Shown in pieces: positions 1-64,000 of a DNA stretch of 64,000 bases. Origin of the DNA: Halococcoides cellulosivorans (GTDB lineage Archaea > Halobacteriota > Halobacteria > Halobacteriales > Haloarculaceae). Under the pieces are notes generated by a model. The model was not told the origin of the DNA. It worked only from the letters and a program-made list of their open reading frames with translations, and did not search any database. The stretch is taken from NCBI RefSeq assembly GCF_003058365.1, contig NZ_CP028858.1:806001-870000 (forward strand). Direction: 5' to 3'. Each line of letters starts with the position of its first letter. The first letter of the stretch is position 1. The translations under genes and the position numbers were made by a program.

Positions 1-584
1 ATCACGTCCACGGCCCGACCGTCGGGCCGATCCTCGCGAATACGGCAGCACACTTGTACGGCCCACCGGCGGCGACCGCACGCACGCGTGAGGAATCGTG
101 GGGCGAGACCTACGGCCTCGCGAACGCCCGCTCGACCGTCGAGGCTGGCGACACCATCTCGGTCGGATCGCTGACGATCAACGTCGAAGAGTCACACGAT
201 CCCGACGCCGAGACGCCCGTGGCGTACGTGATCGAACACGACGCAGGGACGATCGTCCACCCCGGCGACGGCCGCCCCTCCGAGGCGTTCGACGCGATCG
301 GAGACCAGTACGACCCCGATCTGGGCGTCGTCGCCGTCGGGTCGAGTGGCATGCTCGACAAACCCGACGGACCCGAGTACACCCGGTGGTACAACGATCC
401 CAACGAGTGTGCCGAGGCGGCCAACCGACTCGGACTCGACTGTCTCGTGCCGACGCATTTCGACGTCTGGCGGGGGCTGACGACCGATCCGACTGTCCTC
501 CACGACCACGTCCGGTCGTTCGACGCACCCGAGCGCGTTTCGATCCTGGAGATCGGTGACCGAATCGACCTCCCCAATTCGTAG
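1..584 (+). CDS. MBL-fold metal-dependent hydrolase, 5' truncated
   Basis: The gene enters from the left edge. The first full codon is at base 3 and the stop is TAG at 582-584, leaving about 193 visible residues. The visible part looks like the C-terminal two thirds of a metallo-beta-lactamase-fold enzyme of the UlaG-like type: a His-x-His-Gly start, then a hydrophobic strand ending in HPGDG (metal-site turn) and a final PTHFDVW stretch with a probable metal His. The substrate cannot be told; UlaG relatives act on lactones or phosphodiesters. The N-terminal HxHxDH motif, if present, lies outside the window. Confidence 0.7.
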   Translation, partial: HVHGPTVGPILANTAAHLYGPPAATARTREESWGETYGLANARSTVEAGDTISVGSLTINVEESHDPDAETPVAYVIEHDAGTIVHPGDGRPSEAFDAIGDQYDPDLGVVAVGSSGMLDKPDGPEYTRWYNDPNECAEAANRLGLDCLVPTHFDVWRGLTTDPTVLHDHVRSFDAPERVSILEIGDRIDLPNS

Positions 585-589
585 GTAAC

Positions 590-596
590 TTTAATA
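590..596 (+). promoter_or_regulatory. TATA box for the coiled-coil gene
   Basis: TTTAATA ends 24 bases before the ATG at 621, the spacing expected of an archaeal TATA box with transcription starting at or next to the start codon. It therefore supports 621 rather than the in-frame ATG at 612 as the start of the next gene. Confidence 0.6.
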
Positions 597-620
597 CCAG
601 TCCCGGGCCGAATGTATATC

Positions 621-1826
621 ATGAGTGATTCCGAGTCGTACGATCCCGTGACCGTCTCCTCGGACGGCGTGACGGTCGCCAAGCGATTCGAGGCCGACGA
701 GTTCCCCGTTCCCGCGATCGCGTTCCGGATCGAATCGCACCGCTCCGAACCCGTGACGCTGGAACTCGTCGACACGGTCCCAGAAGAGGTCGCCGTCGAG
801 GACCTGGGCTTCCATCCGGAATACGGCAGCGAACACTGGACGATCGACAACGACGAGATTACCTTCGAGCGAGAGATCGACGCCAACGACGACTACACGA
901 CGGTCTACGGCATTCGAGCGACCGGGACCGACAACGTCGAGCAGTTCCTGACCGAACCGACCATTCGGTCGATCGACCCGCCTCTGGAGGACGACCCCGA
1001 CGACATCGTCGACTCCGGAACGGGGACCGACGTGGTCAAGGAGGTCATCTCGGGCGACAGCGACGTGGTCCCGGGCCTGGACGATGACGACGACGAGATC
1101 GAGACGCTGGATCTGGCCGATCCCCAGGGTGAAGACGCCGAATCCGACACCGACGACGCTGAGGCCGAGACGGAGACGACGACCGAGTCGGCCGATACCA
1201 CGTCCGCGGAGACCTCGTCGGAGGAGACGGCGTCCGAAGAGGAGACCATTCAGTCGGTGGCGGCCGCGCTGGCCGCCGAACTCGAGCGTGGTGCGGTCGC
1301 GGACCCAGTCAAAGAGACGCTCGCTCGCGAACTCGGTGGGTCGTCCGCCTCGCCGGGCGAGGGGAGTACCGACGCCCGGATCAAACACCTGCAAAGCGAG
1401 GTGAGCGACCTGCAGGCCTACACCGACGCGCTCGAAGAGTTCCTCGACGATAACGGCAAGGGTGACGAACTCATCGAAGAGATGCGCGAAGAGGTCGATT
1501 CGTTCAGCGCCGACCTCGACGACCTTCGGGCCGGACAGGACGAGTACGAGAGCCAGATCGACGATCTGGAGAGCACGATCGATCAGATCCAGTCGACGAG
1601 CGATCGGCTCGAATCCGACATGACCGAGATTCGCGACCGGGTCGACGACGCTCACGACGAGATCCAGACGCTTCACGAGGAGATCGAAGACATGGACGGC
1701 GTCGACGACCGCGTCGAGGAGATCGAGTCCCGGATCGACGACGAGGTCGCCGCGCTCGAATCCGATCTCGACGACATCCAGGAGTGGCGCGAGCAGTTGA
1801 CGTCCGTGATGGGTGCCGGCGAATAG
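621..1826 (+). CDS. Acidic coiled-coil protein of unknown function
   Basis: I do not recognise a named family. The 401-residue protein has three parts: a beta-rich N-terminal domain (about residues 10-120) with an evenly spaced hydrophobic pattern, a very acidic Ser/Thr/Glu/Asp-rich linker (about 135-215), and a long C-terminal heptad region (about 250-395) made almost only of Glu, Asp, Arg, Leu and Ile that should form a coiled coil. It has no signal peptide or membrane segment, so it is likely cytosolic. It looks like a structural or scaffold protein; similar acidic coiled-coil proteins are common in haloarchaea. The start at 621 is preferred over 612 because of the TATA-box spacing. Confidence 0.6.
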   Translation: MSDSESYDPVTVSSDGVTVAKRFEADEFPVPAIAFRIESHRSEPVTLELVDTVPEEVAVEDLGFHPEYGSEHWTIDNDEITFEREIDANDDYTTVYGIRATGTDNVEQFLTEPTIRSIDPPLEDDPDDIVDSGTGTDVVKEVISGDSDVVPGLDDDDDEIETLDLADPQGEDAESDTDDAEAETETTTESADTTSAETSSEETASEEETIQSVAAALAAELERGAVADPVKETLARELGGSSASPGEGSTDARIKHLQSEVSDLQAYTDALEEFLDDNGKGDELIEEMREEVDSFSADLDDLRAGQDEYESQIDDLESTIDQIQSTSDRLESDMTEIRDRVDDAHDEIQTLHEEIEDMDGVDDRVEEIESRIDDEVAALESDLDDIQEWREQLTSVMGAGE

Positions 1827-1878
1827 CGTCGTGTGGGGCGACCGGCGGACTTTTTTGCTCGACGGTCGGGGAGTGGGT

Positions 1879-2679
1879 ATGGTGACACTCGGTCCGCGTG
1901 AACGCGAGCGACTGGTGGCGCTCGGCTGGGGGACCCTCGCCGTCGTCGTCGCGACGATTCTCGTCGGCGTCGTCTTCGCCTGGAGTCAGTTCCTCGGTCT
2001 CGTGACAGACCTCGGGACTGCACCGCTCGCGCTCCCCAGCGTCGTGCAGTTCACGCTGCTCATCGTCGTCGCGGAACTGCTGGGATACGGGGTCGCGTCC
2101 CTCCTGATCGTCGTGGTGAGTCGACGGCTCGATCGCCCGCTCGTACGGGTTCGCGTGCCGACGCTGTTCGATCTCGCGCTCGTCGCGGGCGGGTCGGTCC
2201 TGTCGATCGCAATACTGTATACGTTCTCCTTTCTGATGCTCTGGCTGGGCATCGACGCCTCCAGTCACCAGATCGCAGAGATGGGCCAACGCTCGCCCTA
2301 TATCTTTCTCGTCGGTGCCGTCCTCTCGATTCCGGTGATCGGACTGGCCGAAGAGCTGTTCTTCCGGGGGGTCGTCCAGGATCTGCTCGGGGAAGCGACG
2401 CCGACGTCGGTCGCGGTCGTCGTCGCGTCGGTGCTTTTCGCCGTACCGCATCTGTTCTCGTATCTGCCCCAGGGCGGCGCGCTCACCGTCGCGGACTACC
2501 AGGCGGCGGCCGTGAGTCTCGTCATGCTGTTCGTGATCGGCCTCGTCCTGGGGGCGATCTACGAGATCAGCGACAACGTCGTCGTTCCGACGGTGGTCCA
2601 CGGCGTCTTCAACGGCTATCAGTTTCTGCTCGTCTTCGTCGTCACGATCGCGGGGCTCGATCAGTTGGCGCTGCTGTAG
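1879..2679 (+). CDS. CPBP-family intramembrane metalloprotease
   Basis: A 266-residue polytopic membrane protein with about seven hydrophobic segments. It carries the three motifs of the CPBP (CAAX protease/bacteriocin-processing, ABI) family: EExxxR at E158-E159-R163 (EELFFRG), an FxxxH-type motif ending at H191 and HxxxN at H241-N245 (HGVFN). The family are glutamate/metal intramembrane endopeptidases related to Rce1; the substrate here is unknown. The ATG at 1879 lies 22 bases after a T6 run at 1851-1856 that could act as terminator of the previous gene and as a TATA-like element. An upstream in-frame ATG at 1813 would overlap the previous gene and add an unlikely tail. Confidence 0.85.
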
Positions 2680-2726
2680 TCCCGGAGAGCGTAAGGTGGA
2701 TAACCCGCGGTGGCCAACCCGCGACT

Positions 2727-3395
2727 ATGTCTTCACCACACGTGCTCTTGTTGGGGCCGCCAGGGGCCGGCAAAGGCACTCAGGCGCGACGCATCGCAGA
2801 CCGATTCGACGTCGAACACGTCACGACCGGTGACGCGCTCCGGTCGAGCAAGGAGATGAACATCTCGCATCTCGACTGCGAGTACGACACGCCCGGCGAG
2901 TACATGGACCAGGGCGATCTCGTCCCCGACGCCGTCGTCGACGAGATCGTCGAGCAGGCGCTTGCCAGCGCCGACGGGTTCGTCCTCGACGGCTACCCGC
3001 GCAACGACGATCAGGCCGAGGCACTCGAATCGATGACCGATCTCGACGCGATTCTCGCGCTCGACGTGCCCCGGGACGTGCTCGTCGAACGGCTCACCGG
3101 CCGGCGGGTCTGTGAGGACTGTGGGACGAACTTCCACGTCGATTTCGACCCGCCCGACGCGGAGGGCGTCTGTGACGAGTGTGGCGGTGCGGTCGTCCAG
3201 CGCGAGGACGATCAGCCCGACTCGGTCCGGAACCGCCTCGACGTGTTCGCGGAGACGACGGCCCCGGTGATCGACCGGTATCGCGATCGCGAGGCGTTCG
3301 TCGATATCGACGGTGACCGCACGCCCGACGCGGTCTGGGCGGACATCGAGTCGACGATCTCCGAGGCGATCGGGGCCGTCGAGGGACAGCGTTGA
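2727..3395 (+). CDS. adk: Adenylate kinase
   Basis: Converts AMP plus ATP to two ADP in the cytosol. The 222-residue protein has the P-loop [11 protein letters not shown] at residues 10-20, the nucleotide-binding DGYPR at 88-92 and a long-type LID domain with a four-cysteine zinc site (C129, C132, C149, C152). The length fits the long form of bacterial-type adenylate kinase used by haloarchaea. It heads the archaeal cluster adk, DUF106, cmk, cbf5 that often follows the spc ribosomal operon and secY; here the upstream neighbour is a CPBP protease instead. The next gene begins 7 bases after the stop, so co-transcription is likely. Confidence 0.95.
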
Positions 3396-3402
3396 GCGAC
3401 CG

Positions 3403-4296
3403 ATGAGCGACACCTCGGGGCCGATGGGAGCGACGACGCGGACCGTCGAGCGTCTGGCATCGGAGAGTTCGGACCTCGAAGCGGCCATCGAGACGGTGCT
3501 CGACGTGGCCGACGACAAGGGCGTCGTGACGTGGGGGGACGTGAGCGACGACATCTCCTCGGGGACGTGGGGTCGACTGATCGAAGAGGGTGTGCTCGTG
3601 GACGCGGACGGATCGGGCTTCGTCATCGGGGATCCCGACGGCGTTCGAGAGGCGCTCGACGACGCCGACGAACCCGACGACGACGAGGAGGAGAGTTCCT
3701 GGACGGTCTACGACAAGGCCGCGCTGGTCGCGATCGTCCCGCTCTTTATCGGTTACTCCTGGGAGCCCATGCGGAACGCCGTCGGCACCGTCATGGACGT
3801 GCCCTTCGGGTTCATGGCCGCCAACATGCCGTTCTATCTCGTCATCATGGTGATGGCGACGCTCACGGGTCTGTATTCCGCTCTCCTCCAGGACAACCTC
3901 GCCGGCGACGCCGACATGAGCGAGCAGCAAGAAAAGATGAAAGAGCTCAAAGAGCGCCGCAAGCGCGCCAAAGAACGCGGTGACGACGAGGCGCTCAAGG
4001 AGATCCAACAGGAGCAGATGGAGGCGATGGATCTCTCCGCGATGAAATCCCAGATGCGCCCGATGCCGTGGATCATGGTGTTGACGATCCCCGTGTTCCT
4101 CTGGCTGTACTATCAGGTCGGGAAGATGGGCACTCCCGACGGGCCCGTCGCGGTCTTTCCGATCGTCGGTGAGGTGGCGAGCTGGGAGGCCAGTATCGTC
4201 GGCCCGATCCTGGTCTGGTTCTTCTGGTATTTCCTCTGCTCGATGAGCTTCGGGCAGATCCTCCGGAAGGCCCTCAACGTTCAGACCGGGGCCTGA
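3403..4296 (+). CDS. DUF106 membrane protein (EMC3/Oxa1-superfamily insertase)
   Basis: A 297-residue membrane protein of the archaeal DUF106 family, which belongs to the Oxa1/YidC/EMC3/Get1 superfamily of membrane-protein insertases. Residues 1-90 are a soluble, winged-helix-like extension, followed by an acidic linker, a pair of membrane segments (about 98-150), a Lys/Arg/Glu/Met-rich cytosolic coiled coil (about 158-195) typical of the family, and two further membrane segments (about 203-225 and 245-272). It lies 7 bases downstream of adk, the usual archaeal order. The start at 3403 avoids overlap with adk. The insertase role comes from family knowledge. Confidence 0.88.
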
Positions 4297-4372
4297 CCCC
4301 CACCGATCGTCACCGCGCAGTCGTCGGCGCGCACAACGCAATCCCTTTTGTGGTGGATCGACCAGACCGAAT

Positions 4373-4963
4373 ATGTTGATCACCGTCTCTGGGCTCGCCG
4401 GCAGCGGCAAGAGCACGCTCGCCGGGGCGCTGGCCGACGCGCTCGATTGCGATCACGTCAGCGGGGGCGATCTCTTTCGCGAGGTGGCCGCCGAGCGCGA
4501 TCTCACGCCGCTCGAACTGAACAAGCGCGCCGAAGCCGACGATTCGATCGATCTCGAACTGGATCGACGTCTCCGCGCGACCGCTCGCGACCGCGATCAC
4601 GCCGTCGTCGAGTCCCGCCTCGCGGGCTGGATGGCCGCCGACCACGCCGATCTGAAGATCTGGCTGCAGGCCTCCGAGTCCGTCCGCGTCGACCGTATCG
4701 CCGAGCGCGAGGACAAGTCTGTCGCGACCGCTCGCGAGGAGACGCGCGCCCGGACCGAGAGTGAGGCCCAGCGGTATGCCGATCTTTACGACATCGACAT
4801 TCAGGACCTCTCGATCTACGATCTGACGATCAACACCGCCCGGTGGGGCCCCGCGGCGACGACCGATCTCGCTGTCGCCGCCGTCGAGGCCTACGACGCC
4901 GACGCCGACGAGGGTCGCACGCCGATCGAGGACGTCACGATCGCGACGCGACTCGACGCATAG
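4373..4963 (+). CDS. cmk: Cytidylate kinase, archaeal type
   Basis: Phosphorylates CMP and dCMP with ATP in pyrimidine salvage and supply. The 196-residue protein opens with a short strand and a P-loop, GLAGSGKST (residues 7-15), followed by the compact archaeal Cmk fold; its length is close to other archaeal enzymes (about 180-195). A CTTTTG box at 4345-4350 sits about 23 bases before the ATG and suggests its own promoter. The stop codon directly abuts the ATG of the pseudouridine synthase gene, so the two are translationally linked, an arrangement conserved in archaea. Confidence 0.93.
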
Positions 4964-5827
4964 ATGCTCCGAGCCCCGCCCGCCGAGCGCGCGCCACGCG
5001 ATCGCCTGCAGTTCGGCGTGATCAATCTCGACAAGCCACCCGGGCCTTCCGCGCATCAGGTCGTCGCGTGGATGCGCGACTTCGCGGGTGTGGATCGCGC
5101 GGCCCACGCCGGGACGCTCGATCCGAAGGTCACGGGCTGTCTACCGATCCTGCTCGGTGACGCGGTCCGCCTCGCCCGCCTGTTCGACGACGCCGCCAAG
5201 AGCTACGTCGCAGTGTTGGAGGCACACGACCGCCTGCCCGAGGACCTCCAGAGCGCGGTCGCATCGTTCGAGGGTGAGATCTACCAGAAGCCACCGCGGA
5301 AGAGTGCCGTCAAACGCGCCATGCGCACCCGTGAGATCCACGCGATCGACGTGCTCGACCGCGAGGACCGCCGCGCACTTCTGCGGGTCGATTGTGCGAG
5401 TGGCACCTACGTCCGGAAACTGTGTCACGACCTCGGGTTGGCGCTCGGGACCGGCGCGCACATGGGCGACCTCCGGCGTGTCGCCGCCGGCGAGTTCGAC
5501 GACCGCGATCTGGTGACGATGCACGATTTCGTCGACGCGCTCGCCGCGGCCGAGGACGGCGATTCCGACCCGCTCGATCGGATCGTCGCGCCGGCGGAGG
5601 TCCTGCTCGACGATCTCCCGACGGTGACGATCGCCCCGAGTGCGGCCCGCGAGGTCGCCGAGGGCGCGCCGGTGTACGCCCCGGGCGTGATCGACGCCGA
5701 GTCCGCCGGCGACGCGTTGGTCGTCTGTGCGACCCCCGCGGGCACGGCGGTCGCGCTCGGACGGCTCGTGGGTGATCCCGACGCTGACTCGGGGGTCGTC
5801 GTGGAGTTGGAGCGGGTGCTCGTCTGA
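4964..5827 (+). CDS. truB: tRNA/rRNA pseudouridine synthase (TruB/Cbf5 family)
   Basis: Catalytic subunit of the archaeal H/ACA ribonucleoprotein; also able to make pseudouridine 55 in tRNA. The 287-residue protein has the TruB-type catalytic motif HAGTLDPKVTG with the catalytic aspartate at D53, a conserved NLDKPPGPSAH segment (residues 21-31), and a C-terminal PUA-type RNA-binding domain from about residue 205. It starts with zero spacing after cmk. The catalytic centre is intact and the length is at the short end for Cbf5, as in other haloarchaea. Confidence 0.93.
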   Translation: MLRAPPAERAPRDRLQFGVINLDKPPGPSAHQVVAWMRDFAGVDRAAHAGTLDPKVTGCLPILLGDAVRLARLFDDAAKSYVAVLEAHDRLPEDLQSAVASFEGEIYQKPPRKSAVKRAMRTREIHAIDVLDREDRRALLRVDCASGTYVRKLCHDLGLALGTGAHMGDLRRVAAGEFDDRDLVTMHDFVDALAAAEDGDSDPLDRIVAPAEVLLDDLPTVTIAPSAAREVAEGAPVYAPGVIDAESAGDALVVCATPAGTAVALGRLVGDPDADSGVVVELERVLV

Positions 5828-5977
5828 GGCCCGAACGGGCGTCGATCGATCACAACAGTGATCGCTTCTCCGGCAATATTTCGTCGCGATGGACGTCTCG
5901 ATCAGTTCCGACGATCGGCGGCCGAGGGTGCCGACCGACCCCGATGATCGGTGGATATCGACCGGGGGTGACCGGTG

Positions 5978-6517
5978 ATGGCCGAGATCGCGATCTGCTA
6001 TGCCACCGTCGAGGGCCAGACCGAGCGCATCGCGTGCCGGATGGCCGGGCAGTTCGAGGCGCGTGGACACGAGCCAACAGTCGTGAACGTCGACCGACTG
6101 CCCGAGGGGTTCGATCCCGCTACGTTCGACGACGTGATCGTCGCTGCCTCGGTGCACTTCGGCGACCACGCCGCGGTGGCCCGGTCGTTCGTCGCCGAGC
6201 ATTTGGACGCGCTGGACGCCGTCCCGTCGGTGTTCGTCTCGGTCAGTCTCGCCGCTGCGGAATCCGACGCCGAGGGACAGGCGACCGCCGAGGAGTACCG
6301 CGAGACGTTTCTCGCGGAGACTGGCTGGTCGCCCGAGTACGCAACGAGCATCGCCGGATCGTTGCGCTATCCCGAGTACGGACTGCTCAAGCGGCTGCTG
6401 ATGCGATTCAAACTAGGCCGGGAGGGCAAGCCGACCGACACCAGCCGCGAGTACGAGGCGACAGACTGGACGGCCCTGAATCAGTTCACCGAATCGATCG
6501 CCGACCGTGTGGCGTGA
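5978..6517 (+). CDS. Flavodoxin-like protein (HemG-type domain)
   Basis: A 179-residue flavodoxin-fold protein. The N-terminus (IAICYATVEGQTERIA) matches the phosphate-binding loop of flavodoxins and of HemG-type, menaquinone-dependent protoporphyrinogen oxidases; a VFVSVSLAA strand and a G-S-LRYPEYG segment in the second half also resemble HemG. The true role could be protoporphyrinogen oxidation or another FMN redox reaction; haloarchaea use an alternative haem pathway, so I do not assign hemG. ATG at 5978 is preferred to a GTG one codon earlier. It is followed by the tRNA-Pro promoter. Confidence 0.75.
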   Translation: MAEIAICYATVEGQTERIACRMAGQFEARGHEPTVVNVDRLPEGFDPATFDDVIVAASVHFGDHAAVARSFVAEHLDALDAVPSVFVSVSLAAAESDAEGQATAEEYRETFLAETGWSPEYATSIAGSLRYPEYGLLKRLLMRFKLGREGKPTDTSREYEATDWTALNQFTESIADRVA

Positions 6518-6551
6518 CCGAATCCGGCGCTGATCGACGGAAAGCGACAGC

Positions 6552-6558
6552 CTTAATC
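6552..6558 (+). promoter_or_regulatory. Promoter of tRNA-Pro
   Basis: CTTAATC ends 26 bases before the first base of the tRNA. The mirror element before initiator tRNA-Met in this window also reads CTTAAT, so the two tRNA promoters share the box. Confidence 0.6.
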
Positions 6559-6584
6559 AAACGCCCGGCATCGAATGGAATGGC

Positions 6585-6655
6585 GGGACCGTAGGGTAGC
6601 GGTATCCTCGGCGCATGGGGTGCGTCGGACCCGTGTTCGAATCACGGCGGTCCCA
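6585..6655 (+). tRNA. tRNA-Pro (anticodon GGG)
   Basis: A full cloverleaf can be folded: acceptor GGGACCG (6585-6591) with CGGTCCC (6648-6654) and discriminator A6655; D arm with GGT; anticodon stem GGCGC/GCGTC with loop ATGGGGT, anticodon GGG at 6617-6619; T stem CCGTG/CACGG around TTCGAAT. CCA is not encoded. A structured repeat begins at the very next base (see 6656-6808). Confidence 0.95.
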
Positions 6656-6808
6656 TACCACCTTTTTACTGCGGTGGGTTCGCAAGCGAACCCACCTTGC
6701 AAAAATCTGGACCAAAAACACCTGAGCGCTCACTTCGTTCGCGCTCAGTGAAACGGCTCGCTTGCGCGGCGCTACGCGCCGCGATATCGAGGCGGCAGAG
6801 CCGCCTCG
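6656..6808 (+). repeat. tRNA-adjacent multi-hairpin element, copy A
   Basis: Begins one base after tRNA-Pro with TACCACC and a T5 run (6663-6667, probable tRNA terminator), then ACTGCG, hairpin I (6674-6683/6686-6695, 10 bp), a linker containing CTGGACCAAAAA (6707-6718), hairpin II (6722-6729/6741-6748, 8 bp), TGAAACGG (6749-6756), hairpin III (6765-6772/6776-6783, 8 bp, loop TAC) and hairpin IV (6788-6796/6800-6808, 9 bp, loop AGA). The linkers recur nearly unchanged in copy B at 45422-45543, while the stem sequences differ but still pair. No credible protein is encoded. Function unknown. Confidence 0.75.
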
Positions 6809-6880
6809 CAGCCGCCGTATGCGGACCGCACCGTTCCGCACCGGACCGTTCCGCTGCGCGACCCAACGCCTCCGTCCGCG

Positions 6881-7792
6881 TCAATTGGCCGGTGGTGACT
6901 CGACCGGTTCATCCTCGCTCTCAGCGAATTCGAGATTCTCGTGCTTGTACGTGTAGACCCTGATGTCCTGGTCGTCGCAATACGAGGCCAACAGCGCCGC
7001 CGGGATGTTCTCGAGGGCCATCGGGGTATCATCGAACGAACTCGGGAACGCTACCCTGACAGCCTCGCCGTTGATCTCCTGCCCGTACAGTTCGACCTGC
7101 GTCTCGGGTGGCAACACCTCGACGACGATGGCTTCCGAGGCATCCGAGTCGCCTGCCTTCTGGACTCTGTCGCCCGGTTCGAACGGATTCGAGGGCTTCT
7201 GGTTGAGAAACGCGGTGTTCGGTCCGAGGTCGTTCAAATCGTTCATCGGGCGCGTCGGGATGTGCCGAAGCTTGTCCGGCTCGTCCCCTGAATACTCCTC
7301 CTGGGTCTCGACTTTCGAGACCAGCGTTCGGACGAACTCCCACCCGATCAGGATGAGACTGTCCTCCTTGTCGCGATGCCACGCCATCACGATGATGTCG
7401 TCGTCGGTGTCGCCCTCGACGAGCGTCTGGGGCCGAAACGCCGACACGTCTCGGGAAGTTTTCACGTCGATGTCGTACCCGAACACGCGGAAGTCGTGGC
7501 TCGTGTAGTTTTCCTCGTTGCACCGTCGAATGGCGTCCTCGTTCGCCCACTCCCACATCTCCGTCGGTAGATACTCCCGACAGAACTGCTCGAAGGCGAG
7601 TTCGCCGAGGTTCCCGACGCGCTTGACCCTTTTATCACTCTCGTGTTGTTTGGCCTGGTAGTCCGCTCGCGTGCGATCGATTTCGTCGGGAGAGAATTCG
7701 TACACGTCTCGTGCGATACACCAATATGATATGAAACTACCTGATCGAACCGAATTTGTATTCGCGACTGGTGGGCTCTCAGAACTATGCAT
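6881..7792 (-). CDS. PD-(D/E)XK nuclease-like protein, orphan
   Basis: A 303-residue protein. Residues 60-112 hold a probable restriction-endonuclease-fold core: a helix with E64 in GNLGELAFEQF, then D100 and a strand DIDVKTS giving a D-x(8)-DxK signature (D109, K111), as in PD-(D/E)XK nucleases where the second acidic residue is Asp. The rest (about 130-303) is not recognised; it has a possible small beta domain near GDRVQKAG (about 214). No methyltransferase, helicase or integrase is nearby. Its coding DNA and especially its upstream DNA are AT-richer than the surroundings, and it lies between a tRNA-linked repeat and a gene-free stretch, which suggests acquisition. The start codon is uncertain. 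Confidence 0.55.
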   Translation of the reverse strand: MHSSESPPVANTNSVRSGSFISYWCIARDVYEFSPDEIDRTRADYQAKQHESDKRVKRVGNLGELAFEQFCREYLPTEMWEWANEDAIRRCNEENYTSHDFRVFGYDIDVKTSRDVSAFRPQTLVEGDTDDDIIVMAWHRDKEDSLILIGWEFVRTLVSKVETQEEYSGDEPDKLRHIPTRPMNDLNDLGPNTAFLNQKPSNPFEPGDRVQKAGDSDASEAIVVEVLPPETQVELYGQEINGEAVRVAFPSSFDDTPMALENIPAALLASYCDDQDIRVYTYKHENLEFAESEDEPVESPPAN

Positions 7793-8090
7793 CTCATCCT
7801 GCTTGATATAGTGAATTGGGCGGGATTGCTCCCGATATGCAGTGCAGTCGTTGACCGTGGATCGCAGCTGATCACACCTTTCAATGACAGAAGACTATTC
7901 CCTCTCCAACACCTTTAATTCTGTATGAACTGGGCCGCCTCCACTGAAGCCCGCTCGTTGCGGGTGAACGGTCGAGAGCGTGGACTGCGGTCCGTCTCGT
8001 CTCGGCGACGCCCTTTGCCTACTTCCCACCTGGCGGGGCCACTGCTCGTCGCCTCGACCCACGGCCGGTGGCCAGGCCAGAGGGCCCGAA
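7793..8090. other. AT-richer gene-free stretch
   Basis: Separates the nuclease-like gene (reading left) from the pilus operon (reading right) and must hold both promoters. Its left half is clearly AT-richer than the window. I see no tRNA-derived direct repeat, integrase or convincing short gene. A possible box CTTTAATTC (7911-7919) faces right but is too far (about 170 bases) from the pilus ATPase start to be a leaderless promoter. Confidence 0.4.
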
Positions 8091-9851
8091 ATGACCAATA
8101 GCGGGGACCCGCCCCAGGAAACCGACTCGGACGCCGTTCCATACACCGACGTCGAGTCCGCCGCCGAGGCCCACGCCGAACTGGACCGGGACCCCCGAAC
8201 GGCGACCGCACCGACGGACTCGCCCGACGCGGATCGCGTCCAGGAAGACGTCCTCGATGCGGTTCACGCACACTTCGAGCCACGGGCGGACTTCGAGGAC
8301 GCTATCGGCCCGCCCGACCCGTCGTTCGTCGACGCGGAGTGGTTCGATTTCGGCTATCTCGACGGACTCGAAGAGGTCGAACGCACCTGGGTCAACGAAC
8401 CGTACGCCTACGTGACGGTCCTGTTCGACGAATCGACCAACACGAATCGGTATCACGTCGTCGAACCGACCTTAGACGAGTTCGAGGAGTTCGTTCGCGA
8501 GGACCTCGTCCGCGCACTGCGGACCGAGTTGATGTACACCGAGATCGACGGCGATCTGGACCGGGAGACCGTCTTCGATGCGGAAGCCAAGCGGATCATG
8601 CACGAGCAGGCCGAAACGGTCTCGAACGGCTCCCTCCGGAAGATCCTCTACTATCTCCACCGCGATTTCGTGGGCTCTGGGAAGATCGACCCGATCATGC
8701 GCGACCGCGACGTCGAAGACATCTCCTGTGACGGGGCGGATCGACCGGTGTTCGTCTACCACAACGGGTTCCGCGACCTCGAAACGAACCTCTCGTTCGG
8801 GGATCAGCGACTCAACGCGTACGTCATGCGACTCGCCCAGCGTGCGGGCAAACAGCTCTCGGTGGCGGACCCGCTGGTCGATGCGGCGCTCCCGGACGGG
8901 TCACGGGCCCAACTCACGCTCGGTGGCGAGGTGACGACTCACGGGTCGAACTTTACCGTCCGGAAGTTCGCGGAGGTGCCGCTCACGCCGATCGATCTGA
9001 TCGAGTGGGGCACCTTCTCGCTCGAACAGATGGCGTTTCTCTGGCTCGCCGTCGAGAATCACGCTTCGCTGTTCTTCGCGGGCGGGACGGGGTCGGGGAA
9101 GACCACGAGTCTGAACGCCATCTCGCTGTTCGTCCCGCCCGAGAGCAAGGTCGTCACTATCGAGGACACCCCCGAGATTACCCTACCGCACGAGAACGCG
9201 ATCCAGAGTGTCACGCGCGAGCCGATCACCGCTGGCGGGAGTGGCGCGATCGGCATGTACGAGTTGCTCCAGACTGCGCTCCGGCAGCGCCCGGAGTACC
9301 TCGTCGTCGGTGAGATCCGCACCGAGAGTCAGGTCGCACACACCTTTTTCCAGGCGATCGCGACGGGCCACACCGCCTTCACGACCTTCCACGCCGACTC
9401 GATCCGGGGACTGTTGAGTCGCCTCCAGAACGAACCGCTCGATGTCCCCAAGCAGATGATCGGGAACCTCGATCTGATCTCGCTGCAAAAACAGGTCCAG
9501 ATCGACGGCAAGCGCGTCCGCCGGACCAGCCGTCTCGTCGAGGTCGTCTCCGAGGACGTGAGTGCCCGCGACGTGTTCCGGCGTGACGCCGCCACCGATA
9601 CGATCGAGCAGGTCAACGAGTCGGCCCTGCTCGCGAACATGGCCGACGAACTGGGCTGGCCGGAGGGCCGTATCGAGCGGGAACTGCAGCGTCGCGAGGA
9701 AGTCCTCGAATATCTGCTCGACGATGGTGTGACCGACTACGACGCCGTCGCACGGACGATCCAGGGGTTCATTCGCGACCCCAGACACGTCCTCGAACGG
9801 GTTCGAGCGGGGAGTTTCGACCCCGACGACCTGCCCGAGGAGGCCGAGTGA
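8091..9851 (+). CDS. Type IV pilus/secretion ATPase (PilB/TadA family)
   Basis: The motor ATPase of an archaeal type IV pilus-like machine, acting at the inner face of the membrane with the T2SSF protein encoded next. The 586-residue protein has an acidic N-terminal domain, Walker A GGTGSGKTT (about residues 330-338), a Walker B-type strand EYLVVGEIR (about 402-410) with the Asp-box/His-box region between, as in TadA/VirB11-like ATPases. The ATG at 8091 is preferred; an upstream in-frame start at 7980 would add a cysteine-rich, basic, non-haloarchaeal-looking tail. The next gene starts one base after the stop. Because there is a pilin-like third gene and no archaellin gene nearby, a pilus rather than an archaellum is likely. 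Confidence 0.9.
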   Translation: MTNSGDPPQETDSDAVPYTDVESAAEAHAELDRDPRTATAPTDSPDADRVQEDVLDAVHAHFEPRADFEDAIGPPDPSFVDAEWFDFGYLDGLEEVERTWVNEPYAYVTVLFDESTNTNRYHVVEPTLDEFEEFVREDLVRALRTELMYTEIDGDLDRETVFDAEAKRIMHEQAETVSNGSLRKILYYLHRDFVGSGKIDPIMRDRDVEDISCDGADRPVFVYHNGFRDLETNLSFGDQRLNAYVMRLAQRAGKQLSVADPLVDAALPDGSRAQLTLGGEVTTHGSNFTVRKFAEVPLTPIDLIEWGTFSLEQMAFLWLAVENHASLFFAGGTGSGKTTSLNAISLFVPPESKVVTIEDTPEITLPHENAIQSVTREPITAGGSGAIGMYELLQTALRQRPEYLVVGEIRTESQVAHTFFQAIATGHTAFTTFHADSIRGLLSRLQNEPLDVPKQMIGNLDLISLQKQVQIDGKRVRRTSRLVEVVSEDVSARDVFRRDAATDTIEQVNESALLANMADELGWPEGRIERELQRREEVLEYLLDDGVTDYDAVARTIQGFIRDPRHVLERVRAGSFDPDDLPEEAE

Positions 9852-9852
9852 C

Positions 9853-11907
9853 GTGCGCGAACACGAGGGGTCCGAGGAGACGGACTCCGAGTCTGGGATG
9901 GTGCCCGAAGCGGCGATCAGCCAGCCTTGGAGTGATGAGCGCGACGCCACCGCGACGGACGCCAGCGAGATCCGGGCGGCGTACGGCATCGTCCGCGCGC
10001 ACTTCAAGACCAACCCGGATCGATATCGACTCCACCAGCGCCTCCTCAAGCAGGCCCGGTACACGGAGACCTACGACGTCTATCACGCACGGTCGATCAG
10101 ACTCGCCGGTCTCGGGGCGGGTCTCGGCGCAGTCGTCGTCGGGGCCGTCGTCGCGGTACTCGTGGTGACGGGCCTGTTTCGGGGACTGCTCGAACCGGTG
10201 TTCGCACTCACCCAGCCGACGTTGGCCCTCTTTGCAGCCTCGCCGCCGTTCGTCACGGCGGTCGTCCTGTCGCTATTCGTCGGCGCGTCGGTTGGCCTGG
10301 CGGTCGTCGTCGCTCGGGCGATCCGCCCGAAACAACGACTCGAACGACGACGGCGGAACATCGATCACAATCTCCCCTACGCCATCATGTTCATGTACGC
10401 GCTGTCGCGCGGCGGGATGAACGTCGTCGAGGTGTCGCGACGCCTCGCGGACGCCGAGGACATGTACGGCGAGGTCGCCAACGAGTTCGAGGCGATCGCC
10501 CGCGAGATCGACCTGTTCGGGAACGGCCCGCTCCAGGCGCTCGAAAACGTCCAGGCGATCACGCCCAGCGAGAACCTGCGACGGTTTCTCGACGACCTTC
10601 ACGGCGTGCTGGAATCCGGTGGGGACCTCGACGACTTCCTCGAACGCGAGGCCGAGCGCCACACCGAGACTGCTCAGGCCGAACAGGCGGCGTTTCTCGA
10701 CACGCTCGGGACGATGAGCGAACTGTTCGTCGTCGCCTTTGTCGCGGCTCCACTGCTTCTCATCGTCGTCTTGATGGTCGTGAGCTTTCTCGGGGCCGAT
10801 ACCCTCGCGATCATCGGCGTGCTCATCTACGTCGCCTTCCCGCTCGGGATGGCTGGATTCTTGCTCGTCGTCGATCGCCAGTCACACGGTGACAGCGTCG
10901 TCACACCTCTCCGCGAGACGTGGGCACCGCCTGCGCCGAGCGATCGCGTCGCAGACGACGATCGATTCGAGACGTACGACCAGCAACCGTTCTGGAGTGG
11001 ACTCCGGGCGTTCGTCACCAGTCAGGTCGCGTCGATGCACCGTCGACCGCTCCGCACGCTCTGGCTGACGGTGCCCGTGGCCCTCGCGATGGGCACACTC
11101 GCGGTCGTATTCGGGCCCGCGATGCCGAGCCTCGATGCGTTCGTCGACACGCCAGTCGCGACGACGACGGGCCTCGTCGTCGTGCCAGTGGTGGTGGCGC
11201 TGGTGCCGCTGACAGTCCTGCACGAACGGAATCGACGGCGGTCGAAGCGCGTCGCCCAGCGACTGCCGGACGCGCTCGACGTGCTCGCGAACGCCAACGA
11301 GATGGGGATCGGCCTGGTCGATGGCTGTGGGCTGGTCGCCCAGTGGGGCGAGGGCCGCCTCGCGACGGAGTTCCAGCGCGTGCGCAACGACCTCGCGTGG
11401 AACCACGACATCGAGCGCGCACTGCTCGCGCTCGCGAATCGGATGGCGGTGCCCCAACTCACCCGGACGATGACGCTGATCGCCATCGGGAGTCGCTCCA
11501 GTGGTGACCTCTACAACCTGCTGGAGATCGCCGCGACCGACACCCGGTCCCGGGCGGACCTCGACCGCGAGCGCCGCCGGCAGGTCTCGGCGTACGTCGT
11601 CATCGTCGTGATCGGCTTTCTCGTCTACCTCGTCGTCATCCTGATGGTGAGCGTGAGCTATCTCGAACCGATCGGCGAACTCACCGCGGGCGTCGCCGGT
11701 GGGCCCGACGCCCCCGAGATGTTCTCGGGCGTCGGGGCTGCCCCGGTCGGGACCTACCGAATGTTGTTTTATCACTCGGCGCTCATCCAGGGCTTCGGCA
11801 GCGGCCTGATCGCGGGCAAACTCGCCAACGACGACGTCGTGAGTGGCCTGCCGTACGCGCTCGGACTGGTTGGCCTGACGGTCCTCGCCTTCGTGGTGGT
11901 GATCTGA
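9853..11907 (+). CDS. Type II secretion F-domain membrane protein (PilC/TadC-like)
   Basis: The integral membrane platform of the pilus machine. The 684-residue protein has two T2SSF (GspF) domains, each a helical cytoplasmic bundle followed by a pair of membrane segments; hydrophobic segments are near residues 82-115, 125-155, 295-320, 325-350 and in the second half near 400-455 and 575-600, with a last one at the C-terminus. The first 60 residues are acidic and soluble. The GTG start at 9853 lies one base after the ATPase stop; the following pilin-like gene starts two bases after this stop, so all three form an operon. Confidence 0.88.
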   Translation: MREHEGSEETDSESGMVPEAAISQPWSDERDATATDASEIRAAYGIVRAHFKTNPDRYRLHQRLLKQARYTETYDVYHARSIRLAGLGAGLGAVVVGAVVAVLVVTGLFRGLLEPVFALTQPTLALFAASPPFVTAVVLSLFVGASVGLAVVVARAIRPKQRLERRRRNIDHNLPYAIMFMYALSRGGMNVVEVSRRLADAEDMYGEVANEFEAIAREIDLFGNGPLQALENVQAITPSENLRRFLDDLHGVLESGGDLDDFLEREAERHTETAQAEQAAFLDTLGTMSELFVVAFVAAPLLLIVVLMVVSFLGADTLAIIGVLIYVAFPLGMAGFLLVVDRQSHGDSVVTPLRETWAPPAPSDRVADDDRFETYDQQPFWSGLRAFVTSQVASMHRRPLRTLWLTVPVALAMGTLAVVFGPAMPSLDAFVDTPVATTTGLVVVPVVVALVPLTVLHERNRRRSKRVAQRLPDALDVLANANEMGIGLVDGCGLVAQWGEGRLATEFQRVRNDLAWNHDIERALLALANRMAVPQLTRTMTLIAIGSRSSGDLYNLLEIAATDTRSRADLDRERRRQVSAYVVIVVIGFLVYLVVILMVSVSYLEPIGELTAGVAGGPDAPEMFSGVGAAPVGTYRMLFYHSALIQGFGSGLIAGKLANDDVVSGLPYALGLVGLTVLAFVVVI

Positions 11908-11909
11908 GC

Positions 11910-13421
11910 GTGCGGTCGAGAGTCCTGGGCGCTCGCACCGATCGCGCCGTCTCGCCGGTCGTCGGGGCGGTCCTGCTCTTTGCGCTCGCGATCGCGCTCC
12001 TCGCGATCGTTCAGACGGCCGTCGTCCCCTCGCTCAACGCCCAGGCCGAGTTTCAACACCACGAGCGCGTCCAGGTAGACGTCGTCGCGCTGGACGGCGC
12101 GACCGACCGGGTCGTCGCGAGCGGCATCGGTGAATCCGTGCCCGTCGAGGCGGGCTTGCGATATCCGCCCCGGATGTTCTTCGTGAACCCGCCGCCCGTG
12201 ACGGGGACGGTCCGGACGACCGAGCCGGAACCGCTCGCCATCGCGAACGCGTCGGCCGACGGCGCGGCGGGTGCGTACTGGAACGGGACGACCCGAACGT
12301 TCGACACGCGGTCGCTCGTCACCATGGCGGAGTATCACGAACACACTGCCGGGGCGACGGTGTACGACTCCTGGTCGGTGTCCAATCGCCTCACCAACGA
12401 CACTGTCGTGGTGAGCGGCGACAGTGTCGTCGACGGTCGACGGGTGACGCTGACCACGCTCGACGGCGATCTCTATCGGACCTCGACGACGACCGAGACA
12501 CTCGATCTCGTCCCGACGAGCGCGCCCGCCCGGACGGTGACGGTCCGGGCCACCGACGGGCCGATCACGCTGACGCTCCCAACGGAACTGACCGAGACCC
12601 AGTGGACGACCCTGATGGACGACGAGATCGACCGGACGGGCGATCGTACGAACGACCGGTACGTCAGCGAGGTTACCTGTGACCGATCGCCGCCCGATCC
12701 CTGCGGGCAGGTGACGATCACGCTCGAAGACGGAGCGCGGTACGAACTGCAACTCGGCGCGGTGGCCGTTGGCGGGAACGGAACCCACGCGACCCCGACC
12801 TACGCCGTCGATATCGCGGGTGACGAGACGAGCGTCTCCGAAAACGGCACGCGAAAACTCGTCGTCGAAACCCGCGATCAGTTCGACAACCCCGTCAGCG
12901 GCGTCGAGACGACCGCGACCCTCGACGGGCCCGGCCGACTCCGGACGCTGGAGTCCGCGACCGGCGCGGACGGCCGGGCCGCCCTCGTCTACGAGGCCCC
13001 CGAGAACGTCGCCGCCACGACCGACGTGTCGGCGACCGTGGGATTCGGCGAGCGGCCTCGCGAGCGGGTCACGTTCGATCTCCGCGTGCTCGATCTGGAC
13101 GGCTCCGGGCAACGCTCGCCCACGGCGACGATCACAGCCGTCGATGACCGCTCCGCCGGCAATCAGGACCGATACGACGTGACTGCCGACCTCGCGGACG
13201 CAGACGGTGACCTCGACCGGGCGGTGTTCGAACTGCGCACCCCCGACGGCACAGTCCTCGACGACGCGACCACTCAGATCGGTGGCTCCTCGGCGACTGT
13301 CTCCGAGACCCTGCGCGTGACCGCGGTGGATCGCCACGACGAGTATCGCATCGTCGTCCGAGCGGTCGACGCGGCGGGCCACACCGCGATCGACGACCGT
13401 CTCGTGGACGGCAGCGGCTGA
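11910..13421 (+). CDS. Pilin-like surface protein with Ig-like domain
   Basis: A 503-residue protein beginning with the archaeal type IV pilin signature RAVSPVVG (residues 12-19) and a hydrophobic helix (19-38), the class III signal processed by PibD-type prepilin peptidase. The long body is beta-rich and Thr-rich. Residues about 300-390 resemble a bacterial Ig-like (Big/invasin-type) domain around ETRDQFDNPVSGVETTATL, and about 395-503 form another beta domain (LADADGDLDRAVFELRTPDG). Most archaeal pilins are under 200 residues, so this is probably a minor, tip-located or adhesive subunit. GTG start two bases after the T2SSF gene. Confidence 0.8.
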   Translation: MRSRVLGARTDRAVSPVVGAVLLFALAIALLAIVQTAVVPSLNAQAEFQHHERVQVDVVALDGATDRVVASGIGESVPVEAGLRYPPRMFFVNPPPVTGTVRTTEPEPLAIANASADGAAGAYWNGTTRTFDTRSLVTMAEYHEHTAGATVYDSWSVSNRLTNDTVVVSGDSVVDGRRVTLTTLDGDLYRTSTTTETLDLVPTSAPARTVTVRATDGPITLTLPTELTETQWTTLMDDEIDRTGDRTNDRYVSEVTCDRSPPDPCGQVTITLEDGARYELQLGAVAVGGNGTHATPTYAVDIAGDETSVSENGTRKLVVETRDQFDNPVSGVETTATLDGPGRLRTLESATGADGRAALVYEAPENVAATTDVSATVGFGERPRERVTFDLRVLDLDGSGQRSPTATITAVDDRSAGNQDRYDVTADLADADGDLDRAVFELRTPDGTVLDDATTQIGGSSATVSETLRVTAVDRHDEYRIVVRAVDAAGHTAIDDRLVDGSG

Positions 13422-13429
13422 TCGCGCTC

Positions 13430-14905
13430 TCACTCCATCGGCTTATCGCCGGCGTCGTCGACGAACTCGGGGCTCCCCTGGAGGATTCCGCGGAGATTCG
13501 TCAACGGGTCGCCCACCGTGATTCCGTGTTCGGTGATGTCGAACGCTCTGAGCGTCCGTTCGAAGCCGCTCATCCGCTTTTTCAATACGCCGATGGCCTT
13601 GCGCAACTCGCCGTGGACCTCGAGATACCGCAAAAAGACGATGTTGTCGGCGATATAGCTGAGGTTCCGCTCGGTCGCTTTGAATTCGCCGGTGATGTTC
13701 GTGACCTCTTCGACGAGGATGACGGTGACCCCCATGTTCTTGAGGTACCGACAGAGGGTGTGGAGCTCCTTCACGAGTTCGTCATTGTCGCCCCTCAAAG
13801 AGAGTCGGTAGCCGGCGGTCCCGTCGATCATGACGATCCGGGCATCGCGGTCCTCGACCTCCTCGCGAACCATGTTCGCGAACTCGTCAGAGGACATCGA
13901 CATCGCCTCGATCTCCTCGAACTGCAGCGTCCCCCGGTCGAACATCTCTGTGACGGGAATGTTTATGGCGTTACACCGACCCGTGAACGTCGCGAGAGAT
14001 TCCTCGAACTCGAAGATGACCGACCGCTCGCCCCGTCCGGCGGCCTCTTTCATGAACTGCGCACCCAGGGTCGTCTTCCCGACGCCCGTCGGCCCGCTGA
14101 TGATCGTGATCGTCCCGCGTTCGAGTCCACCGTTCAACACCTGATCGATGCCGGGCACGCCCGAGGGCAGCTGGTCGGGGTCGAACTCCCGGCGGTGCGC
14201 GCTCGGTTTCAACTTCGGGTAGACGACGAGACCCTCGTCGGTCATCCGGACTGCGTGTCGCCCACCGTCCATGTCCGAGCCACGGATCTTCGCGACTTCG
14301 ATCGTCCGTCCTGAACTGGTATGCTGGAGGTTGATCACGCCGTGACTGATGAACTGGAGGTCGTCGTCGGGCGTCATCGAACTGATCTGGGAGGTGAACA
14401 GGACGGTCGCATCCTGCTCTTTGAGCAACTGCATGAACCCCGTCACCTGCTTGCGAAACTCCTGGTCGTCACCGATCAGATAGCGTAACTGCGTGACGGG
14501 ATCGACCAGGACCCGGTCCGGGTCCACGTTCACGACGCGGTCGCGAATCTCTGCGGTGACGGAATCGTCCTCGACTTCGTCGGCCTCGAAGACGTCGTAC
14601 GACTGGTCCTCGCTGAACACCTCTGCGGTCGGCGACAGGTCGAGAAACTCGACCTCGCTGAGATCGAACCCCAGCGATTCGGCGTTGCGGGTGATATCGT
14701 CTTCGTCCTCTTCGAGATTGACGTACAGCGTCGACTCGCCGTTTTCGATCCCCTCGGTGAGAAAGTGCAGCCCCAGCGTCGTCTTGCCGGCCCCGGGTTC
14801 GCCACGGATCATGTACCCGCGACGGGGGACGAGGCCGCCGTGGAGGATGCGGTCGAGGCCGTCGATACCAGTCGAGACGCGGTCTGCGCTGGCGCTGTCG
14901 GTCAT
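13430..14905 (-). CDS. Two-domain KaiC-like RecA-superfamily ATPase
   Basis: A 491-residue protein with two RecA/KaiC modules. Walker A motifs are GEPGAGKTT (residues 35-43) and GPTGVGKTT (271-279); acidic pairs follow each first core strand (LEED near 65, FEFEES near 300), consistent with KaiC-type catalytic glutamates. Archaeal KaiC-like proteins act in signalling and in regulating surface structures; the precise partner is not visible. It is encoded convergently with the pilus operon, with only 8 bases between the stops. The upstream side has a CATAAC box about 60 bases from the ATG and an inverted repeat CACTGT/ACAGTG at 14961-14979. Confidence 0.85.
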   Translation of the reverse strand: MTDSASADRVSTGIDGLDRILHGGLVPRRGYMIRGEPGAGKTTLGLHFLTEGIENGESTLYVNLEEDEDDITRNAESLGFDLSEVEFLDLSPTAEVFSEDQSYDVFEADEVEDDSVTAEIRDRVVNVDPDRVLVDPVTQLRYLIGDDQEFRKQVTGFMQLLKEQDATVLFTSQISSMTPDDDLQFISHGVINLQHTSSGRTIEVAKIRGSDMDGGRHAVRMTDEGLVVYPKLKPSAHRREFDPDQLPSGVPGIDQVLNGGLERGTITIISGPTGVGKTTLGAQFMKEAAGRGERSVIFEFEESLATFTGRCNAINIPVTEMFDRGTLQFEEIEAMSMSSDEFANMVREEVEDRDARIVMIDGTAGYRLSLRGDNDELVKELHTLCRYLKNMGVTVILVEEVTNITGEFKATERNLSYIADNIVFLRYLEVHGELRKAIGVLKKRMSGFERTLRAFDITEHGITVGDPLTNLRGILQGSPEFVDDAGDKPME

Positions 14906-15345
14906 GGGTGGCGGCCGACCGGGTGTGCTGATCCGCGATCGATCGTGTGCTCCATTCCCACACTGTTATGCCGACAGTGACAAGAAGATTGGGGCGGGGT
15001 GGGGCGTCTCGGAACGATACCGATCGGACGGCGACCTGGACAGTGTCCCGTCCCACGGTTCGATCTGGACGGTGGTCCTGAGGCCCATCGGCGCCGATCC
15101 AGGTGCGTCATGTACACCACGTGCGATGGGTCTCTCCCCCGTGATTCGGTGTCGGTTCGTCCACCGACGTGGGAAGGCTCGATGGTATCCAATCGGGCGG
15201 TCGACACACCCGGCGAGTAGACTTATGCCATATTGGGTAGACTACGTGTCATGGCATTCATTCGTAACGATCGGTGTGTTTCGTCGCCTGGCCGCACTCG
15301 TGTCCATCCTCGTCAACCGATCGGCGCGCGGACTGGAGAGGGGCG
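14906..15345. other. Divergent intergenic region
   Basis: Lies between the KaiC-like gene (left) and the GLUG-repeat gene (right). It holds an inverted repeat CACTGT-7 nt-ACAGTG (14961-14966/14974-14979) that could be an operator and, on the plus strand, an ACTTATG box near 15219 as a possible promoter for the GLUG gene, which would leave a leader of roughly 100 bases. Open frames here are basic and lack haloarchaeal codon bias, so I call no gene. Confidence 0.4.
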
Positions 15346-18300
15346 ATGACACCGCGTTCGCACGTGCTGTCGGTGGTCCTGGTGGTCGCCGTGGTCGCTG
15401 GCGGACTGGCGGTCGTGCCAGCGGCCAGCGCGGCCCAGGTCGACGTCGCGGCGAGTGACCTGCCAGGGTCGGGGACGAGTAGCGATCCCTACCAGATTTC
15501 CAACGCCTCGGAACTCCAGGCCATAGAAGACGATATGGGGGCGCATTACGAACTCGTCTCGGATATCGACGCATCGGGAACGAGCGAGTGGAATAGTGGG
15601 GCCGGATTTGACCCGATCGGGAACTACTCCAATCCCTTCACTGGAACGTTCGACGGGAACGGTCACGAGATCAACAATCTAACGATTAGTCGCTCTGGGC
15701 AAGACCATGTTGCTCTGTTCGGAAGTATTGAAAATTCAATAGTGACAGGAGTAAAACTCGAAAACGCCGATGTTACGGGTGATTTTCGAGTCGGTGTCTT
15801 GATTGGATATACAAAGTCTGGTACCGTTTCGGAGGTCACGGCATCAGGGACAGTTCAGGGAAGTAGTTATGTCGGCGGAATCGCCGGATATCATAACGGT
15901 GGGGAGGTCATTGCCTCGAACTCGACTGCAACTGTGGTGGGCGGAGACTATTCAGGCGGCCTCGTCGGGATCAATTTTGGATTCGTCAATACCTCGTTCG
16001 CGACGGGGGCTGTCGATGGCTCACAAAACGTGGGTGGAGTCATCGGACGAAATCTCGGCACAGTGAATACGTCGTACGCGACTGGGAGCGTGACTGGCAC
16101 CTCGATGGTGGGTGGCTTGCTGGGCTCCGTCTACGGCGGCACGCAAACCAGATCCTACGCGACTGGCACTGTCTCAGGTGACTCTGACGTGGGCGGCCTC
16201 ATCGGGTATTTCGACAGCGGAACGACGTCGAACGCCTACTGGGACGTGAACACGACCAGCCAGTCGTCGTCGGCCGGCGGAACTGGCCTCACGACCGCCG
16301 AAATGACCGGGACCGGTGCCGATGCGAACCTGGCTGGATTCGACTTCACGACCACGTGGGACACGAATGCGGTGGACACAGCCAACGGGTACGTGCTCCC
16401 GTATCCCACACTGACGGCCAACACGCAGGATCCGGCACCGAGCCAGACCCTGTACGCAGGCGGTGCAGGCACTGGCAGTGACCCCTACGACATCGCGAAC
16501 TGGACCCATCTCGACAACGTGCGCCAGAACCTCGACGCGAACTACACCGTCGTCGCCGACCTCGACGAGACCACGTATGGCTACGATTCGGTGGCGAACG
16601 GATCCGCCAACGGCGGGCAGGGCTTCGCCCCGATCGGGAACGCCACCACGGGATTCAAGGGAACGTTCGACGGCAACGGCTTCACCATCGAAAATCTGAC
16701 AATCAATCGATCGAGCCAAAGCGACGTTGGCCTGATTGGGTACGCTGATACCGGTGGGACGATCACGAACACGAGTCTCGTCGCCGTCGACGTCACGGGG
16801 TCAGGGGACGTGGGGAGTCTCGTCGGACACGCCTCGAGCGCCACGGTGACTGCGAGCAACGCGACCGGGGCCGTCACCGGGACCGGGAGCCAGTACACCG
16901 GTGGTCTCGTCGGGTACGCACAGTACAGCACGGTGAACAGGTCCTACACGGCTGTGAACGTCACTGGCCAGAACAACGTGGGTGGTCTCGTCGGCACCAC
17001 TGCCGACGAGTATACAGTGATCGAACAGTCCTACGCGACCGGGACTGTGTCCGGCGACACCTGGGTGGGTGGCCTCGTCGGCGTCAATCGCGGCCCGACG
17101 AACGAATCGTACGCGATTGGCACCGTGACTGGTTCCAGTGACGTGGGCGGCATCGCCGGTCTGAATTACGGCACGATGAACGAGACCTACTGGGATGTCA
17201 GAGCGACGGGACAGACCACCTCGGCGGGCAACGCGACCGGACTCAGTTCGAGGGCGATGACTGGCCCACGCGCCTCGACGACCATGGCGGGCCTGAACTT
17301 CACGGCGACGTGGCAGACCGCCCCAGATAGCGCAACCAACGGCTACGTCGTTTCCTACCCGACGCTGCAGACCAACACACAGTCGCCGGCCCCATCCACG
17401 ACGCTGTACGCCGCCGGGGACGGTACCGAGAGCGATCCGTACGACATCGCGAACTGGCATCACCTCAATAATACGCGCGAGAATCTCGCCGGCAACTTCA
17501 CGCTCGTCGCCAACCTGACTGAGACGACCGACGGCTACGACTCGGTGGCGAACACCTCGGCCAACGGCGGTGCCGGATTCGCCCCGATCGGATACTACAT
17601 CGACTCGGTGGACAACGATCCGTTCGCTGGGTCCTTCGAGGGCACCGGCTACGCGATTTCGAACCTGACGATCGATCGACCGACAGAGAGTCAGGTCGGT
17701 CTGTTCGGCGCTACAGGCACCAGCGCCACGATCACGAACGTCACTCTCGACGCGGTCAACGTCACTGGGGACCAGCAGGTCGGTGGCCTCCTCGGAGACA
17801 ATGACGGCACGATCGACGATTCGGACGTTCGTGGCACCGTCACTGGCGTATTCAAAGTCGGTGTCCTCGCCGGCGAGAACGCCGGTACGGTCCGCGACTC
17901 GTACGCGACCGGCGATGTCAGTTCGAGTAATCGAATTGTCGGTGGGCTCGTCGGGTACAACACCGGACCGGTGACGACCTCCTATGCGACGGCGAACGTC
18001 ACGGGCACCTACGCGGACGACGCCGGTGGCCTCGTCGGACAGAACGACGGCCCGGTGAACGAGTCATACGCTGTCGGGAACGTTTCCACTGGCGGCAGTA
18101 ACGTCGGGGGCCTCGTCGGGAGCAACTACGCCACGGTGACTGACGCCTACTGGGACGTGAACACGACCGGCCAGACCACCTCGGCTGGCGGGACGGGGCT
18201 CACGACGCGCCAGCTTACGGCGAACACCAGCCTCGCCGGCTTCGAGTTTACGAACACCTGGAGCGTCGTGAACACCTCCGCCCAAGTTTCCTATCCGTAC

Positions 18301-21300
18301 CTGCTGAACAACACGCAATCGCCGGCACCGGGCCTCCAGCAGGCGCCACTCTACGCTGGCGGCTCGGGCACTGCGGGCGATCCCTACGAAATCGCCACCT
18401 GGGGGCATCTCAACAACACGCGCGAGAACCTCGACGCGAACTACACCGTCGTCGCCGACCTCAACGAATCGACGACTGGCTACGATTCGGTGGCGAACGG
18501 ATCCGCCAACGGCGGGGCCGGGTTCGCTCCGATCGGCGATTCCAGCACGCCATTTACCGGGACGTTCGACGGCGACGGATACATCATCGCGAACCTGACC
18601 ATCGACCGGTCGAGTGAGAATTTCGTCGGTCTCTTCGGCAACGTGAGCAGTCGTGGAGCGATCGAGAACACCACTCTGGACAGCGTCTCCATCACCGGTG
18701 GGCAAGAGACCGGTGGTCTCGCTGGCCGACTGTACGGCACGGTGAATCGCTCGTCGGTTGACGGCACTGTCGACGGAACCGACTGGGTCGGCGTGGTCGT
18801 CGGCACCAACTACGGAACGGTGACCGACACGTACACGACGGGGTCGGCCACGGTGTCGACCCAGGACGTCGGCGGCCTCGTCGGCTGGAACGACGGAACG
18901 ATCGAGGACTCGTATGCGAATAGCACCGTGACTGGCCCGGCGTCGTATTCTGATTCCGGGACTGGTGGGCTCGTCGGGCAGAACAAGGGGACCGTCGCAC
19001 GATCGTACGCGACGGGTGGTGTGTCCACCGGCGCCGGTGACGTCGGGGGCCTGGTCGGGGTCAGCTCCGGCACGACGACCGATTCGTACTGGGACGTGAA
19101 CACGACCGGTCAGGACAGTTCGGCTGGCGGGACGGCGCTGACGACCGCCGATCTGACCGGCTACTCCGCGCCCCACACCACGGCCCTTGACTTCGCGACC
19201 ACGTGGGCGGTCGTGACCGACGGCGGCACCGCTTCGTACCCGTATCTGCAGGCCAACTCCCAGGCTCCCCGGCCAGGGCTGCGGACGCTGTACGCTGGCG
19301 GTTCGGGCGCAGACGCCACTCCCTACGAGATCACCGACTGGTCCGAACTCGACGCGGTCCGGGAGAATCCCGGCGCGAACTACACCGTCCTCGCCGACCT
19401 CGACGAGACCACGGCGGGCTACGATTCGTTGGCGAACGGATCCGCCAACGGCGGGCAGGGCTTCGACCCGATCGGCACCGACACAGACCGGTTCCTCGGC
19501 ACGTTCGACGGCCAGGGCCACACGATCGCGAATCTGACGATCGACCGGTCGAGCGAGGATTACGTCGGTCTGTTCGGGGCCGTCGGGAAGAGCGGCGAGG
19601 GAACGGTCGTGGACCTCCATCTCGCGGCGGTGAACGTCACCGGTGACCGCTACGTCGGTGGTCTCGCTGGCGGGCACGGACGCGCAGTCCTGACGATCGA
19701 GACCGTTTCTGTCTCCGGGACGGTCGACGGGACCCGGTGGGTCGGCGGCCTCGTCGGTGCCAATCACGGCCTGATCGACACTGCCACTGCGACGGCGACG
19801 GTCGACGGGACGCGGTATATCGGTGGTCTCGTCGGGTCGAACGGCGGGACGGTGACCGCATCCGCAGCGAACGGTTCGGTCGAGGGCTCGACCGAGGTCG
19901 GTGGGCTCCTCGGAGCGAACGGTGGCACGGTGAACGAATCCCACGCGACTGGCCCCGTCACCGCGACCACTAGCGTCGGTGGTCTCGTCGGATCGAACAC
20001 CGGCACGGTGAACACGTCGTACGCGACGGGGACGGTCTCGACGCCGTCGGGGAGTTCGAACCCCATCGATATCGGTGGCCTCGTCGGAACGAGCCCCGGC
20101 GGTCACGTCGAGCGCTCGAACGCGAGCGGACTCCTCGAGGCCCCGAACGCGACGCGCGTCGGTGGCCTCGTCGGATCGACCGTGGCCGAGGGTGGCCCGA
20201 AGACGGTCCTGCTGTCGAACGCGACCGGTGACGTCTCCGGTGGCGACACCGTCGGCGGACTGATCGGGACCAACGAGGGCGATCAGGTCACCGAGAGCTA
20301 CGCGACGGGTGCCGTGACTGCGAGCAACGACACCGCCGGTGGCCTCGTCGGCATGAACACCGACTACGACGGAGCGAGTCTGTACAATGCGACCGTCTCG
20401 GACACCTACGCCACGGGTGCCGTGTCGGCGGGTGGCACGGACGTCGGCGGACTCGTCGGCAACAACACCGTCACGGACGGCGGCGAGAGCGTGATCGACG
20501 ACTCCTACGCCGTCGGGGCCGTCTCCGGGTCAGCGTCCGTCGGCGGCCTCGTCGGCACGAACGATGGGACGGTCGCCAACGCCTACTGGGACACCCAGAC
20601 GACCGAGCAAGACAGCTCTGCCGGTGGCACCGGACTCTCGACGGCGGATCTGAAAGGCTCGGCCGCGTCGGAGAACACGAATCTCGACTTTACGACCACG
20701 TGGGCCGTCATCTCCGGCGACCAGATCTCCTACCCTTATCTGTCGAACAACACCCAGTCACCAGCGCCTGGCCTGGGAGCTCCCCCAACCGAGGAGTCTG
20801 ACGACACTGGGTCCAGTCGGACGGGACCGATCGTCATCGAGGATCCCGGCGACCAGACTGACCGTGGCGACCGTCGCGTCGTCCGGTCGAGGGTGGAACG
20901 TTCGGCTCCGGATGCGGCGTCGGTGACGGTGCCCGACGGATCCGCAGGAGCGACGGTCTCCGTCGACGGGAGCAACGAGACTGGCGAGGTCGAACCGCTC
21001 GCCCGGGCCGGGAACGTCTCGGTCGATGCCCTCGAACTCGACGTCGAGACCGACCGTGATCTCTGGCTGAACGTGACGACCTACGAGAACGACCGACGGC
21101 CGATCCGCGCGAACGGATCGAGTCCCGATTCCGCGTCCGCGGTGAGCGACGCGGCGCGAGCGTTCGAATCCGAGACGGGCACGGTTTCGGCGGGCTACGT
21201 CGAGGTGGCGCACAATCTGAACGAGGGCGACGTCTCAGAGGTCCGATTTAGCTTCACGCTCTCGAAGTCACGCCTCGACGCGCTCGGTGTCGACCGGGAG

Positions 21301-21849
21301 AACGTCACCCTGTATCGACAGGGCCCCGACGGCTGGGCCGACCTGCCGACGGAGTTCGTCGAGACGAGTGGCGACGAACACCGCTTCGCGGCGACGACAC
21401 CCGGCTTCTCGGTGTTCGCGATCGGGACGGGCGCTTCGCAGTTCGAGGTGCGTGACGCCGCACTCGCCGAGTCGACGATCGAGGCCGGCGAAACGGCCGA
21501 CGTCACCGCGACGGTCGAGAACCGCGGCGGGTTCGAGGCATCGACGACGATTCGCGTGACCGCGGACGGTGAGGAAGTCACGAGCGAGTCGATGACGCTC
21601 GACGGTGGCGAATCCACGTCTGTGGCGTTATCCTTCGACCGACCCGAGGGCGAGTACGACGTTGCCGTCGCGAACCAGTCGCTCGGCACACTCGTCGTCG
21701 AGGGCGTGGCGACGGCCGACCCGGACGACGATCCGACACCTGGCGGCGAGGGCCAGGGTGGTCGTCCGCTCCTCCCGATTATCGCGCTCGTCGTGCTCGT
21801 GGCGGTCGCTGTCGCCGTGGTCTACCGTCAGACTGATATCGGTGAGTGA
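15346..21849 (+). CDS. Giant GLUG-repeat surface protein
   Basis: A 2167-residue exported protein. Residues 1-30 form a Sec signal peptide ending in ASAAQ. Residues about 40-1800 are built from five modules, each opening with a xYAGGxGTxxDPYxI-type motif and a long run of GLUG-type repeats (VGGLVG plus Ser/Thr-rich turns such as NTSYATG), expected to form a parallel beta-helix; modules end in a YWDxNTTxQxSSAGGTGL segment. After an Asp/Thr/Gly-rich linker comes a PGF-pre-PGF-type domain (about 1880-2030), a CARDB-like adhesion domain (about 2040-2120) and a C-terminal membrane anchor followed by RQTDIGE. No PGF-CTERM motif is seen. Likely a cell-surface adhesin; GLUG repeats also occur in bacterial IgA-protease-type proteins. 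The ATG at 15346 gives a clean signal peptide. Confidence 0.85.
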   Translation: MTPRSHVLSVVLVVAVVAGGLAVVPAASAAQVDVAASDLPGSGTSSDPYQISNASELQAIEDDMGAHYELVSDIDASGTSEWNSGAGFDPIGNYSNPFTGTFDGNGHEINNLTISRSGQDHVALFGSIENSIVTGVKLENADVTGDFRVGVLIGYTKSGTVSEVTASGTVQGSSYVGGIAGYHNGGEVIASNSTATVVGGDYSGGLVGINFGFVNTSFATGAVDGSQNVGGVIGRNLGTVNTSYATGSVTGTSMVGGLLGSVYGGTQTRSYATGTVSGDSDVGGLIGYFDSGTTSNAYWDVNTTSQSSSAGGTGLTTAEMTGTGADANLAGFDFTTTWDTNAVDTANGYVLPYPTLTANTQDPAPSQTLYAGGAGTGSDPYDIANWTHLDNVRQNLDANYTVVADLDETTYGYDSVANGSANGGQGFAPIGNATTGFKGTFDGNGFTIENLTINRSSQSDVGLIGYADTGGTITNTSLVAVDVTGSGDVGSLVGHASSATVTASNATGAVTGTGSQYTGGLVGYAQYSTVNRSYTAVNVTGQNNVGGLVGTTADEYTVIEQSYATGTVSGDTWVGGLVGVNRGPTNESYAIGTVTGSSDVGGIAGLNYGTMNETYWDVRATGQTTSAGNATGLSSRAMTGPRASTTMAGLNFTATWQTAPDSATNGYVVSYPTLQTNTQSPAPSTTLYAAGDGTESDPYDIANWHHLNNTRENLAGNFTLVANLTETTDGYDSVANTSANGGAGFAPIGYYIDSVDNDPFAGSFEGTGYAISNLTIDRPTESQVGLFGATGTSATITNVTLDAVNVTGDQQVGGLLGDNDGTIDDSDVRGTVTGVFKVGVLAGENAGTVRDSYATGDVSSSNRIVGGLVGYNTGPVTTSYATANVTGTYADDAGGLVGQNDGPVNESYAVGNVSTGGSNVGGLVGSNYATVTDAYWDVNTTGQTTSAGGTGLTTRQLTANTSLAGFEFTNTWSVVNTSAQVSYPYLLNNTQSPAPGLQQAPLYAGGSGTAGDPYEIATWGHLNNTRENLDANYTVVADLNESTTGYDSVANGSANGGAGFAPIGDSSTPFTGTFDGDGYIIANLTIDRSSENFVGLFGNVSSRGAIENTTLDSVSITGGQETGGLAGRLYGTVNRSSVDGTVDGTDWVGVVVGTNYGTVTDTYTTGSATVSTQDVGGLVGWNDGTIEDSYANSTVTGPASYSDSGTGGLVGQNKGTVARSYATGGVSTGAGDVGGLVGVSSGTTTDSYWDVNTTGQDSSAGGTALTTADLTGYSAPHTTALDFATTWAVVTDGGTASYPYLQANSQAPRPGLRTLYAGGSGADATPYEITDWSELDAVRENPGANYTVLADLDETTAGYDSLANGSANGGQGFDPIGTDTDRFLGTFDGQGHTIANLTIDRSSEDYVGLFGAVGKSGEGTVVDLHLAAVNVTGDRYVGGLAGGHGRAVLTIETVSVSGTVDGTRWVGGLVGANHGLIDTATATATVDGTRYIGGLVGSNGGTVTASAANGSVEGSTEVGGLLGANGGTVNESHATGPVTATTSVGGLVGSNTGTVNTSYATGTVSTPSGSSNPIDIGGLVGTSPGGHVERSNASGLLEAPNATRVGGLVGSTVAEGGPKTVLLSNATGDVSGGDTVGGLIGTNEGDQVTESYATGAVTASNDTAGGLVGMNTDYDGASLYNATVSDTYATGAVSAGGTDVGGLVGNNTVTDGGESVIDDSYAVGAVSGSASVGGLVGTNDGTVANAYWDTQTTEQDSSAGGTGLSTADLKGSAASENTNLDFTTTWAVISGDQISYPYLSNNTQSPAPGLGAPPTEESDDTGSSRTGPIVIEDPGDQTDRGDRRVVRSRVERSAPDAASVTVPDGSAGATVSVDGSNETGEVEPLARAGNVSVDALELDVETDRDLWLNVTTYENDRRPIRANGSSPDSASAVSDAARAFESETGTVSAGYVEVAHNLNEGDVSEVRFSFTLSKSRLDALGVDRENVTLYRQGPDGWADLPTEFVETSGDEHRFAATTPGFSVFAIGTGASQFEVRDAALAESTIEAGETADVTATVENRGGFEASTTIRVTADGEEVTSESMTLDGGESTSVALSFDRPEGEYDVAVANQSLGTLVVEGVATADPDDDPTPGGEGQGGRPLLPIIALVVLVAVAVAVVYRQTDIGE
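15466..20757 (+). repeat. Five tandem modules inside the GLUG gene
   Basis: The module-opening codons CT(G/C)TAC occur at 16450, 17404, 18349 and 19288, spaced 954, 945 and 939 bases, and a diverged first module starts near 15466. The DNA of modules 2 to 5 remains alike over long stretches, for example around the segment encoding YDSVANGSANGG. The fifth module is extended by extra GLUG units up to about 20757. Confidence 0.8.
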
Positions 21850-21860
21850 CGACCGGCGCG

Positions 21861-23189
21861 TCACACCAGCACGCGTTCGAGCATCTCGAAGGGGTGGACG
21901 ACTTCGTGGTCGGTGCCGTGGGCCATCTGCATCGCACACGTCGGGCACTCGGTCATCCCGCGGTCGGGGTTGGCAGCCTCGATGTGCTCGAACATCTCCC
22001 GACCGACATCCATCGACGTCTCGTAATGCTCTGCTTTCCAGCCGTAGGTCCCCGAGATGCCCGAACACGAGTCACCCACGTCGACGACCTCGATGCCCTC
22101 GACCGCGTCGAAGACCTCCTCGACCTGCCGGTCGAGGCCCTGATTGCGCGAATGGCAGGGCGCGTGATAGGCCAGGCGCTCGCCATCGAGCGACCCCTCG
22201 ATTTCGGCGGCCAGATCCTCGTGAATTCGCAGGTATTCGAGGGCGTCGTAGGTGTGTGCCGCGACGCGATCGACGCCGTCGAGATCGAACAGATTGGGGT
22301 ACTCCTCCCGGAGCGCGAGCGAACACGACGTGCACGTACAGACGATGTCGTACCCCGCGTCGATCGCCTGGCCCAGACTGTCGACGTTCACCCGGGCGTG
22401 GCGACGGGCGTCGTCCAACCGTCCGTTCGCGAACATCGGCGTCCCCGAGCACTTCTGTCGCGGGACCGTGACCTCGTAGCCCAGCGACTCGTACACCCGA
22501 ACCATCGCCTTGGCGACCCCGGTGGTGTTGAAATTCGAGTAACAGCCGTGGAAGTACGCGACGCGTTTGGCGTCGCCGTCGGAACTCTCCGCCTGCCCTC
22601 CACGCGCCTCCCGCGCTCGCCGTTTCGAGGTGGCTTCGCCACCTCGCTTTTTCCACCAGTCACGGAACGTCTGCGTCGCGAAGTCGGGAAACTCCCGTTC
22701 GCTCGGAATCTTCAGGGTCTTCTCCATCGCCCATCGGACCGCACGATTCCCCATCACCAGGTTCGCCGTCCGGGGAAACCACGACGCCAGACGCGCCGAT
22801 GTCCGGTAGTTGGCGAGGATGCGATTGCGGACCTTCTCGATCGAGAGCGGTTGCTGTTCGCGGACGTACTCGGCGCGAGTCTGGTTGTGGAGCGCCGCGA
22901 ACGGCACGTCCGAGGGACACGCGTCGTCACACCGCAGGCAGTTCGAACAGTCGGTGATCGAGTCGTCGATCGCGTCCTCGTCGGCGTTGAGGCGGCCCTG
23001 TTCGGGCCCCTGGAACTTCGGGCCGGGAAAGTCGTCGTCGACGGCGGCGACCGGACACTCGGCGTCGCAGGCCCCGACTTTCGTACACGCGTCGGTCGAG
23101 AGCCGGCGATCCTGAGTGCGTTCGCGATGCGGTGTGCTGTCGTCGTTCGGCCGGTCCCCGGGCCGACCAGCATCGTCCGCGTCGCTCAT
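21861..23189 (-). CDS. glpC: Anaerobic glycerol-3-phosphate dehydrogenase subunit C
   Basis: The iron-sulfur membrane-linked subunit that passes electrons from GlpAB to the quinone pool. The 442-residue protein has a ferredoxin-like N-terminal part with two cysteine sets (a CTKVGACDAECP and a CSNCLRCDDACP motif) and two CCG-type domains with FHGCYSN...CSGTP and HAPCHSR...CSGISGTYGWK. Its ATG overlaps the glpB stop by 4 bases. Residues about 181-200 contain a Gly/Arg/Ser-rich stretch encoded by a 21-bp palindrome that looks like an insertion between domains. A low-probability alternative is a related heterodisulfide reductase-type subunit, but the operon settles it. Confidence 0.92.
   Translation of the reverse strand: MSDADDAGRPGDRPNDDSTPHRERTQDRRLSTDACTKVGACDAECPVAAVDDDFPGPKFQGPEQGRLNADEDAIDDSITDCSNCLRCDDACPSDVPFAALHNQTRAEYVREQQPLSIEKVRNRILANYRTSARLASWFPRTANLVMGNRAVRWAMEKTLKIPSEREFPDFATQTFRDWWKKRGGEATSKRRAREARGGQAESSDGDAKRVAYFHGCYSNFNTTGVAKAMVRVYESLGYEVTVPRQKCSGTPMFANGRLDDARRHARVNVDSLGQAIDAGYDIVCTCTSCSLALREEYPNLFDLDGVDRVAAHTYDALEYLRIHEDLAAEIEGSLDGERLAYHAPCHSRNQGLDRQVEEVFDAVEGIEVVDVGDSCSGISGTYGWKAEHYETSMDVGREMFEHIEAANPDRGMTECPTCAMQMAHGTDHEVVHPFEMLERVLV
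22626..22646 (-). repeat. Perfect palindrome inside glpC
   Basis: A 9-bp stem with a 3-nt loop (22626-22634/22638-22646), read CGAGGTGGC, GAA, GCCACCTCG on the coding strand and followed by AAACGGCG. Hairpin IV of the tRNA-Pro element has the same layout (CGAGGCGGC, AGA, GCCGCCTCG), with one compensated base pair. It encodes Gly/Arg/Glu/Ala/Ser residues in a variable linker. Confidence 0.65.
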
Positions 23190-24448
23190 GCGAGCACCTC
23201 CCGGGCAGCGGCCGTTCCGGCAGCGTACCCCGTCGCGATCGAGACGCCACTACCCGAGAGCTCGGCGGCTGGGTCGAAGCCCCCGAGCACCGACCCCGCG
23301 GCCCGGAGGGTGTCGTACTCGGGCGTTCCCGACCGATCGAGCGGGCGAAGTCGATCGTCGACGGTCACGCCCGCCCGCGCGAAGGCGTGGTCGCCGAACG
23401 GGTCGGCCGCGGCCCAGGTCGGATCGTCGGGCTGGGCGACGTGACAGTCGAAAATCGACTCGCAGAGACGTCCGTCGTCGGTGATCCCACCGCCGGCGAC
23501 TCCGCCCGTCGCGAGCACGACCTCGTCGGCGGCGTACGGAATCCGCTGGCCCGATCGATCGACGGAGACCCGGTCGATCGATCCACGCGTTGCGTCGAAA
23601 TCGACCACTGGACGACCGGTCTCGACCCGGGCACCGGCGGCCTCGACCGCTGCGTAGAGTCGTCGCTCCAGGCGGCGGCCGAGCACGCTCGGCGGGCCCA
23701 TCGGCACCTCGAAGACCGTCGCGTCGAGGCGGTCTTCGAGGGTCGCGCGCACCGCCGCGGCCTCGTCGATCCCGAGCACGGCGGGCAGGCCGATTCGCTC
23801 GGCGTCGCCGACGTGGGGCGCGATCGCGTCGGCGAGTGCGGCCCGAATGGAGCGCCCCTCGACGCGCTCGTTGCGATCGAGCAGGTGGGCGAACCGCCGC
23901 GCCGTCGGGTCGTCTCGGACCACGACGGGGAATGCGACGGTCGCGGCCCGCGCGTCGAACGCACACGATCGCGTGACGCTCGCGGCGACCGTCTCCGCGT
24001 CGAACGCCGTCTCCCGCTCGAACCCGACGAACAGTGTCGCGCGGTCGTCGCTGGCCAGCCCCGGCGCGACGCTCGCGGGGTAGCGTGCGGTCGGCTTGCA
24101 TTCGCCGCCGTAGGTGACGACGAGCGCGTTCCGATCGGTGTGACCTCCGCAGTACGCCCCGCCGAGCGCGTCGTCGATCATCGCGAGGCCGCTTCGAACG
24201 GCTGATTCGCCCACTATCGAATACGGGTGCTCGGCGGGGAGGTCCTCCATCGCCGCGAATGGATCGACGACCGGTTCGTCGCTCTCGGGGAGCGACCCCA
24301 GCACGTCGAGCAGGCCGCTCGCGTGATGCAGCGTGGTCTCGGCGGCGCTCACGAGGCGCACGTCGACGCCCTCCCGCGCAGCGGCGAGCGTCGCGGTGAG
24401 CCCCGAAATCCCGCCGCCGATCACCAGGACCTGCTGGTCAATCGCCAT
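23186..24448 (-). CDS. glpB: Anaerobic glycerol-3-phosphate dehydrogenase subunit B
   Basis: FAD/FMN-containing subunit of the GlpABC complex that oxidises sn-glycerol 3-phosphate to dihydroxyacetone phosphate. The 420-residue protein opens with a Rossmann motif [15 protein letters not shown] (residues 9-23) and has a second dinucleotide-type motif near the C-terminus ([10 protein letters not shown] and TGYAAGTAA), the usual layout of GlpB. It overlaps glpA by 11 bases and glpC by 4, so the three are one operon with coupled translation. Confidence 0.92.
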
Positions 24449-26150
24449 CCTGGCCCTCCCGGTCGTGGTCGTTCGTCGGCGGCCCTCCTATTGTGTCGGG
24501 CGGACCGGCGTCGAAGGCGTCGAACGCTGTCGATCCCGTCTCGATCGGATCGCCGTCGTGGTGCATCGTCATGGCGTGCATGGCGTAGGTGATCGCGGCC
24601 TGTTCAAGCTGTTCGCCACGGAGTTCGTGGCGCTGGCCCGCCCAGCGCTCGTCGCGAAACGCCGCGAGCGCATCGCGAGCGCGGTCTGGGCCGGTCGTGC
24701 GGGCGAGTTCGCTCGCGAGGCGGTGTCCACAGAACCCGCCCTGGCAGGTGCCCATGCCTGCCCGGGTGCGGATCCGGACGGCGTCGAGGTCTGGGGCCTG
24801 CTCGATGGCGTCGCGGACTTCCGCGCGCGTGACGGCCTCACAGGAACAGACCACGGGATTGGGGCCGTCGGTGTCGAGCACGGCCTCGGTTCGGGAGCCC
24901 AGGCGCTCGGCGCTCCGGCGGGCGACCGGCGAGCGCAACTCGAACCGTTCCATCGCTCGATCGAGGTCTGCCGGGTGCTCGCTGCCCGGGAGCGCTCGCT
25001 CGGCGGTTCGGCACGCGGCACCGATCCCAAAGCGGTCCGCGAGGTGGTCGACGACCGCTTCGGCCATCAGCCGATAGGTCGTCAGCTTTCCGCCGACGAT
25101 CGTCGTCAGGCCCGGACGGCCCTCATCGGCGTGATCGAGTACCGAAAAGCCCCGCGAGACGTCACTCGGGTCCTCGGCCGCCGCGGACTCGCCGTCCACC
25201 GGCCCGTCGCTCGGTTCGTACAGCGGGCGAACGCCCCAGAACGATCGGAGCATGCGCGCCGATTCGAGCGCGGGGACGAGTTCGCTCAACTCCTCGACCA
25301 GCAGATCGCGCTCCCAGCGCTCTTCGGCGTAGTCGTCGGGGTCAGCGACGCGTTCGTCGGTCGTCCCCAGGATTGCGGTCGTCTCGTGGGGCACGAGGAT
25401 GTCCGCGTCACCCTTGGGCCGACAGCGGTTGATCACCGTGTCCACAGGGCGGACGTTCGTCACCGTCATCGCGCCCTTCGAGGGCGTGACCGGCACGTCA
25501 ACGCCCGCCCGTGCGGCGAGGTCGCCGGCCCACGCGCCGGTCGCGTTGACGACGTGGTCGGCCCGGATCGTCGCCGTCCCCGGACCGTCGCGATCGACGC
25601 GCGCGCCGACGACGCGGCTGTCCTCGACGATCAGATCGGTCACGGGGGTGTGGGTCTCGATCCGGGCGCCGTGGGCCTCGGCGCTCACGGCGTTCGCGAC
25701 ACACAGCCGGAACGGATCGATCGCGGCGTCGGGCACGGCGAGCGCACGCGCAACGTCGTCCGCGAGTTCGGGTTCGCGCTGACGGGCCTCCCGGCCCGTG
25801 AGTTCGGTCGCCGGAATGTCACACGCGTCGAGGCCCGCGCGCTTGCGCTCGAAATACGCGTCGTCGTCTTCGGGCCGAGCCACGAACAGGCCATGGGTGT
25901 CCTCGATACAGTGGTCGGCGATCGATCGGAGCACGCGATTCTCGGCGATGCACTCGCGGGCGCTCTCGCGGTCGCTGACGGCGTATCGGCCCCCGCTGTG
26001 CAACAGGCCGTGCATCCGGCCCGAGGTGCCAGCGGTCAGCGTGCCGCGTTCGAGGAGTGTGACCTCGAACCCCCGCATCGCCGCGTCGCGAGCGATCCCG
26101 GTCCCCGTCGATCCCCCGCCGACGACGAGGACGTGCGGTGGCGATGGCAT
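24438..26150 (-). CDS. glpA: Anaerobic glycerol-3-phosphate dehydrogenase subunit A
   Basis: Catalytic FAD subunit of glycerol-3-phosphate dehydrogenase and first gene of the glpABC operon; haloarchaea use it to grow on glycerol. The 570-residue protein has the FAD motif [16 protein letters not shown] (residues 8-23), the DAO-type substrate domain ([14 protein letters not shown], about 43-56) and a C-terminal BFD-like [2Fe-2S] domain with CSCEAVT and [10 protein letters not shown] (about 430-475). Upstream DNA (26151-26299) contains a repeated TTCGGGC before the start that might be a regulator site. No glycerol kinase or facilitator gene is in the window. Confidence 0.94.
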
Positions 26151-26299
26151 CGAAACACCGCCCGAAATGGCCCGAACGCACTTGACCGTTTCTCGCCGTC
26201 GGCGGTGGTTCGGAGCGGCTCCGCGAGGCAGGGCTTTTCAGGGACTCGATGCCAGCACTCCCTCGTTTCGGTGGCACTCGCGACTGTCGTGATTCGGCG

Positions 26300-27637
26300 T
26301 CACTCGAAGGCGTACAGGGAGTCTCCGCTCGCGATGACGACCGAATCGTCGGTCACGACCGGGTGTCGGAGGTGGCCCGGCAACGACCACGGCCCGTACT
26401 GCTCGCCAGTCTCCCGATCGAAAGCGTACAGACGGGCGTCGTCCGGGTCGCGGTCTTTGGGAGTGGGGAGCGGACTCAGTGGGCCTTGAGCGCCGACGAA
26501 GACACATTTGTCGCCGAGGGCCGGTGCCGTCCAGTAGACGGCGAACTGATCCGGCGTGACGCTCCACAGTTCCTCGCCACTCGCAAGGTCGTAAGCGCCG
26601 AACCGTCCCTCGCTGAACCCCGCGAAGACGGTTCCGTCGTGGATCGCTGGCGTGTAGGTGGCTTCGAGGTATGTTAGGTCCTCTCCGTAATCCCTTGTCG
26701 AGATCGTCCATCGGCGCTCTCCCGAGTCGATATCGACGCCAACGAGTCCACTGCTCGTCGCGACTGCCGCGACGCCGTCGGCGACGGCGGGTGCCAGTAG
26801 ACGATCGTTGGCGTATGTTTGGTCCGTCTCCGGGAACGGGACCCGCCACTCGACGGTTCGGTCTTCCAGATCCAGCGCGACCAGTTCGGAAGCCTCGTCG
26901 AACAGTACCCGGTCGTCCACGACGCGTGGCGGTTCCATCCCGAGGGACCCGACCTCTGGCCACTTCCGCCAGCACTCGTCGCCGCTCTCGATCCCGTAAC
27001 ACCGGACGACCGAATCGAGGCCATCCGAATCTTTGTCCACAATGTAGATCTGGCCGCCCGAGACCGCTGGTGTCGACTTAACCGGTACCGGCACCTCTTC
27101 ATCGTGATGGAGGAGTGTACTCGTACGGGCCTCCCAGACGGTGTTTCCAGTCGTCGGGTCGATACTGAGGAGTCGGGACTTCGAGGTTCCAGCGTACAAC
27201 CGCCCGTCGACGAGCACGGCTTCGGTCGTGATCTCGTGGCCAGGCGTGACTTGCGCGGCGTGCTGTGTCCCATCCGCCGCATCGATGGCTTCGACGCCGC
27301 GCTCGCCAGCAATGAAGACGACGCCGCCAGCGGCCGACAGGTACCGATCGTCGCCGCCCGAGCGCACTGCCGTGTCCCACGCTGGCTCCACGGCGGGCCC
27401 TGGTCCGGTGACACCGGCCGCGCGACCCTGGTTGGTGACGGACCCGCGGAACGTGTCCCACCCGTCGAGAGCGCCGTCGGCCGGTAAGTCGATCGCTAGC
27501 GTTTCGGTGGGCTCGTCGTCGGTCGTCGTGGTCGGCGTCGTCTCTCGGATCACCTGGCAGCCGGACAGGCCGGCGGTGATCGCAGCGAGCAGCGTTCGAC
27601 GGCGCATCGACCCAACCGAGGGCGCCCCGCTACTCAT
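26300..27637 (-). CDS. PQQ-type beta-propeller lipoprotein, paralogue 1
   Basis: A 445-residue exported lipoprotein with a twin-arginine-like n-region (MRRRTLLAA), hydrophobic core and lipobox LSGC around residue 27, then a Thr-rich linker and a PQQ/WD-like beta-propeller (repeats such as GTVFAGFSEGRFGAYDLASG). Propellers of this kind bind ligands or other proteins; no active site is evident. It is the downstream member of a tandem duplication with 27770-29104: residues 1-170 and the last 50 are almost identical in the pair, while the middle has diverged. The start was chosen to match its paralogue; the in-frame ATG at 27607 is possible. Confidence 0.75.
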   Translation of the reverse strand: MSSGAPSVGSMRRRTLLAAITAGLSGCQVIRETTPTTTTDDEPTETLAIDLPADGALDGWDTFRGSVTNQGRAAGVTGPGPAVEPAWDTAVRSGGDDRYLSAAGGVVFIAGERGVEAIDAADGTQHAAQVTPGHEITTEAVLVDGRLYAGTSKSRLLSIDPTTGNTVWEARTSTLLHHDEEVPVPVKSTPAVSGGQIYIVDKDSDGLDSVVRCYGIESGDECWRKWPEVGSLGMEPPRVVDDRVLFDEASELVALDLEDRTVEWRVPFPETDQTYANDRLLAPAVADGVAAVATSSGLVGVDIDSGERRWTISTRDYGEDLTYLEATYTPAIHDGTVFAGFSEGRFGAYDLASGEELWSVTPDQFAVYWTAPALGDKCVFVGAQGPLSPLPTPKDRDPDDARLYAFDRETGEQYGPWSLPGHLRHPVVTDDSVVIASGDSLYAFE

Positions 27638-27769
27638 GGGTTGGTAATTCACATTGGGTGTCTGTGCCGTGCTATTCGTTGTGGCCCCAACTATTCTCTT
27701 CATCGCAGAGAATGGCCTGCTTCGTCCTGCCGTTCGGAAGGGGTGGCCGAACTGTAGTCGCTCGCTCAG

Positions 27770-29104
27770 TCACTCGAAGGCGTACAGGGAGTCCCCACTC
27801 GCGATGACGACCGAATCGTCGGTCACGACCGGGTGTCCGAGGTGGCCCGGCAACGACCACGGTCCGTACTGCTCGCCAGTCTCCCGGTCGAAAGCGTACA
27901 GACGGGCGTCATCCGGGTCGCGATCGCCGGGGTTGTACGGCACATTCTCCGGCCCCTGAGCGCCGACGAAGACACATCCGTTGCCGATGGCCGGTGCTGT
28001 CCAGTAGACGACGGGCGGATCTGGCGTGGCGGTCCACTGCTCCTCGCCACTCGCGAGGTCGTAAGCGCCGAACTGACCGCCGCAGAGCCCGGCATAGACG
28101 GTTCCGTCGTGGATCGCCGGTATGTAAGCATTCGGGAGTGGGGTTGAGTCCGGTATCCAACACCGTGCGGCGATCCGCCAGCGGCGCTCTCCCGTGTCGA
28201 CATCGACGCCAACAAGACCACGCGTCGTCACGGCCACCGCGACGCCATTTGCGACGGCAGGCCCCAACGTCCGTGTGTTCGTGTTCGTCAGATCCGTTTC
28301 CGGAAACGGGAACCGCCACTCGACAGTTCGGTCTTCCAGACTCAGCGCGACCAGTTCGGTGCCTTCGTCGAGCAGCATCCGGTCGCCAACGACGCGTGGC
28401 GGACCCCACCCGAAAGACCCGACATCCGGCCACTCCCACCAGCACGCCTCGCCATTCTCGGTCGCGTAACAGCGAACGAAGGCACGATGCCCGTCTGGAC
28501 TTCTATCCAGAATGTAGACCTGTTCATCCGTGACTGAGGGCGTCGATCCAACCGTTTTCGGCCTCTCCCTGTCGTGATAGTTGAAAAGGCTCGTACGGGC
28601 CTCCCAGACGGTCTTTCCAGTCGTCGGGTCGATACTGAGGAGTCGGGACTTCGAGGTCCCAGCGTACAGTCGCCCGTCGACGAGCACGGCCTCGGTCGTG
28701 ATCTCGTGGCCCGGCGTGACCTGCGCAGCGAGCTGTGTCCCATCCGCCGCGTCGATGGCCTCGACGCCTCGCTCGCCGGCCACGAAGACGACCCCACCAG
28801 CGGCCGACAGGTACCGATCGTCGCCACCCGAGCGCACTGTCGTGTCCCAGGCAGTCTCAACGTTGGGCCCTGGTCCCGTGACGCCGGCCGCCCGGCCCTG
28901 ATTGGTGACCGATCCGCGGAACGTGTCCCACCCGTCGAGAGCGCCGTCGCCCGGCAGGTCGATCGCCAGGGTGGTGGGCTCGTCCTCAGTCGTCGAGGTC
29001 GGCGTCGTCTCTCGGATCACCTGGCAGCCGGACAGGCCGGCGGTGATCGCAGCGAGCAGCGTTCGACGGCGCATCGACCCGACCGAGGGCGGCCCACTAC
29101 TCAT
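27770..29104 (-). CDS. PQQ-type beta-propeller lipoprotein, paralogue 2
   Basis: A 444-residue lipoprotein with the same layout as its neighbour: an n-region with RRR, lipobox LSGC, acidic Thr-rich linker and beta-propeller. Differences cluster in residues 172-330 and in a short loop near 405-415 (GPENVPYNPG versus GPLSPLPTPK), the likely ligand-facing blades. The 132 bases between the paralogues contain a hairpin (ATTCTCT 27693-27699, AGAGAAT 27707-27713) that could end this transcript or regulate the next gene. The two genes may be co-transcribed. Confidence 0.75.
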   Translation of the reverse strand: MSSGPPSVGSMRRRTLLAAITAGLSGCQVIRETTPTSTTEDEPTTLAIDLPGDGALDGWDTFRGSVTNQGRAAGVTGPGPNVETAWDTTVRSGGDDRYLSAAGGVVFVAGERGVEAIDAADGTQLAAQVTPGHEITTEAVLVDGRLYAGTSKSRLLSIDPTTGKTVWEARTSLFNYHDRERPKTVGSTPSVTDEQVYILDRSPDGHRAFVRCYATENGEACWWEWPDVGSFGWGPPRVVGDRMLLDEGTELVALSLEDRTVEWRFPFPETDLTNTNTRTLGPAVANGVAVAVTTRGLVGVDVDTGERRWRIAARCWIPDSTPLPNAYIPAIHDGTVYAGLCGGQFGAYDLASGEEQWTATPDPPVVYWTAPAIGNGCVFVGAQGPENVPYNPGDRDPDDARLYAFDRETGEQYGPWSLPGHLGHPVVTDDSVVIASGDSLYAFE

Positions 29105-29181
29105 GAGTTTGGGACTCCTCCGTGCTCGGCCACGTGCCGTCGGCGCGTCGACGACCCGGCGTCAGTCTGGCTTCCGACCGA

Positions 29182-32100
29182 CTATCGCCGCCGCGCCAGC
29201 AGCGCCGCCGCGGCGAGCACGGCGACCAGGGCGACCGCCCCACCGAATCCGGGCCCGCCAGTCGCCGTGGGCGTCGGGGTGGGGGTCTGTGTCGTCGCGG
29301 TCGGACTCGACGTCGCGACCTCCGTCGTGGTCTCGGTGGTCGGCGCTGCCGTCGTGGTCTCCTCGATTGGCGTCTGGACGGTCCCCGAACTGGTAGTTGT
29401 CGTCTCCTCATCGCCGATATCGATGGTCGATCCGAATGAGCCACTGCCCGCCGATTCCGCTGAGACGGTCGTGTTCAGCGACTCGTTGGCCGTCGCGACG
29501 GTGAGCGTGTACGTGCCGCTGTCGGCGAGCGTCGTCGACAGGTCGACCGACTCGTTCACACCGGCCGTCAGCGTCAGGTTCGTCGTCGCTTCGGTCGTCC
29601 CGTCGACGCGGAGTTCGAGCGTCGAACTCCAGTTTTGCGCGCCGAGATTCGTCACCGTACTCGTCGCCGTCACTGCGTCGCCCGCCGTCACGTCACCCGC
29701 CGCGATCGAGTCGACGCCGAAGTACCGGTCGCGCTGGGTGAGCGTGAGGTTTGCGGTCGTCGTCCCGTTCGCGGAGAGGTTCACGCTCGTCGTGTTCTCA
29801 TTGTAGGCCCGCGCCGTGGCGTCGACCGTCAGCGATCGCTCGGCAGGGACGCCGGTGAGCGTGTAGCTCCCGTTCGCGTCGGTCTCGGTCGAGAGATTCG
29901 TTCCCTCGACGGTGATCGTCGCGTTCTCGACGGTGGCGCCGTCGGTGTCGGTGACGGTCCCGGTGACGGTGCCGTCGAGCGGGTCGAGGCGTTCGGTGAC
30001 GGCGACGGTCTCGTTGGGCCCGACGTCGATCGTCCGGTTCGCGTCGACATAATCGGCGTTCGCGAACGCGAGCGTGTAGTTCGTCGCGCGACTCACCGGA
30101 TCGAAACTCCCGTTCGCGGCGGTGGTCTGGTTGACGGTCGTTCCGTTCGAGAGCGTGACCGTCGTGTTCGCGAGGGCGGCCCCGGTCCGGTTGCTCGTGA
30201 CCGTCCAGTCGACCGCACCCGGGAGCGGCACGAGTGCCTTGTCGATCGTGACGGTCTCGTTGGCCCCGACGGTGACCGACGACACTGTCGTCTCCTCGAA
30301 GTCCGGATGATCGACGGTCAGGTTGTACGCCCCCGCGGGCACGTCGAGACCGTACCCGCTCGCATCGTTGGTCGTCGAATTGACCACCGTCACGCCGTCG
30401 TACGCCGTCACGTTCGCGTTCGCGACCACGTCGCCTGTCACGTCGTCGGTGATCGTCCCCTCGATGCGTCCGGGGAGCGGATCGACCGTGATATCGGCCG
30501 TCGTGGTTGCGTTCTCGGTGACGGCGACGCCGGTCGTCTGGGTCGATTCGTAATCGGGGTGGTCGACACTGACGGTGTAGTCGTCTGCAGTCGGGACGTC
30601 GAGGCTGTACGCGCCGGTCGCGTTCGTCGATGTCGCATTCACCGCCGTCCCGTTCCAGGAGGCGGTGACCGTCGCGTTGTCGAGACCGCTTCCGGTCTCA
30701 GTCGCGGTGATCGTCCCGTCGATCTGGCCGGTATCCGCGGTCACGTTGACCGTCGCCATCTGGCTGTCGTTGCCCGTCTCGATACCGTGGGTGTACTCGC
30801 CCGCGACCACGCCGACCGGGACGGTCCAGTTCAGCCTGACGGTCGTCCTCTCTCCAGTCGCGAGCGTGACTGTCGTCGAGTTCCGGACCTGGCCGTCGAA
30901 CGTGTACGCGACGGTCTGGGTGCCGTTGGCCGACCCGTCGTTGGTGATCGTCGCGCTCGTTTCGATGCGGTCGGTCTGGCTCACCGACCCGTTCGCCGAG
31001 AGATTGCTCACCGTGAAGTTGGTCGTCGCCGATTCAGCGAACGCCGAGAACTGGCTGAAACTGCCGATGCCGGTCGTGTTCAGCGTCGTGCCGTCGAGGG
31101 TACTCGTCCCCGCGGTGGTCCACTGGCTGCCGTCGTACCGATAGAATGCGAGCGTGTCGTTCTGGACGCTCTGGAGTTCAGATTTGTTCTGCTCGACCTG
31201 GAGATCCATCGCGGGGCTTGACCCCGCCCGCGAGAGGTTGAGCGTCGGGCCCACGTCGGTCAGGTTACTCGGGTGATCGCCGGGATCGCTCCCCTCGCCG
31301 AGCGAGCTATTCTGCCCACTCGCCGACAGGGTCGTCCCCGTCGCGAGCGTCAGGTTCTCGACGGCGACTGCGTCGGCCGAGACATCGTCGAACACCACCG
31401 TCTCGTTGGCGAAGCTCGGCTGGGTGACGGTCACGTTGCTGACGGTCGCCTGGGTGCCGTTGCGCAGCGCTACCTCCTGGGTGGTGTTCGTGATCGTCAC
31501 GTTCTCGACTGTGACGTTCGTGCTCGGCCCCCAGCTCCCGTCGTCGACCTCGATGCCGAGCATGGCATCCTCGACTGTCAGGTTCGAGACTGTGAGGTTC
31601 GACCCGGCGGAGACGAACAGACCGTTTCTGACGAGCGTGGCCGATTCGACTGCAACGCCGTCAGTGTCAGACAGCCACAGCCCGACCAGCCGACTTCGAT
31701 TCACGTTCACGTTGCTGACCGAGACGTTCTCGGCGCTGCCCACGCTAATCGAGTAGTTCGAGTCGGTGACGGTCGTCCCGTCGATGGTGCTGTGATTGGC
31801 CTCGAAGGCCAGCAGGCCATAGTTGCTCTCTGTGATCGAGTTGCTGGCAAGTTCCACCTGGTCGTCGGTCACGAAGATCCCATCACTGCTGTTCGAGACG
31901 CTGTTGTTCGAGACGGTCTCGACCGTCGCCCCGAAGATCCCAGTCGAACTGTCGGAGACGTCGTTGTCGCGGATCGTATCGACGTACCCGTTCGAGGCCG
32001 AGATGCCCGACCCCGACTGCCCGGTGACCGTGTTCGCAGCGATCCGGTCGACGCTGGCCGTACTACTCCCCGAGAGGATGATCGCCGACTCGCCCGCTGT

Positions 32101-34758
32101 CACCGTGTTGTCGTCGATCGACTGGATCGACCCGGACTCCGCCGCGATCCCGTACACTGGCTCGGTGGTCGCGCCGATCGCGTTGCCGTCGATCGCGTCG
32201 GCATCGCCCTCGACGAGGATCCCGATGTCGGAGACGTGATCGATCGTATTCGAACTGATCGCGGTCGCGGCCATCGGCGAGGACTGTTCGATGCCGACGG
32301 TCGCGTTCTCGATCGTCGTGTTCTGGACGCGCGCTTCGGACTGGCGGTTCACGATCCCGGTGTGGACGCCGCCCCCGTCGATCCTGAGATCCCTGACGGT
32401 GCCGTTCTGGACGCCCGAGGGCACGAATATCCCGTAAGTCGTGTTCGAGGTGCTGTTCTGGAACTCGATCGGGGCCGACCCAGCGGCCATCTCCAGGGTC
32501 ACGGGCGTGCCCATGTAGTAGCCCGTGGTGATCGGATCGCCCGCGTTGTCGGGGCCGAGTGTCAGTGCCTCGGCATCACGCACGATCCGCGAACTGCTGT
32601 CGACCTGAATGGTGGTGTACGGCTCGACGAAATCGAGCACGCCCTGGAGTCCGTCCGTGTCGGGGTCTTGTGGGACGATCACCGGATCGGGGTGGATCCG
32701 CGTGGGTGTCGTCGCGGTCTGTCGGACCGTCCCGTTCGTGAAGTTGTGATCGACGCCGACCGTGCCGTAGAACCGGCTCCCGGGGTCGAAGGTGACGTTG
32801 ACCCGCTCGTCGGGCCCACCCGAGAGTGTGACGTCTTGACCGTTCGAGACCGGCTGGCCCTCGACGTAGAGCGTCCCGGACTCGTATGACGCCTCGGCGT
32901 CGATCGCGAGCGTTGCGTTGTACGTCTCGACGTTCGCGGTGCGGTACGTGAGTGTCTGATTCTCGCTCGGTCGCCCGTAATGGGCGGGTGCGTCCACCAG
33001 TTCGACCTCGACGGTTCGATTCGCCGTCGAGAGATCGAGGGTCGCGTTGGCCCCTGAACTGACGGTCGTCGAGGCAGTCTGGGCCGCCCACCCGAACGGA
33101 TCGATCGAGACGTTCACCTCACCGCTCGGGACGGCGAGTTCGTACGCGCCCGTCGCGTTCGTGGTCGTCGTGTACCCCGACGCGGCGGTGACGGTCGCGT
33201 TCGGCTCGGCCGTTCCGCCGACGGTGACAGTGCCGTCGATCGTCGCATCGCGCGACTCGACGGCAGCACTGGCGTTGATAATCCCCTCGCCGTAGCGGTT
33301 GTCATCCGCGTCCGGGCCGTCGGGATGCTCGGCGGTCGCCGAGAGCCGCTCGCGCACGCCCGCTTCGGAGATGGTCGGGTGTTCGGAGCGGATCAGTGCG
33401 GCGACGCCCGCGACGTGTGGCGCAGCCATGCTCGTTCCGTCGAGAGATTTGAATCCGCCCGATGCGTCGGCGCTGAGGACGCCGACGCCGGGCGCGGCGA
33501 CGTCTGGGGCGTAGTAGGTATCCGGCCAGTGAGCGCGCTGGTATCGGCCCCAGCGTGAACTGCTGTCGACGAGTTTTCCGTTCGAGAAACTGGCAACGTC
33601 GCGGTTGGCGTCGACGGCTCCGACCGAGAGCACGTCGTACACTGCGGCTGGATCGTTGACGGTGTCTTCACCGGTGTTACCCGTCGCGGCGACGACGACG
33701 ATGTCGGTCTGACGGGCGTTTTGCACCGGTTCGACGAATCGAGTGTCGTTCGACGTCCCGAGGCTCAACGATATCACGTCGGGCGTCGTCTCGTTGGTGA
33801 TCGCCCACTCCATCCCGGCGAGGATCGAGGCGAACGTGCCGCTGCCCTCGTCGTTGAGCACCTTCCCGTGCAGGAGCGTCGCGTTCGGGGCGACGCCGTA
33901 GTGGGCCCCGCTATCGGTGGTGTTGCCGACGACCGTGCCGCTGACGTGAGTCCCGTGGCCGTGCCCGTCGTTGGGGGTCGTGCCTGCCCGGGAGCCGTCG
34001 GCGTCGAACTCCGCCCAGTGTGTCGGCGCGAGTTCGGGATGGGCCGTCGTGTTGACGCCGCTATCGAGCACGGCGACCGTCGCCGACCCACCGCGCTGAT
34101 CGTACGTCTCCCAGACCTCCGAGGCGTTGATCATGTCGAGGCCGTACGTCCCATCTGCACCGTTCGACAGCGTCGCTGACGCCGTCGGACTCTCCGAGGG
34201 CGTCGCTCCGCCGACGGCCGGTCCCGTGTCGTGTCGGGCCGACGGGCCGGTGTCGGCCGACACCCCGCCAGCAGTCCGGGTCGACGACGCGGTGACGCGG
34301 ACGTTCTCGTGGAGGCGAGTGACGTGGGCGACACCAGCGAGGGCGTCGAGACTGACGCGGTCGGTGTCGACGCGGACGAGTTTCGCGTTCGCGATCCAGA
34401 AGTCTCGTTCGATGGTCACGCCATCGTGGGCCACGGCGAACTGATCGAACGCCGACTGTGTGTCCGCCGCGTGGGCTTTGAGCGCTGTCGTCGCCTGCCG
34501 ATCTCGTCTGAGATCGGCGTCCTGGAAGCGAACGACTAGTTCGACGGTGCCTGTTCGATCGATGTCGTCATCGATCGACGCGTCGGTGGCTCCGTCGTGG
34601 CTGTACTCGTCGGGGTCGAGGTCGTCGTCGGGTGGCTCTGGCAGTGGCGCGGTGGTCGATTGCTCGGCGGACGCGGAGCCTCCGCCCGCTCCAACGGGCG
34701 TGAGCGCCACGCTGCTTACCATCACGACGACGAACAGGAGTGCGATCGATCGGGTCAT
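29182..34758 (-). CDS. Subtilase-beta-helix-PGF-CTERM surface protein
   Basis: An 1858-residue exported mosaic. A Sec signal (residues 1-31) is followed by an inhibitor-like propeptide region, an S8 subtilisin domain with an intact triad (D232 in VLDSGVN, H271 in GHGTHVSG, S443 in GTSMAAPH), a carboxypeptidase-regulatory-like beta domain (about 510-580), a right-handed parallel beta-helix of NosD type (about 750-1120), a PGF-pre-PGF-like segment (about 1170-1240), several more carboxypeptidase-regulatory-like domains (about 1330-1640), a CARDB-like domain and a C-terminal PGF motif with hydrophobic helix and ARRR tail, the archaeosortase A sorting signal. It should be lipid-anchored outside the cell as an active protease. 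Confidence 0.88.
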   Translation of the reverse strand: MTRSIALLFVVVMVSSVALTPVGAGGGSASAEQSTTAPLPEPPDDDLDPDEYSHDGATDASIDDDIDRTGTVELVVRFQDADLRRDRQATTALKAHAADTQSAFDQFAVAHDGVTIERDFWIANAKLVRVDTDRVSLDALAGVAHVTRLHENVRVTASSTRTAGGVSADTGPSARHDTGPAVGGATPSESPTASATLSNGADGTYGLDMINASEVWETYDQRGGSATVAVLDSGVNTTAHPELAPTHWAEFDADGSRAGTTPNDGHGHGTHVSGTVVGNTTDSGAHYGVAPNATLLHGKVLNDEGSGTFASILAGMEWAITNETTPDVISLSLGTSNDTRFVEPVQNARQTDIVVVAATGNTGEDTVNDPAAVYDVLSVGAVDANRDVASFSNGKLVDSSSRWGRYQRAHWPDTYYAPDVAAPGVGVLSADASGGFKSLDGTSMAAPHVAGVAALIRSEHPTISEAGVRERLSATAEHPDGPDADDNRYGEGIINASAAVESRDATIDGTVTVGGTAEPNATVTAASGYTTTTNATGAYELAVPSGEVNVSIDPFGWAAQTASTTVSSGANATLDLSTANRTVEVELVDAPAHYGRPSENQTLTYRTANVETYNATLAIDAEASYESGTLYVEGQPVSNGQDVTLSGGPDERVNVTFDPGSRFYGTVGVDHNFTNGTVRQTATTPTRIHPDPVIVPQDPDTDGLQGVLDFVEPYTTIQVDSSSRIVRDAEALTLGPDNAGDPITTGYYMGTPVTLEMAAGSAPIEFQNSTSNTTYGIFVPSGVQNGTVRDLRIDGGGVHTGIVNRQSEARVQNTTIENATVGIEQSSPMAATAISSNTIDHVSDIGILVEGDADAIDGNAIGATTEPVYGIAAESGSIQSIDDNTVTAGESAIILSGSSTASVDRIAANTVTGQSGSGISASNGYVDTIRDNDVSDSSTGIFGATVETVSNNSVSNSSDGIFVTDDQVELASNSITESNYGLLAFEANHSTIDGTTVTDSNYSISVGSAENVSVSNVNVNRSRLVGLWLSDTDGVAVESATLVRNGLFVSAGSNLTVSNLTVEDAMLGIEVDDGSWGPSTNVTVENVTITNTTQEVALRNGTQATVSNVTVTQPSFANETVVFDDVSADAVAVENLTLATGTTLSASGQNSSLGEGSDPGDHPSNLTDVGPTLNLSRAGSSPAMDLQVEQNKSELQSVQNDTLAFYRYDGSQWTTAGTSTLDGTTLNTTGIGSFSQFSAFAESATTNFTVSNLSANGSVSQTDRIETSATITNDGSANGTQTVAYTFDGQVRNSTTVTLATGERTTVRLNWTVPVGVVAGEYTHGIETGNDSQMATVNVTADTGQIDGTITATETGSGLDNATVTASWNGTAVNATSTNATGAYSLDVPTADDYTVSVDHPDYESTQTTGVAVTENATTTADITVDPLPGRIEGTITDDVTGDVVANANVTAYDGVTVVNSTTNDASGYGLDVPAGAYNLTVDHPDFEETTVSSVTVGANETVTIDKALVPLPGAVDWTVTSNRTGAALANTTVTLSNGTTVNQTTAANGSFDPVSRATNYTLAFANADYVDANRTIDVGPNETVAVTERLDPLDGTVTGTVTDTDGATVENATITVEGTNLSTETDANGSYTLTGVPAERSLTVDATARAYNENTTSVNLSANGTTTANLTLTQRDRYFGVDSIAAGDVTAGDAVTATSTVTNLGAQNWSSTLELRVDGTTEATTNLTLTAGVNESVDLSTTLADSGTYTLTVATANESLNTTVSAESAGSGSFGSTIDIGDEETTTTSSGTVQTPIEETTTAAPTTETTTEVATSSPTATTQTPTPTPTATGGPGFGGAVALVAVLAAAALLARRR

Positions 34759-34944
34759 GGGTCGTGTCGGCGGTCACCACCGGTCCGATTCGAGGAGTGC
34801 GGATCTCCAATCGTGCGAGTGGGCGTCGATAACCGAGCCATCACCGCCGTACGTGTTGATTCTTTGGGCAGTTCGAGAACAAATGTCTGATACCGTTGCG
34901 ATCGATCCGCGACTCTGATCGGTGGGTGGTGGCCCTCGACGACG

Positions 34945-35244
34945 TCAGCGCGCTGTGACGGCCGTCAGAACCACCAGAGCGATGAACTGTAAGGTTCGCA
35001 TGGCGAGCACGGCGGCCTGGGCGGTGCCCGAATCGGCGTACAGCATTCCCATGCTGAAGAAAAAGTACAGTGCGATGACGTTCTCGACGGCCAGAACGAC
35101 CGCGAACGTGAGCAGTCCGAGCGTCATCGGTGACTGGAACTGCCGATAGTTTCGTCCCCAGATTACCGCCAGTGCGGCGAGCAAGAGGACGTTCAATCCC
35201 GAGAGCGCGGTCGCTGCCATCAGCCATGGTGTCATGCCGGCCAT
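34945..35244 (-). CDS. Small three-helix membrane protein
   Basis: A 99-residue protein with three predicted membrane segments (about 8-27, 40-63 and 76-97) and very few charged residues apart from a GRNYRQ loop. I do not know a function. It begins two bases after the stop of the winged-helix regulator upstream, so the pair is co-transcribed. Small membrane proteins next to ArsR-like regulators are a common haloarchaeal pairing, and the membrane protein may be the regulator's sensor or target. Confidence 0.65.
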   Translation of the reverse strand: MAGMTPWLMAATALSGLNVLLLAALAVIWGRNYRQFQSPMTLGLLTFAVVLAVENVIALYFFFSMGMLYADSGTAQAAVLAMRTLQFIALVVLTAVTAR

Positions 35245-35246
35245 CG

Positions 35247-35540
35247 TCAGTCACCTCCCTCGCCCAGCGAGACCTGGTCGGTAATGCCTTCGAAGGTATC
35301 TCGATGGGCGTCGAATCGATCGGTCAGGAAGTAGAGTTCGCCGTACTCCTCCCCGCCGGCCTCGACGACGTCGTGATCGACGAGCATGTCGAGGTGGTGG
35401 CGAGCGGTGTTGTAATCGACGTCGAGCGCGTCGGCGAGGCGATTCGCGTTGCGCGGTCGCTCGTCGAGAAGGCGGATGATCCGCGCGCGGTTCGGCCCGC
35501 CGCGGGTGCCTGCGAGGAGGTACCACAGCGCTTTCTCCAT
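35247..35540 (-). CDS. ArsR-like winged-helix transcriptional regulator
   Basis: A 97-residue DNA-binding protein. MEKALWYLLAGTRGGPNRARII is followed by a helix-turn-helix (NRLADALDVDYNTARHHLDML, recognition helix near residues 38-55) and a beta wing (VVEAGGEEYGELYFLT). The start at 35540 is chosen because a CTTTAGGG box lies 28 bases upstream; longer in-frame starts would run through this promoter. It leads a two-gene operon with a small membrane protein. The ligand is unknown. Confidence 0.8.
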   Translation of the reverse strand: MEKALWYLLAGTRGGPNRARIIRLLDERPRNANRLADALDVDYNTARHHLDMLVDHDVVEAGGEEYGELYFLTDRFDAHRDTFEGITDQVSLGEGGD

Positions 35541-35567
35541 CCTGTCGAACTGGAGTTCCCTGGGGAG

Positions 35568-35575
35568 CCCTAAAG
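35568..35575 (-). promoter_or_regulatory. TATA box for the winged-helix regulator
   Basis: CTTTAGGG on the minus strand ends 27 bases before the ATG at 35540, which fits a leaderless transcript. Confidence 0.5.
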
Positions 35576-35717
35576 GCTTCCCGGTGCGGGCAGCGGTCGT
35601 GGCCCGGGCCCGCCCGGTGTGATCGCCGGCCTGTGATGGGGCTAACACTGTCCGCGCTACGCCGTCCCCACTCAAAACTGTTGTTCGAACTCCGACCCAT
35701 ATCGGTTGGGACTCTCT

Positions 35718-36140
35718 CTAGAGTTCCCAGGTGGCCAGGGTTCGCGTTCCCTCGACGGTCTCGTAGATCACGTCGATCCGCTCGGGGTTGTCGACCGTCG
35801 TCGTGAACTCGTCGCCGTTCGTGATCGACTCGCCCGAATCGGTCCACGCGGTCCGCTCACCGTCGATGACGACGACCGTCCGATCGGCGTCGAGCGCGTC
35901 GCCACCGCGATGGGTGACGGTCGCCGTCCCGTCGGTCACGCTGATCGAGACGCTCGCGGCAGGGCCGACACTCGCGCCGCCAGTGGCCGACGACCCGCTG
36001 TCCATGCTGAACACGAAACTCCCGACGACTGCCGCGAAGACGACGCCGACGAGCAGCGCCACGACGAGCGCGACGCCCGCGACGGCGATCAGGACCTTCC
36101 CGGCGGTACTCCGATTCGACCAGCGGTCTCGTAATGCCAT
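35718..36140 (-). CDS. Pilin-like single-pass membrane protein
   Basis: A 140-residue protein with a short basic N-terminus, one long hydrophobic helix (residues 15-45) and a beta-rich exterior domain with VTHRGGDALDADRT (about 75-88), a pattern found in the C-terminal part of haloarchaeal pilin-like proteins. The canonical SPxxG processing motif is absent, so it may be a membrane-anchored relative rather than an assembled pilin. It is not in the pilus operon. No obvious partner gene. Confidence 0.6.
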   Translation of the reverse strand: MALRDRWSNRSTAGKVLIAVAGVALVVALLVGVVFAAVVGSFVFSMDSGSSATGGASVGPAASVSISVTDGTATVTHRGGDALDADRTVVVIDGERTAWTDSGESITNGDEFTTTVDNPERIDVIYETVEGTRTLATWEL

Positions 36141-36277
36141 GACGACGCCTCGAAGTCGGTCGATTGTCAGCGTATCGGTCCCCTGTCGGTGGCACCGTGT
36201 CGAAATCAGCCCAACAGGACGACCGTGTAGATCAGCGCCGAGCCGATCATGCATTGGCCGAGACTGTGGGGAGGGGA

Positions 36278-36625
36278 TCAGCGGTCGGCCGACCACTCGA
36301 TTCGATCGCCCGCCTCGACCGCACTCGCGGCCCCGGCGGGCAACTCGATCAGGGTGTCGGCCCGCGCACGACCGAATCCGATCATCGGGCGCAGGGTCGC
36401 GACTCGCTCGACGCGGCCCTCGACCAGCCAGAGGACGTCCAGCGCGGTGCCGACGAGCACCATGTGGATGAATCGCGGTGCGGCGCGATCGAACGGAAAG
36501 ACCAGCCCGTAGTCGTCGGGCACCGACCACCGGCCCATCAGCCCGATGGCCTGTCGCAGGCCCGAGTCGGCGACGGCGACGTCGGTCGCCAGGACGCTGT
36601 CGGTCTCGGCGTGACGGATGGACAC
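36278..36625 (-). CDS. DUF192 family protein
   Basis: A 115-residue beta-rich protein with the DUF192 pattern: an early [12 protein letters not shown] strand pair, [23 protein letters not shown] and a late [18 protein letters not shown] segment. Family members in bacteria carry a signal peptide; this one has none with the chosen GTG start at 36625, as in other haloarchaeal versions. Function unknown. Extending the frame upstream would run into the divergent endonuclease IV region. Confidence 0.75.
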
Positions 36626-36713
36626 GGTCGAACGCGCGGGCCGGATCACGAAAACCCTACCGGCGGATCGCCGCGGGCGGCAGGCCTTTGATCGGCCCGA
36701 CCCGAATCCGGCC

Positions 36714-37544
36714 ATGCGCATTGGAGCCCACACGTCGATCGCTGGCGGCGTCGACAACGCCGTCGACGAACAGCGCGAGTACGGCGGCAACTGCGGGCAG
36801 ATCTTCACCACCTCGCCACAGGTCTGGGCCGACCCCGAAATCGAGGCCGAGAACGCCGAGCGCTTTCGCTCGGAGTCCGCGACCCACGACGTCGGGCCCT
36901 GGGTGGTCCACGCCTCGTATCTCGTCAATCTCGCGACGCCCAAAGACGACCTCCGCGAGCGGTCGATCGACTCGCTGCAGGCCGACTGTGACGCCGCCGC
37001 GACGCTCGACATCGAGTTCGTGAACGTCCATCTCGGCGCCCACACCGGCGCGGGCGAGGCCCAGGGCCTTGAGAACGCCGCCAGTGCGATCGATGCCCTC
37101 GACGTGCCCGACGGCGTTCGCCTGTTGATCGAGACCGACGCCGGCAGCGGGACGAAACTCGGTGACGACTTCGCACAGCTCGGCACCGTTGTCGAGACGA
37201 CGACCACGGACGTCGGCGTCTGTCTGGACACGGCGCACGCGTTTGCGGCGGGCTACGACCTGAGCGACGCGAGCGCGGTCGACGAGGCCGTCGCGGCGTT
37301 CGACCGTGAGATCGGGCTCGACCGCCTGGAATGTCTCCACCTCAACGACTCCAAACACGACTGCGGGACGAACAAAGACGAACACGCTCACCTCGGAGAG
37401 GGGCTGATCGGTGAGGCGGGGATCGCGGCGGTTCTGACACACGAGGCCCTCCGCGACAAGCCGTTCGTCCTCGAAACGCCGACCGAAGACGGTCGCGGGT
37501 TCGAGTGGAACGTCGAGCGCGCTCACGAACTCGCGGAGGGGTAG
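36714..37544 (+). CDS. nfo: Endonuclease IV (AP endonuclease)
   Basis: Cuts DNA at abasic sites in base-excision repair. The 276-residue protein is a xylose-isomerase-like TIM barrel with the family's metal ligands in order: HTSIAGG at the N-terminus, [45 protein letters not shown] and HLNDSK. The length matches the family. The ATG at 36714 begins exactly at MRIGAHTS, the usual N-terminus. It is divergent from the DUF192 gene. Confidence 0.93.
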
Positions 37545-37565
37545 AACGACGGCGGTGTCGCGTCC

Positions 37566-38126
37566 TCAGGCGCTGGATCGGTCCGCCGCCGGCGCGTCGA
37601 TCGCCGTGATATCCAGGCGTGCGAGGCTGATGGGGTCGTCGCGAAGCCGTTCGTCGATCGCCCGCCGGAGTCGACGTGCGATGTCCTCGCGATCATCGCT
37701 CAGCGCGTCCAGTGACCACGCCGTGAGTTCCTCGCGCCCGGTCCTGACGATGCGTGCGCCCATCGTGTGCATGGGATCGCCGTAGTACAGCGGACTCGTC
37801 TCGCCGGCGTGGGGGTTGACGAACCCTTCGACGTCGTCGATTTCGATCGTGCCCTCGACGGAGACGGTCACGCCCACGTCGTCGGACGTGACGGTGTGCA
37901 CGTCGTATTCGAGGGGGCCCATCTCGGTGTCGACGACCTCGACGGCGTACAGCTCGTTGAAATCGATCGTCCAGCCTGGGTCGACGGGGCCGCGGAGTTC
38001 ACCGCGGACGAACCGGTAGGCCGAGTCGTCCGGGCCGACGCGGGTCACGCTGAGCAGCGTGCCAACGACGAGGACGGCGATCGCGAGCGCGACGCCGAGC
38101 ACAAGCAGCAGCATATCGACGACCAC
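37566..38126 (-). CDS. Short SPFH/band-7 membrane protein
   Basis: A 186-residue protein with one N-terminal membrane helix (about 4-28) followed by an SPFH (stomatin/prohibitin-like) domain with GELRGPVDPGW, a Thr/Val-rich second half and a short helix with RRLRRAIDERL. It lacks the long C-terminal coiled coil of flotillins. It is the last gene of a minus-strand run: histidine kinase, SPFH protein, SPFH protein. An in-frame ATG at 38114 is a possible start. Confidence 0.65.
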   Translation of the reverse strand: MVVDMLLLVLGVALAIAVLVVGTLLSVTRVGPDDSAYRFVRGELRGPVDPGWTIDFNELYAVEVVDTEMGPLEYDVHTVTSDDVGVTVSVEGTIEIDDVEGFVNPHAGETSPLYYGDPMHTMGARIVRTGREELTAWSLDALSDDREDIARRLRRAIDERLRDDPISLARLDITAIDAPAADRSSA

Positions 38127-38203
38127 GACCGACGGCCCGAAAACGGCCTCGGTCCGTGTCTGTCGATCGGTGCGGTCCCGCGGCCGGCCGTCGCGCCGAT
38201 CGA

Positions 38204-38791
38204 CTACGCCGTGCCGATCGAGGCCGCGGGCGACGCCTCCGTGACGTCGATCACGTCGACGTCGTCGACGACCCGCCCGCGATCCGCGAGCGCCCGTTCG
38301 AGGTGCTCACAGATCCCGACGACGATCTTCTGGGGTTCGACGGTGGCCTCACTGGCGTCGAGGTCTGCGACGGTCCGTTCGAGCGCCTCGGCGGCTAGCA
38401 CGTCGATTTCCTGGTCGTCGTCCGTGTGCGATCGCCGGGCCCGTGCCGCGCGCTCGACGTCCTCGATGCGGACGTACACGTCGGCGTCGACCGACAGCGA
38501 GCGCCCGTCGGCGGTCGTCACCTGCTGGTCGCGGAGTTCGAACAGATGCGATCGCATGTCGAAGACGGCGACCCCGTCGAGCAGCGGGACGGTGAGATGC
38601 ATGCCAGTATCGAGGATGCGATCGATCTCGCCGGATCGCCAGACGACGGCTCGTTCGGCGTTTCGCACGGGCGTGCCACCGACGAAGAGGACGCCGCTCC
38701 CGACGAGGAGGGCGAGCCCCCAGACCAGTGGATTCGTCAGCCACGCTCCCAGTCCACCGAGTGCGAGTCCGATCATCGACGCCCCCGTCAT
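38204..38791 (-). CDS. Short SPFH/band-7 membrane protein
   Basis: A 195-residue protein with two N-terminal hydrophobic segments (about 4-20 and 24-42) and an SPFH-type domain: NAERAVVWRSGEIDRILDTG, VPLLDGVAVFDMR and TTADGRSLSVDADVYVRIED follow the stomatin pattern, ending with a short helix and the VVDDVDVIDVTEA strand. As with the next gene there is no flotillin coiled coil. It lies 69 bases downstream of the histidine kinase and 77 bases before the second SPFH gene. Confidence 0.7.
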   Translation of the reverse strand: MTGASMIGLALGGLGAWLTNPLVWGLALLVGSGVLFVGGTPVRNAERAVVWRSGEIDRILDTGMHLTVPLLDGVAVFDMRSHLFELRDQQVTTADGRSLSVDADVYVRIEDVERAARARRSHTDDDQEIDVLAAEALERTVADLDASEATVEPQKIVVGICEHLERALADRGRVVDDVDVIDVTEASPAASIGTA

Positions 38792-38860
38792 GGCTGACCC
38801 TCGTCGGCCCACCGGAAAGGCGCTCCGCTTGGCGGTGGACCGACGTCGATCCCGTCGTGC

Positions 38861-40150
38861 TCACTGGCCCGGCGGCGCGGCGGTCGTGTGGACGTCGAAC
38901 CGTGCGCCGCCGGATCGACTCGTCGCAATCTCGATCTCCCAGCCGTGGGCTTCGACGATCTCGGCCACGATCGCGAGGCCGAGGCCAGTCCCCGACTCGC
39001 TGCCGGAGTACTCCAGGTCGAACACCCGATCGCGATCGGCGGGGTCGATACCGGGGCCGTCGTCCGCGACGAAAAAGCCCCGATCCGTCCCGCCGACCCG
39101 GACGCACACGCCCGGGGGCCCGTGCTCGATGGCGTTGCGAAACAGGTTCTCCAGGACCTGTCGAAGGCGCGTCTCGTCTGCGACGACCGTCGGTTCGTTC
39201 TCGACGTCGAGTGTGCCCGCACCGGTGTCGACGGTCTGCCAGGCCGCCCGGGCGACCCGGCTGAGATCGATCTGACTCCGATTCAGCGTGACGGTGTCCT
39301 CGCGCGTGATCGCCAGGATGTCGTCGAGCAACTCCGTGATGCGGTCGAGGGCGTGTTCCAGGCGCTCGATACGGTCGTCGTCTCGACTCGCGATCGCGTC
39401 GGTGACGCCGATCGCGACCTGGAGTGGATTCCGAAGATCGTGACTCAACACGCGGGTGACGTGCTCGAACCGCTCGTTTTTCCGCCGGAGTTCGCGCTGG
39501 ATCTCGACGGCGTCGATCGCGTGGGCAGTCGTCGAGCCCAGGTCAGCGAGGATCTCGCGTTCGGTCCCACAGAAGGCGGCCCCGTCGTCGGTCCCGAGCA
39601 CGAGAAACCCGTAGTGGACGCCGTCGTTCGAGACGGGCACCGTCGCGAGGCGGTGGTCGGGGCCGAGTGTCGTCCGGTCGGCGGGGACGATCTGGACGCC
39701 CGGGCCGAACACCGACGGTGGCGGCCGGACGGTCTCCGGCCCGGCGGCGGCCCGGATCTGAAAGGCGTCGGCTTCGATCACGCCGAGTGCGCTGACCGTG
39801 TAGGCTGGGGAATCGATCAGTTGGCGACAGACGGCGCGCTCGATGGCTTCGTGGGTCTCGGCGCGAACCAGCGAGCGGTTCACTTCCCGCAGGACGGCGG
39901 TCACCTCGTGGACGCGCTCGGCGGTCCGGTCGTGATCCACGTCCGATCCGTCGATACCGGCCTGGATCGCGGCCCGCAGATCGCCGTCGGCGGCCTCACG
40001 GCCCACGACGTACGCGGGATTGCCTTCGACGGCGGCGAGCGCGGCGGGCACGTCCTCGACCGGGAGGATCTCGACTGGCGTCGTAAGAGTACTGCCCTGG
40101 GGTCGCGTCGATCCGGATCGCACGACGACGATCGAGTCCTCCCTGTTCAT
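38861..40150 (-). CDS. GAF-domain sensor histidine kinase
   Basis: A 429-residue soluble kinase. Residues 1-80 are a small alpha/beta region that may be a degenerate receiver, followed by a GAF-like sensor domain (about 105-220), an HisKA dimerisation domain with the phospho-accepting His in LSHDLRNPL (about 240-250) and a HATPase domain with N box (NLFRNAIEHG), G1 (DDGPGID) and G2 (GTGLGLAI) motifs. It has no transmembrane segment. The start at 40150 is supported by the typical length; upstream extension is improbable. Haloarchaea have many such orphan kinases; no response regulator is adjacent. Confidence 0.85.
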   Translation of the reverse strand: MNREDSIVVVRSGSTRPQGSTLTTPVEILPVEDVPAALAAVEGNPAYVVGREAADGDLRAAIQAGIDGSDVDHDRTAERVHEVTAVLREVNRSLVRAETHEAIERAVCRQLIDSPAYTVSALGVIEADAFQIRAAAGPETVRPPPSVFGPGVQIVPADRTTLGPDHRLATVPVSNDGVHYGFLVLGTDDGAAFCGTEREILADLGSTTAHAIDAVEIQRELRRKNERFEHVTRVLSHDLRNPLQVAIGVTDAIASRDDDRIERLEHALDRITELLDDILAITREDTVTLNRSQIDLSRVARAAWQTVDTGAGTLDVENEPTVVADETRLRQVLENLFRNAIEHGPPGVCVRVGGTDRGFFVADDGPGIDPADRDRVFDLEYSGSESGTGLGLAIVAEIVEAHGWEIEIATSRSGGARFDVHTTAAPPGQ

Positions 40151-40283
40151 CCTCGATCGATGGAGACAACGGGTGAGCGCAAAAGTCTGCTGGCGGATCG
40201 GCCGGTGTGACCGCCCCGTCACGCCGGTCGCCGCCGACCGGTCACACCGCGACCCCTTTCCGCCTGGCCCGTCAATCGCGCTC

Positions 40284-41075
40284 GTGCGCCGGTTCGACGC
40301 CGAATACCTTCGATCGACGCGGGCGGGGATGTGGGCCGACGACCGGTCGGCACTCGATTCCCTCGATCTCGCAGAGCGGGACTCGATTCTCGACGTCGGG
40401 GCGGGAACCGGTGTGTTGACCCGCGTGCTGCGGGCCGAGTCGTCGGGCCGGGTGATCGCGCTCGACGCCGATCACGCCCTGCTCGATCGGGTCGCCCCAC
40501 CCCGGATCGCCGGCGACGCGCTCCGTCTGCCATTTCTCGACGCATCGATCGCTCTCGTGGCCTGTCAGGCGCTGCTCGTCAACCTGCCCGATCCGACCGC
40601 GGCGCTCACCGAGTGGGCGCGCGTCGCCAGCGATCACGTCGCCGCGATCGAACCCGACAACGCCGCGGTGCGCGTCGAGTCCACCGTGGACGGTGAGGCC
40701 GCCCTCGCCGAACGTGCGCGAGCCCGGTATCTCGCCGGCGTCGAGACCGACGCGGGCCTGGGCGCCGACGCAGCGGATCATTTCGAGGCGGCCGGTCTGG
40801 ACGTCGTCGGTCGGGCGCGCTACGATCACGTGCTCCGGGTCGCACCCCCGTACGACGACCGCGCCGTGGAGGCCGCTCGTCGGAAGGCGACGGGCGCGGG
40901 CCTCGCGGTCGATCGATCGACGATCCTCGCCGGGCCGACCGACGAGGCGACCTACGAAGCCCTGGAACGCGAGTGGCGCACGATGGGCCGGGCCGTGATC
41001 GACCAGATGGCCGACCGCCGATACGAGCGCACCGAACGGATTCCGTTTCACGTCACCGTCGGGCGCGTCCCCTGA
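40284..41075 (+). CDS. SAM-dependent methyltransferase
   Basis: A 263-residue class I methyltransferase with motif I ILDVGAGTGVL (about residues 39-49), acidic motif II at IALDAD and a DALRLPFLDASIALVAC motif as in UbiE/Methyltransf_11 proteins. The substrate is not evident. The GTG start at 40284 is chosen because upstream in-frame DNA runs into the divergent kinase promoter and reads as a basic, non-haloarchaeal peptide. The neighbour downstream is a tRNA-thiolation gene, but 84 bases separate them. Confidence 0.8.
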   Translation: MRRFDAEYLRSTRAGMWADDRSALDSLDLAERDSILDVGAGTGVLTRVLRAESSGRVIALDADHALLDRVAPPRIAGDALRLPFLDASIALVACQALLVNLPDPTAALTEWARVASDHVAAIEPDNAAVRVESTVDGEAALAERARARYLAGVETDAGLGADAADHFEAAGLDVVGRARYDHVLRVAPPYDDRAVEAARRKATGAGLAVDRSTILAGPTDEATYEALEREWRTMGRAVIDQMADRRYERTERIPFHVTVGRVP

Positions 41076-41159
41076 CGGCCGTCCGCCGCCCACCCCGCTC
41101 CCAGGTGAATTCACCCGGGGTCGAAACCCTCTCCCGCGTCGGTCCGGTATCAGGGGGCG

Positions 41160-42110
41160 ATGGACTGCGATCGGTGTTCGAGCGCGGCCGTCGCCTATCA
41201 GGCCTACTCGGGCCAGCATCTCTGTGACGAGCATCTCTCTCGCAGCGTTCGCGACCGCGTCCGCTCGCGCATTCGCGAGGACGACCTGCTGGGTGAGGCC
41301 GAGGCCGACGATCCCCAGACGTGGTTGATCGGGCTCTCGGGTGGGAAAGACAGCGCGGTGCTGGGGGCGATCCTGGCCGAGACGCTCGGGGCGGATCGCC
41401 GCGTCGAGTTGCGCGGGATCGCCGTCCACGAGGGCATCGACGGCTATCGCGACGAGAGTCTGGAGGCCGCCCGCGCGTTGGCCGAGCAGGCCGACATTCC
41501 GCTGACCGAGCGATCCTTTGCGGAGACGTTCGACGTGCGTATGGACGACGTCGTCGAGGACGACCCGAAACAGATGGCCGCGTGTGCGTACTGTGGCGTC
41601 TTTCGACGCGCGATCCTCGCCGACGTCGCCGAATCGGCCGACGCCGACCTCCTCTTGACCGGTCACAACCTCGACGACGAGTGTGAGACCGCGCTGATGA
41701 ACCTCTTCGAGGGCGACGTCGACCAGATGGCCCGTCATTTCGACGCCAGTCTGGGGCCACTCGACGAGCGTGCCGACCCCGGCCCGCACGTCCCACGGGC
41801 GAAACCGCTGCGTGACGTCCCCGAAAAGGAGGTCGCGCTGTACGCCCGCCTGGACGGACTGCCCGCTCACATCACGGAGTGTCCACACGCCGCCGAATCG
41901 TTCCGCGGCGAGATTCAGGAGTTGATGCTCGACGTCGAGGATCGCCACCCCGGGACGCGTCACTCGGTGATGGCGGGGTACGAACGCCTCGCCCGACTCG
42001 CGGCGATCGATCGCGAGGCCGCGACGACGGGTCGGTGTGAGGACTGTGGACGACCATCGGGCAACGACCGCTGTCGGGCGTGTGAACTGCAGGCCGCACT
42101 GTCGGCGTGA
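41160..42110 (+). CDS. ncsA: tRNA 2-thiolation enzyme, NcsA/TtuA family
   Basis: An ATP-dependent tRNA thiolase. The 316-residue protein has an N-terminal zinc finger (CDRC...LCDEH), the PP-loop SGGKDS (residues 60-65), CAYCGVFRR and TECPHA cysteines that place the catalytic or Fe-S-binding set, a GHNLDDE motif and a C-terminal zinc finger (CEDCG...CRAC). This matches the Ncs6/Ctu1-TtuA family; in Haloferax the NcsA protein thiolates wobble U34 with SAMP2 as sulfur carrier. Whether this copy acts on U34 or U54 cannot be told from sequence alone. Confidence 0.88.
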   Translation: MDCDRCSSAAVAYQAYSGQHLCDEHLSRSVRDRVRSRIREDDLLGEAEADDPQTWLIGLSGGKDSAVLGAILAETLGADRRVELRGIAVHEGIDGYRDESLEAARALAEQADIPLTERSFAETFDVRMDDVVEDDPKQMAACAYCGVFRRAILADVAESADADLLLTGHNLDDECETALMNLFEGDVDQMARHFDASLGPLDERADPGPHVPRAKPLRDVPEKEVALYARLDGLPAHITECPHAAESFRGEIQELMLDVEDRHPGTRHSVMAGYERLARLAAIDREAATTGRCEDCGRPSGNDRCRACELQAALSA

Positions 42111-42206
42111 GCGCTTGCGGTTCGGACGGCGACCGGCCACTGCCCGGACGACGGCAATCAACGGCGGGAGTCGAGGCGTTTTCACCCTCGCGAGCGTAGA
42201 CTGCGT

Positions 42207-42716
42207 GTGGCTCGCGAACCGGACGTCTCTGGCGTCGCAGACCCCTACGCCCACGTCGAGCGATGCGATCATCTGACGGACGAGGGCCGGTGTCGCCTCG
42301 CGGCACGCGCTCCCGACGCCGATCGGGAGTTCACGCGCCGCCTGCGCGAGCGCGACTATCGGTGTCCGTACGGCGACCCCGCGACCGACGGGTCCTGGCA
42401 GGACTGTCCCGAACTCACTCACGTCGAGCGCGCCGATGCGTGCGCGCGCTGTGGACTCGACGAAGTGCGTGACGGTCTCGGTGAGGACCGTCCACTCCTG
42501 GAGACCCATCACCTGGTCTACCCCGACGGCGACGGGCCCGCCCACGAGATCGCCGTCACGCTCTGTCGGTGGTGTCACGCGACCGTTCACGATTCGTGGG
42601 GCGCGATCGCGGACGACGTCGCGCCCGACCCCGAGGCGATCGCCGAACGCGAACACCGCGTCGGCCGTCAACAACGCGAGGCCGACTTCGAGACCGCCGC
42701 CGAACGCCGCGAGTAG
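42207..42716 (+). CDS. HNH-like zinc protein
   Basis: A 169-residue protein with an N-terminal Cys pair region (ERCDHL...RC), a CxxC (CARCGLDEV), an ETHHLVYP segment and a CRWCHATVH motif. The last three resemble the treble-clef HNH nuclease fold, where the His of THH would be catalytic and the CxxC/CxxC pairs bind zinc. A nuclease role is plausible, but the protein could equally be a structural zinc protein; homologues sit beside core genes in haloarchaea. The GTG start is the only convincing one in the available upstream space. Confidence 0.6.
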   Translation: MAREPDVSGVADPYAHVERCDHLTDEGRCRLAARAPDADREFTRRLRERDYRCPYGDPATDGSWQDCPELTHVERADACARCGLDEVRDGLGEDRPLLETHHLVYPDGDGPAHEIAVTLCRWCHATVHDSWGAIADDVAPDPEAIAEREHRVGRQQREADFETAAERRE

Positions 42717-42730
42717 CCCGCGATCCGCGA

Positions 42731-42737
42731 ATTTTTG
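42731..42737 (+). promoter_or_regulatory. T-rich TATA-like box for guaA1
   Basis: ATTTTTG ends 23 bases before the ATG at 42761. guaB has the same kind of T5 box (54052-54056) 24 bases before its start. Confidence 0.45.
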
Positions 42738-42760
42738 TGCCCGTGGCGGCCACTCCCGGT

Positions 42761-43318
42761 ATGACTCGCATCGACGTCATCGACAATCACGGCCAGTTTA
42801 CCCATCTCGAACAGCGGGCGCTTCGCGACCTCGGCGTCGACGTCGAAATTCGCGAGAACTCGACGCCGATCGACGAACTCGACGCCGACGGCCTCGTGCT
42901 CTCGGGTGGCCCCGACATCGCCGACATCGGCAACTCGAACGCCTACGTCGAGGCGTTCGACGGCCCCGTCCTCGGGATCTGTCTGGGGATGCAACTCATG
43001 GCGGCCCATCTCCCCGGCGGAACAGTCGGCAGCGGCGAGTACGGCGGGTACGCCGACGTCACCGTCGAGATTCTCGACGCCGACGATCCGCTCGTCGGAT
43101 CGCTCGCCCCCGAGACCCGTACCTGGGCGAGCCACGCCGATCAGGTGACCAGCGTTCCCGACGGGTTCGAGCGCACGGCGACCAGCGAGGTCTGTGGCGT
43201 CGAGGCGATGAGCGACACCGATCGCGACCGGTACGGCGTGCAGTGGCATCCCGAGGTCGCCCACACCGAGCGCGGTGAGGAACTGTTCGAGAACTTCGTC
43301 GCGATCTGCGACCGGTGA
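42761..43318 (+). CDS. guaAA: GMP synthase glutaminase subunit A
   Basis: Provides ammonia from glutamine to the separately encoded GMP synthase subunit B, the split archaeal arrangement. The 185-residue class I amidotransferase has the nucleophile cysteine in GICLGMQLM (about residue 75), the SGGP turn and the catalytic pair in QWHPEVAH near the C-terminus. It is full length. guaB, which makes its XMP substrate, is also in this window at 54.1 kb, but subunit B is not. Confidence 0.92.
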   Translation: MTRIDVIDNHGQFTHLEQRALRDLGVDVEIRENSTPIDELDADGLVLSGGPDIADIGNSNAYVEAFDGPVLGICLGMQLMAAHLPGGTVGSGEYGGYADVTVEILDADDPLVGSLAPETRTWASHADQVTSVPDGFERTATSEVCGVEAMSDTDRDRYGVQWHPEVAHTERGEELFENFVAICDR

Positions 43319-43361
43319 TCGCCGGTTGGTGGGGCCCCAACGCTCGCGAGAGGTGAACAGG

Positions 43362-43367
43362 TTTATT
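43362..43367 (+). promoter_or_regulatory. TATA box for the DUF2070 gene
   Basis: TTTATT ends 25 bases before the ATG at 43393. Confidence 0.55.
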
Positions 43368-43392
43368 CCCGATCACGCGGACCGTTCTGGGG

Positions 43393-45246
43393 ATGACGGC
43401 CACACAGGGGGATCTGGCGAGTCTCTCGCAGTTCATCTTTCGAGCACCGCGATGGCATCGGAGTCTGACCGTCGCCGTCGTCGTCGCGGCGCTGGTCGGC
43501 GTGGTGGCATTCGACGCTTCGTTCGTGCTCGAAGACCTCTGGCAGGGTGTTTTCTTCGTCGGGATTCCGACGGTCGTCGCGGGCCTGCTGACCGCGCCGA
43601 TCGATCGCTGGTTCGGGGGCACACTGTCGATCGATCGGTCGGCACTGCTCGCGGTCGTCAGCGAAGCGATCGTCGTCGTCATGCTGCTCGCGGTTGCGGC
43701 GATCGGTCTCGTCACCGATCTCGGCCAGTCGGCGGTGATCGACGCGCTGATGATCGCGCTCGCGACGCTGTTTCTCGCGCGCCTGATCGTGATCTACGCG
43801 GTCTCGCGCCACCCGATCGTCGTCGCGGCGATTCCGGCCTCGATCCAGACGGTCGCGGCGGCCGCGCTCGTGTTCGTCTACGGCGGGACGTATCGCGCGC
43901 TCAACGTCGAGGCTCCGCTGTTCGAGGCGTTTCTGTACCGCCCCGATCACGCCCACCTCCCGATCGCGGGCCAGCCAGACCATTTCCTGTTGCTCGGCGT
44001 GCTCTGTGGGGTCTACGGCGTGTTCGGCTGGCTGTATCTCAACGTGCTCGATCTCCCCTGGCGGCTCTCCTTTGGCGTGAGCGCACTCGATTTCGTCGCG
44101 GGCTTTCTGGGCCACCTCGCAGACGGTCGTGACGACCTGGAGGAGTTTTTCGCGGCGGTCGGTGACGACGCGCTCGTGCCGGTCACGCTCGCGGTGTTTC
44201 GCCGCCCCGACGGCACCGAGAAAGCCCGGTTCGTCCTGCCGATAATTCACCCCGGCCCGATGGGGTCGGTCGGCGGCGGCGTCTGGCCGATCCGCGCCGA
44301 CGCGCACAGCGAGGGGCTCAGTTTCGCGCCCCACGCGACGGCGGGCCACGACTTCAATCTCGTCTCGAAAGCGGACGTCGAGACGATTCTCGACTGTGTC
44401 GAGGACCTCGACGCGCGCATCGAGACCTCGTCGACGGCGTCGGTGGGTCACCGCGTCGGGGCGGGCGACGCGACGCTGACCGGTCACGCCATCGGTGACG
44501 GCGCCCTCGTGGTCTCGACGTTCGCGCCCTCCTTTGCGGACGACGTCGACTACGCGGTCGGCCTCGCGGCCGTCGCTGAGGCGCGTCAGAACGGGCTCGA
44601 AGACGTCGCACTAATCGATGCGCACAACTCCAACGATGGCCTGCAGGGCGAGAATCTCGGGCACGTCGTCCCGGGGTGTGATCGCGCGTTCGACCTGATC
44701 GAGGGCGCGGAGTCGATCGGCGAACGACTCGCGAGCGCCGACCGCGGACCGCTCAGTCTCGGGACCGCCAGCAGCGAGACCCCCTGGGGGACGATCGACG
44801 GGATCGGCCCGCTGGGGATTCGCGTCGCCGTGCTCGATGTCGACGGCCAGACCACGGCCTACGTGCTCATCGACGGCAACAATATGGACCCGGGCTTGCG
44901 CGATCGGATCGTCGCAGCGATCGATGGGCCCGACCTCGTCGAGGTGATGACCTCCGATACACACGCCGTCAACACCGTCGAGGCCGAAAACCAGGTCGGC
45001 GATCCAATCGATCCGGGCGCGTTGACTGCGCTGATCGACGACCTCGTGAGTGAGGCGCTGGCCGACTGCGAACCCGTCGAAGCCGGCATGGCGTCCGATC
45101 GCGTTCGCGTCGGTGTGTTCGGGAACGATCGGACCGAGGCGCTCGCGACGATGGGGACGGCGGTCGTGCCGTTCGGGATCGCGCTCGCGTCGACGTTCGT
45201 CGCGTTGCTCGCGATCGTGACGGCGGTCTTGCTGGTCGCGATCTGA
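43393..45246 (+). CDS. DUF2070 membrane protein
   Basis: A 617-residue archaeal protein of the DUF2070 family. The N-terminal third has six to seven membrane segments (about 25-45, 55-75, 85-115, 120-140, 145-165, 195-215), then a large soluble domain with conserved IHPGPMGSVGGG, an HNSNDG motif (IDAHNSNDGLQGENLG), a YVLIDGNNM strand and SDTHAVN, which look like a metal-dependent hydrolase site, and ends in two membrane helices (about 585-617). The function is not established. The conserved His/Asp pattern suggests an enzyme at the membrane. Confidence 0.82.
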   Translation: MTATQGDLASLSQFIFRAPRWHRSLTVAVVVAALVGVVAFDASFVLEDLWQGVFFVGIPTVVAGLLTAPIDRWFGGTLSIDRSALLAVVSEAIVVVMLLAVAAIGLVTDLGQSAVIDALMIALATLFLARLIVIYAVSRHPIVVAAIPASIQTVAAAALVFVYGGTYRALNVEAPLFEAFLYRPDHAHLPIAGQPDHFLLLGVLCGVYGVFGWLYLNVLDLPWRLSFGVSALDFVAGFLGHLADGRDDLEEFFAAVGDDALVPVTLAVFRRPDGTEKARFVLPIIHPGPMGSVGGGVWPIRADAHSEGLSFAPHATAGHDFNLVSKADVETILDCVEDLDARIETSSTASVGHRVGAGDATLTGHAIGDGALVVSTFAPSFADDVDYAVGLAAVAEARQNGLEDVALIDAHNSNDGLQGENLGHVVPGCDRAFDLIEGAESIGERLASADRGPLSLGTASSETPWGTIDGIGPLGIRVAVLDVDGQTTAYVLIDGNNMDPGLRDRIVAAIDGPDLVEVMTSDTHAVNTVEAENQVGDPIDPGALTALIDDLVSEALADCEPVEAGMASDRVRVGVFGNDRTEALATMGTAVVPFGIALASTFVALLAIVTAVLLVAI

Positions 45247-45421
45247 TCGTCGTTATTCGATCGTTTCTTGCCTGGCACTCACGGTCAGCATCGGGTGGCG
45301 AGACTCAATAGGGGCCCTGGTCAGTCTCCTGTTGCCCGCTTTCGGTTTCAAGGTTCGCAGTTCGAGATCGCAATTTCACCATGTTCTCTGGCTCAAACCG
45401 AAATACCTGTGGAGTAAGCAT

Positions 45422-45543
45422 ACGGCGGCCTTCGGCCGCCGTTTCACTGCTGGCGAAGCCGAAGGCTGAGCCAGCAGGTCTTTTTGGTCCAGCTTTTTCA
45501 AGGAGCGGTCGCCGTCGGCGACCCGACGCAGAAAAAGGTGGTA
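45422..45543 (-). repeat. tRNA-adjacent multi-hairpin element, copy B
   Basis: On the minus strand it begins with TACCACC and a T5 run right after the duplicated initiator-tRNA 3' end, then CTGCG, hairpin I (45507-45513/45517-45523, 7 bp), a linker with CTGGACCAAAAA, hairpin II (45447-45454/45470-45477, 8 bp with an inner AGCC/GGCT), TGAAACGG and hairpin III (45422-45430/45434-45442, 9 bp, loop GAA). Order, spacing and linkers agree with copy A. Sense frames through it give basic peptides and are not genes. Confidence 0.75.
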
Positions 45544-45567
45544 TAGCGGGAGGTGGATTTGAACCAC
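45544..45567 (-). repeat. Duplicated 3' end of initiator tRNA-Met (att-like)
   Basis: A 24-bp perfect copy of 45676-45699, which is the last 24 bases of initiator tRNA-Met including the discriminator base. Similarity stops exactly at both ends. Such direct repeats are what integration at a tRNA 3' end leaves behind. Confidence 0.8.
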
Positions 45568-45675
45568 GGTCACTTCCTCGCTGGCGCTCGGTCGTTCCCT
45601 GGTTCAAATCCCCCCACCGAAGTGCGGACGCAGGACTCGTCGCTTTGCTCCTCGTCGTTGCGTCCGCAAAAACAG
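45568..45675. other. 108-bp insert with two palindromes between tRNA-end copies
   Basis: Contains a 10-bp inverted repeat TGCGGACGCA/TGCGTCCGCA (45623-45632/45659-45668), which on the minus strand follows a T5 run just after the intact tRNA, and one arm of a 12-bp inverted repeat whose other arm lies in the att-like copy (GGATTTGAACCA 45555-45566, TGGTTCAAATCC 45600-45611). No gene or tRNA can be folded from it. Confidence 0.65.
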
Positions 45676-45750
<75 letters not shown>

Positions 45751-45772
45751 GACTTATCGTAACCCAGGTCGA

Positions 45773-45780
45773 CCATTAAG
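45773..45780 (-). promoter_or_regulatory. Promoter of initiator tRNA-Met
   Basis: CTTAATGG on the minus strand ends 22 bases before the tRNA 5' end at 45750. It shares CTTAAT with the tRNA-Pro promoter. Confidence 0.55.
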
Positions 45781-45803
45781 GGTTGTGATTCGGTCGCCGT
45801 CTG

Positions 45804-47210
45804 TCAGTTCGTGGCGCTGTCCGCAGTGTCGGCCGGGCCGCCCTCTGCCCCGCCGACCTGTTCGGCGACGATCGCGTCGACTTCGTCGAGAAAGGCCCGT
45901 TCGCTGCCCGCAGGAATCGTCGCGCCGGCGGCGATGTCGTGGCCGCCACCCTCGCCGCCGACGTGGGTGGCCGCCCGGTCCATCGCGACGCCGAGGTTCA
46001 GGCCCGCCCGGACGAGTCGCGCGGGTCCGCGCGCCGAGACCTTGCGATCGCCGTCGTCGTCCGCGAACGCGATGATCGGTCGATCCGGCAGTTCCGAGCG
46101 CGCGAGACTGGCCACGATGCCGACGATCGTGGGGCGGACCGCGTCCTCCAGATCGACCCACTGGATCGCGGTCTCGGTCGTCGTCCCCCGATCGAGCATG
46201 AGGTCGACGCCAGCCGAAAGGTTCTCGCGGTGGGTCTCCAGCAACTCGCGAGCGCGATCGAGGACGTCGCCGCGCTCGCCTCGCGCCAGCGCGATCCCCA
46301 CTTCGCTCTCGTCGTACCGGGCGGTCGCGTTGAGCAGTGTCGCGAACTCGGCGGCGTCCCGGAGGGCCGTCCCGTCGGGCTCTCGGGCGAGCGTGTAGGC
46401 CGTCCCGACGAGGTCGTCGATCCGGTCGGCGGGGACGCCGCGCTCGATCGCGGCCTGGAACAGCGCGCTCGCGATCGTCTGGCGGGTCGCCGGCGCACAG
46501 TCGGCCCATCGCTGGTCGGGATCGTCGACGTGAGTGGCCAACCAGGCCGTCACCGTCGCGGGGTCGTCGAGGACGCCCGGAATACTGACGGATGCGCTCG
46601 CGAGCACCTGCGGGAGCGGGCGCGTCTGTCGGCCGAACACGTCGAGATCGGTCGTCCGCTCGATCACGCCGACCGCTTCGCCCTCGTCGACGATCGCCGC
46701 GTTCGCCCCGACGAGTTCGCCGTCGACCAGTTGGCGATCGCCCACTGCGCCGACGACCGCCTGGGCGGCGAGGTCGCGCGCTTCGGACCCGACGAGTGCG
46801 CGTGCCACGAGGTAGACCGCGCCGGCCCCCGACAGGTCGCTCGCGCCGTCGAGGCCGGCGAGCATCGGATTGCAGTGGGCGTCGATCGACGCGTCCGCGA
46901 TCTGGTGGTGATCGGCGACGACGGGCGTCCAGTCCGACTGGGCGGCGATCGCGTCGAGTTGCCCACTGCCGATGTCGGTGAACCAGACCGTCCCGCCGTC
47001 GGCGGCGATCGATTCGATCCGATCGGTCGAGAGGCCGTCGACGACGCGGACGCTGGCCGGAATCTCCGCCCGGTCGAGCGCTTCGGCGGCGATCGCGCCG
47101 GCGGTCAGGCCGTCGGCGTCGTCGTGGGTGACGACGCGCACGTCGGCGGCGTCAGCGAGCGTTCGTGCACAGCGCTCGGCGTGATCGGTCAGGGCCTCGA
47201 CCGGTGCCAT
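45804..47210 (-). CDS. Archaeal RecJ-like DHH-family phosphoesterase/exonuclease
   Basis: A 468-residue single-strand nuclease-type enzyme of the DHH superfamily. Motif I THDDADG (residues 28-34), motif II TDIGS (76-80), motif III VADHHQ (96-101) and a DLSGAGAVY segment supply the two-metal site; a DHHA1-type C-terminal domain ends with GEGGGHDIAAGA (about 423-434). Archaeal RecJ relatives include GAN of the replisome and RecJ-like repair nucleases; which one this is remains open. Start 47210 is preferred over 47237 because a TTTTGA box ends about 22 bases upstream of it. Confidence 0.85.
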   Translation of the reverse strand: MAPVEALTDHAERCARTLADAADVRVVTHDDADGLTAGAIAAEALDRAEIPASVRVVDGLSTDRIESIAADGGTVWFTDIGSGQLDAIAAQSDWTPVVADHHQIADASIDAHCNPMLAGLDGASDLSGAGAVYLVARALVGSEARDLAAQAVVGAVGDRQLVDGELVGANAAIVDEGEAVGVIERTTDLDVFGRQTRPLPQVLASASVSIPGVLDDPATVTAWLATHVDDPDQRWADCAPATRQTIASALFQAAIERGVPADRIDDLVGTAYTLAREPDGTALRDAAEFATLLNATARYDESEVGIALARGERGDVLDRARELLETHRENLSAGVDLMLDRGTTTETAIQWVDLEDAVRPTIVGIVASLARSELPDRPIIAFADDDGDRKVSARGPARLVRAGLNLGVAMDRAATHVGGEGGGHDIAAGATIPAGSERAFLDEVDAIVAEQVGGAEGGPADTADSATN

Positions 47211-47232
47211 CGCTCTGGCCAGGGGTGGGCGC

Positions 47233-47275
47233 GTCAAAACCGTTCGGAACCGCGCTCGCGATCCGAACGGCTTTG
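47233..47275. promoter_or_regulatory. Back-to-back mirrored promoters
   Basis: An 8-bp inverted repeat CCGTTCGG/CCGAACGG (47240-47247/47263-47270) flanks the centre. Reading outward each arm is followed by a T-rich box: GGTTTTGA toward the RecJ-like gene and GGCTTTGG toward the TFB-like gene, each about 22-27 bases from the start codon (47210 and 47299). Each arm occupies the BRE position of its own promoter. Confidence 0.55.
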
Positions 47276-47298
47276 GGCCGACCGCTCGAAGCCAGCGT

Positions 47299-47607
47299 GT
47301 GTACCGCGCCAGCGACCACCGTGCGGCGGCCGACGCCCTGGCGTCGATCGAGGCGGCCGCCGAGGACCTCGATCTGGACGAGGAGACCGCGAGCCGAGCG
47401 GCCGATCTCTATCTCTCACACCGCCCCGACGCCGACCGCTCGAAACCCGCGGTGATCGCCACGAGCCTCTACGTCGCGGGCCGGACGACCGGTGAGACCC
47501 GATCCCAGCAACGGGTTGCCGAGGTGTGTGACGTCTCACGGTTCACCATCCAGCAACGGTATCGAGACATGCTCGCGGCGGCGGGCTTCGAAACACCTGG
47601 CTGGTAG
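47299..47607 (+). CDS. Single cyclin-repeat TFB-like protein
   Basis: A 102-residue protein that matches one cyclin fold of the C-terminal core of transcription factor B: helices rich in Ala/Asp, then KPAVIATSLYVAGRTTGE and the repeat-ending QQRVAEVCDVSRFTIQQRYRDM with its helix-turn-helix. It lacks the N-terminal zinc ribbon, the B-finger and the other cyclin repeat, so it cannot recruit RNA polymerase as TFB does. It could act as a DNA-binding regulator or as a competitor of TFB. GTG start, CTTTGG box 24 bases upstream. Confidence 0.75.
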   Translation: MYRASDHRAAADALASIEAAAEDLDLDEETASRAADLYLSHRPDADRSKPAVIATSLYVAGRTTGETRSQQRVAEVCDVSRFTIQQRYRDMLAAAGFETPGW

Positions 47608-47636
47608 GTGAGTGATTTCGGAAACGCTACGGCGGG

Positions 47637-48113
47637 TTAGCGACCCTCGCGGTCGGGTGTCAACCGCCCCTGGGCGTCGATCTCGCCGCGAACGATGCGC
47701 GTACTCGAAATCGGGTCGCCGTCCTCGGCCGTGACGAAGTCGACGACTTCGACCTCCAGTGGGTCGTGTCCCTCCTCGCGACGGAGTTCGTTGATGCGCC
47801 GCCCGCCCGCTTCTGTGTCGGGCGAGACGACCAGCACGTCGAACCCTGGCTCGGTCGCGACGCCGGTCGGGTCGTCCAACTCGACGATTTCATAGGTCCG
47901 GCCGTGCGCGTCAGCGATCGGTTCGAGTTCGGCCCGGAGATTCCGTTCGCGTGCGTCGTAGGGCCGCACCGGGCGGTCTTCGGCCCGTGTTTCGGGCGCG
48001 AGCGCGTCGCTGGTGAGTCCGACGGTCACGTCGCCCCGTTCGAACGCCCGTTCGAACAGCGCCCGATGGCCGTCGTGGATCGGGTCGAAGGTTCCGCCGA
48101 GCGCGACCTGCAT
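47637..48113 (-). CDS. coaD: Phosphopantetheine adenylyltransferase, archaeal type
   Basis: Transfers AMP from ATP to 4'-phosphopantetheine to give dephospho-CoA, the penultimate step of CoA synthesis. The 158-residue nucleotidyltransferase has GGTFDPIHDGH (residues 6-16) with the HxGH motif and ISSTRI near the C-terminus in place of the bacterial ISSSxxR. ATG at 48113 sits right before the conserved GGTFD strand; a CCTAATCC box lies 20-29 bases upstream on the minus strand. Single gene. Confidence 0.9.
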   Translation of the reverse strand: MQVALGGTFDPIHDGHRALFERAFERGDVTVGLTSDALAPETRAEDRPVRPYDARERNLRAELEPIADAHGRTYEIVELDDPTGVATEPGFDVLVVSPDTEAGGRRINELRREEGHDPLEVEVVDFVTAEDGDPISSTRIVRGEIDAQGRLTPDREGR

Positions 48114-48183
48114 ACACACCGACTCGGGGCCCCCGGATTAGGGACTTGCGGGTCGATTCGAATCATCGATCGCCCACGACCGC

Positions 48184-48645
48184 TCACTCGTCGGGGCCCT
48201 CGACCGAGATGGTGACGCCCTCGTCTTCGGAGGGTTCGAGACCGAGTTCGGCGTCGAGATCACAGAGCGCGTTCAACTGCTGTTGGATGTCGCCCACGAA
48301 CGAGCCCACGAGTTCGGACGGCGCGATGGCGTCGTACTCGTATGGATTGTTGCCAGCGCCGTCGGATTCGCGTTTCTGCCGTGTGAGCACGCCTTCGTCG
48401 GTGAGTTCGGCGGCCGCCTCCCGGACCGTACTCGGATACAGGCCGGTGCCGTCAGCGATCTCCTGGCTCGTCGCAGCGTGATGCTGGCGGAGAAAGATGT
48501 AGATCCGCGCGCGCGTCTCGGTTTCGAGGATCCAGGAGAGCAGGTCGACGACGCGCTCGTCGAACTCCTCGATCGCCCGGTCGGCGCTCTGTTCGAGTTC
48601 ACAATCGTCGTCCCCCGTCGTATCGTCTAAACTGTCCCCGGACAT
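48184..48645 (-). CDS. Winged-helix transcriptional regulator
   Basis: A 153-residue DNA-binding protein with an acidic N-terminus, a winged helix (about residues 35-100: ILETETRARIYIFLRQ, helix-turn-helix SQEIADGTGLYPSTVREAA, wing VLTRQKR) and an acidic C-terminal helix ending ISVEGPDE. The layout is ArsR/TrmB-like but without a sugar-binding domain. Target genes are unknown; the gene stands alone between coaD and gshA. Confidence 0.75.
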   Translation of the reverse strand: MSGDSLDDTTGDDDCELEQSADRAIEEFDERVVDLLSWILETETRARIYIFLRQHHAATSQEIADGTGLYPSTVREAAAELTDEGVLTRQKRESDGAGNNPYEYDAIAPSELVGSFVGDIQQQLNALCDLDAELGLEPSEDEGVTISVEGPDE

Positions 48646-48708
48646 GTGTCCTCGTGACTCGAACACAAGTTCGGCGGTACCAAGAGGGTTTGGGTGTGTG
48701 TCCCTGGC

Positions 48709-49791
48709 TCACACGATCCGCAGCGCCTCACAGAGCGCGTCCATGCCCGCCGAGTCGCGAATCTCGCGCTGTCTGGCCGCGCCGCTCGGGCCTTCGTAGA
48801 CCTCACGCAACCCCTCGACGTCGAGGCGGTCACACTCCCGGTCGACGACGTCACCGATCGCAATGGACGCGCCGGTACAGCCCCGTTCGAGCAACTCGGC
48901 GTCCCGCCCGTAGCGCAGTGCGCGCCACTTGTTCTCGTCGAGCAGTTCCTGACGGCACGCGCCCGCCCCCGCGCCGTCCTCGTAGCGCTCGGCCAGATCG
49001 GTCACGATCGCGTGGGAATACTCCACGAACGCGATCGTGCGCTCGACGTCGTGGTGGGTGTCGGGGACGCGAATCTCGACGGTGCCGTGTTCGCCGTGGG
49101 GGCGGACGTCGAACCAGAGTTCGCCGCGATCGTCGATCGCGTCCGTTTCGAGCAGCGTCTTCTCGTAGTCGAGATACGCCTGGAAGTCCTCGAAGGCGGT
49201 CGGGACGCCCGTGTTCGGCAGGTTCTCGAAGATCTTCGCGCGTGCGGACTGCAGGCCCGTGTCGATCCCACACCAGTACGGCGAGTTCGCAGAGACGGCC
49301 AGCACGATCGGCAGATACCACCGGAGTTCGTTCGCGATCCAGACCGCCTTGTCGGCGTCGTCGACCCCGACGTGGACGTGGACGCCGGCGGTCGTGTTGC
49401 GGTGTTGGGGGTACTGAATCCGGTCGAGTTGTTCTTTGTACCGGGGCTTCTCGGCGTGTTCGAGCTCTTGCCAGTTCGCCGCCGGGTGCAGCCCCGCGGC
49501 GGCGAGGCCGTAGCCGTGGTCGGTGACGTGCTCGGAGAGGTCCTTACGCGTCGATCGGATCGCCTCGGGTGCGCTGTCGATCGACTCGATCAGCGGCGTC
49601 TGCACTTCGAGGACGCATTTGAACAGTTCGTGGTCGATCCGATCGGCGAGGTCACCCTCGGGTGGGTCCTCGTAGACGAGTTCGTCCGATCCCGATGTCG
49701 GGCGGTCGGTCGCGGGATCGACGACGAAAAACTCCTCTTCGACGCCGAGTGTCCCCATCCGGTCGAAAGCGGCGGCAGAACTCGTCTCCAT
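48709..49791 (-). CDS. gshA: Glutamate-cysteine ligase
   Basis: Makes gamma-glutamylcysteine, the main low-molecular-weight thiol of haloarchaea, from glutamate and cysteine with ATP. The 360-residue protein belongs to the GCS2/YbdK-like ligase family: [11 protein letters not shown] near the N-terminus (ATP/metal site), CVLEVQTP, a [18 protein letters not shown] segment with paired histidines, EIRVPDT and NKWRALRYG. The ATG at 49791 is preceded by a GCTTAGG box that overlaps the end of flpA, so it is a separate transcription unit. Confidence 0.92.
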
Positions 49792-49819
49792 CGAGTGACG
49801 GTGATTGGCCGCCGGTGGG

Positions 49820-49826
49820 CCTAAGC
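49820..49826 (-). promoter_or_regulatory. TATA box of gshA overlapping the flpA stop codon
   Basis: GCTTAGG on the minus strand, ending 28 bases before the gshA ATG. The flpA stop codon TAG (49821-49823) lies within the box. Confidence 0.5.
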
Positions 49827-50465
49827 GTTCTGCTTGTGGCAGTACCGGGGCCGGGCGATCACGCCGAGGTGATCCTCGTGGAACCGGTCCAGCCGCGCCC
49901 GATCGAGGATCTCGTAGCCCTCGCGCAGCGCGTCGAGTTCGGACTCGAACACCGCGTCGGGATCGTCGGTCACGTCGACGCTCCGGGCCTTGATCGCGAG
50001 TGCGAGACGACCGTCTTCGCGGAGGAACTCGCGATTCGCGAGTGCGACGTCCGCCTGATCGCGGGTCGCGACGTCCTGGACGATCGTTTCGACTGGTTCG
50101 ACGACGTGGGCGTACGATTCGGGCTCGCGGGCGTCCGCGAGCAGTGGAAAGAGGCGATCGCGATCGGCGGCGACGGCGACCAGATCCCGCGCGGGCCGGG
50201 GCGCGAACTCGACGGCGTACGTCGGGGCCAGATCGGCGACGTGACTCGCGGTCGTCCCCGCCGCCGCACCGAGATAGAGCACTGGCTCGCCCGCCGTAAT
50301 CGGCAGGTCGAGGCCGACCGCAACCATCGCGGCGAGTTTCGAGCGCCGGGGGTCCCACGCTCGCCACGCGCCGTCGGTCGCCTCCTCGCTGATCGGGGGG
50401 CCACGCGTCGCGAGCGTCTCCTGGCCGTCGATGTCGCGGCGCTCGACGCCCTCGGGCAGGCTCAT
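49821..50465 (-). CDS. flpA: Fibrillarin-like rRNA/tRNA 2'-O-methyltransferase
   Basis: The methyltransferase of the C/D-box ribonucleoprotein that methylates ribose in rRNA and tRNA under guide RNAs. The 214-residue protein has the small archaeal N-terminal domain, [11 protein letters not shown], the SAM motif [17 protein letters not shown], an IVQDVAT turn and a final [12 protein letters not shown] motif as in fibrillarin. Its start codon overlaps the nop5 stop by 4 bases, giving the usual archaeal nop5-flpA operon. The third protein, L7Ae, is not in the window. Confidence 0.94.
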
Positions 50466-51289
50466 TGCTCTCCCCCCGTGCGGATCTGTTTGATGCGCTC
50501 GTCGAGGTCGGCCTCCAGTTCCGGGCGGCGATCCCCGCTGTAGTGATCGATCCGCGCGGCGATCGAGAGTTTGCCCGCGAGCGCGCGGGCCGCCGAGCCA
50601 CGCTTCTCGGGGCGGGTGTTCGAGACGGCGTCGTGGGTGAAGATCACGCCGTGTTTCGGCGACGGTGCGGAGCCCCGGAGGTGCGCGAAGAGGGCGTCTT
50701 CGGCCCCGAGGACCTGCACCGTCCCGCTGGGTTTCCGCGCGAGCGTCTTCAAATCGCCCGCGAGCGCGATCAGCCGTGCGGCGAGGATCGGGCCCGCGAG
50801 CGCGGCGAGGTTGGGCGCGACGGACGGCACCGATCTTTCGAGGGCCGATTCGAGGGTGTCGGCCTCTTCGTCCAGATCGACGACTCGCTGGGCCAGTCGC
50901 TGCAACGACTCGGGGGCGTCCTCGCGGGCCGCGATGTCGCGGGCGTACGCCAGGCCAGCCTCGCGTTCGCCGAGTTCCGCGCCGGCCCACTCGCTGACGC
51001 GCTCGGCGAGTTCGTTCGCCGTCCGCCGGCAGTCGTCGAGCGCGCGGACCTGGTGGATGACGCGCTGGTCGTCCGCCTGCTCGCGCTCGCGAACGGCGTC
51101 TCGCGTCGCACCCACCGTCGCCGTGTGGAGTCGATCGTAGTACGCCTCGCGATCCGCAGCGACACCCTGTTCGACGGCGATGGCGGGCCAGTCCCGCGTC
51201 GCGTCGGCCGAGCCCTCGCGAATCGCCCGCCTGACCGCGTCCTCGTCGGAGAGATCGCAGTCCTCGAACCAGCCCGCAGCCTCGGTCAT
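50462..51289 (-). CDS. nop5: Nop5/Nop56-family C/D-box protein
   Basis: The scaffold of the C/D-box guide RNP that joins guide RNA, L7Ae and fibrillarin. The 275-residue protein has an N-terminal fibrillarin-binding part, a coiled coil (about 90-150) and the Nop domain (about 160-260) with [23 protein letters not shown] and [12 protein letters not shown], followed by the [20 protein letters not shown]-like RNA-binding segment. Shorter than eukaryotic Nop56/58 because the KKE tail is missing, as usual in archaea. Confidence 0.93.
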
Positions 51290-51336
51290 GGTCGAGTCTG
51301 ACGGGCCGCGACCGAAGGCGTTCCGGTCGGGTCCGG

Positions 51337-51654
51337 TCAGGGCGCGCCCGCGAGCACGAACGTCGCGGGCTCGGCACCGACAGCGATCTCGCGGGTCGCG
51401 TCGGGGTCGATCCGGACGGCGTCGCCCGCGCTCATCCCGACCTCCTCGCCCTCGATGGTGACCGTCGCCGTGCCCTCCACGAGCAGATACACTTCTTCTT
51501 GCCCGTCGTCGGCGTGATCGTGGGGCTTGCCCGCCCAGCCCGGATCGGCTTCGAGGAGGGTCACACCCAGGTGCTCGCAGTCCAGCGCGTCCCGCAGGAA
51601 GGTCATGCCGGGGGCCAGTTCCTCGACGTCCTCGACAGCGGCGGTGTCGTACAT
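51337..51654 (-). CDS. Cupin-domain protein
   Basis: A 105-residue single cupin barrel. Motif 1 (KPHDHADDGQEEVYLLVEG) has the H, H and E metal ligands; the second motif (GDAVRIDPDATREI) keeps the Gly-Asp turn and lacks the final His. The metal-binding and catalytic role is therefore uncertain; it may be a small sugar- or ligand-binding protein. A CCATTAGG box lies 25 bases upstream and makes it a single gene. Confidence 0.8.
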   Translation of the reverse strand: MYDTAAVEDVEELAPGMTFLRDALDCEHLGVTLLEADPGWAGKPHDHADDGQEEVYLLVEGTATVTIEGEEVGMSAGDAVRIDPDATREIAVGAEPATFVLAGAP

Positions 51655-51678
51655 CGTCGGCGCTTCGTCCGGAGGTGT

Positions 51679-51686
51679 CCTAATGG
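51679..51686 (-). promoter_or_regulatory. TATA box for the cupin gene
   Basis: CCATTAGG on the minus strand ends 24 bases before the ATG at 51654. Confidence 0.45.
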
Positions 51687-51696
51687 TGGGGGTCGA

Positions 51697-53220
51697 TCAG
51701 GCCTGTCGTAGCCGACGCGTCCACCGCCCGACGGCGAGACGCACGGCCCCCAGCCCGATCGTGCCGAGTGCGACCGCAAGCGCGACCAGCGCCGCAAGTC
51801 CGATCGGGGGCAGCGGTGCGATCACGAACGCGACGACGAAGATCGCCCCCAGCGGGACCATCGTCGCGACGCCGAACAGGGCGAACCGGACGCCGTCGAA
51901 CAGGAACTCGCCCGGCGAGAGGCCCGCGAGCGCGACGGTGACGCCGACGACGTACCAGACGATCCCGACGAGCAAGACGGCCCCGACGAGCGCGGGGATC
52001 GCCTCGGCCCCCGTCCAGAGGACGACGATCGCGTGGGCCGCGAGGCCGACTGCAGGTCCGAGCACCATCGCGGTTGTCGCGGTCGAGCGGACGATCTGCC
52101 CGATCGAGATCGGGTGGGCGCGATCGGCGTCGGGGTCGGCGGCCTGGGCCAGCCAGTTGTAGGTCGTAAAGCCCGAGAGGCCCAACATTGCGCCGACAGA
52201 GAGACCGATCGACGGCGCGCGCCCGGTGATCGTGCCGGCGAGATCGATCAGCGCGACGGTGACGATCGCGAGGATCGCCGCCGAGAACCCGACCTTGCCG
52301 ATCCCACCCGTGCTCCGATGCAGGCTGAGCAGCGTCTTCGTCGCGATCGGGTCACCTAGTCGGGCGTTCCACCGGGCGAACGCGGGGTCGACCGACCGTT
52401 CGGCCCGCCCGCTCGCGGGGTCGAAGGTGAGCGCTGCGGTCGCGTAGACGACCGCGAGCGCGCTCGCCGCGCCCGCGACGCGTGCGGGCGTCAGAGTCTC
52501 GATCGATCCGACGGGGACGACCAGTCGGGGATCGACACCCGCGAGGAGGCCGCCGACCGCGAGCGTCGCCGCGAGTGCGAGTGCGGCCCGGCCCCAGAGC
52601 CCACGACGCGCGAGGCCGATCCCCGCGAGCGTCGTCCCGAGTCCGAGGGCGAACCCGACGAGCAGGCTGACCCACAGCCAGGCGACGCCGAGCGCGATCG
52701 CGAGGGGGCCACCAGCGCCACGTTCGATCGCGGCGATGGCCGGCGTCGCGCCGACCGCCATCGGGAAGAGAAAGAGCATCGCGTAGTAGGCCAGATCCTT
52801 CAGGACGAACGCGCCGAGTAGCTCCCCGTTCGACAGCGGCAGCGTCCGCCCGGCGAAGACGACCAGCGTGATCTCGCCGAGGAGATCCTGAATCGCGTCG
52901 CGGCCGACGAACCCGATCGATCCGGTGTGCAACCCGAAGATCACCGCCAGCGCGCCCAGCCCGCCCACAATGACGTCCGGGTCCGTCCCGGTCTCGACGA
53001 AGAGGAGGCTGCCCGCCGCGACGAGCACCGCGATCACGACCGGGAACGCCGCGAAGCGCCCGCCTGCAAAGAGACGGCGATGCAGTCGATACTCCTCGCG
53101 CCCCATCGCGGCGAGGACGGCCGCCCGGCGCTCACCGAGGATCGTCGCACCGAGACGGTAGGCGAGACCATTGCGGCCGCCCGGGTGATGGTCTGGACGG
53201 TCGCCGGGCTCCGAACTCAC
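51697..53220 (-). CDS. ABC transporter permease
   Basis: A 507-residue membrane protein with about twelve hydrophobic segments, mainly Ala/Gly/Val/Leu/Ile, and no recognisable soluble domain besides a connecting loop near residues 250-285. Its GTG start overlaps the stop of the ATP-binding gene by 4 bases (GTGA), so the two make one exporter. Large one-piece permeases of this ABC-2-like kind are common in haloarchaea; the substrate is unknown. A start further upstream would have to overlap the ATPase by hundreds of bases. Confidence 0.8.
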   Translation of the reverse strand: MSSEPGDRPDHHPGGRNGLAYRLGATILGERRAAVLAAMGREEYRLHRRLFAGGRFAAFPVVIAVLVAAGSLLFVETGTDPDVIVGGLGALAVIFGLHTGSIGFVGRDAIQDLLGEITLVVFAGRTLPLSNGELLGAFVLKDLAYYAMLFLFPMAVGATPAIAAIERGAGGPLAIALGVAWLWVSLLVGFALGLGTTLAGIGLARRGLWGRAALALAATLAVGGLLAGVDPRLVVPVGSIETLTPARVAGAASALAVVYATAALTFDPASGRAERSVDPAFARWNARLGDPIATKTLLSLHRSTGGIGKVGFSAAILAIVTVALIDLAGTITGRAPSIGLSVGAMLGLSGFTTYNWLAQAADPDADRAHPISIGQIVRSTATTAMVLGPAVGLAAHAIVVLWTGAEAIPALVGAVLLVGIVWYVVGVTVALAGLSPGEFLFDGVRFALFGVATMVPLGAIFVVAFVIAPLPPIGLAALVALAVALGTIGLGAVRLAVGRWTRRLRQA

Positions 53221-53933
53221 GCGCGTTCGCCTCCCACGTGATCGGTGAACACGTCGATCAACCGCTCGTCGATCGCGTCGGGCCGAACGGTCGTCACCAA
53301 CTCGCCGTCGTGGACGATGCCCACCCGGGTACACCGCTCGGCGGCGACAGAGACGTCGTGCGTCGAGAGGAGAATGGTGTTCCCGTCGGCCCGATACTCG
53401 GAGAGAAACGCCTTCACGGTCTCCTGGACGATCGGGTCGAGATTCGCCAGCGGTTCGTCGATGAACACGACCTCGGGTTCGTGCAGAAAGGCCGCGGCGA
53501 TCATCACCTTCTGTTTTTGCCCACGTGAGAGGTCGGTCGAGAGCGTGTCGATGTGCCCGCCCAGATCGAGGCGGTCGGCCCACTCACGGGTCGCCCGTTC
53601 GACCGCGTCGTCGGACATTGCTCGCACCGCGCCGACGAACTGGAAGTACTCCCGTGGGGTGAGGAAACTCGGCGGACTCGACCGTTCGGGGAGGATGCCG
53701 ACCAGTTCGCGAACGCCGACGGGGTCGGTGACGGGATCGGTCCCGAGCACGCGCACCGTCCCGTCGTCGGGCGTGATCTGTCCGGTGAGAATCGACATCG
53801 TGGTTGTCTTGCCCGCGCCGTTGGGGCCGAGGAGTCCAAACAACTCGCCCGCCTCGATCGACAGTGTGAGGCCGTCGAGCGCCCGGATCGACCCGTAGGC
53901 CTTGTGGACGCCGTCGCATTCGATCGCCGCCAT
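53217..53933 (-). CDS. ABC transporter ATP-binding protein
   Basis: A 238-residue nucleotide-binding domain with Walker A GPNGAGKTTT (about residues 35-44), a Q-loop region GILPERSSPP, the ABC signature LSRGQKQKV (about 136-144), Walker B VVFIDEPLANLDP and a switch His in STHD. Most similar in pattern to the ABC-2 type exporters with a CcmA-like ATPase. The gene begins with a GCTTAGG box 25 bases upstream and is followed by the permease. Confidence 0.93.
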   Translation of the reverse strand: MAAIECDGVHKAYGSIRALDGLTLSIEAGELFGLLGPNGAGKTTTMSILTGQITPDDGTVRVLGTDPVTDPVGVRELVGILPERSSPPSFLTPREYFQFVGAVRAMSDDAVERATREWADRLDLGGHIDTLSTDLSRGQKQKVMIAAAFLHEPEVVFIDEPLANLDPIVQETVKAFLSEYRADGNTILLSTHDVSVAAERCTRVGIVHDGELVTTVRPDAIDERLIDVFTDHVGGERA

Positions 53934-53957
53934 TGGTCGATGGTGGGGCCGATCGGG

Positions 53958-53964
53958 CCTAAGC
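53958..53964 (-). promoter_or_regulatory. TATA box for the ABC exporter operon
   Basis: GCTTAGG on the minus strand, ending 24 bases before the ATG at 53933. The same heptamer serves gshA. Confidence 0.5.
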
Positions 53965-54080
53965 GTGCCGGCGGTCTCGTGATCGGGAGGTAACGGACGG
54001 TGACGAGAGGGTCGTGTGAACGGGTCGCTATCTGCGTCCGCGCTCGCAACGTTTTTGGGCCGGAGGATCCGACCGGCGAC

Positions 54081-55565
54081 ATGGCACACGGCGATTCCAC
54101 CCCGTTTTCCGCGAAACTCGACGTGCCGGAGGCACTGACCTTCGACGACGTGCTGCTCCGTCCCAAAGAGAGCCGCGTCGAACCCGACTCCGCCGACGTC
54201 AGCACGCGTGTCTCCACGACCGTCGAACTCAACGTCCCCGTGCTCTCGGCGGCGATGGACACCGTCACCGAGGGCGACATGGCGATCGAGATGGCCCGCC
54301 AGGGCGGTCTCGGCGTGATTCACCGCAACCTGAGCGAGGAGCAGATGGTCGCCGAGATCGAGCGCGTCAAGCGCGCCGACGAGTTGATCATCCGCGACGT
54401 CGTCACCGCCGACCCCGAACAGACCGTCCGCGAGGTCGACGAGATGATGAACCGCGAGGGCGTCAGTGGCGCGCCCGTGATCGGTGAAGACGACGCGGTA
54501 CTCGGCATCATCTCGGCGACGGACGTTCGCCCCTATCTCGAAGTCGGCGAGTCCGACGAGGTCCGCGAGGCGATGACCGACGAGGTCGTCACCGCCAGCG
54601 AGTCGGTCACCGCTCGGGAGGCGCTCGAACTGATGTACGAGCACAAGATCGAGCGCGTCCCGATCGTCGACGACGCGAACCGGCTGATCGGCCTGATCAC
54701 GATGCAGGGCATCCTCCAGCGCCGCGAGTACGATCAGGCCGCTCGTGACGACGAGGGCCGCCTGCGCTGTGGCGTCGCCGTCGGGCCCTTCGAGTTCGAT
54801 CGCGCGGTCGCCGCCGACGAGGCCGGCGCGGACGTCATCTTCACCGACTGTGCGCACGCCCACAACCTCGACGTCGTCGACTCCGCCCGCGAGATCAAAG
54901 ACGCGGTCGAGGCCGACGTCGTCGTCGGGAACGTCGGCACGCGTGAGGCCGCCGAAGATCTGGTCGACTTCGCGGACGGGCTCAAGGTCGGCATCGGTCC
55001 GGGCTCGATCTGTACGACCCGCGTCGTCTCTGGCGCGGGCATGCCGCAGTTGACGGCCGTTTCGGAGGTCGCCGACGTGGCGAGTGACCACGACGTGCCC
55101 GTCATCGCCGACGGCGGCATCCGATACTCCGGCGATGCGATCAAGGCCATCGCCGCGGGGGCCGACGCCGTCATGCTCGGGTCGTACTTCGCGGGCACCG
55201 ACGAGGCGCCCGGGCGGGTCATCACGATGAACGGCAAGAAGTACAAACAGTATCGTGGGATGGGCTCGGTCGGCGCGATGAAATCCGGCGGCGGCGAACG
55301 GTATCTCAAAGACGTCGACGAGGACGACGACTACGTCCCCGAGGGCGTCGAGGCCGCGACGCCGTACAAAGGGCCGGTCGAGAACGAACTTCACCAGCTC
55401 GTCGGCGGGATGAAATCCGGGATGGGCTACGTCGGGGCCGACACGATCGATTCCGTCCAGCAGCGCGCGGAGTTCGTCCGGGTCTCCTCGGCGGGCCAAC
55501 AGGAAAATCACCCCCACGACGTGATGATCACCGACGAAGCGCCGAACTACTCGCCGGGCGAGTGA
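54081..55565 (+). CDS. guaB: Inosine-5'-monophosphate dehydrogenase
   Basis: Oxidises IMP to XMP with NAD, the committed step to GMP. The 494-residue protein is a TIM barrel with two CBS domains inserted (about 100-215); the N-terminal segment EALTFDDVLLRPKES, PVLSAAMDTVTE, the catalytic cysteine in GPGSICTTR, VIADGGIRYSGD, the flap region YRGMGSVGAM and late GGMKSGMGYVGA are all in order, so it should be active. The T-rich box GTTTTTG at 54051-54057 lies 23 bases before the ATG. An in-frame extension upstream to 54000 would cross this promoter. Confidence 0.95.
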   Translation: MAHGDSTPFSAKLDVPEALTFDDVLLRPKESRVEPDSADVSTRVSTTVELNVPVLSAAMDTVTEGDMAIEMARQGGLGVIHRNLSEEQMVAEIERVKRADELIIRDVVTADPEQTVREVDEMMNREGVSGAPVIGEDDAVLGIISATDVRPYLEVGESDEVREAMTDEVVTASESVTAREALELMYEHKIERVPIVDDANRLIGLITMQGILQRREYDQAARDDEGRLRCGVAVGPFEFDRAVAADEAGADVIFTDCAHAHNLDVVDSAREIKDAVEADVVVGNVGTREAAEDLVDFADGLKVGIGPGSICTTRVVSGAGMPQLTAVSEVADVASDHDVPVIADGGIRYSGDAIKAIAAGADAVMLGSYFAGTDEAPGRVITMNGKKYKQYRGMGSVGAMKSGGGERYLKDVDEDDDYVPEGVEAATPYKGPVENELHQLVGGMKSGMGYVGADTIDSVQQRAEFVRVSSAGQQENHPHDVMITDEAPNYSPGE

Positions 55566-55653
55566 TCGGCGGCTATCGACTGAGGCCGCGTTGCGGACTG
55601 GACTAAACCGGGCCACCCGAACGGTTTTGCTCGTTCGCATACGATGCATACAC

Positions 55654-55863
55654 GTGAGCACCTCCATTCGGGTGTCCGAAGCGACGAAGGACAAACTCGA
55701 AGCGATCAAGCGGGAGGACGAAACGTTCGACGAGTTACTCGACCGCATCGTCGTCGATCGATCGTCGGCCGACGTCGAGGCGCTTCTCGGCCGTGCCGAG
55801 GGGATCTCCTCGCACATGAGACGGGCCAACGAGGAGCTCTCGGAGTCGCTGGAGGGGCGGTAG
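55654..55863 (+). CDS. VapB-like antitoxin
   Basis: A 69-residue protein with a short N-terminal beta strand followed by helices, the pattern STSIRVSEATKDKLEAIK seen in ribbon-helix-helix or DUF7557-type antitoxins, then an acidic helical tail (about residues 35-69) that would wrap the toxin. Its TAG stop shares a base with the GTG start of the PIN gene, the close coupling typical of toxin-antitoxin pairs. The GTG start gives the strand directly; an upstream frame would run through the likely promoter (GCATACG region near 55638). Confidence 0.75.
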   Translation: MSTSIRVSEATKDKLEAIKREDETFDELLDRIVVDRSSADVEALLGRAEGISSHMRRANEELSESLEGR

Positions 55864-56267
55864 TGCTGTATCTCGACGACAGCGTGCTCCGAAAGGCTGT
55901 CGAGGATCCGCCCGACCCCACGGTCGCGGCGTACCTTCGGGACCACGCTACCGAGCCGTGGGCGATTCCCGCCACCGTCGCCTGGGAGTATCTCTCCTAC
56001 TACGCCGACGACGGGCGTCGACGGGACGAGCGCCGCTTCCTGGAACGGACGTTCGAAGAGATCGCCCCGATCGACCTCGCCGTGGCCGCCGAAGCGGCGA
56101 CGCTCCGGGCCCGTCTCGACGCTATCGATCGTTCGCTCCAGGCCGCCGATCTCCTCCATCTCGCGACGGCACGGTGTGGCGACGGCCGATTCGTGACTGC
56201 CGATCGGGACTTCGACGCTCCGGAACTGTACGATCTGCTCGATCTCACCGTTCTCGACGTGGCGTGA
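55863..56267 (+). CDS. VapC-like PIN-domain ribonuclease toxin
   Basis: A 134-residue PIN-domain protein. The acidic metal-binding residues lie at D5/D6 in LYLDDS, E42 in WEYLSYY, D96 in AADLLHLA and D114/D116 in TADRDF, matching the PIN quartet, so it is probably an active RNase that is inhibited by the overlapping antitoxin. Its target RNA cannot be predicted. The stop is 23 bases upstream of a tandem hairpin array. Confidence 0.82.
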   Translation: MLYLDDSVLRKAVEDPPDPTVAAYLRDHATEPWAIPATVAWEYLSYYADDGRRRDERRFLERTFEEIAPIDLAVAAEAATLRARLDAIDRSLQAADLLHLATARCGDGRFVTADRDFDAPELYDLLDLTVLDVA

Positions 56268-56290
56268 AGGGCGTCGAGGCCCCTGTGATC

Positions 56291-56385
56291 GGGCGTCGTG
56301 GACGCCCCTATATTCCGGGCATCTGAAATGCCCCTACTTTCCGGGCGTTGTGGACGCCCCTCTTTTCCGGTCATCAAAGATGACC
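56291..56385. repeat. Array of four hairpins at exact 26-bp spacing
   Basis: Four 17-base hairpins, each a 6-bp stem with a 5-base loop, start at 56291, 56317, 56343 and 56369. Stems are GGGCGT/ACGCCC, GGGCAT/ATGCCC, GGGCGT/ACGCCC and GGTCAT/ATGACC; loops are CGTGG, CTGAA, TGTGG and CAAAG. Spacers are nine bases of the form CTNNNTTCC. A weaker unit lies at 56269-56282. The array fills the gap between converging genes and stops exactly at the stop codon of the HTH-CBS gene, so a terminator function is one possibility. Confidence 0.85.
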
Positions 56386-56928
56386 CTACGACACGTGCGC
56401 GGCGATGTCGGCGTCGGTGATGATGCCGGTCGTCGCGCCGTCTTCGACGACGAGCACGGCGTCGTGGTGATCCAGATACGTGTCGATCTCTTCGACGGTG
56501 GCCGACGGCTCGACGGTCGTGATCGACTCGTGCATGACCTCCTGAACGGGGAGTTTCCCGACGTCGTCGTCGGAATGTTGGCGGATGTCGTAGTTGCCGA
56601 TCAGCCCCTTCGGCGTGCCGTCACGGATCACCGGGACCTGCGAGTAGCCTTTCTCGTCCATCACCTGCTTGGCGTTGTGGACGCTGTCGTCGGGTTCGAC
56701 GCTCACGACCGGCGAATGCATCAGATCCTCCGCTCGAAGAATACTGCCTTCGACGGCGTCGAGTGCCTCGACGATCCGTCGGAGCGTCGACAGCCGCGGA
56801 TCGACGTCGCCGCCCTCGATCCGGGCGATCAGTGGCTGGGAGACGTCCGCCCGGTCGGCCAACTCGCTTTGGGTCAGTTCGAGGTCCGTCCGGCGCTCGC
56901 GCAAGTCGTCGGGCGTCGGCAGGTTCAT
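56386..56928 (-). CDS. HTH-CBS transcriptional regulator
   Basis: A 180-residue protein with an N-terminal xenobiotic-response-type helix-turn-helix (residues 8-62, recognition helix in [15 protein letters not shown]) and two CBS domains (about 68-120 and 125-180) that bind adenosyl ligands as a pair. Archaeal HTH-CBS proteins are thought to sense energy charge or S-adenosylmethionine and regulate transcription. The TATA box CTTTAT lies 26 bases upstream of the ATG. Confidence 0.85.
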
Positions 56929-56953
56929 GCGCGAGGATAACTACGGGTTATAC

Positions 56954-56959
56954 ATAAAG
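56954..56959 (-). promoter_or_regulatory. TATA box for the HTH-CBS gene
   Basis: CTTTAT on the minus strand, ending 25 bases before the ATG at 56928. The same intergenic space carries the aIF5A promoter on the other strand. Confidence 0.55.
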
Positions 56960-57010
56960 CCACCGGCACGCGGGCGCTGCGGTTCGAATCGAGCGACTGC
57001 ATTCAAATCG

Positions 57011-57016
57011 TTTATA
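57011..57016 (+). promoter_or_regulatory. TATA box for aIF5A
   Basis: TTTATA ends 24 bases before the ATG at 57041, the strongest consensus box in the window, with CAAATCG just upstream as a possible BRE. Confidence 0.65.
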
Positions 57017-57040
57017 CTCGGCGGGTGGCAATCCCGGCCC

Positions 57041-57415
57041 ATGCCGAGACAGCAGACTCAAGTCCGTGAACTCGACGAGGGAAGTTACGTCAACGTCGAC
57101 GACACTCCCTGCAAGATCACGTCCTACAGCACGGCGAAGCCGGGCAAACACGGCAGTGCGAAAGCCCGCATCGACGCGAAAGGCGTCTTCGACGGGCAAA
57201 AGCGCAGTCTCTCTCAGCCCGTCGACGCGAAGGTCTGGGTCCCGATCATCGAACGCAAACAGGGCCAGGTCGTCAACGTCGAGAACGACGAGGTCCAGAT
57301 CATGGACCTCGACACCTACGACACGTTCGTCATGCGCGACCCCGAGGACGTGGACCTCGAACCCGACGACCAGATCGAGTTCCTCGACTACGAGGGCCAG
57401 CGCAAGATCGTGTGA
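57041..57415 (+). CDS. eif5A: Translation factor aIF5A
   Basis: Archaeal IF5A helps the ribosome form difficult peptide bonds and terminate. The 124-residue protein has the N-terminal SH3-like domain with the exposed loop [11 protein letters not shown], in which K36 is the lysine modified to deoxyhypusine or hypusine, and a C-terminal OB fold ([16 protein letters not shown]). The agmatinase-type gene overlaps it by one base (TGATG), which couples the two; in haloarchaea such a gene is linked to the agmatine-dependent route of this lysine modification. Confidence 0.95.
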
Positions 57416-58236
57416 TGGAGTTTCCGGGAGCGACGACGGCGCGTGACGACGCTCGCTACCTGGTGGTGGGCGCGCCGCTGGATCGCTCCGCGAGCGGTCG
57501 TCCCGGGGCCCGCTACGGGCCCGAGGCGGTTCGCGCGGCGGGCCGGCATTTCGAGGATTACGACCGAGACAGCGATCGGACCTTCTCGGACTGTGGCGTC
57601 GCGGACCACGGATCGGTCGGGTCGCCCGGTTCGATCGGTGACCGCGGCGAGTACGGCGCGTACCTGGAGAGTGTGATCGGGGAGGCCGTTCGTGACGGCC
57701 TCGTCCCGTGTGTGATCGGTGGCGAACACTCGGTCAGCCCGCCGGTCGTGCGCGCGGTCGATCCGAGCGTCGTCGTCGTGTTCGACGCCCATCTGGATCT
57801 GCGGGAGTCGTACGCCGGCGATCCGTACAGCCACGCGACCGCGACCCGGCGGATGCTCCAGGTGGCCGATCGGGCCGTCGTGCTCGGGGCCCGAGCGGGG
57901 GCGGCGAGCGAGTACGACCGCGCCGCGAGCGACGACGTCACGCTCGTCGCGCCCGAGGCCGTCCCGGACTGGACGCCAGATCTGGCCGGCGAACGCGTCT
58001 ACGTCAGCCTCGACATCGACGTGGCCGACCCCTCGGTCGCGCCAGCAACGGGCACGCCCGAACCGTTCGGGCTTCGGCCCCGGGTGCTGCGAGACGCGAT
58101 TCGGCGGGTCGCGCCCCACGCCGCCGGCGTCGACGTGGTCGAAGTCACCGATCGCGACCAGGGCCAGACCGCGACGCTGGCCGCGAAACTCCTTCGAACG
58201 TTCGTCTACGCGCACGCCGACGCGACCGCGGACTGA
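57415..58236 (+). CDS. Agmatinase/arginase-family ureohydrolase
   Basis: Predicted to hydrolyse agmatine, or an agmatine adduct, and release urea. The 273-residue enzyme shows the manganese ligands of the arginase fold: GGEHS (first His), FDAHLD (His and two Asp) and SLDIDVADP. The family usually has GGDHS; the Glu variant here is a change worth noting. Overlap with aIF5A by one base argues for a role in hypusine-type modification of aIF5A rather than in free putrescine supply. ATG at 57415 is preferred over the overlapping GTG at 57412. Confidence 0.88.
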   Translation: MEFPGATTARDDARYLVVGAPLDRSASGRPGARYGPEAVRAAGRHFEDYDRDSDRTFSDCGVADHGSVGSPGSIGDRGEYGAYLESVIGEAVRDGLVPCVIGGEHSVSPPVVRAVDPSVVVVFDAHLDLRESYAGDPYSHATATRRMLQVADRAVVLGARAGAASEYDRAASDDVTLVAPEAVPDWTPDLAGERVYVSLDIDVADPSVAPATGTPEPFGLRPRVLRDAIRRVAPHAAGVDVVEVTDRDQGQTATLAAKLLRTFVYAHADATAD

Positions 58237-58297
58237 GTGCCGTCGTGGGAGCGAAGCCCACGGTAACGCCTATGGGGGCGGCGTCCGACTCGTCGGT

Positions 58298-59143
58298 ATG
58301 GAGCGATTGTCCACGTGTTATTTCTGTGGGGCCGGGCCTCAGGAGACACTCGTCGATCGACCGGTCGTCCCCGAGGCCGTCCTCACCGATTCGAGCGCTC
58401 AGCGCACGATCGCGCTCTGCCCGGACTGTCGGGCGAAGTTCGACCGCCTCCAGGAGACCATCGCCGACGCTGCGGGTGACGGCCACCAGGCTCGTCTCGA
58501 CACCGCCAGTGACTCGCTGTCAATTCTCGACGACGATCCGCTTGACGACGTCGACGCGACGCTTTCGCGGTCCGCAGACGCCGATTCGTCCGGCGATGCC
58601 GTCGAGGACCTGGACGCGGCCGCCGATGTCGGTGTCGCAGTCGACGATGCGGCTGGAGCCTCCGATCGTGCTCCGGCGGATCCGACGACGGACGCGGCGG
58701 ACGCTGCCGACGGTCCGGCGTTCGGTGAGGAACCCGCGTCGCCCTCGGCGGATGCGGCGTCCGCTGCCGACGAGCCGATCACGGCGTCGACCGACGGCCC
58801 CGACGACGCGCCGGCGGATCCGACCGACGAGTCGTCGTCGGACGACGGTGGGCTGGCGGAGTCGACCGCCGCGGGCGACCGTAGCGACGAGGCGAGCGCC
58901 GACGGCGGTGACCCCACGGGGGCGGTCGACGACCCGACGGCGGGGAAACCGTTCGACCGCCAGGAGTACAGCCGCGTGGTCAAACTCCTGCAGAACCGGG
59001 AGTTCCCGATCGAACTCGACACGCTGTACGAACTCGCACGCGGGGCGTACGACATCGACGAGGACACGACGACCGAAATCGTCGGCTCGCTGATCGACCG
59101 TGGCGTCATCGAGGAACGCGGCGGAAAACTGTTCCGGGCGTAG
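58298..59143 (+). CDS. Zinc-finger/winged-helix protein with acidic linker
   Basis: A 281-residue protein of three parts: an N-terminal four-cysteine zinc finger (CYFCG at residues 7-11 and CPDCR at 41-45), a long disordered Asp/Ala/Ser/Glu-rich linker (about 75-215), and a C-terminal winged-helix-like domain (about 218-281: YSRVVKLLQNREFPIELDTL, ending IEERGGKLFRA). It looks like a nucleic-acid-binding adaptor. I do not know its function. It lies 61 bases after the agmatinase gene, with a GCCTATGG box near 58268, so it may have its own promoter. Confidence 0.65.
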   Translation: MERLSTCYFCGAGPQETLVDRPVVPEAVLTDSSAQRTIALCPDCRAKFDRLQETIADAAGDGHQARLDTASDSLSILDDDPLDDVDATLSRSADADSSGDAVEDLDAAADVGVAVDDAAGASDRAPADPTTDAADAADGPAFGEEPASPSADAASAADEPITASTDGPDDAPADPTDESSSDDGGLAESTAAGDRSDEASADGGDPTGAVDDPTAGKPFDRQEYSRVVKLLQNREFPIELDTLYELARGAYDIDEDTTTEIVGSLIDRGVIEERGGKLFRA

Positions 59144-59144
59144 T

Positions 59145-60821
59145 TCAGCGACTCTTGGGGCCTTTCGGACCCTTCTCGTGCGGCCCGCCACCGACGATCG
59201 TGATCTCGTCTCGGCCGATCAGCGTCGTCCCGTCGGTCAGTTCGCCACGGAGGGCCCCCATCGATTCGTCGCCGTCGAAGCCCGAATCCGCGATCGGGAC
59301 GTGGACGACGAGGTCGGTGACGCCATCGCCGGTCGCGTCGGTGCGGTGGCCGCCGTGGACGGGTGCGGCGCCGTCGCCGGCGGCAACCACGTCGGGTGCG
59401 CCGACCCGGAGGCTATCGACGTCGATCGCCGTGGGATCGACGGTCGTCCCGTCGATCGCCACCGGGAGGACGCCGTTCGATCGGTTGGGATTGATCGGTG
59501 TCGGCTCTTCGGGCGGCTTGATCTGAAGTCCGACGCCGAGGGCCACCTCGACCGTCGCGGTTGCGGTCGCCGTCGCGCCCGCGTCGTCGGTCACCGTGAG
59601 CGAGACGGAGTGAGCACCTGGCTCCTCGAAGGTCGTCTCTACGGTCACGCCGGTGGCGTCGACCGTGCCGTCGCCGATGAGATCCCACTCGTAGCTGACG
59701 ATCTCGCCGTCGGGGTCGGTCGAGTCGGCCCCCGAGAGCGCGACTGGCGCATCCGTGACGGGCGTCTCGGTCTCGACCGAGATCGCCGCCGTCGGTGGCT
59801 CGTTGACCTGGAGTCGCGTGATCGTCTGGACTGCGCCCGCGAAGTCCTGGTCGGGGGCGACTTCCTCGAAAGACTCTCCGGCATACCGATAGAGTCGCCC
59901 GGTCGTGGCCTGGGGAATGCTGTCAGCGAACTCCGCGGCGTTTTGCCCGGTGCCGACGTAGAGCGCGTCGCCGGCGTCGAACAGCGCGACGACCGAGTCG
60001 TCGAACCGCTCGACCAACTCGATTCGATCGCCGTCGAACCGACCCAGGTCCGGCCCCATGGTCGTCCCGACCCACAGGGAACCGTCGTAGGTCGCGAGCG
60101 TGAGCAACTCGCCGTAAGCGTCCGCCTGATCGGCGCGTGTCCACGCCCCACCGTCGCGCTGGAACAGCGTGCCGCGGTACGCGCCGGCGTATAGCTCGCC
60201 GTCGTAGGCCGCGAAGTCGTAGACACAACTCCCGTCGTAGGCACCTTCGACGGTGAACGTCTCGCCGTCGTAGCGTCCGAACACGTCGAAGGCGCTGTCT
60301 CCGACGTAGAGGTCGCCCTCGTAGACGGTGAGCGCACCGGCACCGGCGAACGCCTCGGCCTCGCGAAGCACACGAGTCCAGGTGTCTTCGTCGAGGCGGT
60401 ACACCTCGGCGCCGCCGACGGAGACGCCCGCGTGGACGGCGCCGTCGTAGGCGACGAGTGCGGTGACGTTGTTGCCCAGGTCGCCGCCGATCTGCTGCCA
60501 GGACGACCCGTCCCACCGGTAGACTCGCCCGGTGCCCTCTACCATTCGGGTTTCGGTCGTGATCGCGGCGTACAGATCGCCGTCGTGGACGAGCAGGTCG
60601 GTCACCGACCCACTCGGTGTCAGGTCTGCCCCGAGTTGGGTCCAACCGTCGCCGTCCTGCTGGAGGACCCGGCCGGGGAGCGTCGTCCCCACCACGAGCG
60701 TCCCGGTGCTGGCCGCCGCCGACCCGGCCAGGCCGACTAGCGTCCCGGTCGCGGCCGCGGTGGTCCCGGCGAGAAATGTTCGTCTGTCGAGTCGTATCGT
60801 GGAAGAACGGTCTCGTGTCAT
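59145..60821 (-). CDS. Tat-exported beta-propeller and PKD protein
   Basis: A 558-residue exported protein. The N-terminus has the twin-arginine signal IRLDRRTFLAGTT and a hydrophobic stretch up to about residue 40. Residues about 40-340 form a beta-propeller (repeats such as YDGELYAGAYRGTLFQRDGG and EGDLYVGDSAFDVFGRYDGE), then a PKD domain (about 350-435, with STDPDGEIVSYEWDLIGDG) and a C-terminal domain (about 440-558) with DVDSLRVG and GDGVTDLVVHVP. No lipobox or anchor is seen, so it may be released. The minus strand has a CATATTTA box near 60890, leaving a 5' leader of roughly 40 bases. Confidence 0.75.
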   Translation of the reverse strand: MTRDRSSTIRLDRRTFLAGTTAAATGTLVGLAGSAAASTGTLVVGTTLPGRVLQQDGDGWTQLGADLTPSGSVTDLLVHDGDLYAAITTETRMVEGTGRVYRWDGSSWQQIGGDLGNNVTALVAYDGAVHAGVSVGGAEVYRLDEDTWTRVLREAEAFAGAGALTVYEGDLYVGDSAFDVFGRYDGETFTVEGAYDGSCVYDFAAYDGELYAGAYRGTLFQRDGGAWTRADQADAYGELLTLATYDGSLWVGTTMGPDLGRFDGDRIELVERFDDSVVALFDAGDALYVGTGQNAAEFADSIPQATTGRLYRYAGESFEEVAPDQDFAGAVQTITRLQVNEPPTAAISVETETPVTDAPVALSGADSTDPDGEIVSYEWDLIGDGTVDATGVTVETTFEEPGAHSVSLTVTDDAGATATATATVEVALGVGLQIKPPEEPTPINPNRSNGVLPVAIDGTTVDPTAIDVDSLRVGAPDVVAAGDGAAPVHGGHRTDATGDGVTDLVVHVPIADSGFDGDESMGALRGELTDGTTLIGRDEITIVGGGPHEKGPKGPKSR

Positions 60822-60908
60822 GGTGACTGCGGCCCGTCCCACACTCGGGACTGTCGGCCTCGTTGTTCGTTTCGGGTCGCGGGACTGTAAATATGTTCGC
60901 TGGCAGTA

Positions 60909-61082
60909 TCACGAACGGAGTCGCTCACGCACGACGCGTTCGATCGGCTCGAACAGCCCGCTACAGCCGTCACAGTCCTCACACGACAGACTCGAACAGG
61001 TCACGGTCGCTCCACAGCGCGGACAGGTCAGTCCGGTCGTAGGATCGATCTCACAGCCACAGTCGGGACAGTTCACGTCCAT
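60909..61082 (-). CDS. Small cysteine-rich protein coupled to feoB
   Basis: A 57-residue protein with nine cysteines arranged as two zinc-ribbon-like sets (CPDCGC...CPRCG) and a third CEDCDGC motif. Its start codon shares one base with the feoB stop (TGATG), so it belongs to the feo operon. It may bind iron or zinc or help FeoB, by analogy with small cysteine-rich FeoB partners (FeoC or FeoB-associated Cys-rich proteins); it has no membrane helix. Confidence 0.65.
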   Translation of the reverse strand: MDVNCPDCGCEIDPTTGLTCPRCGATVTCSSLSCEDCDGCSGLFEPIERVVRERLRS

Positions 61083-63070
61083 CAGCCGATCACTCCGGCG
61101 AATGTGGCGATGACTCCGCCGACGGCCGCGTTGACGCGTGGCACGACGTAGGCGAACCCCATCGCGAGCGCCGCGCCGACGCCGAAGGCGACGGCCCAGG
61201 AGCCGACCCACATGACCAGACCGGTTTTGAGGTCGCGCTCTTTGAGGATCATCACCATCGAGAGGATGCAGGGCACGAACAGCGTGATGACGACCAGGCC
61301 GACGAAGATCTGGGATGGGCCGAGTTCGAGGCCGGTCATCCCCGCCGCGGCGAAGTCCCGGCGAATGAGCCCGAGGAGAAGGATCTGGCCGAACTCCTGG
61401 GGCAGGCCGAGCAGCCCCGTCAACGGCTCCAGCCCCGCCTCGATGGCGTCCAGCCCACCCGCGTAATCGAGTGCGGAGACGCCGATCGCAGTCACGCCAA
61501 AGAGTGGGGCGGCCTCTCGGAGGAACATCTTCGTCCGGTTGTACGTCTTCCGGAGGACGTTCCGGGGCTTGGGGATACGCATGCGCGGGAGTTCCGTGAC
61601 GAGCGCCTCGCTCTCACCGGGCAGCGTCCGATCGAGGACGACGCCCGCGACGCCGAGCACGCCGAGGAGGACGCCCACGTACGCGACCCACCAGCCCATG
61701 CCCAGGCTGGCGAGCAGGCCCATGATCACGCCGAGTTGCGCCGAACACGGGATCGCGAGGCCGAGCAGTGCCGTCGAGATGAGTCGCTCGCGGCGCGATC
61801 CGACCATCCGCGTCGTGATCACCGCCATCGTCACACACCCCACCCCGACGATCATCGGCACGATCGCGCGGCCGTTGAGTCCCACCCGGTTCAGCCCGCG
61901 ATCGGTCAGCACGGCCAATCGCGGGAGCATCCCCGAGTCTTCGAGGACGCCGATCACCAGGTAGAAGGCGATCACGAGTGGCAAGAGCACGCCCAGAATG
62001 TACTGGACGGTGACGGTCACCAGCCCGAGGTTGTCGTTGACGAGCAGGAACTCGATCGGCTCGACCCAGTTCGCCGCCGGGAGGACCGACGTGACGACCC
62101 CCTCGACGGCCGGGTTGTAGTACTCTCCGAAGACGACGATTTCGAGGAAGTCGACGACCTTCTGGGCGACGACGACGCCGATGAGATAGAAGATCACGCC
62201 GAGGATCGCGAGTGCGATCGGCGTGCCCGTCAGGGGGTCGATCATCAGATCGCTGAACCGCTCCGCCAGCGGTCGCCCGCGGTCGCCACGATGCTGGACG
62301 GCGTCGATCACGTCACCGACCCGCCGGCGGCGATTGCCGTAGACGGCTTCGCGCTGTCCGGAGGCGAACACGCCGCCGTCGGCGGCGACGCCGTCTTGAT
62401 CGGCAGCGTCGTCGGCCGCCGCGTCGTCCGGGCCAACTGGGTCGTCGAACCCGTCGTCGGCGTCCGCGACCGCCCGCGCCGTCGGCTCGTCGTCTTCGAC
62501 GAGCAGCGTCTTTCGCGCGCGGCCGACCTCGACGGCCGGCAGATCGGAGAAAAACCGCTCGATGCCGGTTTCGTCGGGCGCGCTCGCTTCGGGGAGTCGA
62601 TCCCGTAGCTCGCCGATCCCGTCGCCGTCGACGGCGACCGTCGGGACGACCGGCACGCCGAGTTCGGCCTCCAGCGCCTCGACGTCGATCTCGATCCCGT
62701 CGGCCGCAGCCTCGTCCATCATGTTGAGCGCGACGACCGTGGGGATCCCCATGTCGAGTAACTGCAGGGTCATGAAGAGGTCGCGATCGAGCTGGGTCGC
62801 GTCGACGACGTTGATCACCCGATCGGCCTCGTTCAAGACGATGTCGCGCGTGACGCGCTCTTCTTCCGAAAACGAGGAGATGCCGTGGGCGCCGGGCGTG
62901 TCGGTCAGCCGGTAGTCGTCGCACTCACCCTGGGTCGTGTCGACGGTCGTCCCGGGATAGTTCGAGACGTCGACGTAGCTGTCCGCGAGCGCTCCGAAGA
63001 CGACGCTCTTGCCGACGTTCGGTGCGCCCACCAGCGCGACCGTTTCCCGGTGCTCGACGTCGTCGCTCAT
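61082..63070 (-). CDS. feoB: Ferrous iron transporter FeoB
   Basis: GTP-dependent Fe(II) importer in the cell membrane. The 662-residue protein has an N-terminal G domain with G1 GAPNVGKS (residues 15-22), G3 DTPGAHG and a G4-like NMMD, a helical insertion domain, an unusually long acidic linker (about 205-275) and a membrane domain with the two Gate motifs (around GLNGRAIVPMIVGVGCVTMA and ILLLGLIRRDF). It is somewhat shorter than bacterial FeoB (about 770). It overlaps feoA by 4 bases and the small cysteine-rich gene by one. Confidence 0.93.
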   Translation of the reverse strand: MSDDVEHRETVALVGAPNVGKSVVFGALADSYVDVSNYPGTTVDTTQGECDDYRLTDTPGAHGISSFSEEERVTRDIVLNEADRVINVVDATQLDRDLFMTLQLLDMGIPTVVALNMMDEAAADGIEIDVEALEAELGVPVVPTVAVDGDGIGELRDRLPEASAPDETGIERFFSDLPAVEVGRARKTLLVEDDEPTARAVADADDGFDDPVGPDDAAADDAADQDGVAADGGVFASGQREAVYGNRRRRVGDVIDAVQHRGDRGRPLAERFSDLMIDPLTGTPIALAILGVIFYLIGVVVAQKVVDFLEIVVFGEYYNPAVEGVVTSVLPAANWVEPIEFLLVNDNLGLVTVTVQYILGVLLPLVIAFYLVIGVLEDSGMLPRLAVLTDRGLNRVGLNGRAIVPMIVGVGCVTMAVITTRMVGSRRERLISTALLGLAIPCSAQLGVIMGLLASLGMGWWVAYVGVLLGVLGVAGVVLDRTLPGESEALVTELPRMRIPKPRNVLRKTYNRTKMFLREAAPLFGVTAIGVSALDYAGGLDAIEAGLEPLTGLLGLPQEFGQILLLGLIRRDFAAAGMTGLELGPSQIFVGLVVITLFVPCILSMVMILKERDLKTGLVMWVGSWAVAFGVGAALAMGFAYVVPRVNAAVGGVIATFAGVIG

Positions 63071-63291
63071 GCGTGGCGATCGATCGTGATCTCGTCGGCC
63101 AGCGCCGATCCCAGCGCGAGTTCGGTTCCGTTGCGCCGGAGGATGACGGGCCCGTTCGTGAGCTGTCTCCGACACTCGACCGGGCCGTCGAGAAAGCCCA
63201 GCCGAAGGAGCCTCGCGCGCGTGTCGTCGTCGGGGACGTCACGCATCTCGATCGACTCCCCCGGATCGGCGTCGGCCAGCGCGGTATCCAT
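63067..63291 (-). CDS. feoA: Ferrous iron transport protein FeoA
   Basis: A 74-residue SH3-like protein that assists FeoB. The pattern GESIEMRDVPDD...RLLRLGFLDG, a NGPVILRRNGTELALG strand pair and a short C-terminal tail match the family. The start codon lies directly beside a DtxR-like palindrome, so transcription of the operon is probably controlled by an iron-responsive repressor. Its stop overlaps feoB. Confidence 0.9.
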   Translation of the reverse strand: MDTALADADPGESIEMRDVPDDDTRARLLRLGFLDGPVECRRQLTNGPVILRRNGTELALGSALADEITIDRHA

Positions 63292-63326
63292 TTAGGTCCA
63301 CCTAAGTAAAAATTAGGGTGGCCAAA
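63292..63326 (-). promoter_or_regulatory. DtxR-like operator and promoter of feoAB
   Basis: A perfect palindrome TTAGGT-CC-ACCTAA (63292-63305) lies immediately upstream of the feoA ATG, and a degenerate second copy, TTAGGGTGGCCAAA, at 63313-63326. Between them, on the minus strand, an AT-rich TTTTTAC box could be the TATA element. TTAGG/CCTAA arms are the recognition pattern of DtxR/IdeR/SirR-type metal repressors. A repressor here would cover the promoter and start site. No dtxR-type gene is in the window. Confidence 0.7.
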
Positions 63327-63401
63327 GATAAAGGCTCGATCGGGTTCCCGGCTCGTGAAAATTGCCGCTATTCGCGGTCCCTGTGGCGTCTGGAACGCGA
63401 A

Positions 63402-64000
63402 TTACACCGTTTCGAACAGGGCGAGCACGTCCTGGAGATCGACGCCACCGTCGCCGTCGATGTCGAACAGCGCGGCGTTCTCCTGGACGGACGGCGAATC
63501 GGTGTGCTGGAAGAGCGTGTTCACGTCCGGGAAGTCGAGTTTGTCGTTCGCGTTGAAGTCCTCGTACAGGCCGTCACCGTCGACGTCCTGGGGGACGGTG
63601 CCGTCGATCGCGGGTGGTGTGGGCGTCTCCGTGGTCGTCCCGGGCGTCGTCTCGTCGGTCGGCACGTCGCCATCGGGTTCGTTCACGCCGCGGTACGTTT
63701 CGAGTTCGGCCCGCCAGAACTCTCCGAATTCGTTGAGCGACCAGTCGTGATTCATCATCGCGGGACTCCACTTGGAGTCGAAACACCAGACCGTCCAGCT
63801 GACCTGGGGGTACTCCTCGAAAAAGTCGACGAAGTCCTGGCCTTCCTCCTCGGCGCTCCCGACCAGATACGGCGACCCGTCCTGGGCCCACCCGAACTCG
63901 GTCATGAACACGGGGACGTTCTCGGCTGGCGGGCCGAAGTACTCTCCGAGCGGGCGCAAATTCTCGTGGGCGTAGACGTGGCCCACGTAGCCGAGATTGT
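63402..64000 (-). CDS. Cellulase-like glycoside hydrolase with dockerin-type tail, N-terminus missing
   Basis: The gene enters from the right edge and reads left; about 199 residues are visible with the stop at 63402. The first part contains NVPVFMTEFGWA, the strand carrying the catalytic nucleophile Glu of clan GH-A enzymes such as GH5 cellulases, and WCFDSKWSPAMM near the barrel end. A Thr/Pro-rich linker follows, then a C-terminal dockerin-type tail with two EF-hand-like calcium loops (DVDGDGLYEDFNANDKLDF and DIDGDGGVDLQD). No cohesin is expected in an archaeon, so the tail may act in surface or substrate binding. The catalytic domain family cannot be confirmed without the missing part. 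Confidence 0.65.
   Translation of the reverse strand, partial: NLGYVGHVYAHENLRPLGEYFGPPAENVPVFMTEFGWAQDGSPYLVGSAEEEGQDFVDFFEEYPQVSWTVWCFDSKWSPAMMNHDWSLNEFGEFWRAELETYRGVNEPDGDVPTDETTPGTTTETPTPPAIDGTVPQDVDGDGLYEDFNANDKLDFPDVNTLFQHTDSPSVQENAALFDIDGDGGVDLQDVLALFETV

Follow-up and report, generated by a model that had tools for sequence, protein, structure and literature searches.

A dispersed three-hairpin repeat at gene 3' ends of Halobacteriales, probably a ready-made bidirectional transcription terminator

What is the structured sequence that stands directly behind tRNA genes at two places in a 64-kb stretch of haloarchaeal DNA (the whole stretch analysed, hereafter the window), and why should it be kept there? 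An initial sequence-only reading had described two copies, A and B, whose linkers are nearly identical and whose hairpins differ in sequence and still pair; it proposed selection on folding of RNA or single-stranded DNA, and took the position of the copies as a sign of co-transcription with, or read-through from, the tRNA. The element (here termed E) is real, since the linkers, the terminal GTATGC and the hairpin pairing were all verified in both copies. The layout given for the copies also held, whereas copy A is longer than first stated: it runs to position 6822, with nested extra hairpins in hairpin III and the terminal GTATGC at positions 6817-6822. Common to copies A and B are TACCACC-T5, CTGGACCAAAAA, TGAAACGG and the terminal GTATGC; hairpins I to III are unlike in sequence, with the pairing kept, and both copies fold better than their dinucleotide shuffles (copy A, z -6.1; copy B, z -4.4). 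Each copy lies between a tRNA and a convergent protein gene (Table 1). Copy A follows tRNA-Pro(GGG) at a distance of two bases, and copy B follows a duplicate of the tRNA-Met 3' end at the same distance, the real tRNA-Met lying ~130 nt ahead of it.

Table 1. Copies A and B of element E in the window, with their neighbours.
Feature	Position	Strand	Basis
tRNA-Pro(GGG), precedes copy A	6585..6655	+	ARAGORN
E copy A	6658..6822	+	Sequence; covariance model R1 match, 97.7 bits
Order of parts in copy A: CCACC-T5, hairpin I, A5, CTGGACCAAAAA, hairpin II, TGAAACGG, enlarged hairpin III, GTATGC		+	
T5 tract of copy A, proposed terminator of tRNA-Pro transcripts	6663..6667	+	Sequence; T5C of H. volcanii (PMC7237163)
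Two A5 tracts of copy A (two minus-strand T5 runs), proposed terminator for the convergent gene	6700..6718	-	Sequence
Protein gene convergent with copy A, 3' end 6881	6881..7705	-	Codon-model gene call
tRNA-Met	45675..45750	-	ARAGORN; own 3' T5 tract 45672-45668 from sequence
X element between tRNA-Met and its duplicated end	45568..45618	-	Sequence; similar inserts behind other tRNAs
24-nt duplicate of the tRNA-Met 3' end, just before copy B	45544..45567	-	Sequence
E copy B, complete three-hairpin element, end GTATGC	45418..45541	-	Sequence; covariance model match, 128.3 bits
Protein gene convergent with copy B, 3' end 45246	43393..45246	+	Codon-model gene call

Five copies in the window's own genome, all of them behind a tRNA or a duplicated tRNA end, share the pattern of linker, hairpin II and linker. 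They were used to build a covariance model (R1), and a second model (R2) was rebuilt from 47 copies; the E-values of these home-made models are rough. A covariance-model search of haloarchaeal genomes, which had been suggested as a check, recovered hundreds of further copies. The own genome (2.7 Mb) contains about 16, and 50 of 58 related genomes gave matches; genomes of the same family hold a median of 14 copies, and the maximum within the order is 47. In a phylum-wide sample, E is present in 16 of the 20 members of the order and absent from all 100 genomes outside it that were searched with the covariance model; among the sampled genomes E is confined to the order Halobacteriales. Named contigs that carry E belong to Halorientalis, Halomicrobium, Haloarcula, Halorhabdus, Halosimplex, Halovenus, Natrialba, Natronococcus, Natrinema, Halobium, Halogeometricum, Halobellus and Salinibaculum. 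Ten haloarchaeal plasmids match a Halorubrum-like E copy (five of the ten were confirmed with the covariance model), and no annotated features lie beneath these matches; with one Haloarcula E copy as the query, no plasmid match was obtained. A viral origin was considered and rejected, as neither viral contigs (two scans, exact patterns only) nor phage records contained E.

The family is apparently undescribed so far. Apart from tRNA and chance hits, no family of Rfam 15 matches E at either gathering or relaxed thresholds, and no description was found in the literature, where the search was thin on subscription journals so that an earlier account is possible. The sequence-only reading, which knew of no family with this layout, was right in this respect.

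The copies follow a common plan. The 5' part reads 5'-(C)CAC-c-TTTTT-(hairpin I)-AAAAA-n-GTGG-GCGAAAAAGnCC-(hairpin II), and the 3' part, after hairpin II, reads GTGAA(A/C)CG-(hairpin III)-CGnATGC-3'. The two arms of the outermost stem thus carry T5 and A5, respectively, three hairpins are joined by fixed linkers, and hairpin I often has the form CKTCGTCGGGT..ACCxCTCCTYG. From CACC to its end, the core measures 101-180 bp (median 126). Among 134 distinct rows, 91.2% of the cells are paired, in comparison with 67.6% after shuffling and 38-49% when the partners are slid by 1-3 positions; double changes occur in 32 of the 33 pairs, and the covariation score is 0.495 versus 0.123 for shuffled rows. 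These counts are biased towards the structure because the alignment was fitted to the model, but the first five copies show the same. The proposed statistical test likewise came out in favour of covariation (898 doubly changed cells versus 293 after shuffling), so the claim that structure is kept over altered sequence is borne out. The outermost stem covaries as well (CCAC/GTGG, CCAT/ATGG, CGAA/TTCG, CGAC/GTCG), and its pair -4:+4 is retained in 117 of 119 copies (shuffled mean, 81). The hundreds of further copies, together with the covariation, rule out chance.

Does the pairing act in RNA? G-U wobbles fill 86 of 3838 cells, 35 of them at a single position, and are not clearly commoner than A.C mismatches (65 cells). 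As the stems pair near-perfectly at the DNA level, pairing does not prove selection on RNA. Of the selection on folding that had been proposed, the retention of structure therefore stands, while the scarcity of G-U wobbles does not single out the RNA level. Orthologous E copies of sister species differ by whole hairpins, with nearly identical linkers and conserved flanks (L064/L081, L070/L082, L063/L084), which suggests that copies undergo conversion or exchange with one another, or that the palindromes are rewritten.

The position of E relative to genes was analysed in the best-scoring 121 copies from 100 loci outside the own genome, a sample in which tandem and orthologous copies are non-independent and neighbouring genes were called with a simple codon model. 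In 97 of the 121, the nearest upstream neighbour is the 3' end of a sense gene or tRNA (a tRNA in 20). In 55 copies, no more than 8 nt separate the start of E from a stop codon or the end of a tRNA, a placement seen in 6.2% of random windows from the same gaps; in 18, the 3' end of E comes to within 9 nt of a convergent gene's stop. Gaps that contain E are convergent in 47 cases, co-directional in 43 and divergent in 6, whereas the corresponding numbers for gaps without E are 20, 87 and 81. E recurs behind the same gene families across genera, namely behind spt5-like genes in four and behind cdc48-like, sufS-like and nuoI-like genes in up to three (the names are our reading of the translations), and is often retained at orthologous sites in sister species. 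The tie to tRNAs that first drew attention to the locus proved to be an enrichment and not a defining trait: a tRNA lies within about 300 nt upstream of 11 of the 16 own-genome copies and a tRNA-Leu remnant precedes one more, while elsewhere E mostly follows protein genes, with tRNAs still enriched. A definition of E as a tRNA-specific RNA is ruled out, as most copies stand behind protein genes.

The feature that E brings to these sites is a T tract on either strand. A run of at least five T near the 5' end of E on the plus strand is found in 114 of the 121 copies; 117 have a minus-strand T5 and 108 have two minus-strand runs. T5/A5 runs amount to 20.8 per kb in E versus 1.2 per kb in other gaps, and merely 20 of 433 gene ends without E have a T5 within 60 nt. 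In Haloferax volcanii, T5C by itself terminated 95% of transcripts in vivo (PMC7237163). Because T5 is present on both strands and such a tract stops transcription in Haloferax, E most likely acts as a bidirectional transcription terminator. RNA polymerase arriving from the upstream gene or tRNA would halt at the first T5 of E, and polymerase arriving from a convergent gene would halt at the T5 runs on the other strand; E copies inserted elsewhere would be lost because they truncate a gene or block a promoter. The postulated co-transcription with the tRNA, or read-through from it, is left without support, given that E begins with a T5 tract, which is a haloarchaeal transcription stop. Since T5 alone is enough in Haloferax, the conserved hairpins are superfluous for termination by itself; exchanged as whole modules, they would most likely serve spreading (recognition as single-stranded DNA or cruciform), protection of RNA 3' ends, or both. 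Two findings count on the other side: some copies lie tens to hundreds of bases off the nearest gene end, and some genomes of the same order live without E. On balance, this dispersed, non-coding, non-autonomous repeat of the Halobacteriales probably provides gene 3' ends with a ready-made terminator for both directions. The first account missed the symmetry of terminators on the two strands, the fit of E to stop codons, the gene-end repeats beside it and its mobility.

Compared with the T-tract terminators of archaea (T5C, Haloferax volcanii; PMC7237163), E likewise places T5(C) directly behind the stop codon; beyond that, it has a mirrored set on the opposite strand as well as three conserved hairpins, and it is a homologous family that spreads, whereas T-tract terminators are tracts that arose independently. 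The bidirectional stem-loop terminators of low-GC Firmicutes (PMC1590033) resemble E in having complementary A/T tracts around a stem between convergent genes. In E, however, the tracts stand in the reverse order, with T5 in the 5' arm and A5 in the 3' arm, so that the tract precedes the hairpin, and E is, unlike the Firmicutes terminators, a single homologous family.

E spreads, as judged from identical copies at unrelated sites, empty sites in sister species and flanking repeats. Several copies in genome G113 share 98-100% identity, yet their upstream flanks are unrelated (47-54% identity); E is absent from three genomes of the same genus (G036, G123, G133). Genome G001 lacks E at the orthologue of locus L061, where about ten bases separate the two stops, and a sequence of ~36 bp that is doubled around E in genome G020 (L072) is single in G001; at the orthologue of L513, the insert that contains E is missing from G036. 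Flanking direct repeats scoring at least 18 accompany 22 of the 121 copies (about 18%) versus 0.17% of mismatched controls. These repeats are 21-125 bp long, mostly lie within a few bases of E on both sides, and represent the 3' end of a neighbouring gene, usually the convergent one, or of a tRNA. A second, often truncated, E precedes the repeat in about half of these cases, as expected for local tandem duplication of E plus gene end; no second E was seen ahead of the repeat at L072, L110, L138, L142 and L158. Replication slippage at the long hairpins could account for the tandem units of E plus gene end, but not for dispersal.

As to the enzymes, Y1_Tnp is absent from seven E-rich genomes (G002, G013, G015, G022, G037, G113, G143), and Y1 transposases are therefore dispensable for E; genome G138, which lacks E, has ten Y1_Tnp matches, and no E was found within about 1.5 kb of 30 Y1_Tnp loci (a search of elements that carry a Y1 transposase). 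None of 21 genomes contains an RVT_1 reverse transcriptase. Tyrosine recombinases occur in all 24 genomes tested and are thus uninformative on the spread of E. A bolder version of the terminator reading, which we put forward tentatively, would make E a transposase-less 'terminator transposon', for which an unrecognised enzyme targets gene 3' ends (stop codons and tRNA ends), often duplicates 20-125 bp of the gene end and thereby supplies convergent genes with new bidirectional terminators throughout the order.

The same evidence of spread might be read differently. E could be purely selfish, its insertions at gene ends being merely harmless and its T/A tracts forming a recognition structure instead of terminators that benefit the host. 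Recent multiplication, presence/absence differences and identical dispersed copies fit such an element, as do hairpins beyond the needs of termination and the similar behaviour of bacterial REPs (PMC3733652). Yet two-strand T5 is kept in 94-97% of copies despite diverged sequence, and members of the same gene families are followed by E in several genera, while E often persists at orthologous sites of sister species; we consider pure selfishness unlikely. Less likely still is that E is an att-like scar left where tyrosine-recombinase elements integrated at the 3' ends of genes, the gene-end repeats being attL and attR. The repeats are indeed 3' ends of tRNA or protein genes, the gene stays whole, and tyrosine recombinases are ubiquitous in the genomes tested. 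However, there is just E itself (about 125 bp) between the repeats, in genes of many kinds; about 80% of the copies have no such repeat, and the second E ahead of the repeat fits local tandem duplication. A tRNA-linked role of E as a small RNA or as an element of RNA processing, the view from which the analysis started, has become very improbable: the enrichment behind tRNAs in own and other genomes is clear and the covariation strong, but protein genes precede most copies elsewhere, a terminator tract opens the element, G-U does not exceed A.C in the stems save at one position, and an Rfam match is lacking.

Among known mobile repeats, the closest counterparts of E are the REP/BIME sequences of bacteria (GTAG and CGTC super-families; PMC3733652), which are also dispersed, palindromic and intergenic, lie mostly behind genes, avoid divergent gaps and are able to act on transcripts. 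The distance between a REP and the stop of a convergent gene is <20 bp (PMC3733652), and E shares the location at gene 3' ends in convergent and co-directional gaps. Many E copies likewise have CGTC at the base of hairpin I, within the hairpin and not as a tag at the end of E. REPs are single hairpins of 20-40 bp tagged at one end (PMC3733652), whereas E comprises about 125 bp with three hairpins and fixed linkers; unlike REPs, it carries T5 on both strands, has a haloarchaeal host and is independent of a Y1/RAYT gene, the transposase that accompanies REPs of the GTAG type only. The PATEs and SMRs of Haloquadratum (PMC3119063) resemble E as transposase-free, high-copy mobile repeats of haloarchaea; PATEs are palindromic, and SMR-A has a length of about 110 bp. 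PATEs have ends (near-terminal palindromes) in common with IS605-type elements and cause no target duplication, whereas an IS605 link is absent from E. SMRs have terminal inverted repeats and target PATEs, whereas the ends of E (CCACC... and ...GnATGC) are not inverted repeats of the MITE/SMR kind, and its flanking repeats measure 21-125 bp. Unlike PATEs and SMRs, E sits at gene ends, partly with long flanking direct repeats. The host reverse transcriptase that a SINE-like retroposon relies on was not found. That E is an archaeal member of the REPs or PATEs, mobilised by a Y1 transposase (IS200/IS605, RAYT-like), or that it is a retroposon, is scarcely credible: E is palindromic, non-coding, high-copy and stop-codon-adjacent like REPs (PMC3733652) and PATEs (PMC3119063), and target repeats of variable length would fit a retroposon, but Y1_Tnp is lacking from the seven E-rich genomes and matched ten times in G138, which has no E, Y1 loci have no E nearby, and RVT_1 was not detected.

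A repeat family with tens of copies in most haloarchaeal genomes has apparently never been annotated. If E terminates transcription both ways, transcript ends are set by a mobile regulatory part in organisms whose terminators are poorly understood, and E is a natural part for gene insulation. Long duplications of gene ends that need neither Y1 transposase nor reverse transcriptase point to an uncharacterised process that mobilises or duplicates DNA. E also opens the question why dispersed palindromic repeats of both bacteria (REPs) and archaea settle at stop codons.

Several further elements were seen near E. Some copies (L015, L018 and L020 in the own genome; also L495 and L086) contain a nested insert, 'Z' (GAGAGAGCGAAGCTCTCTCGTGATGACGAAAGAGCGC...), inside hairpin I or just before it. 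Another dispersed and structured repeat, 'K', is about 400 nt long, has no match in Rfam and often stands directly behind E (3' of it at L512, L513, L515, L518, L525, L527 and L530; genomes G113, G143, G052, G036 and G123). Its core is GGGACTCAAAGGGGCAG, also GCGAGGCTGGGGAGG and CTGGGGCTTTG, with 54-100 matches per genome in five of six species of a Halorubrum-like genus and 6 in the sixth. In the own genome, a 4.8-kb stretch (G000:C1:1679538-1684391) lies between tRNA-Leu(GAG) plus E and a duplicated tRNA-Leu 3' end plus a second E, and is possibly an integrated element bounded by E copies. A cluster of ~13 mostly low-score tRNA matches within 2.6 kb (G000:C1:2635124-2637763) resembles the tRNA arrays of haloviruses and is perhaps a provirus. 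Inserts like the X element of the window (45618-45568) occur in several haloarchaea, often with E behind them (L005, L013, L069, L071, L088). In them, the T-arm of the tRNA is repeated in inverted orientation, together with a hairpin (GGGAACGGAG..GGAGTGACCG or AGTCGCAGC..GACCGTCT) and another copy of the tRNA 3' end, a makeup that allows the insert to pair with the duplicated T-arm.
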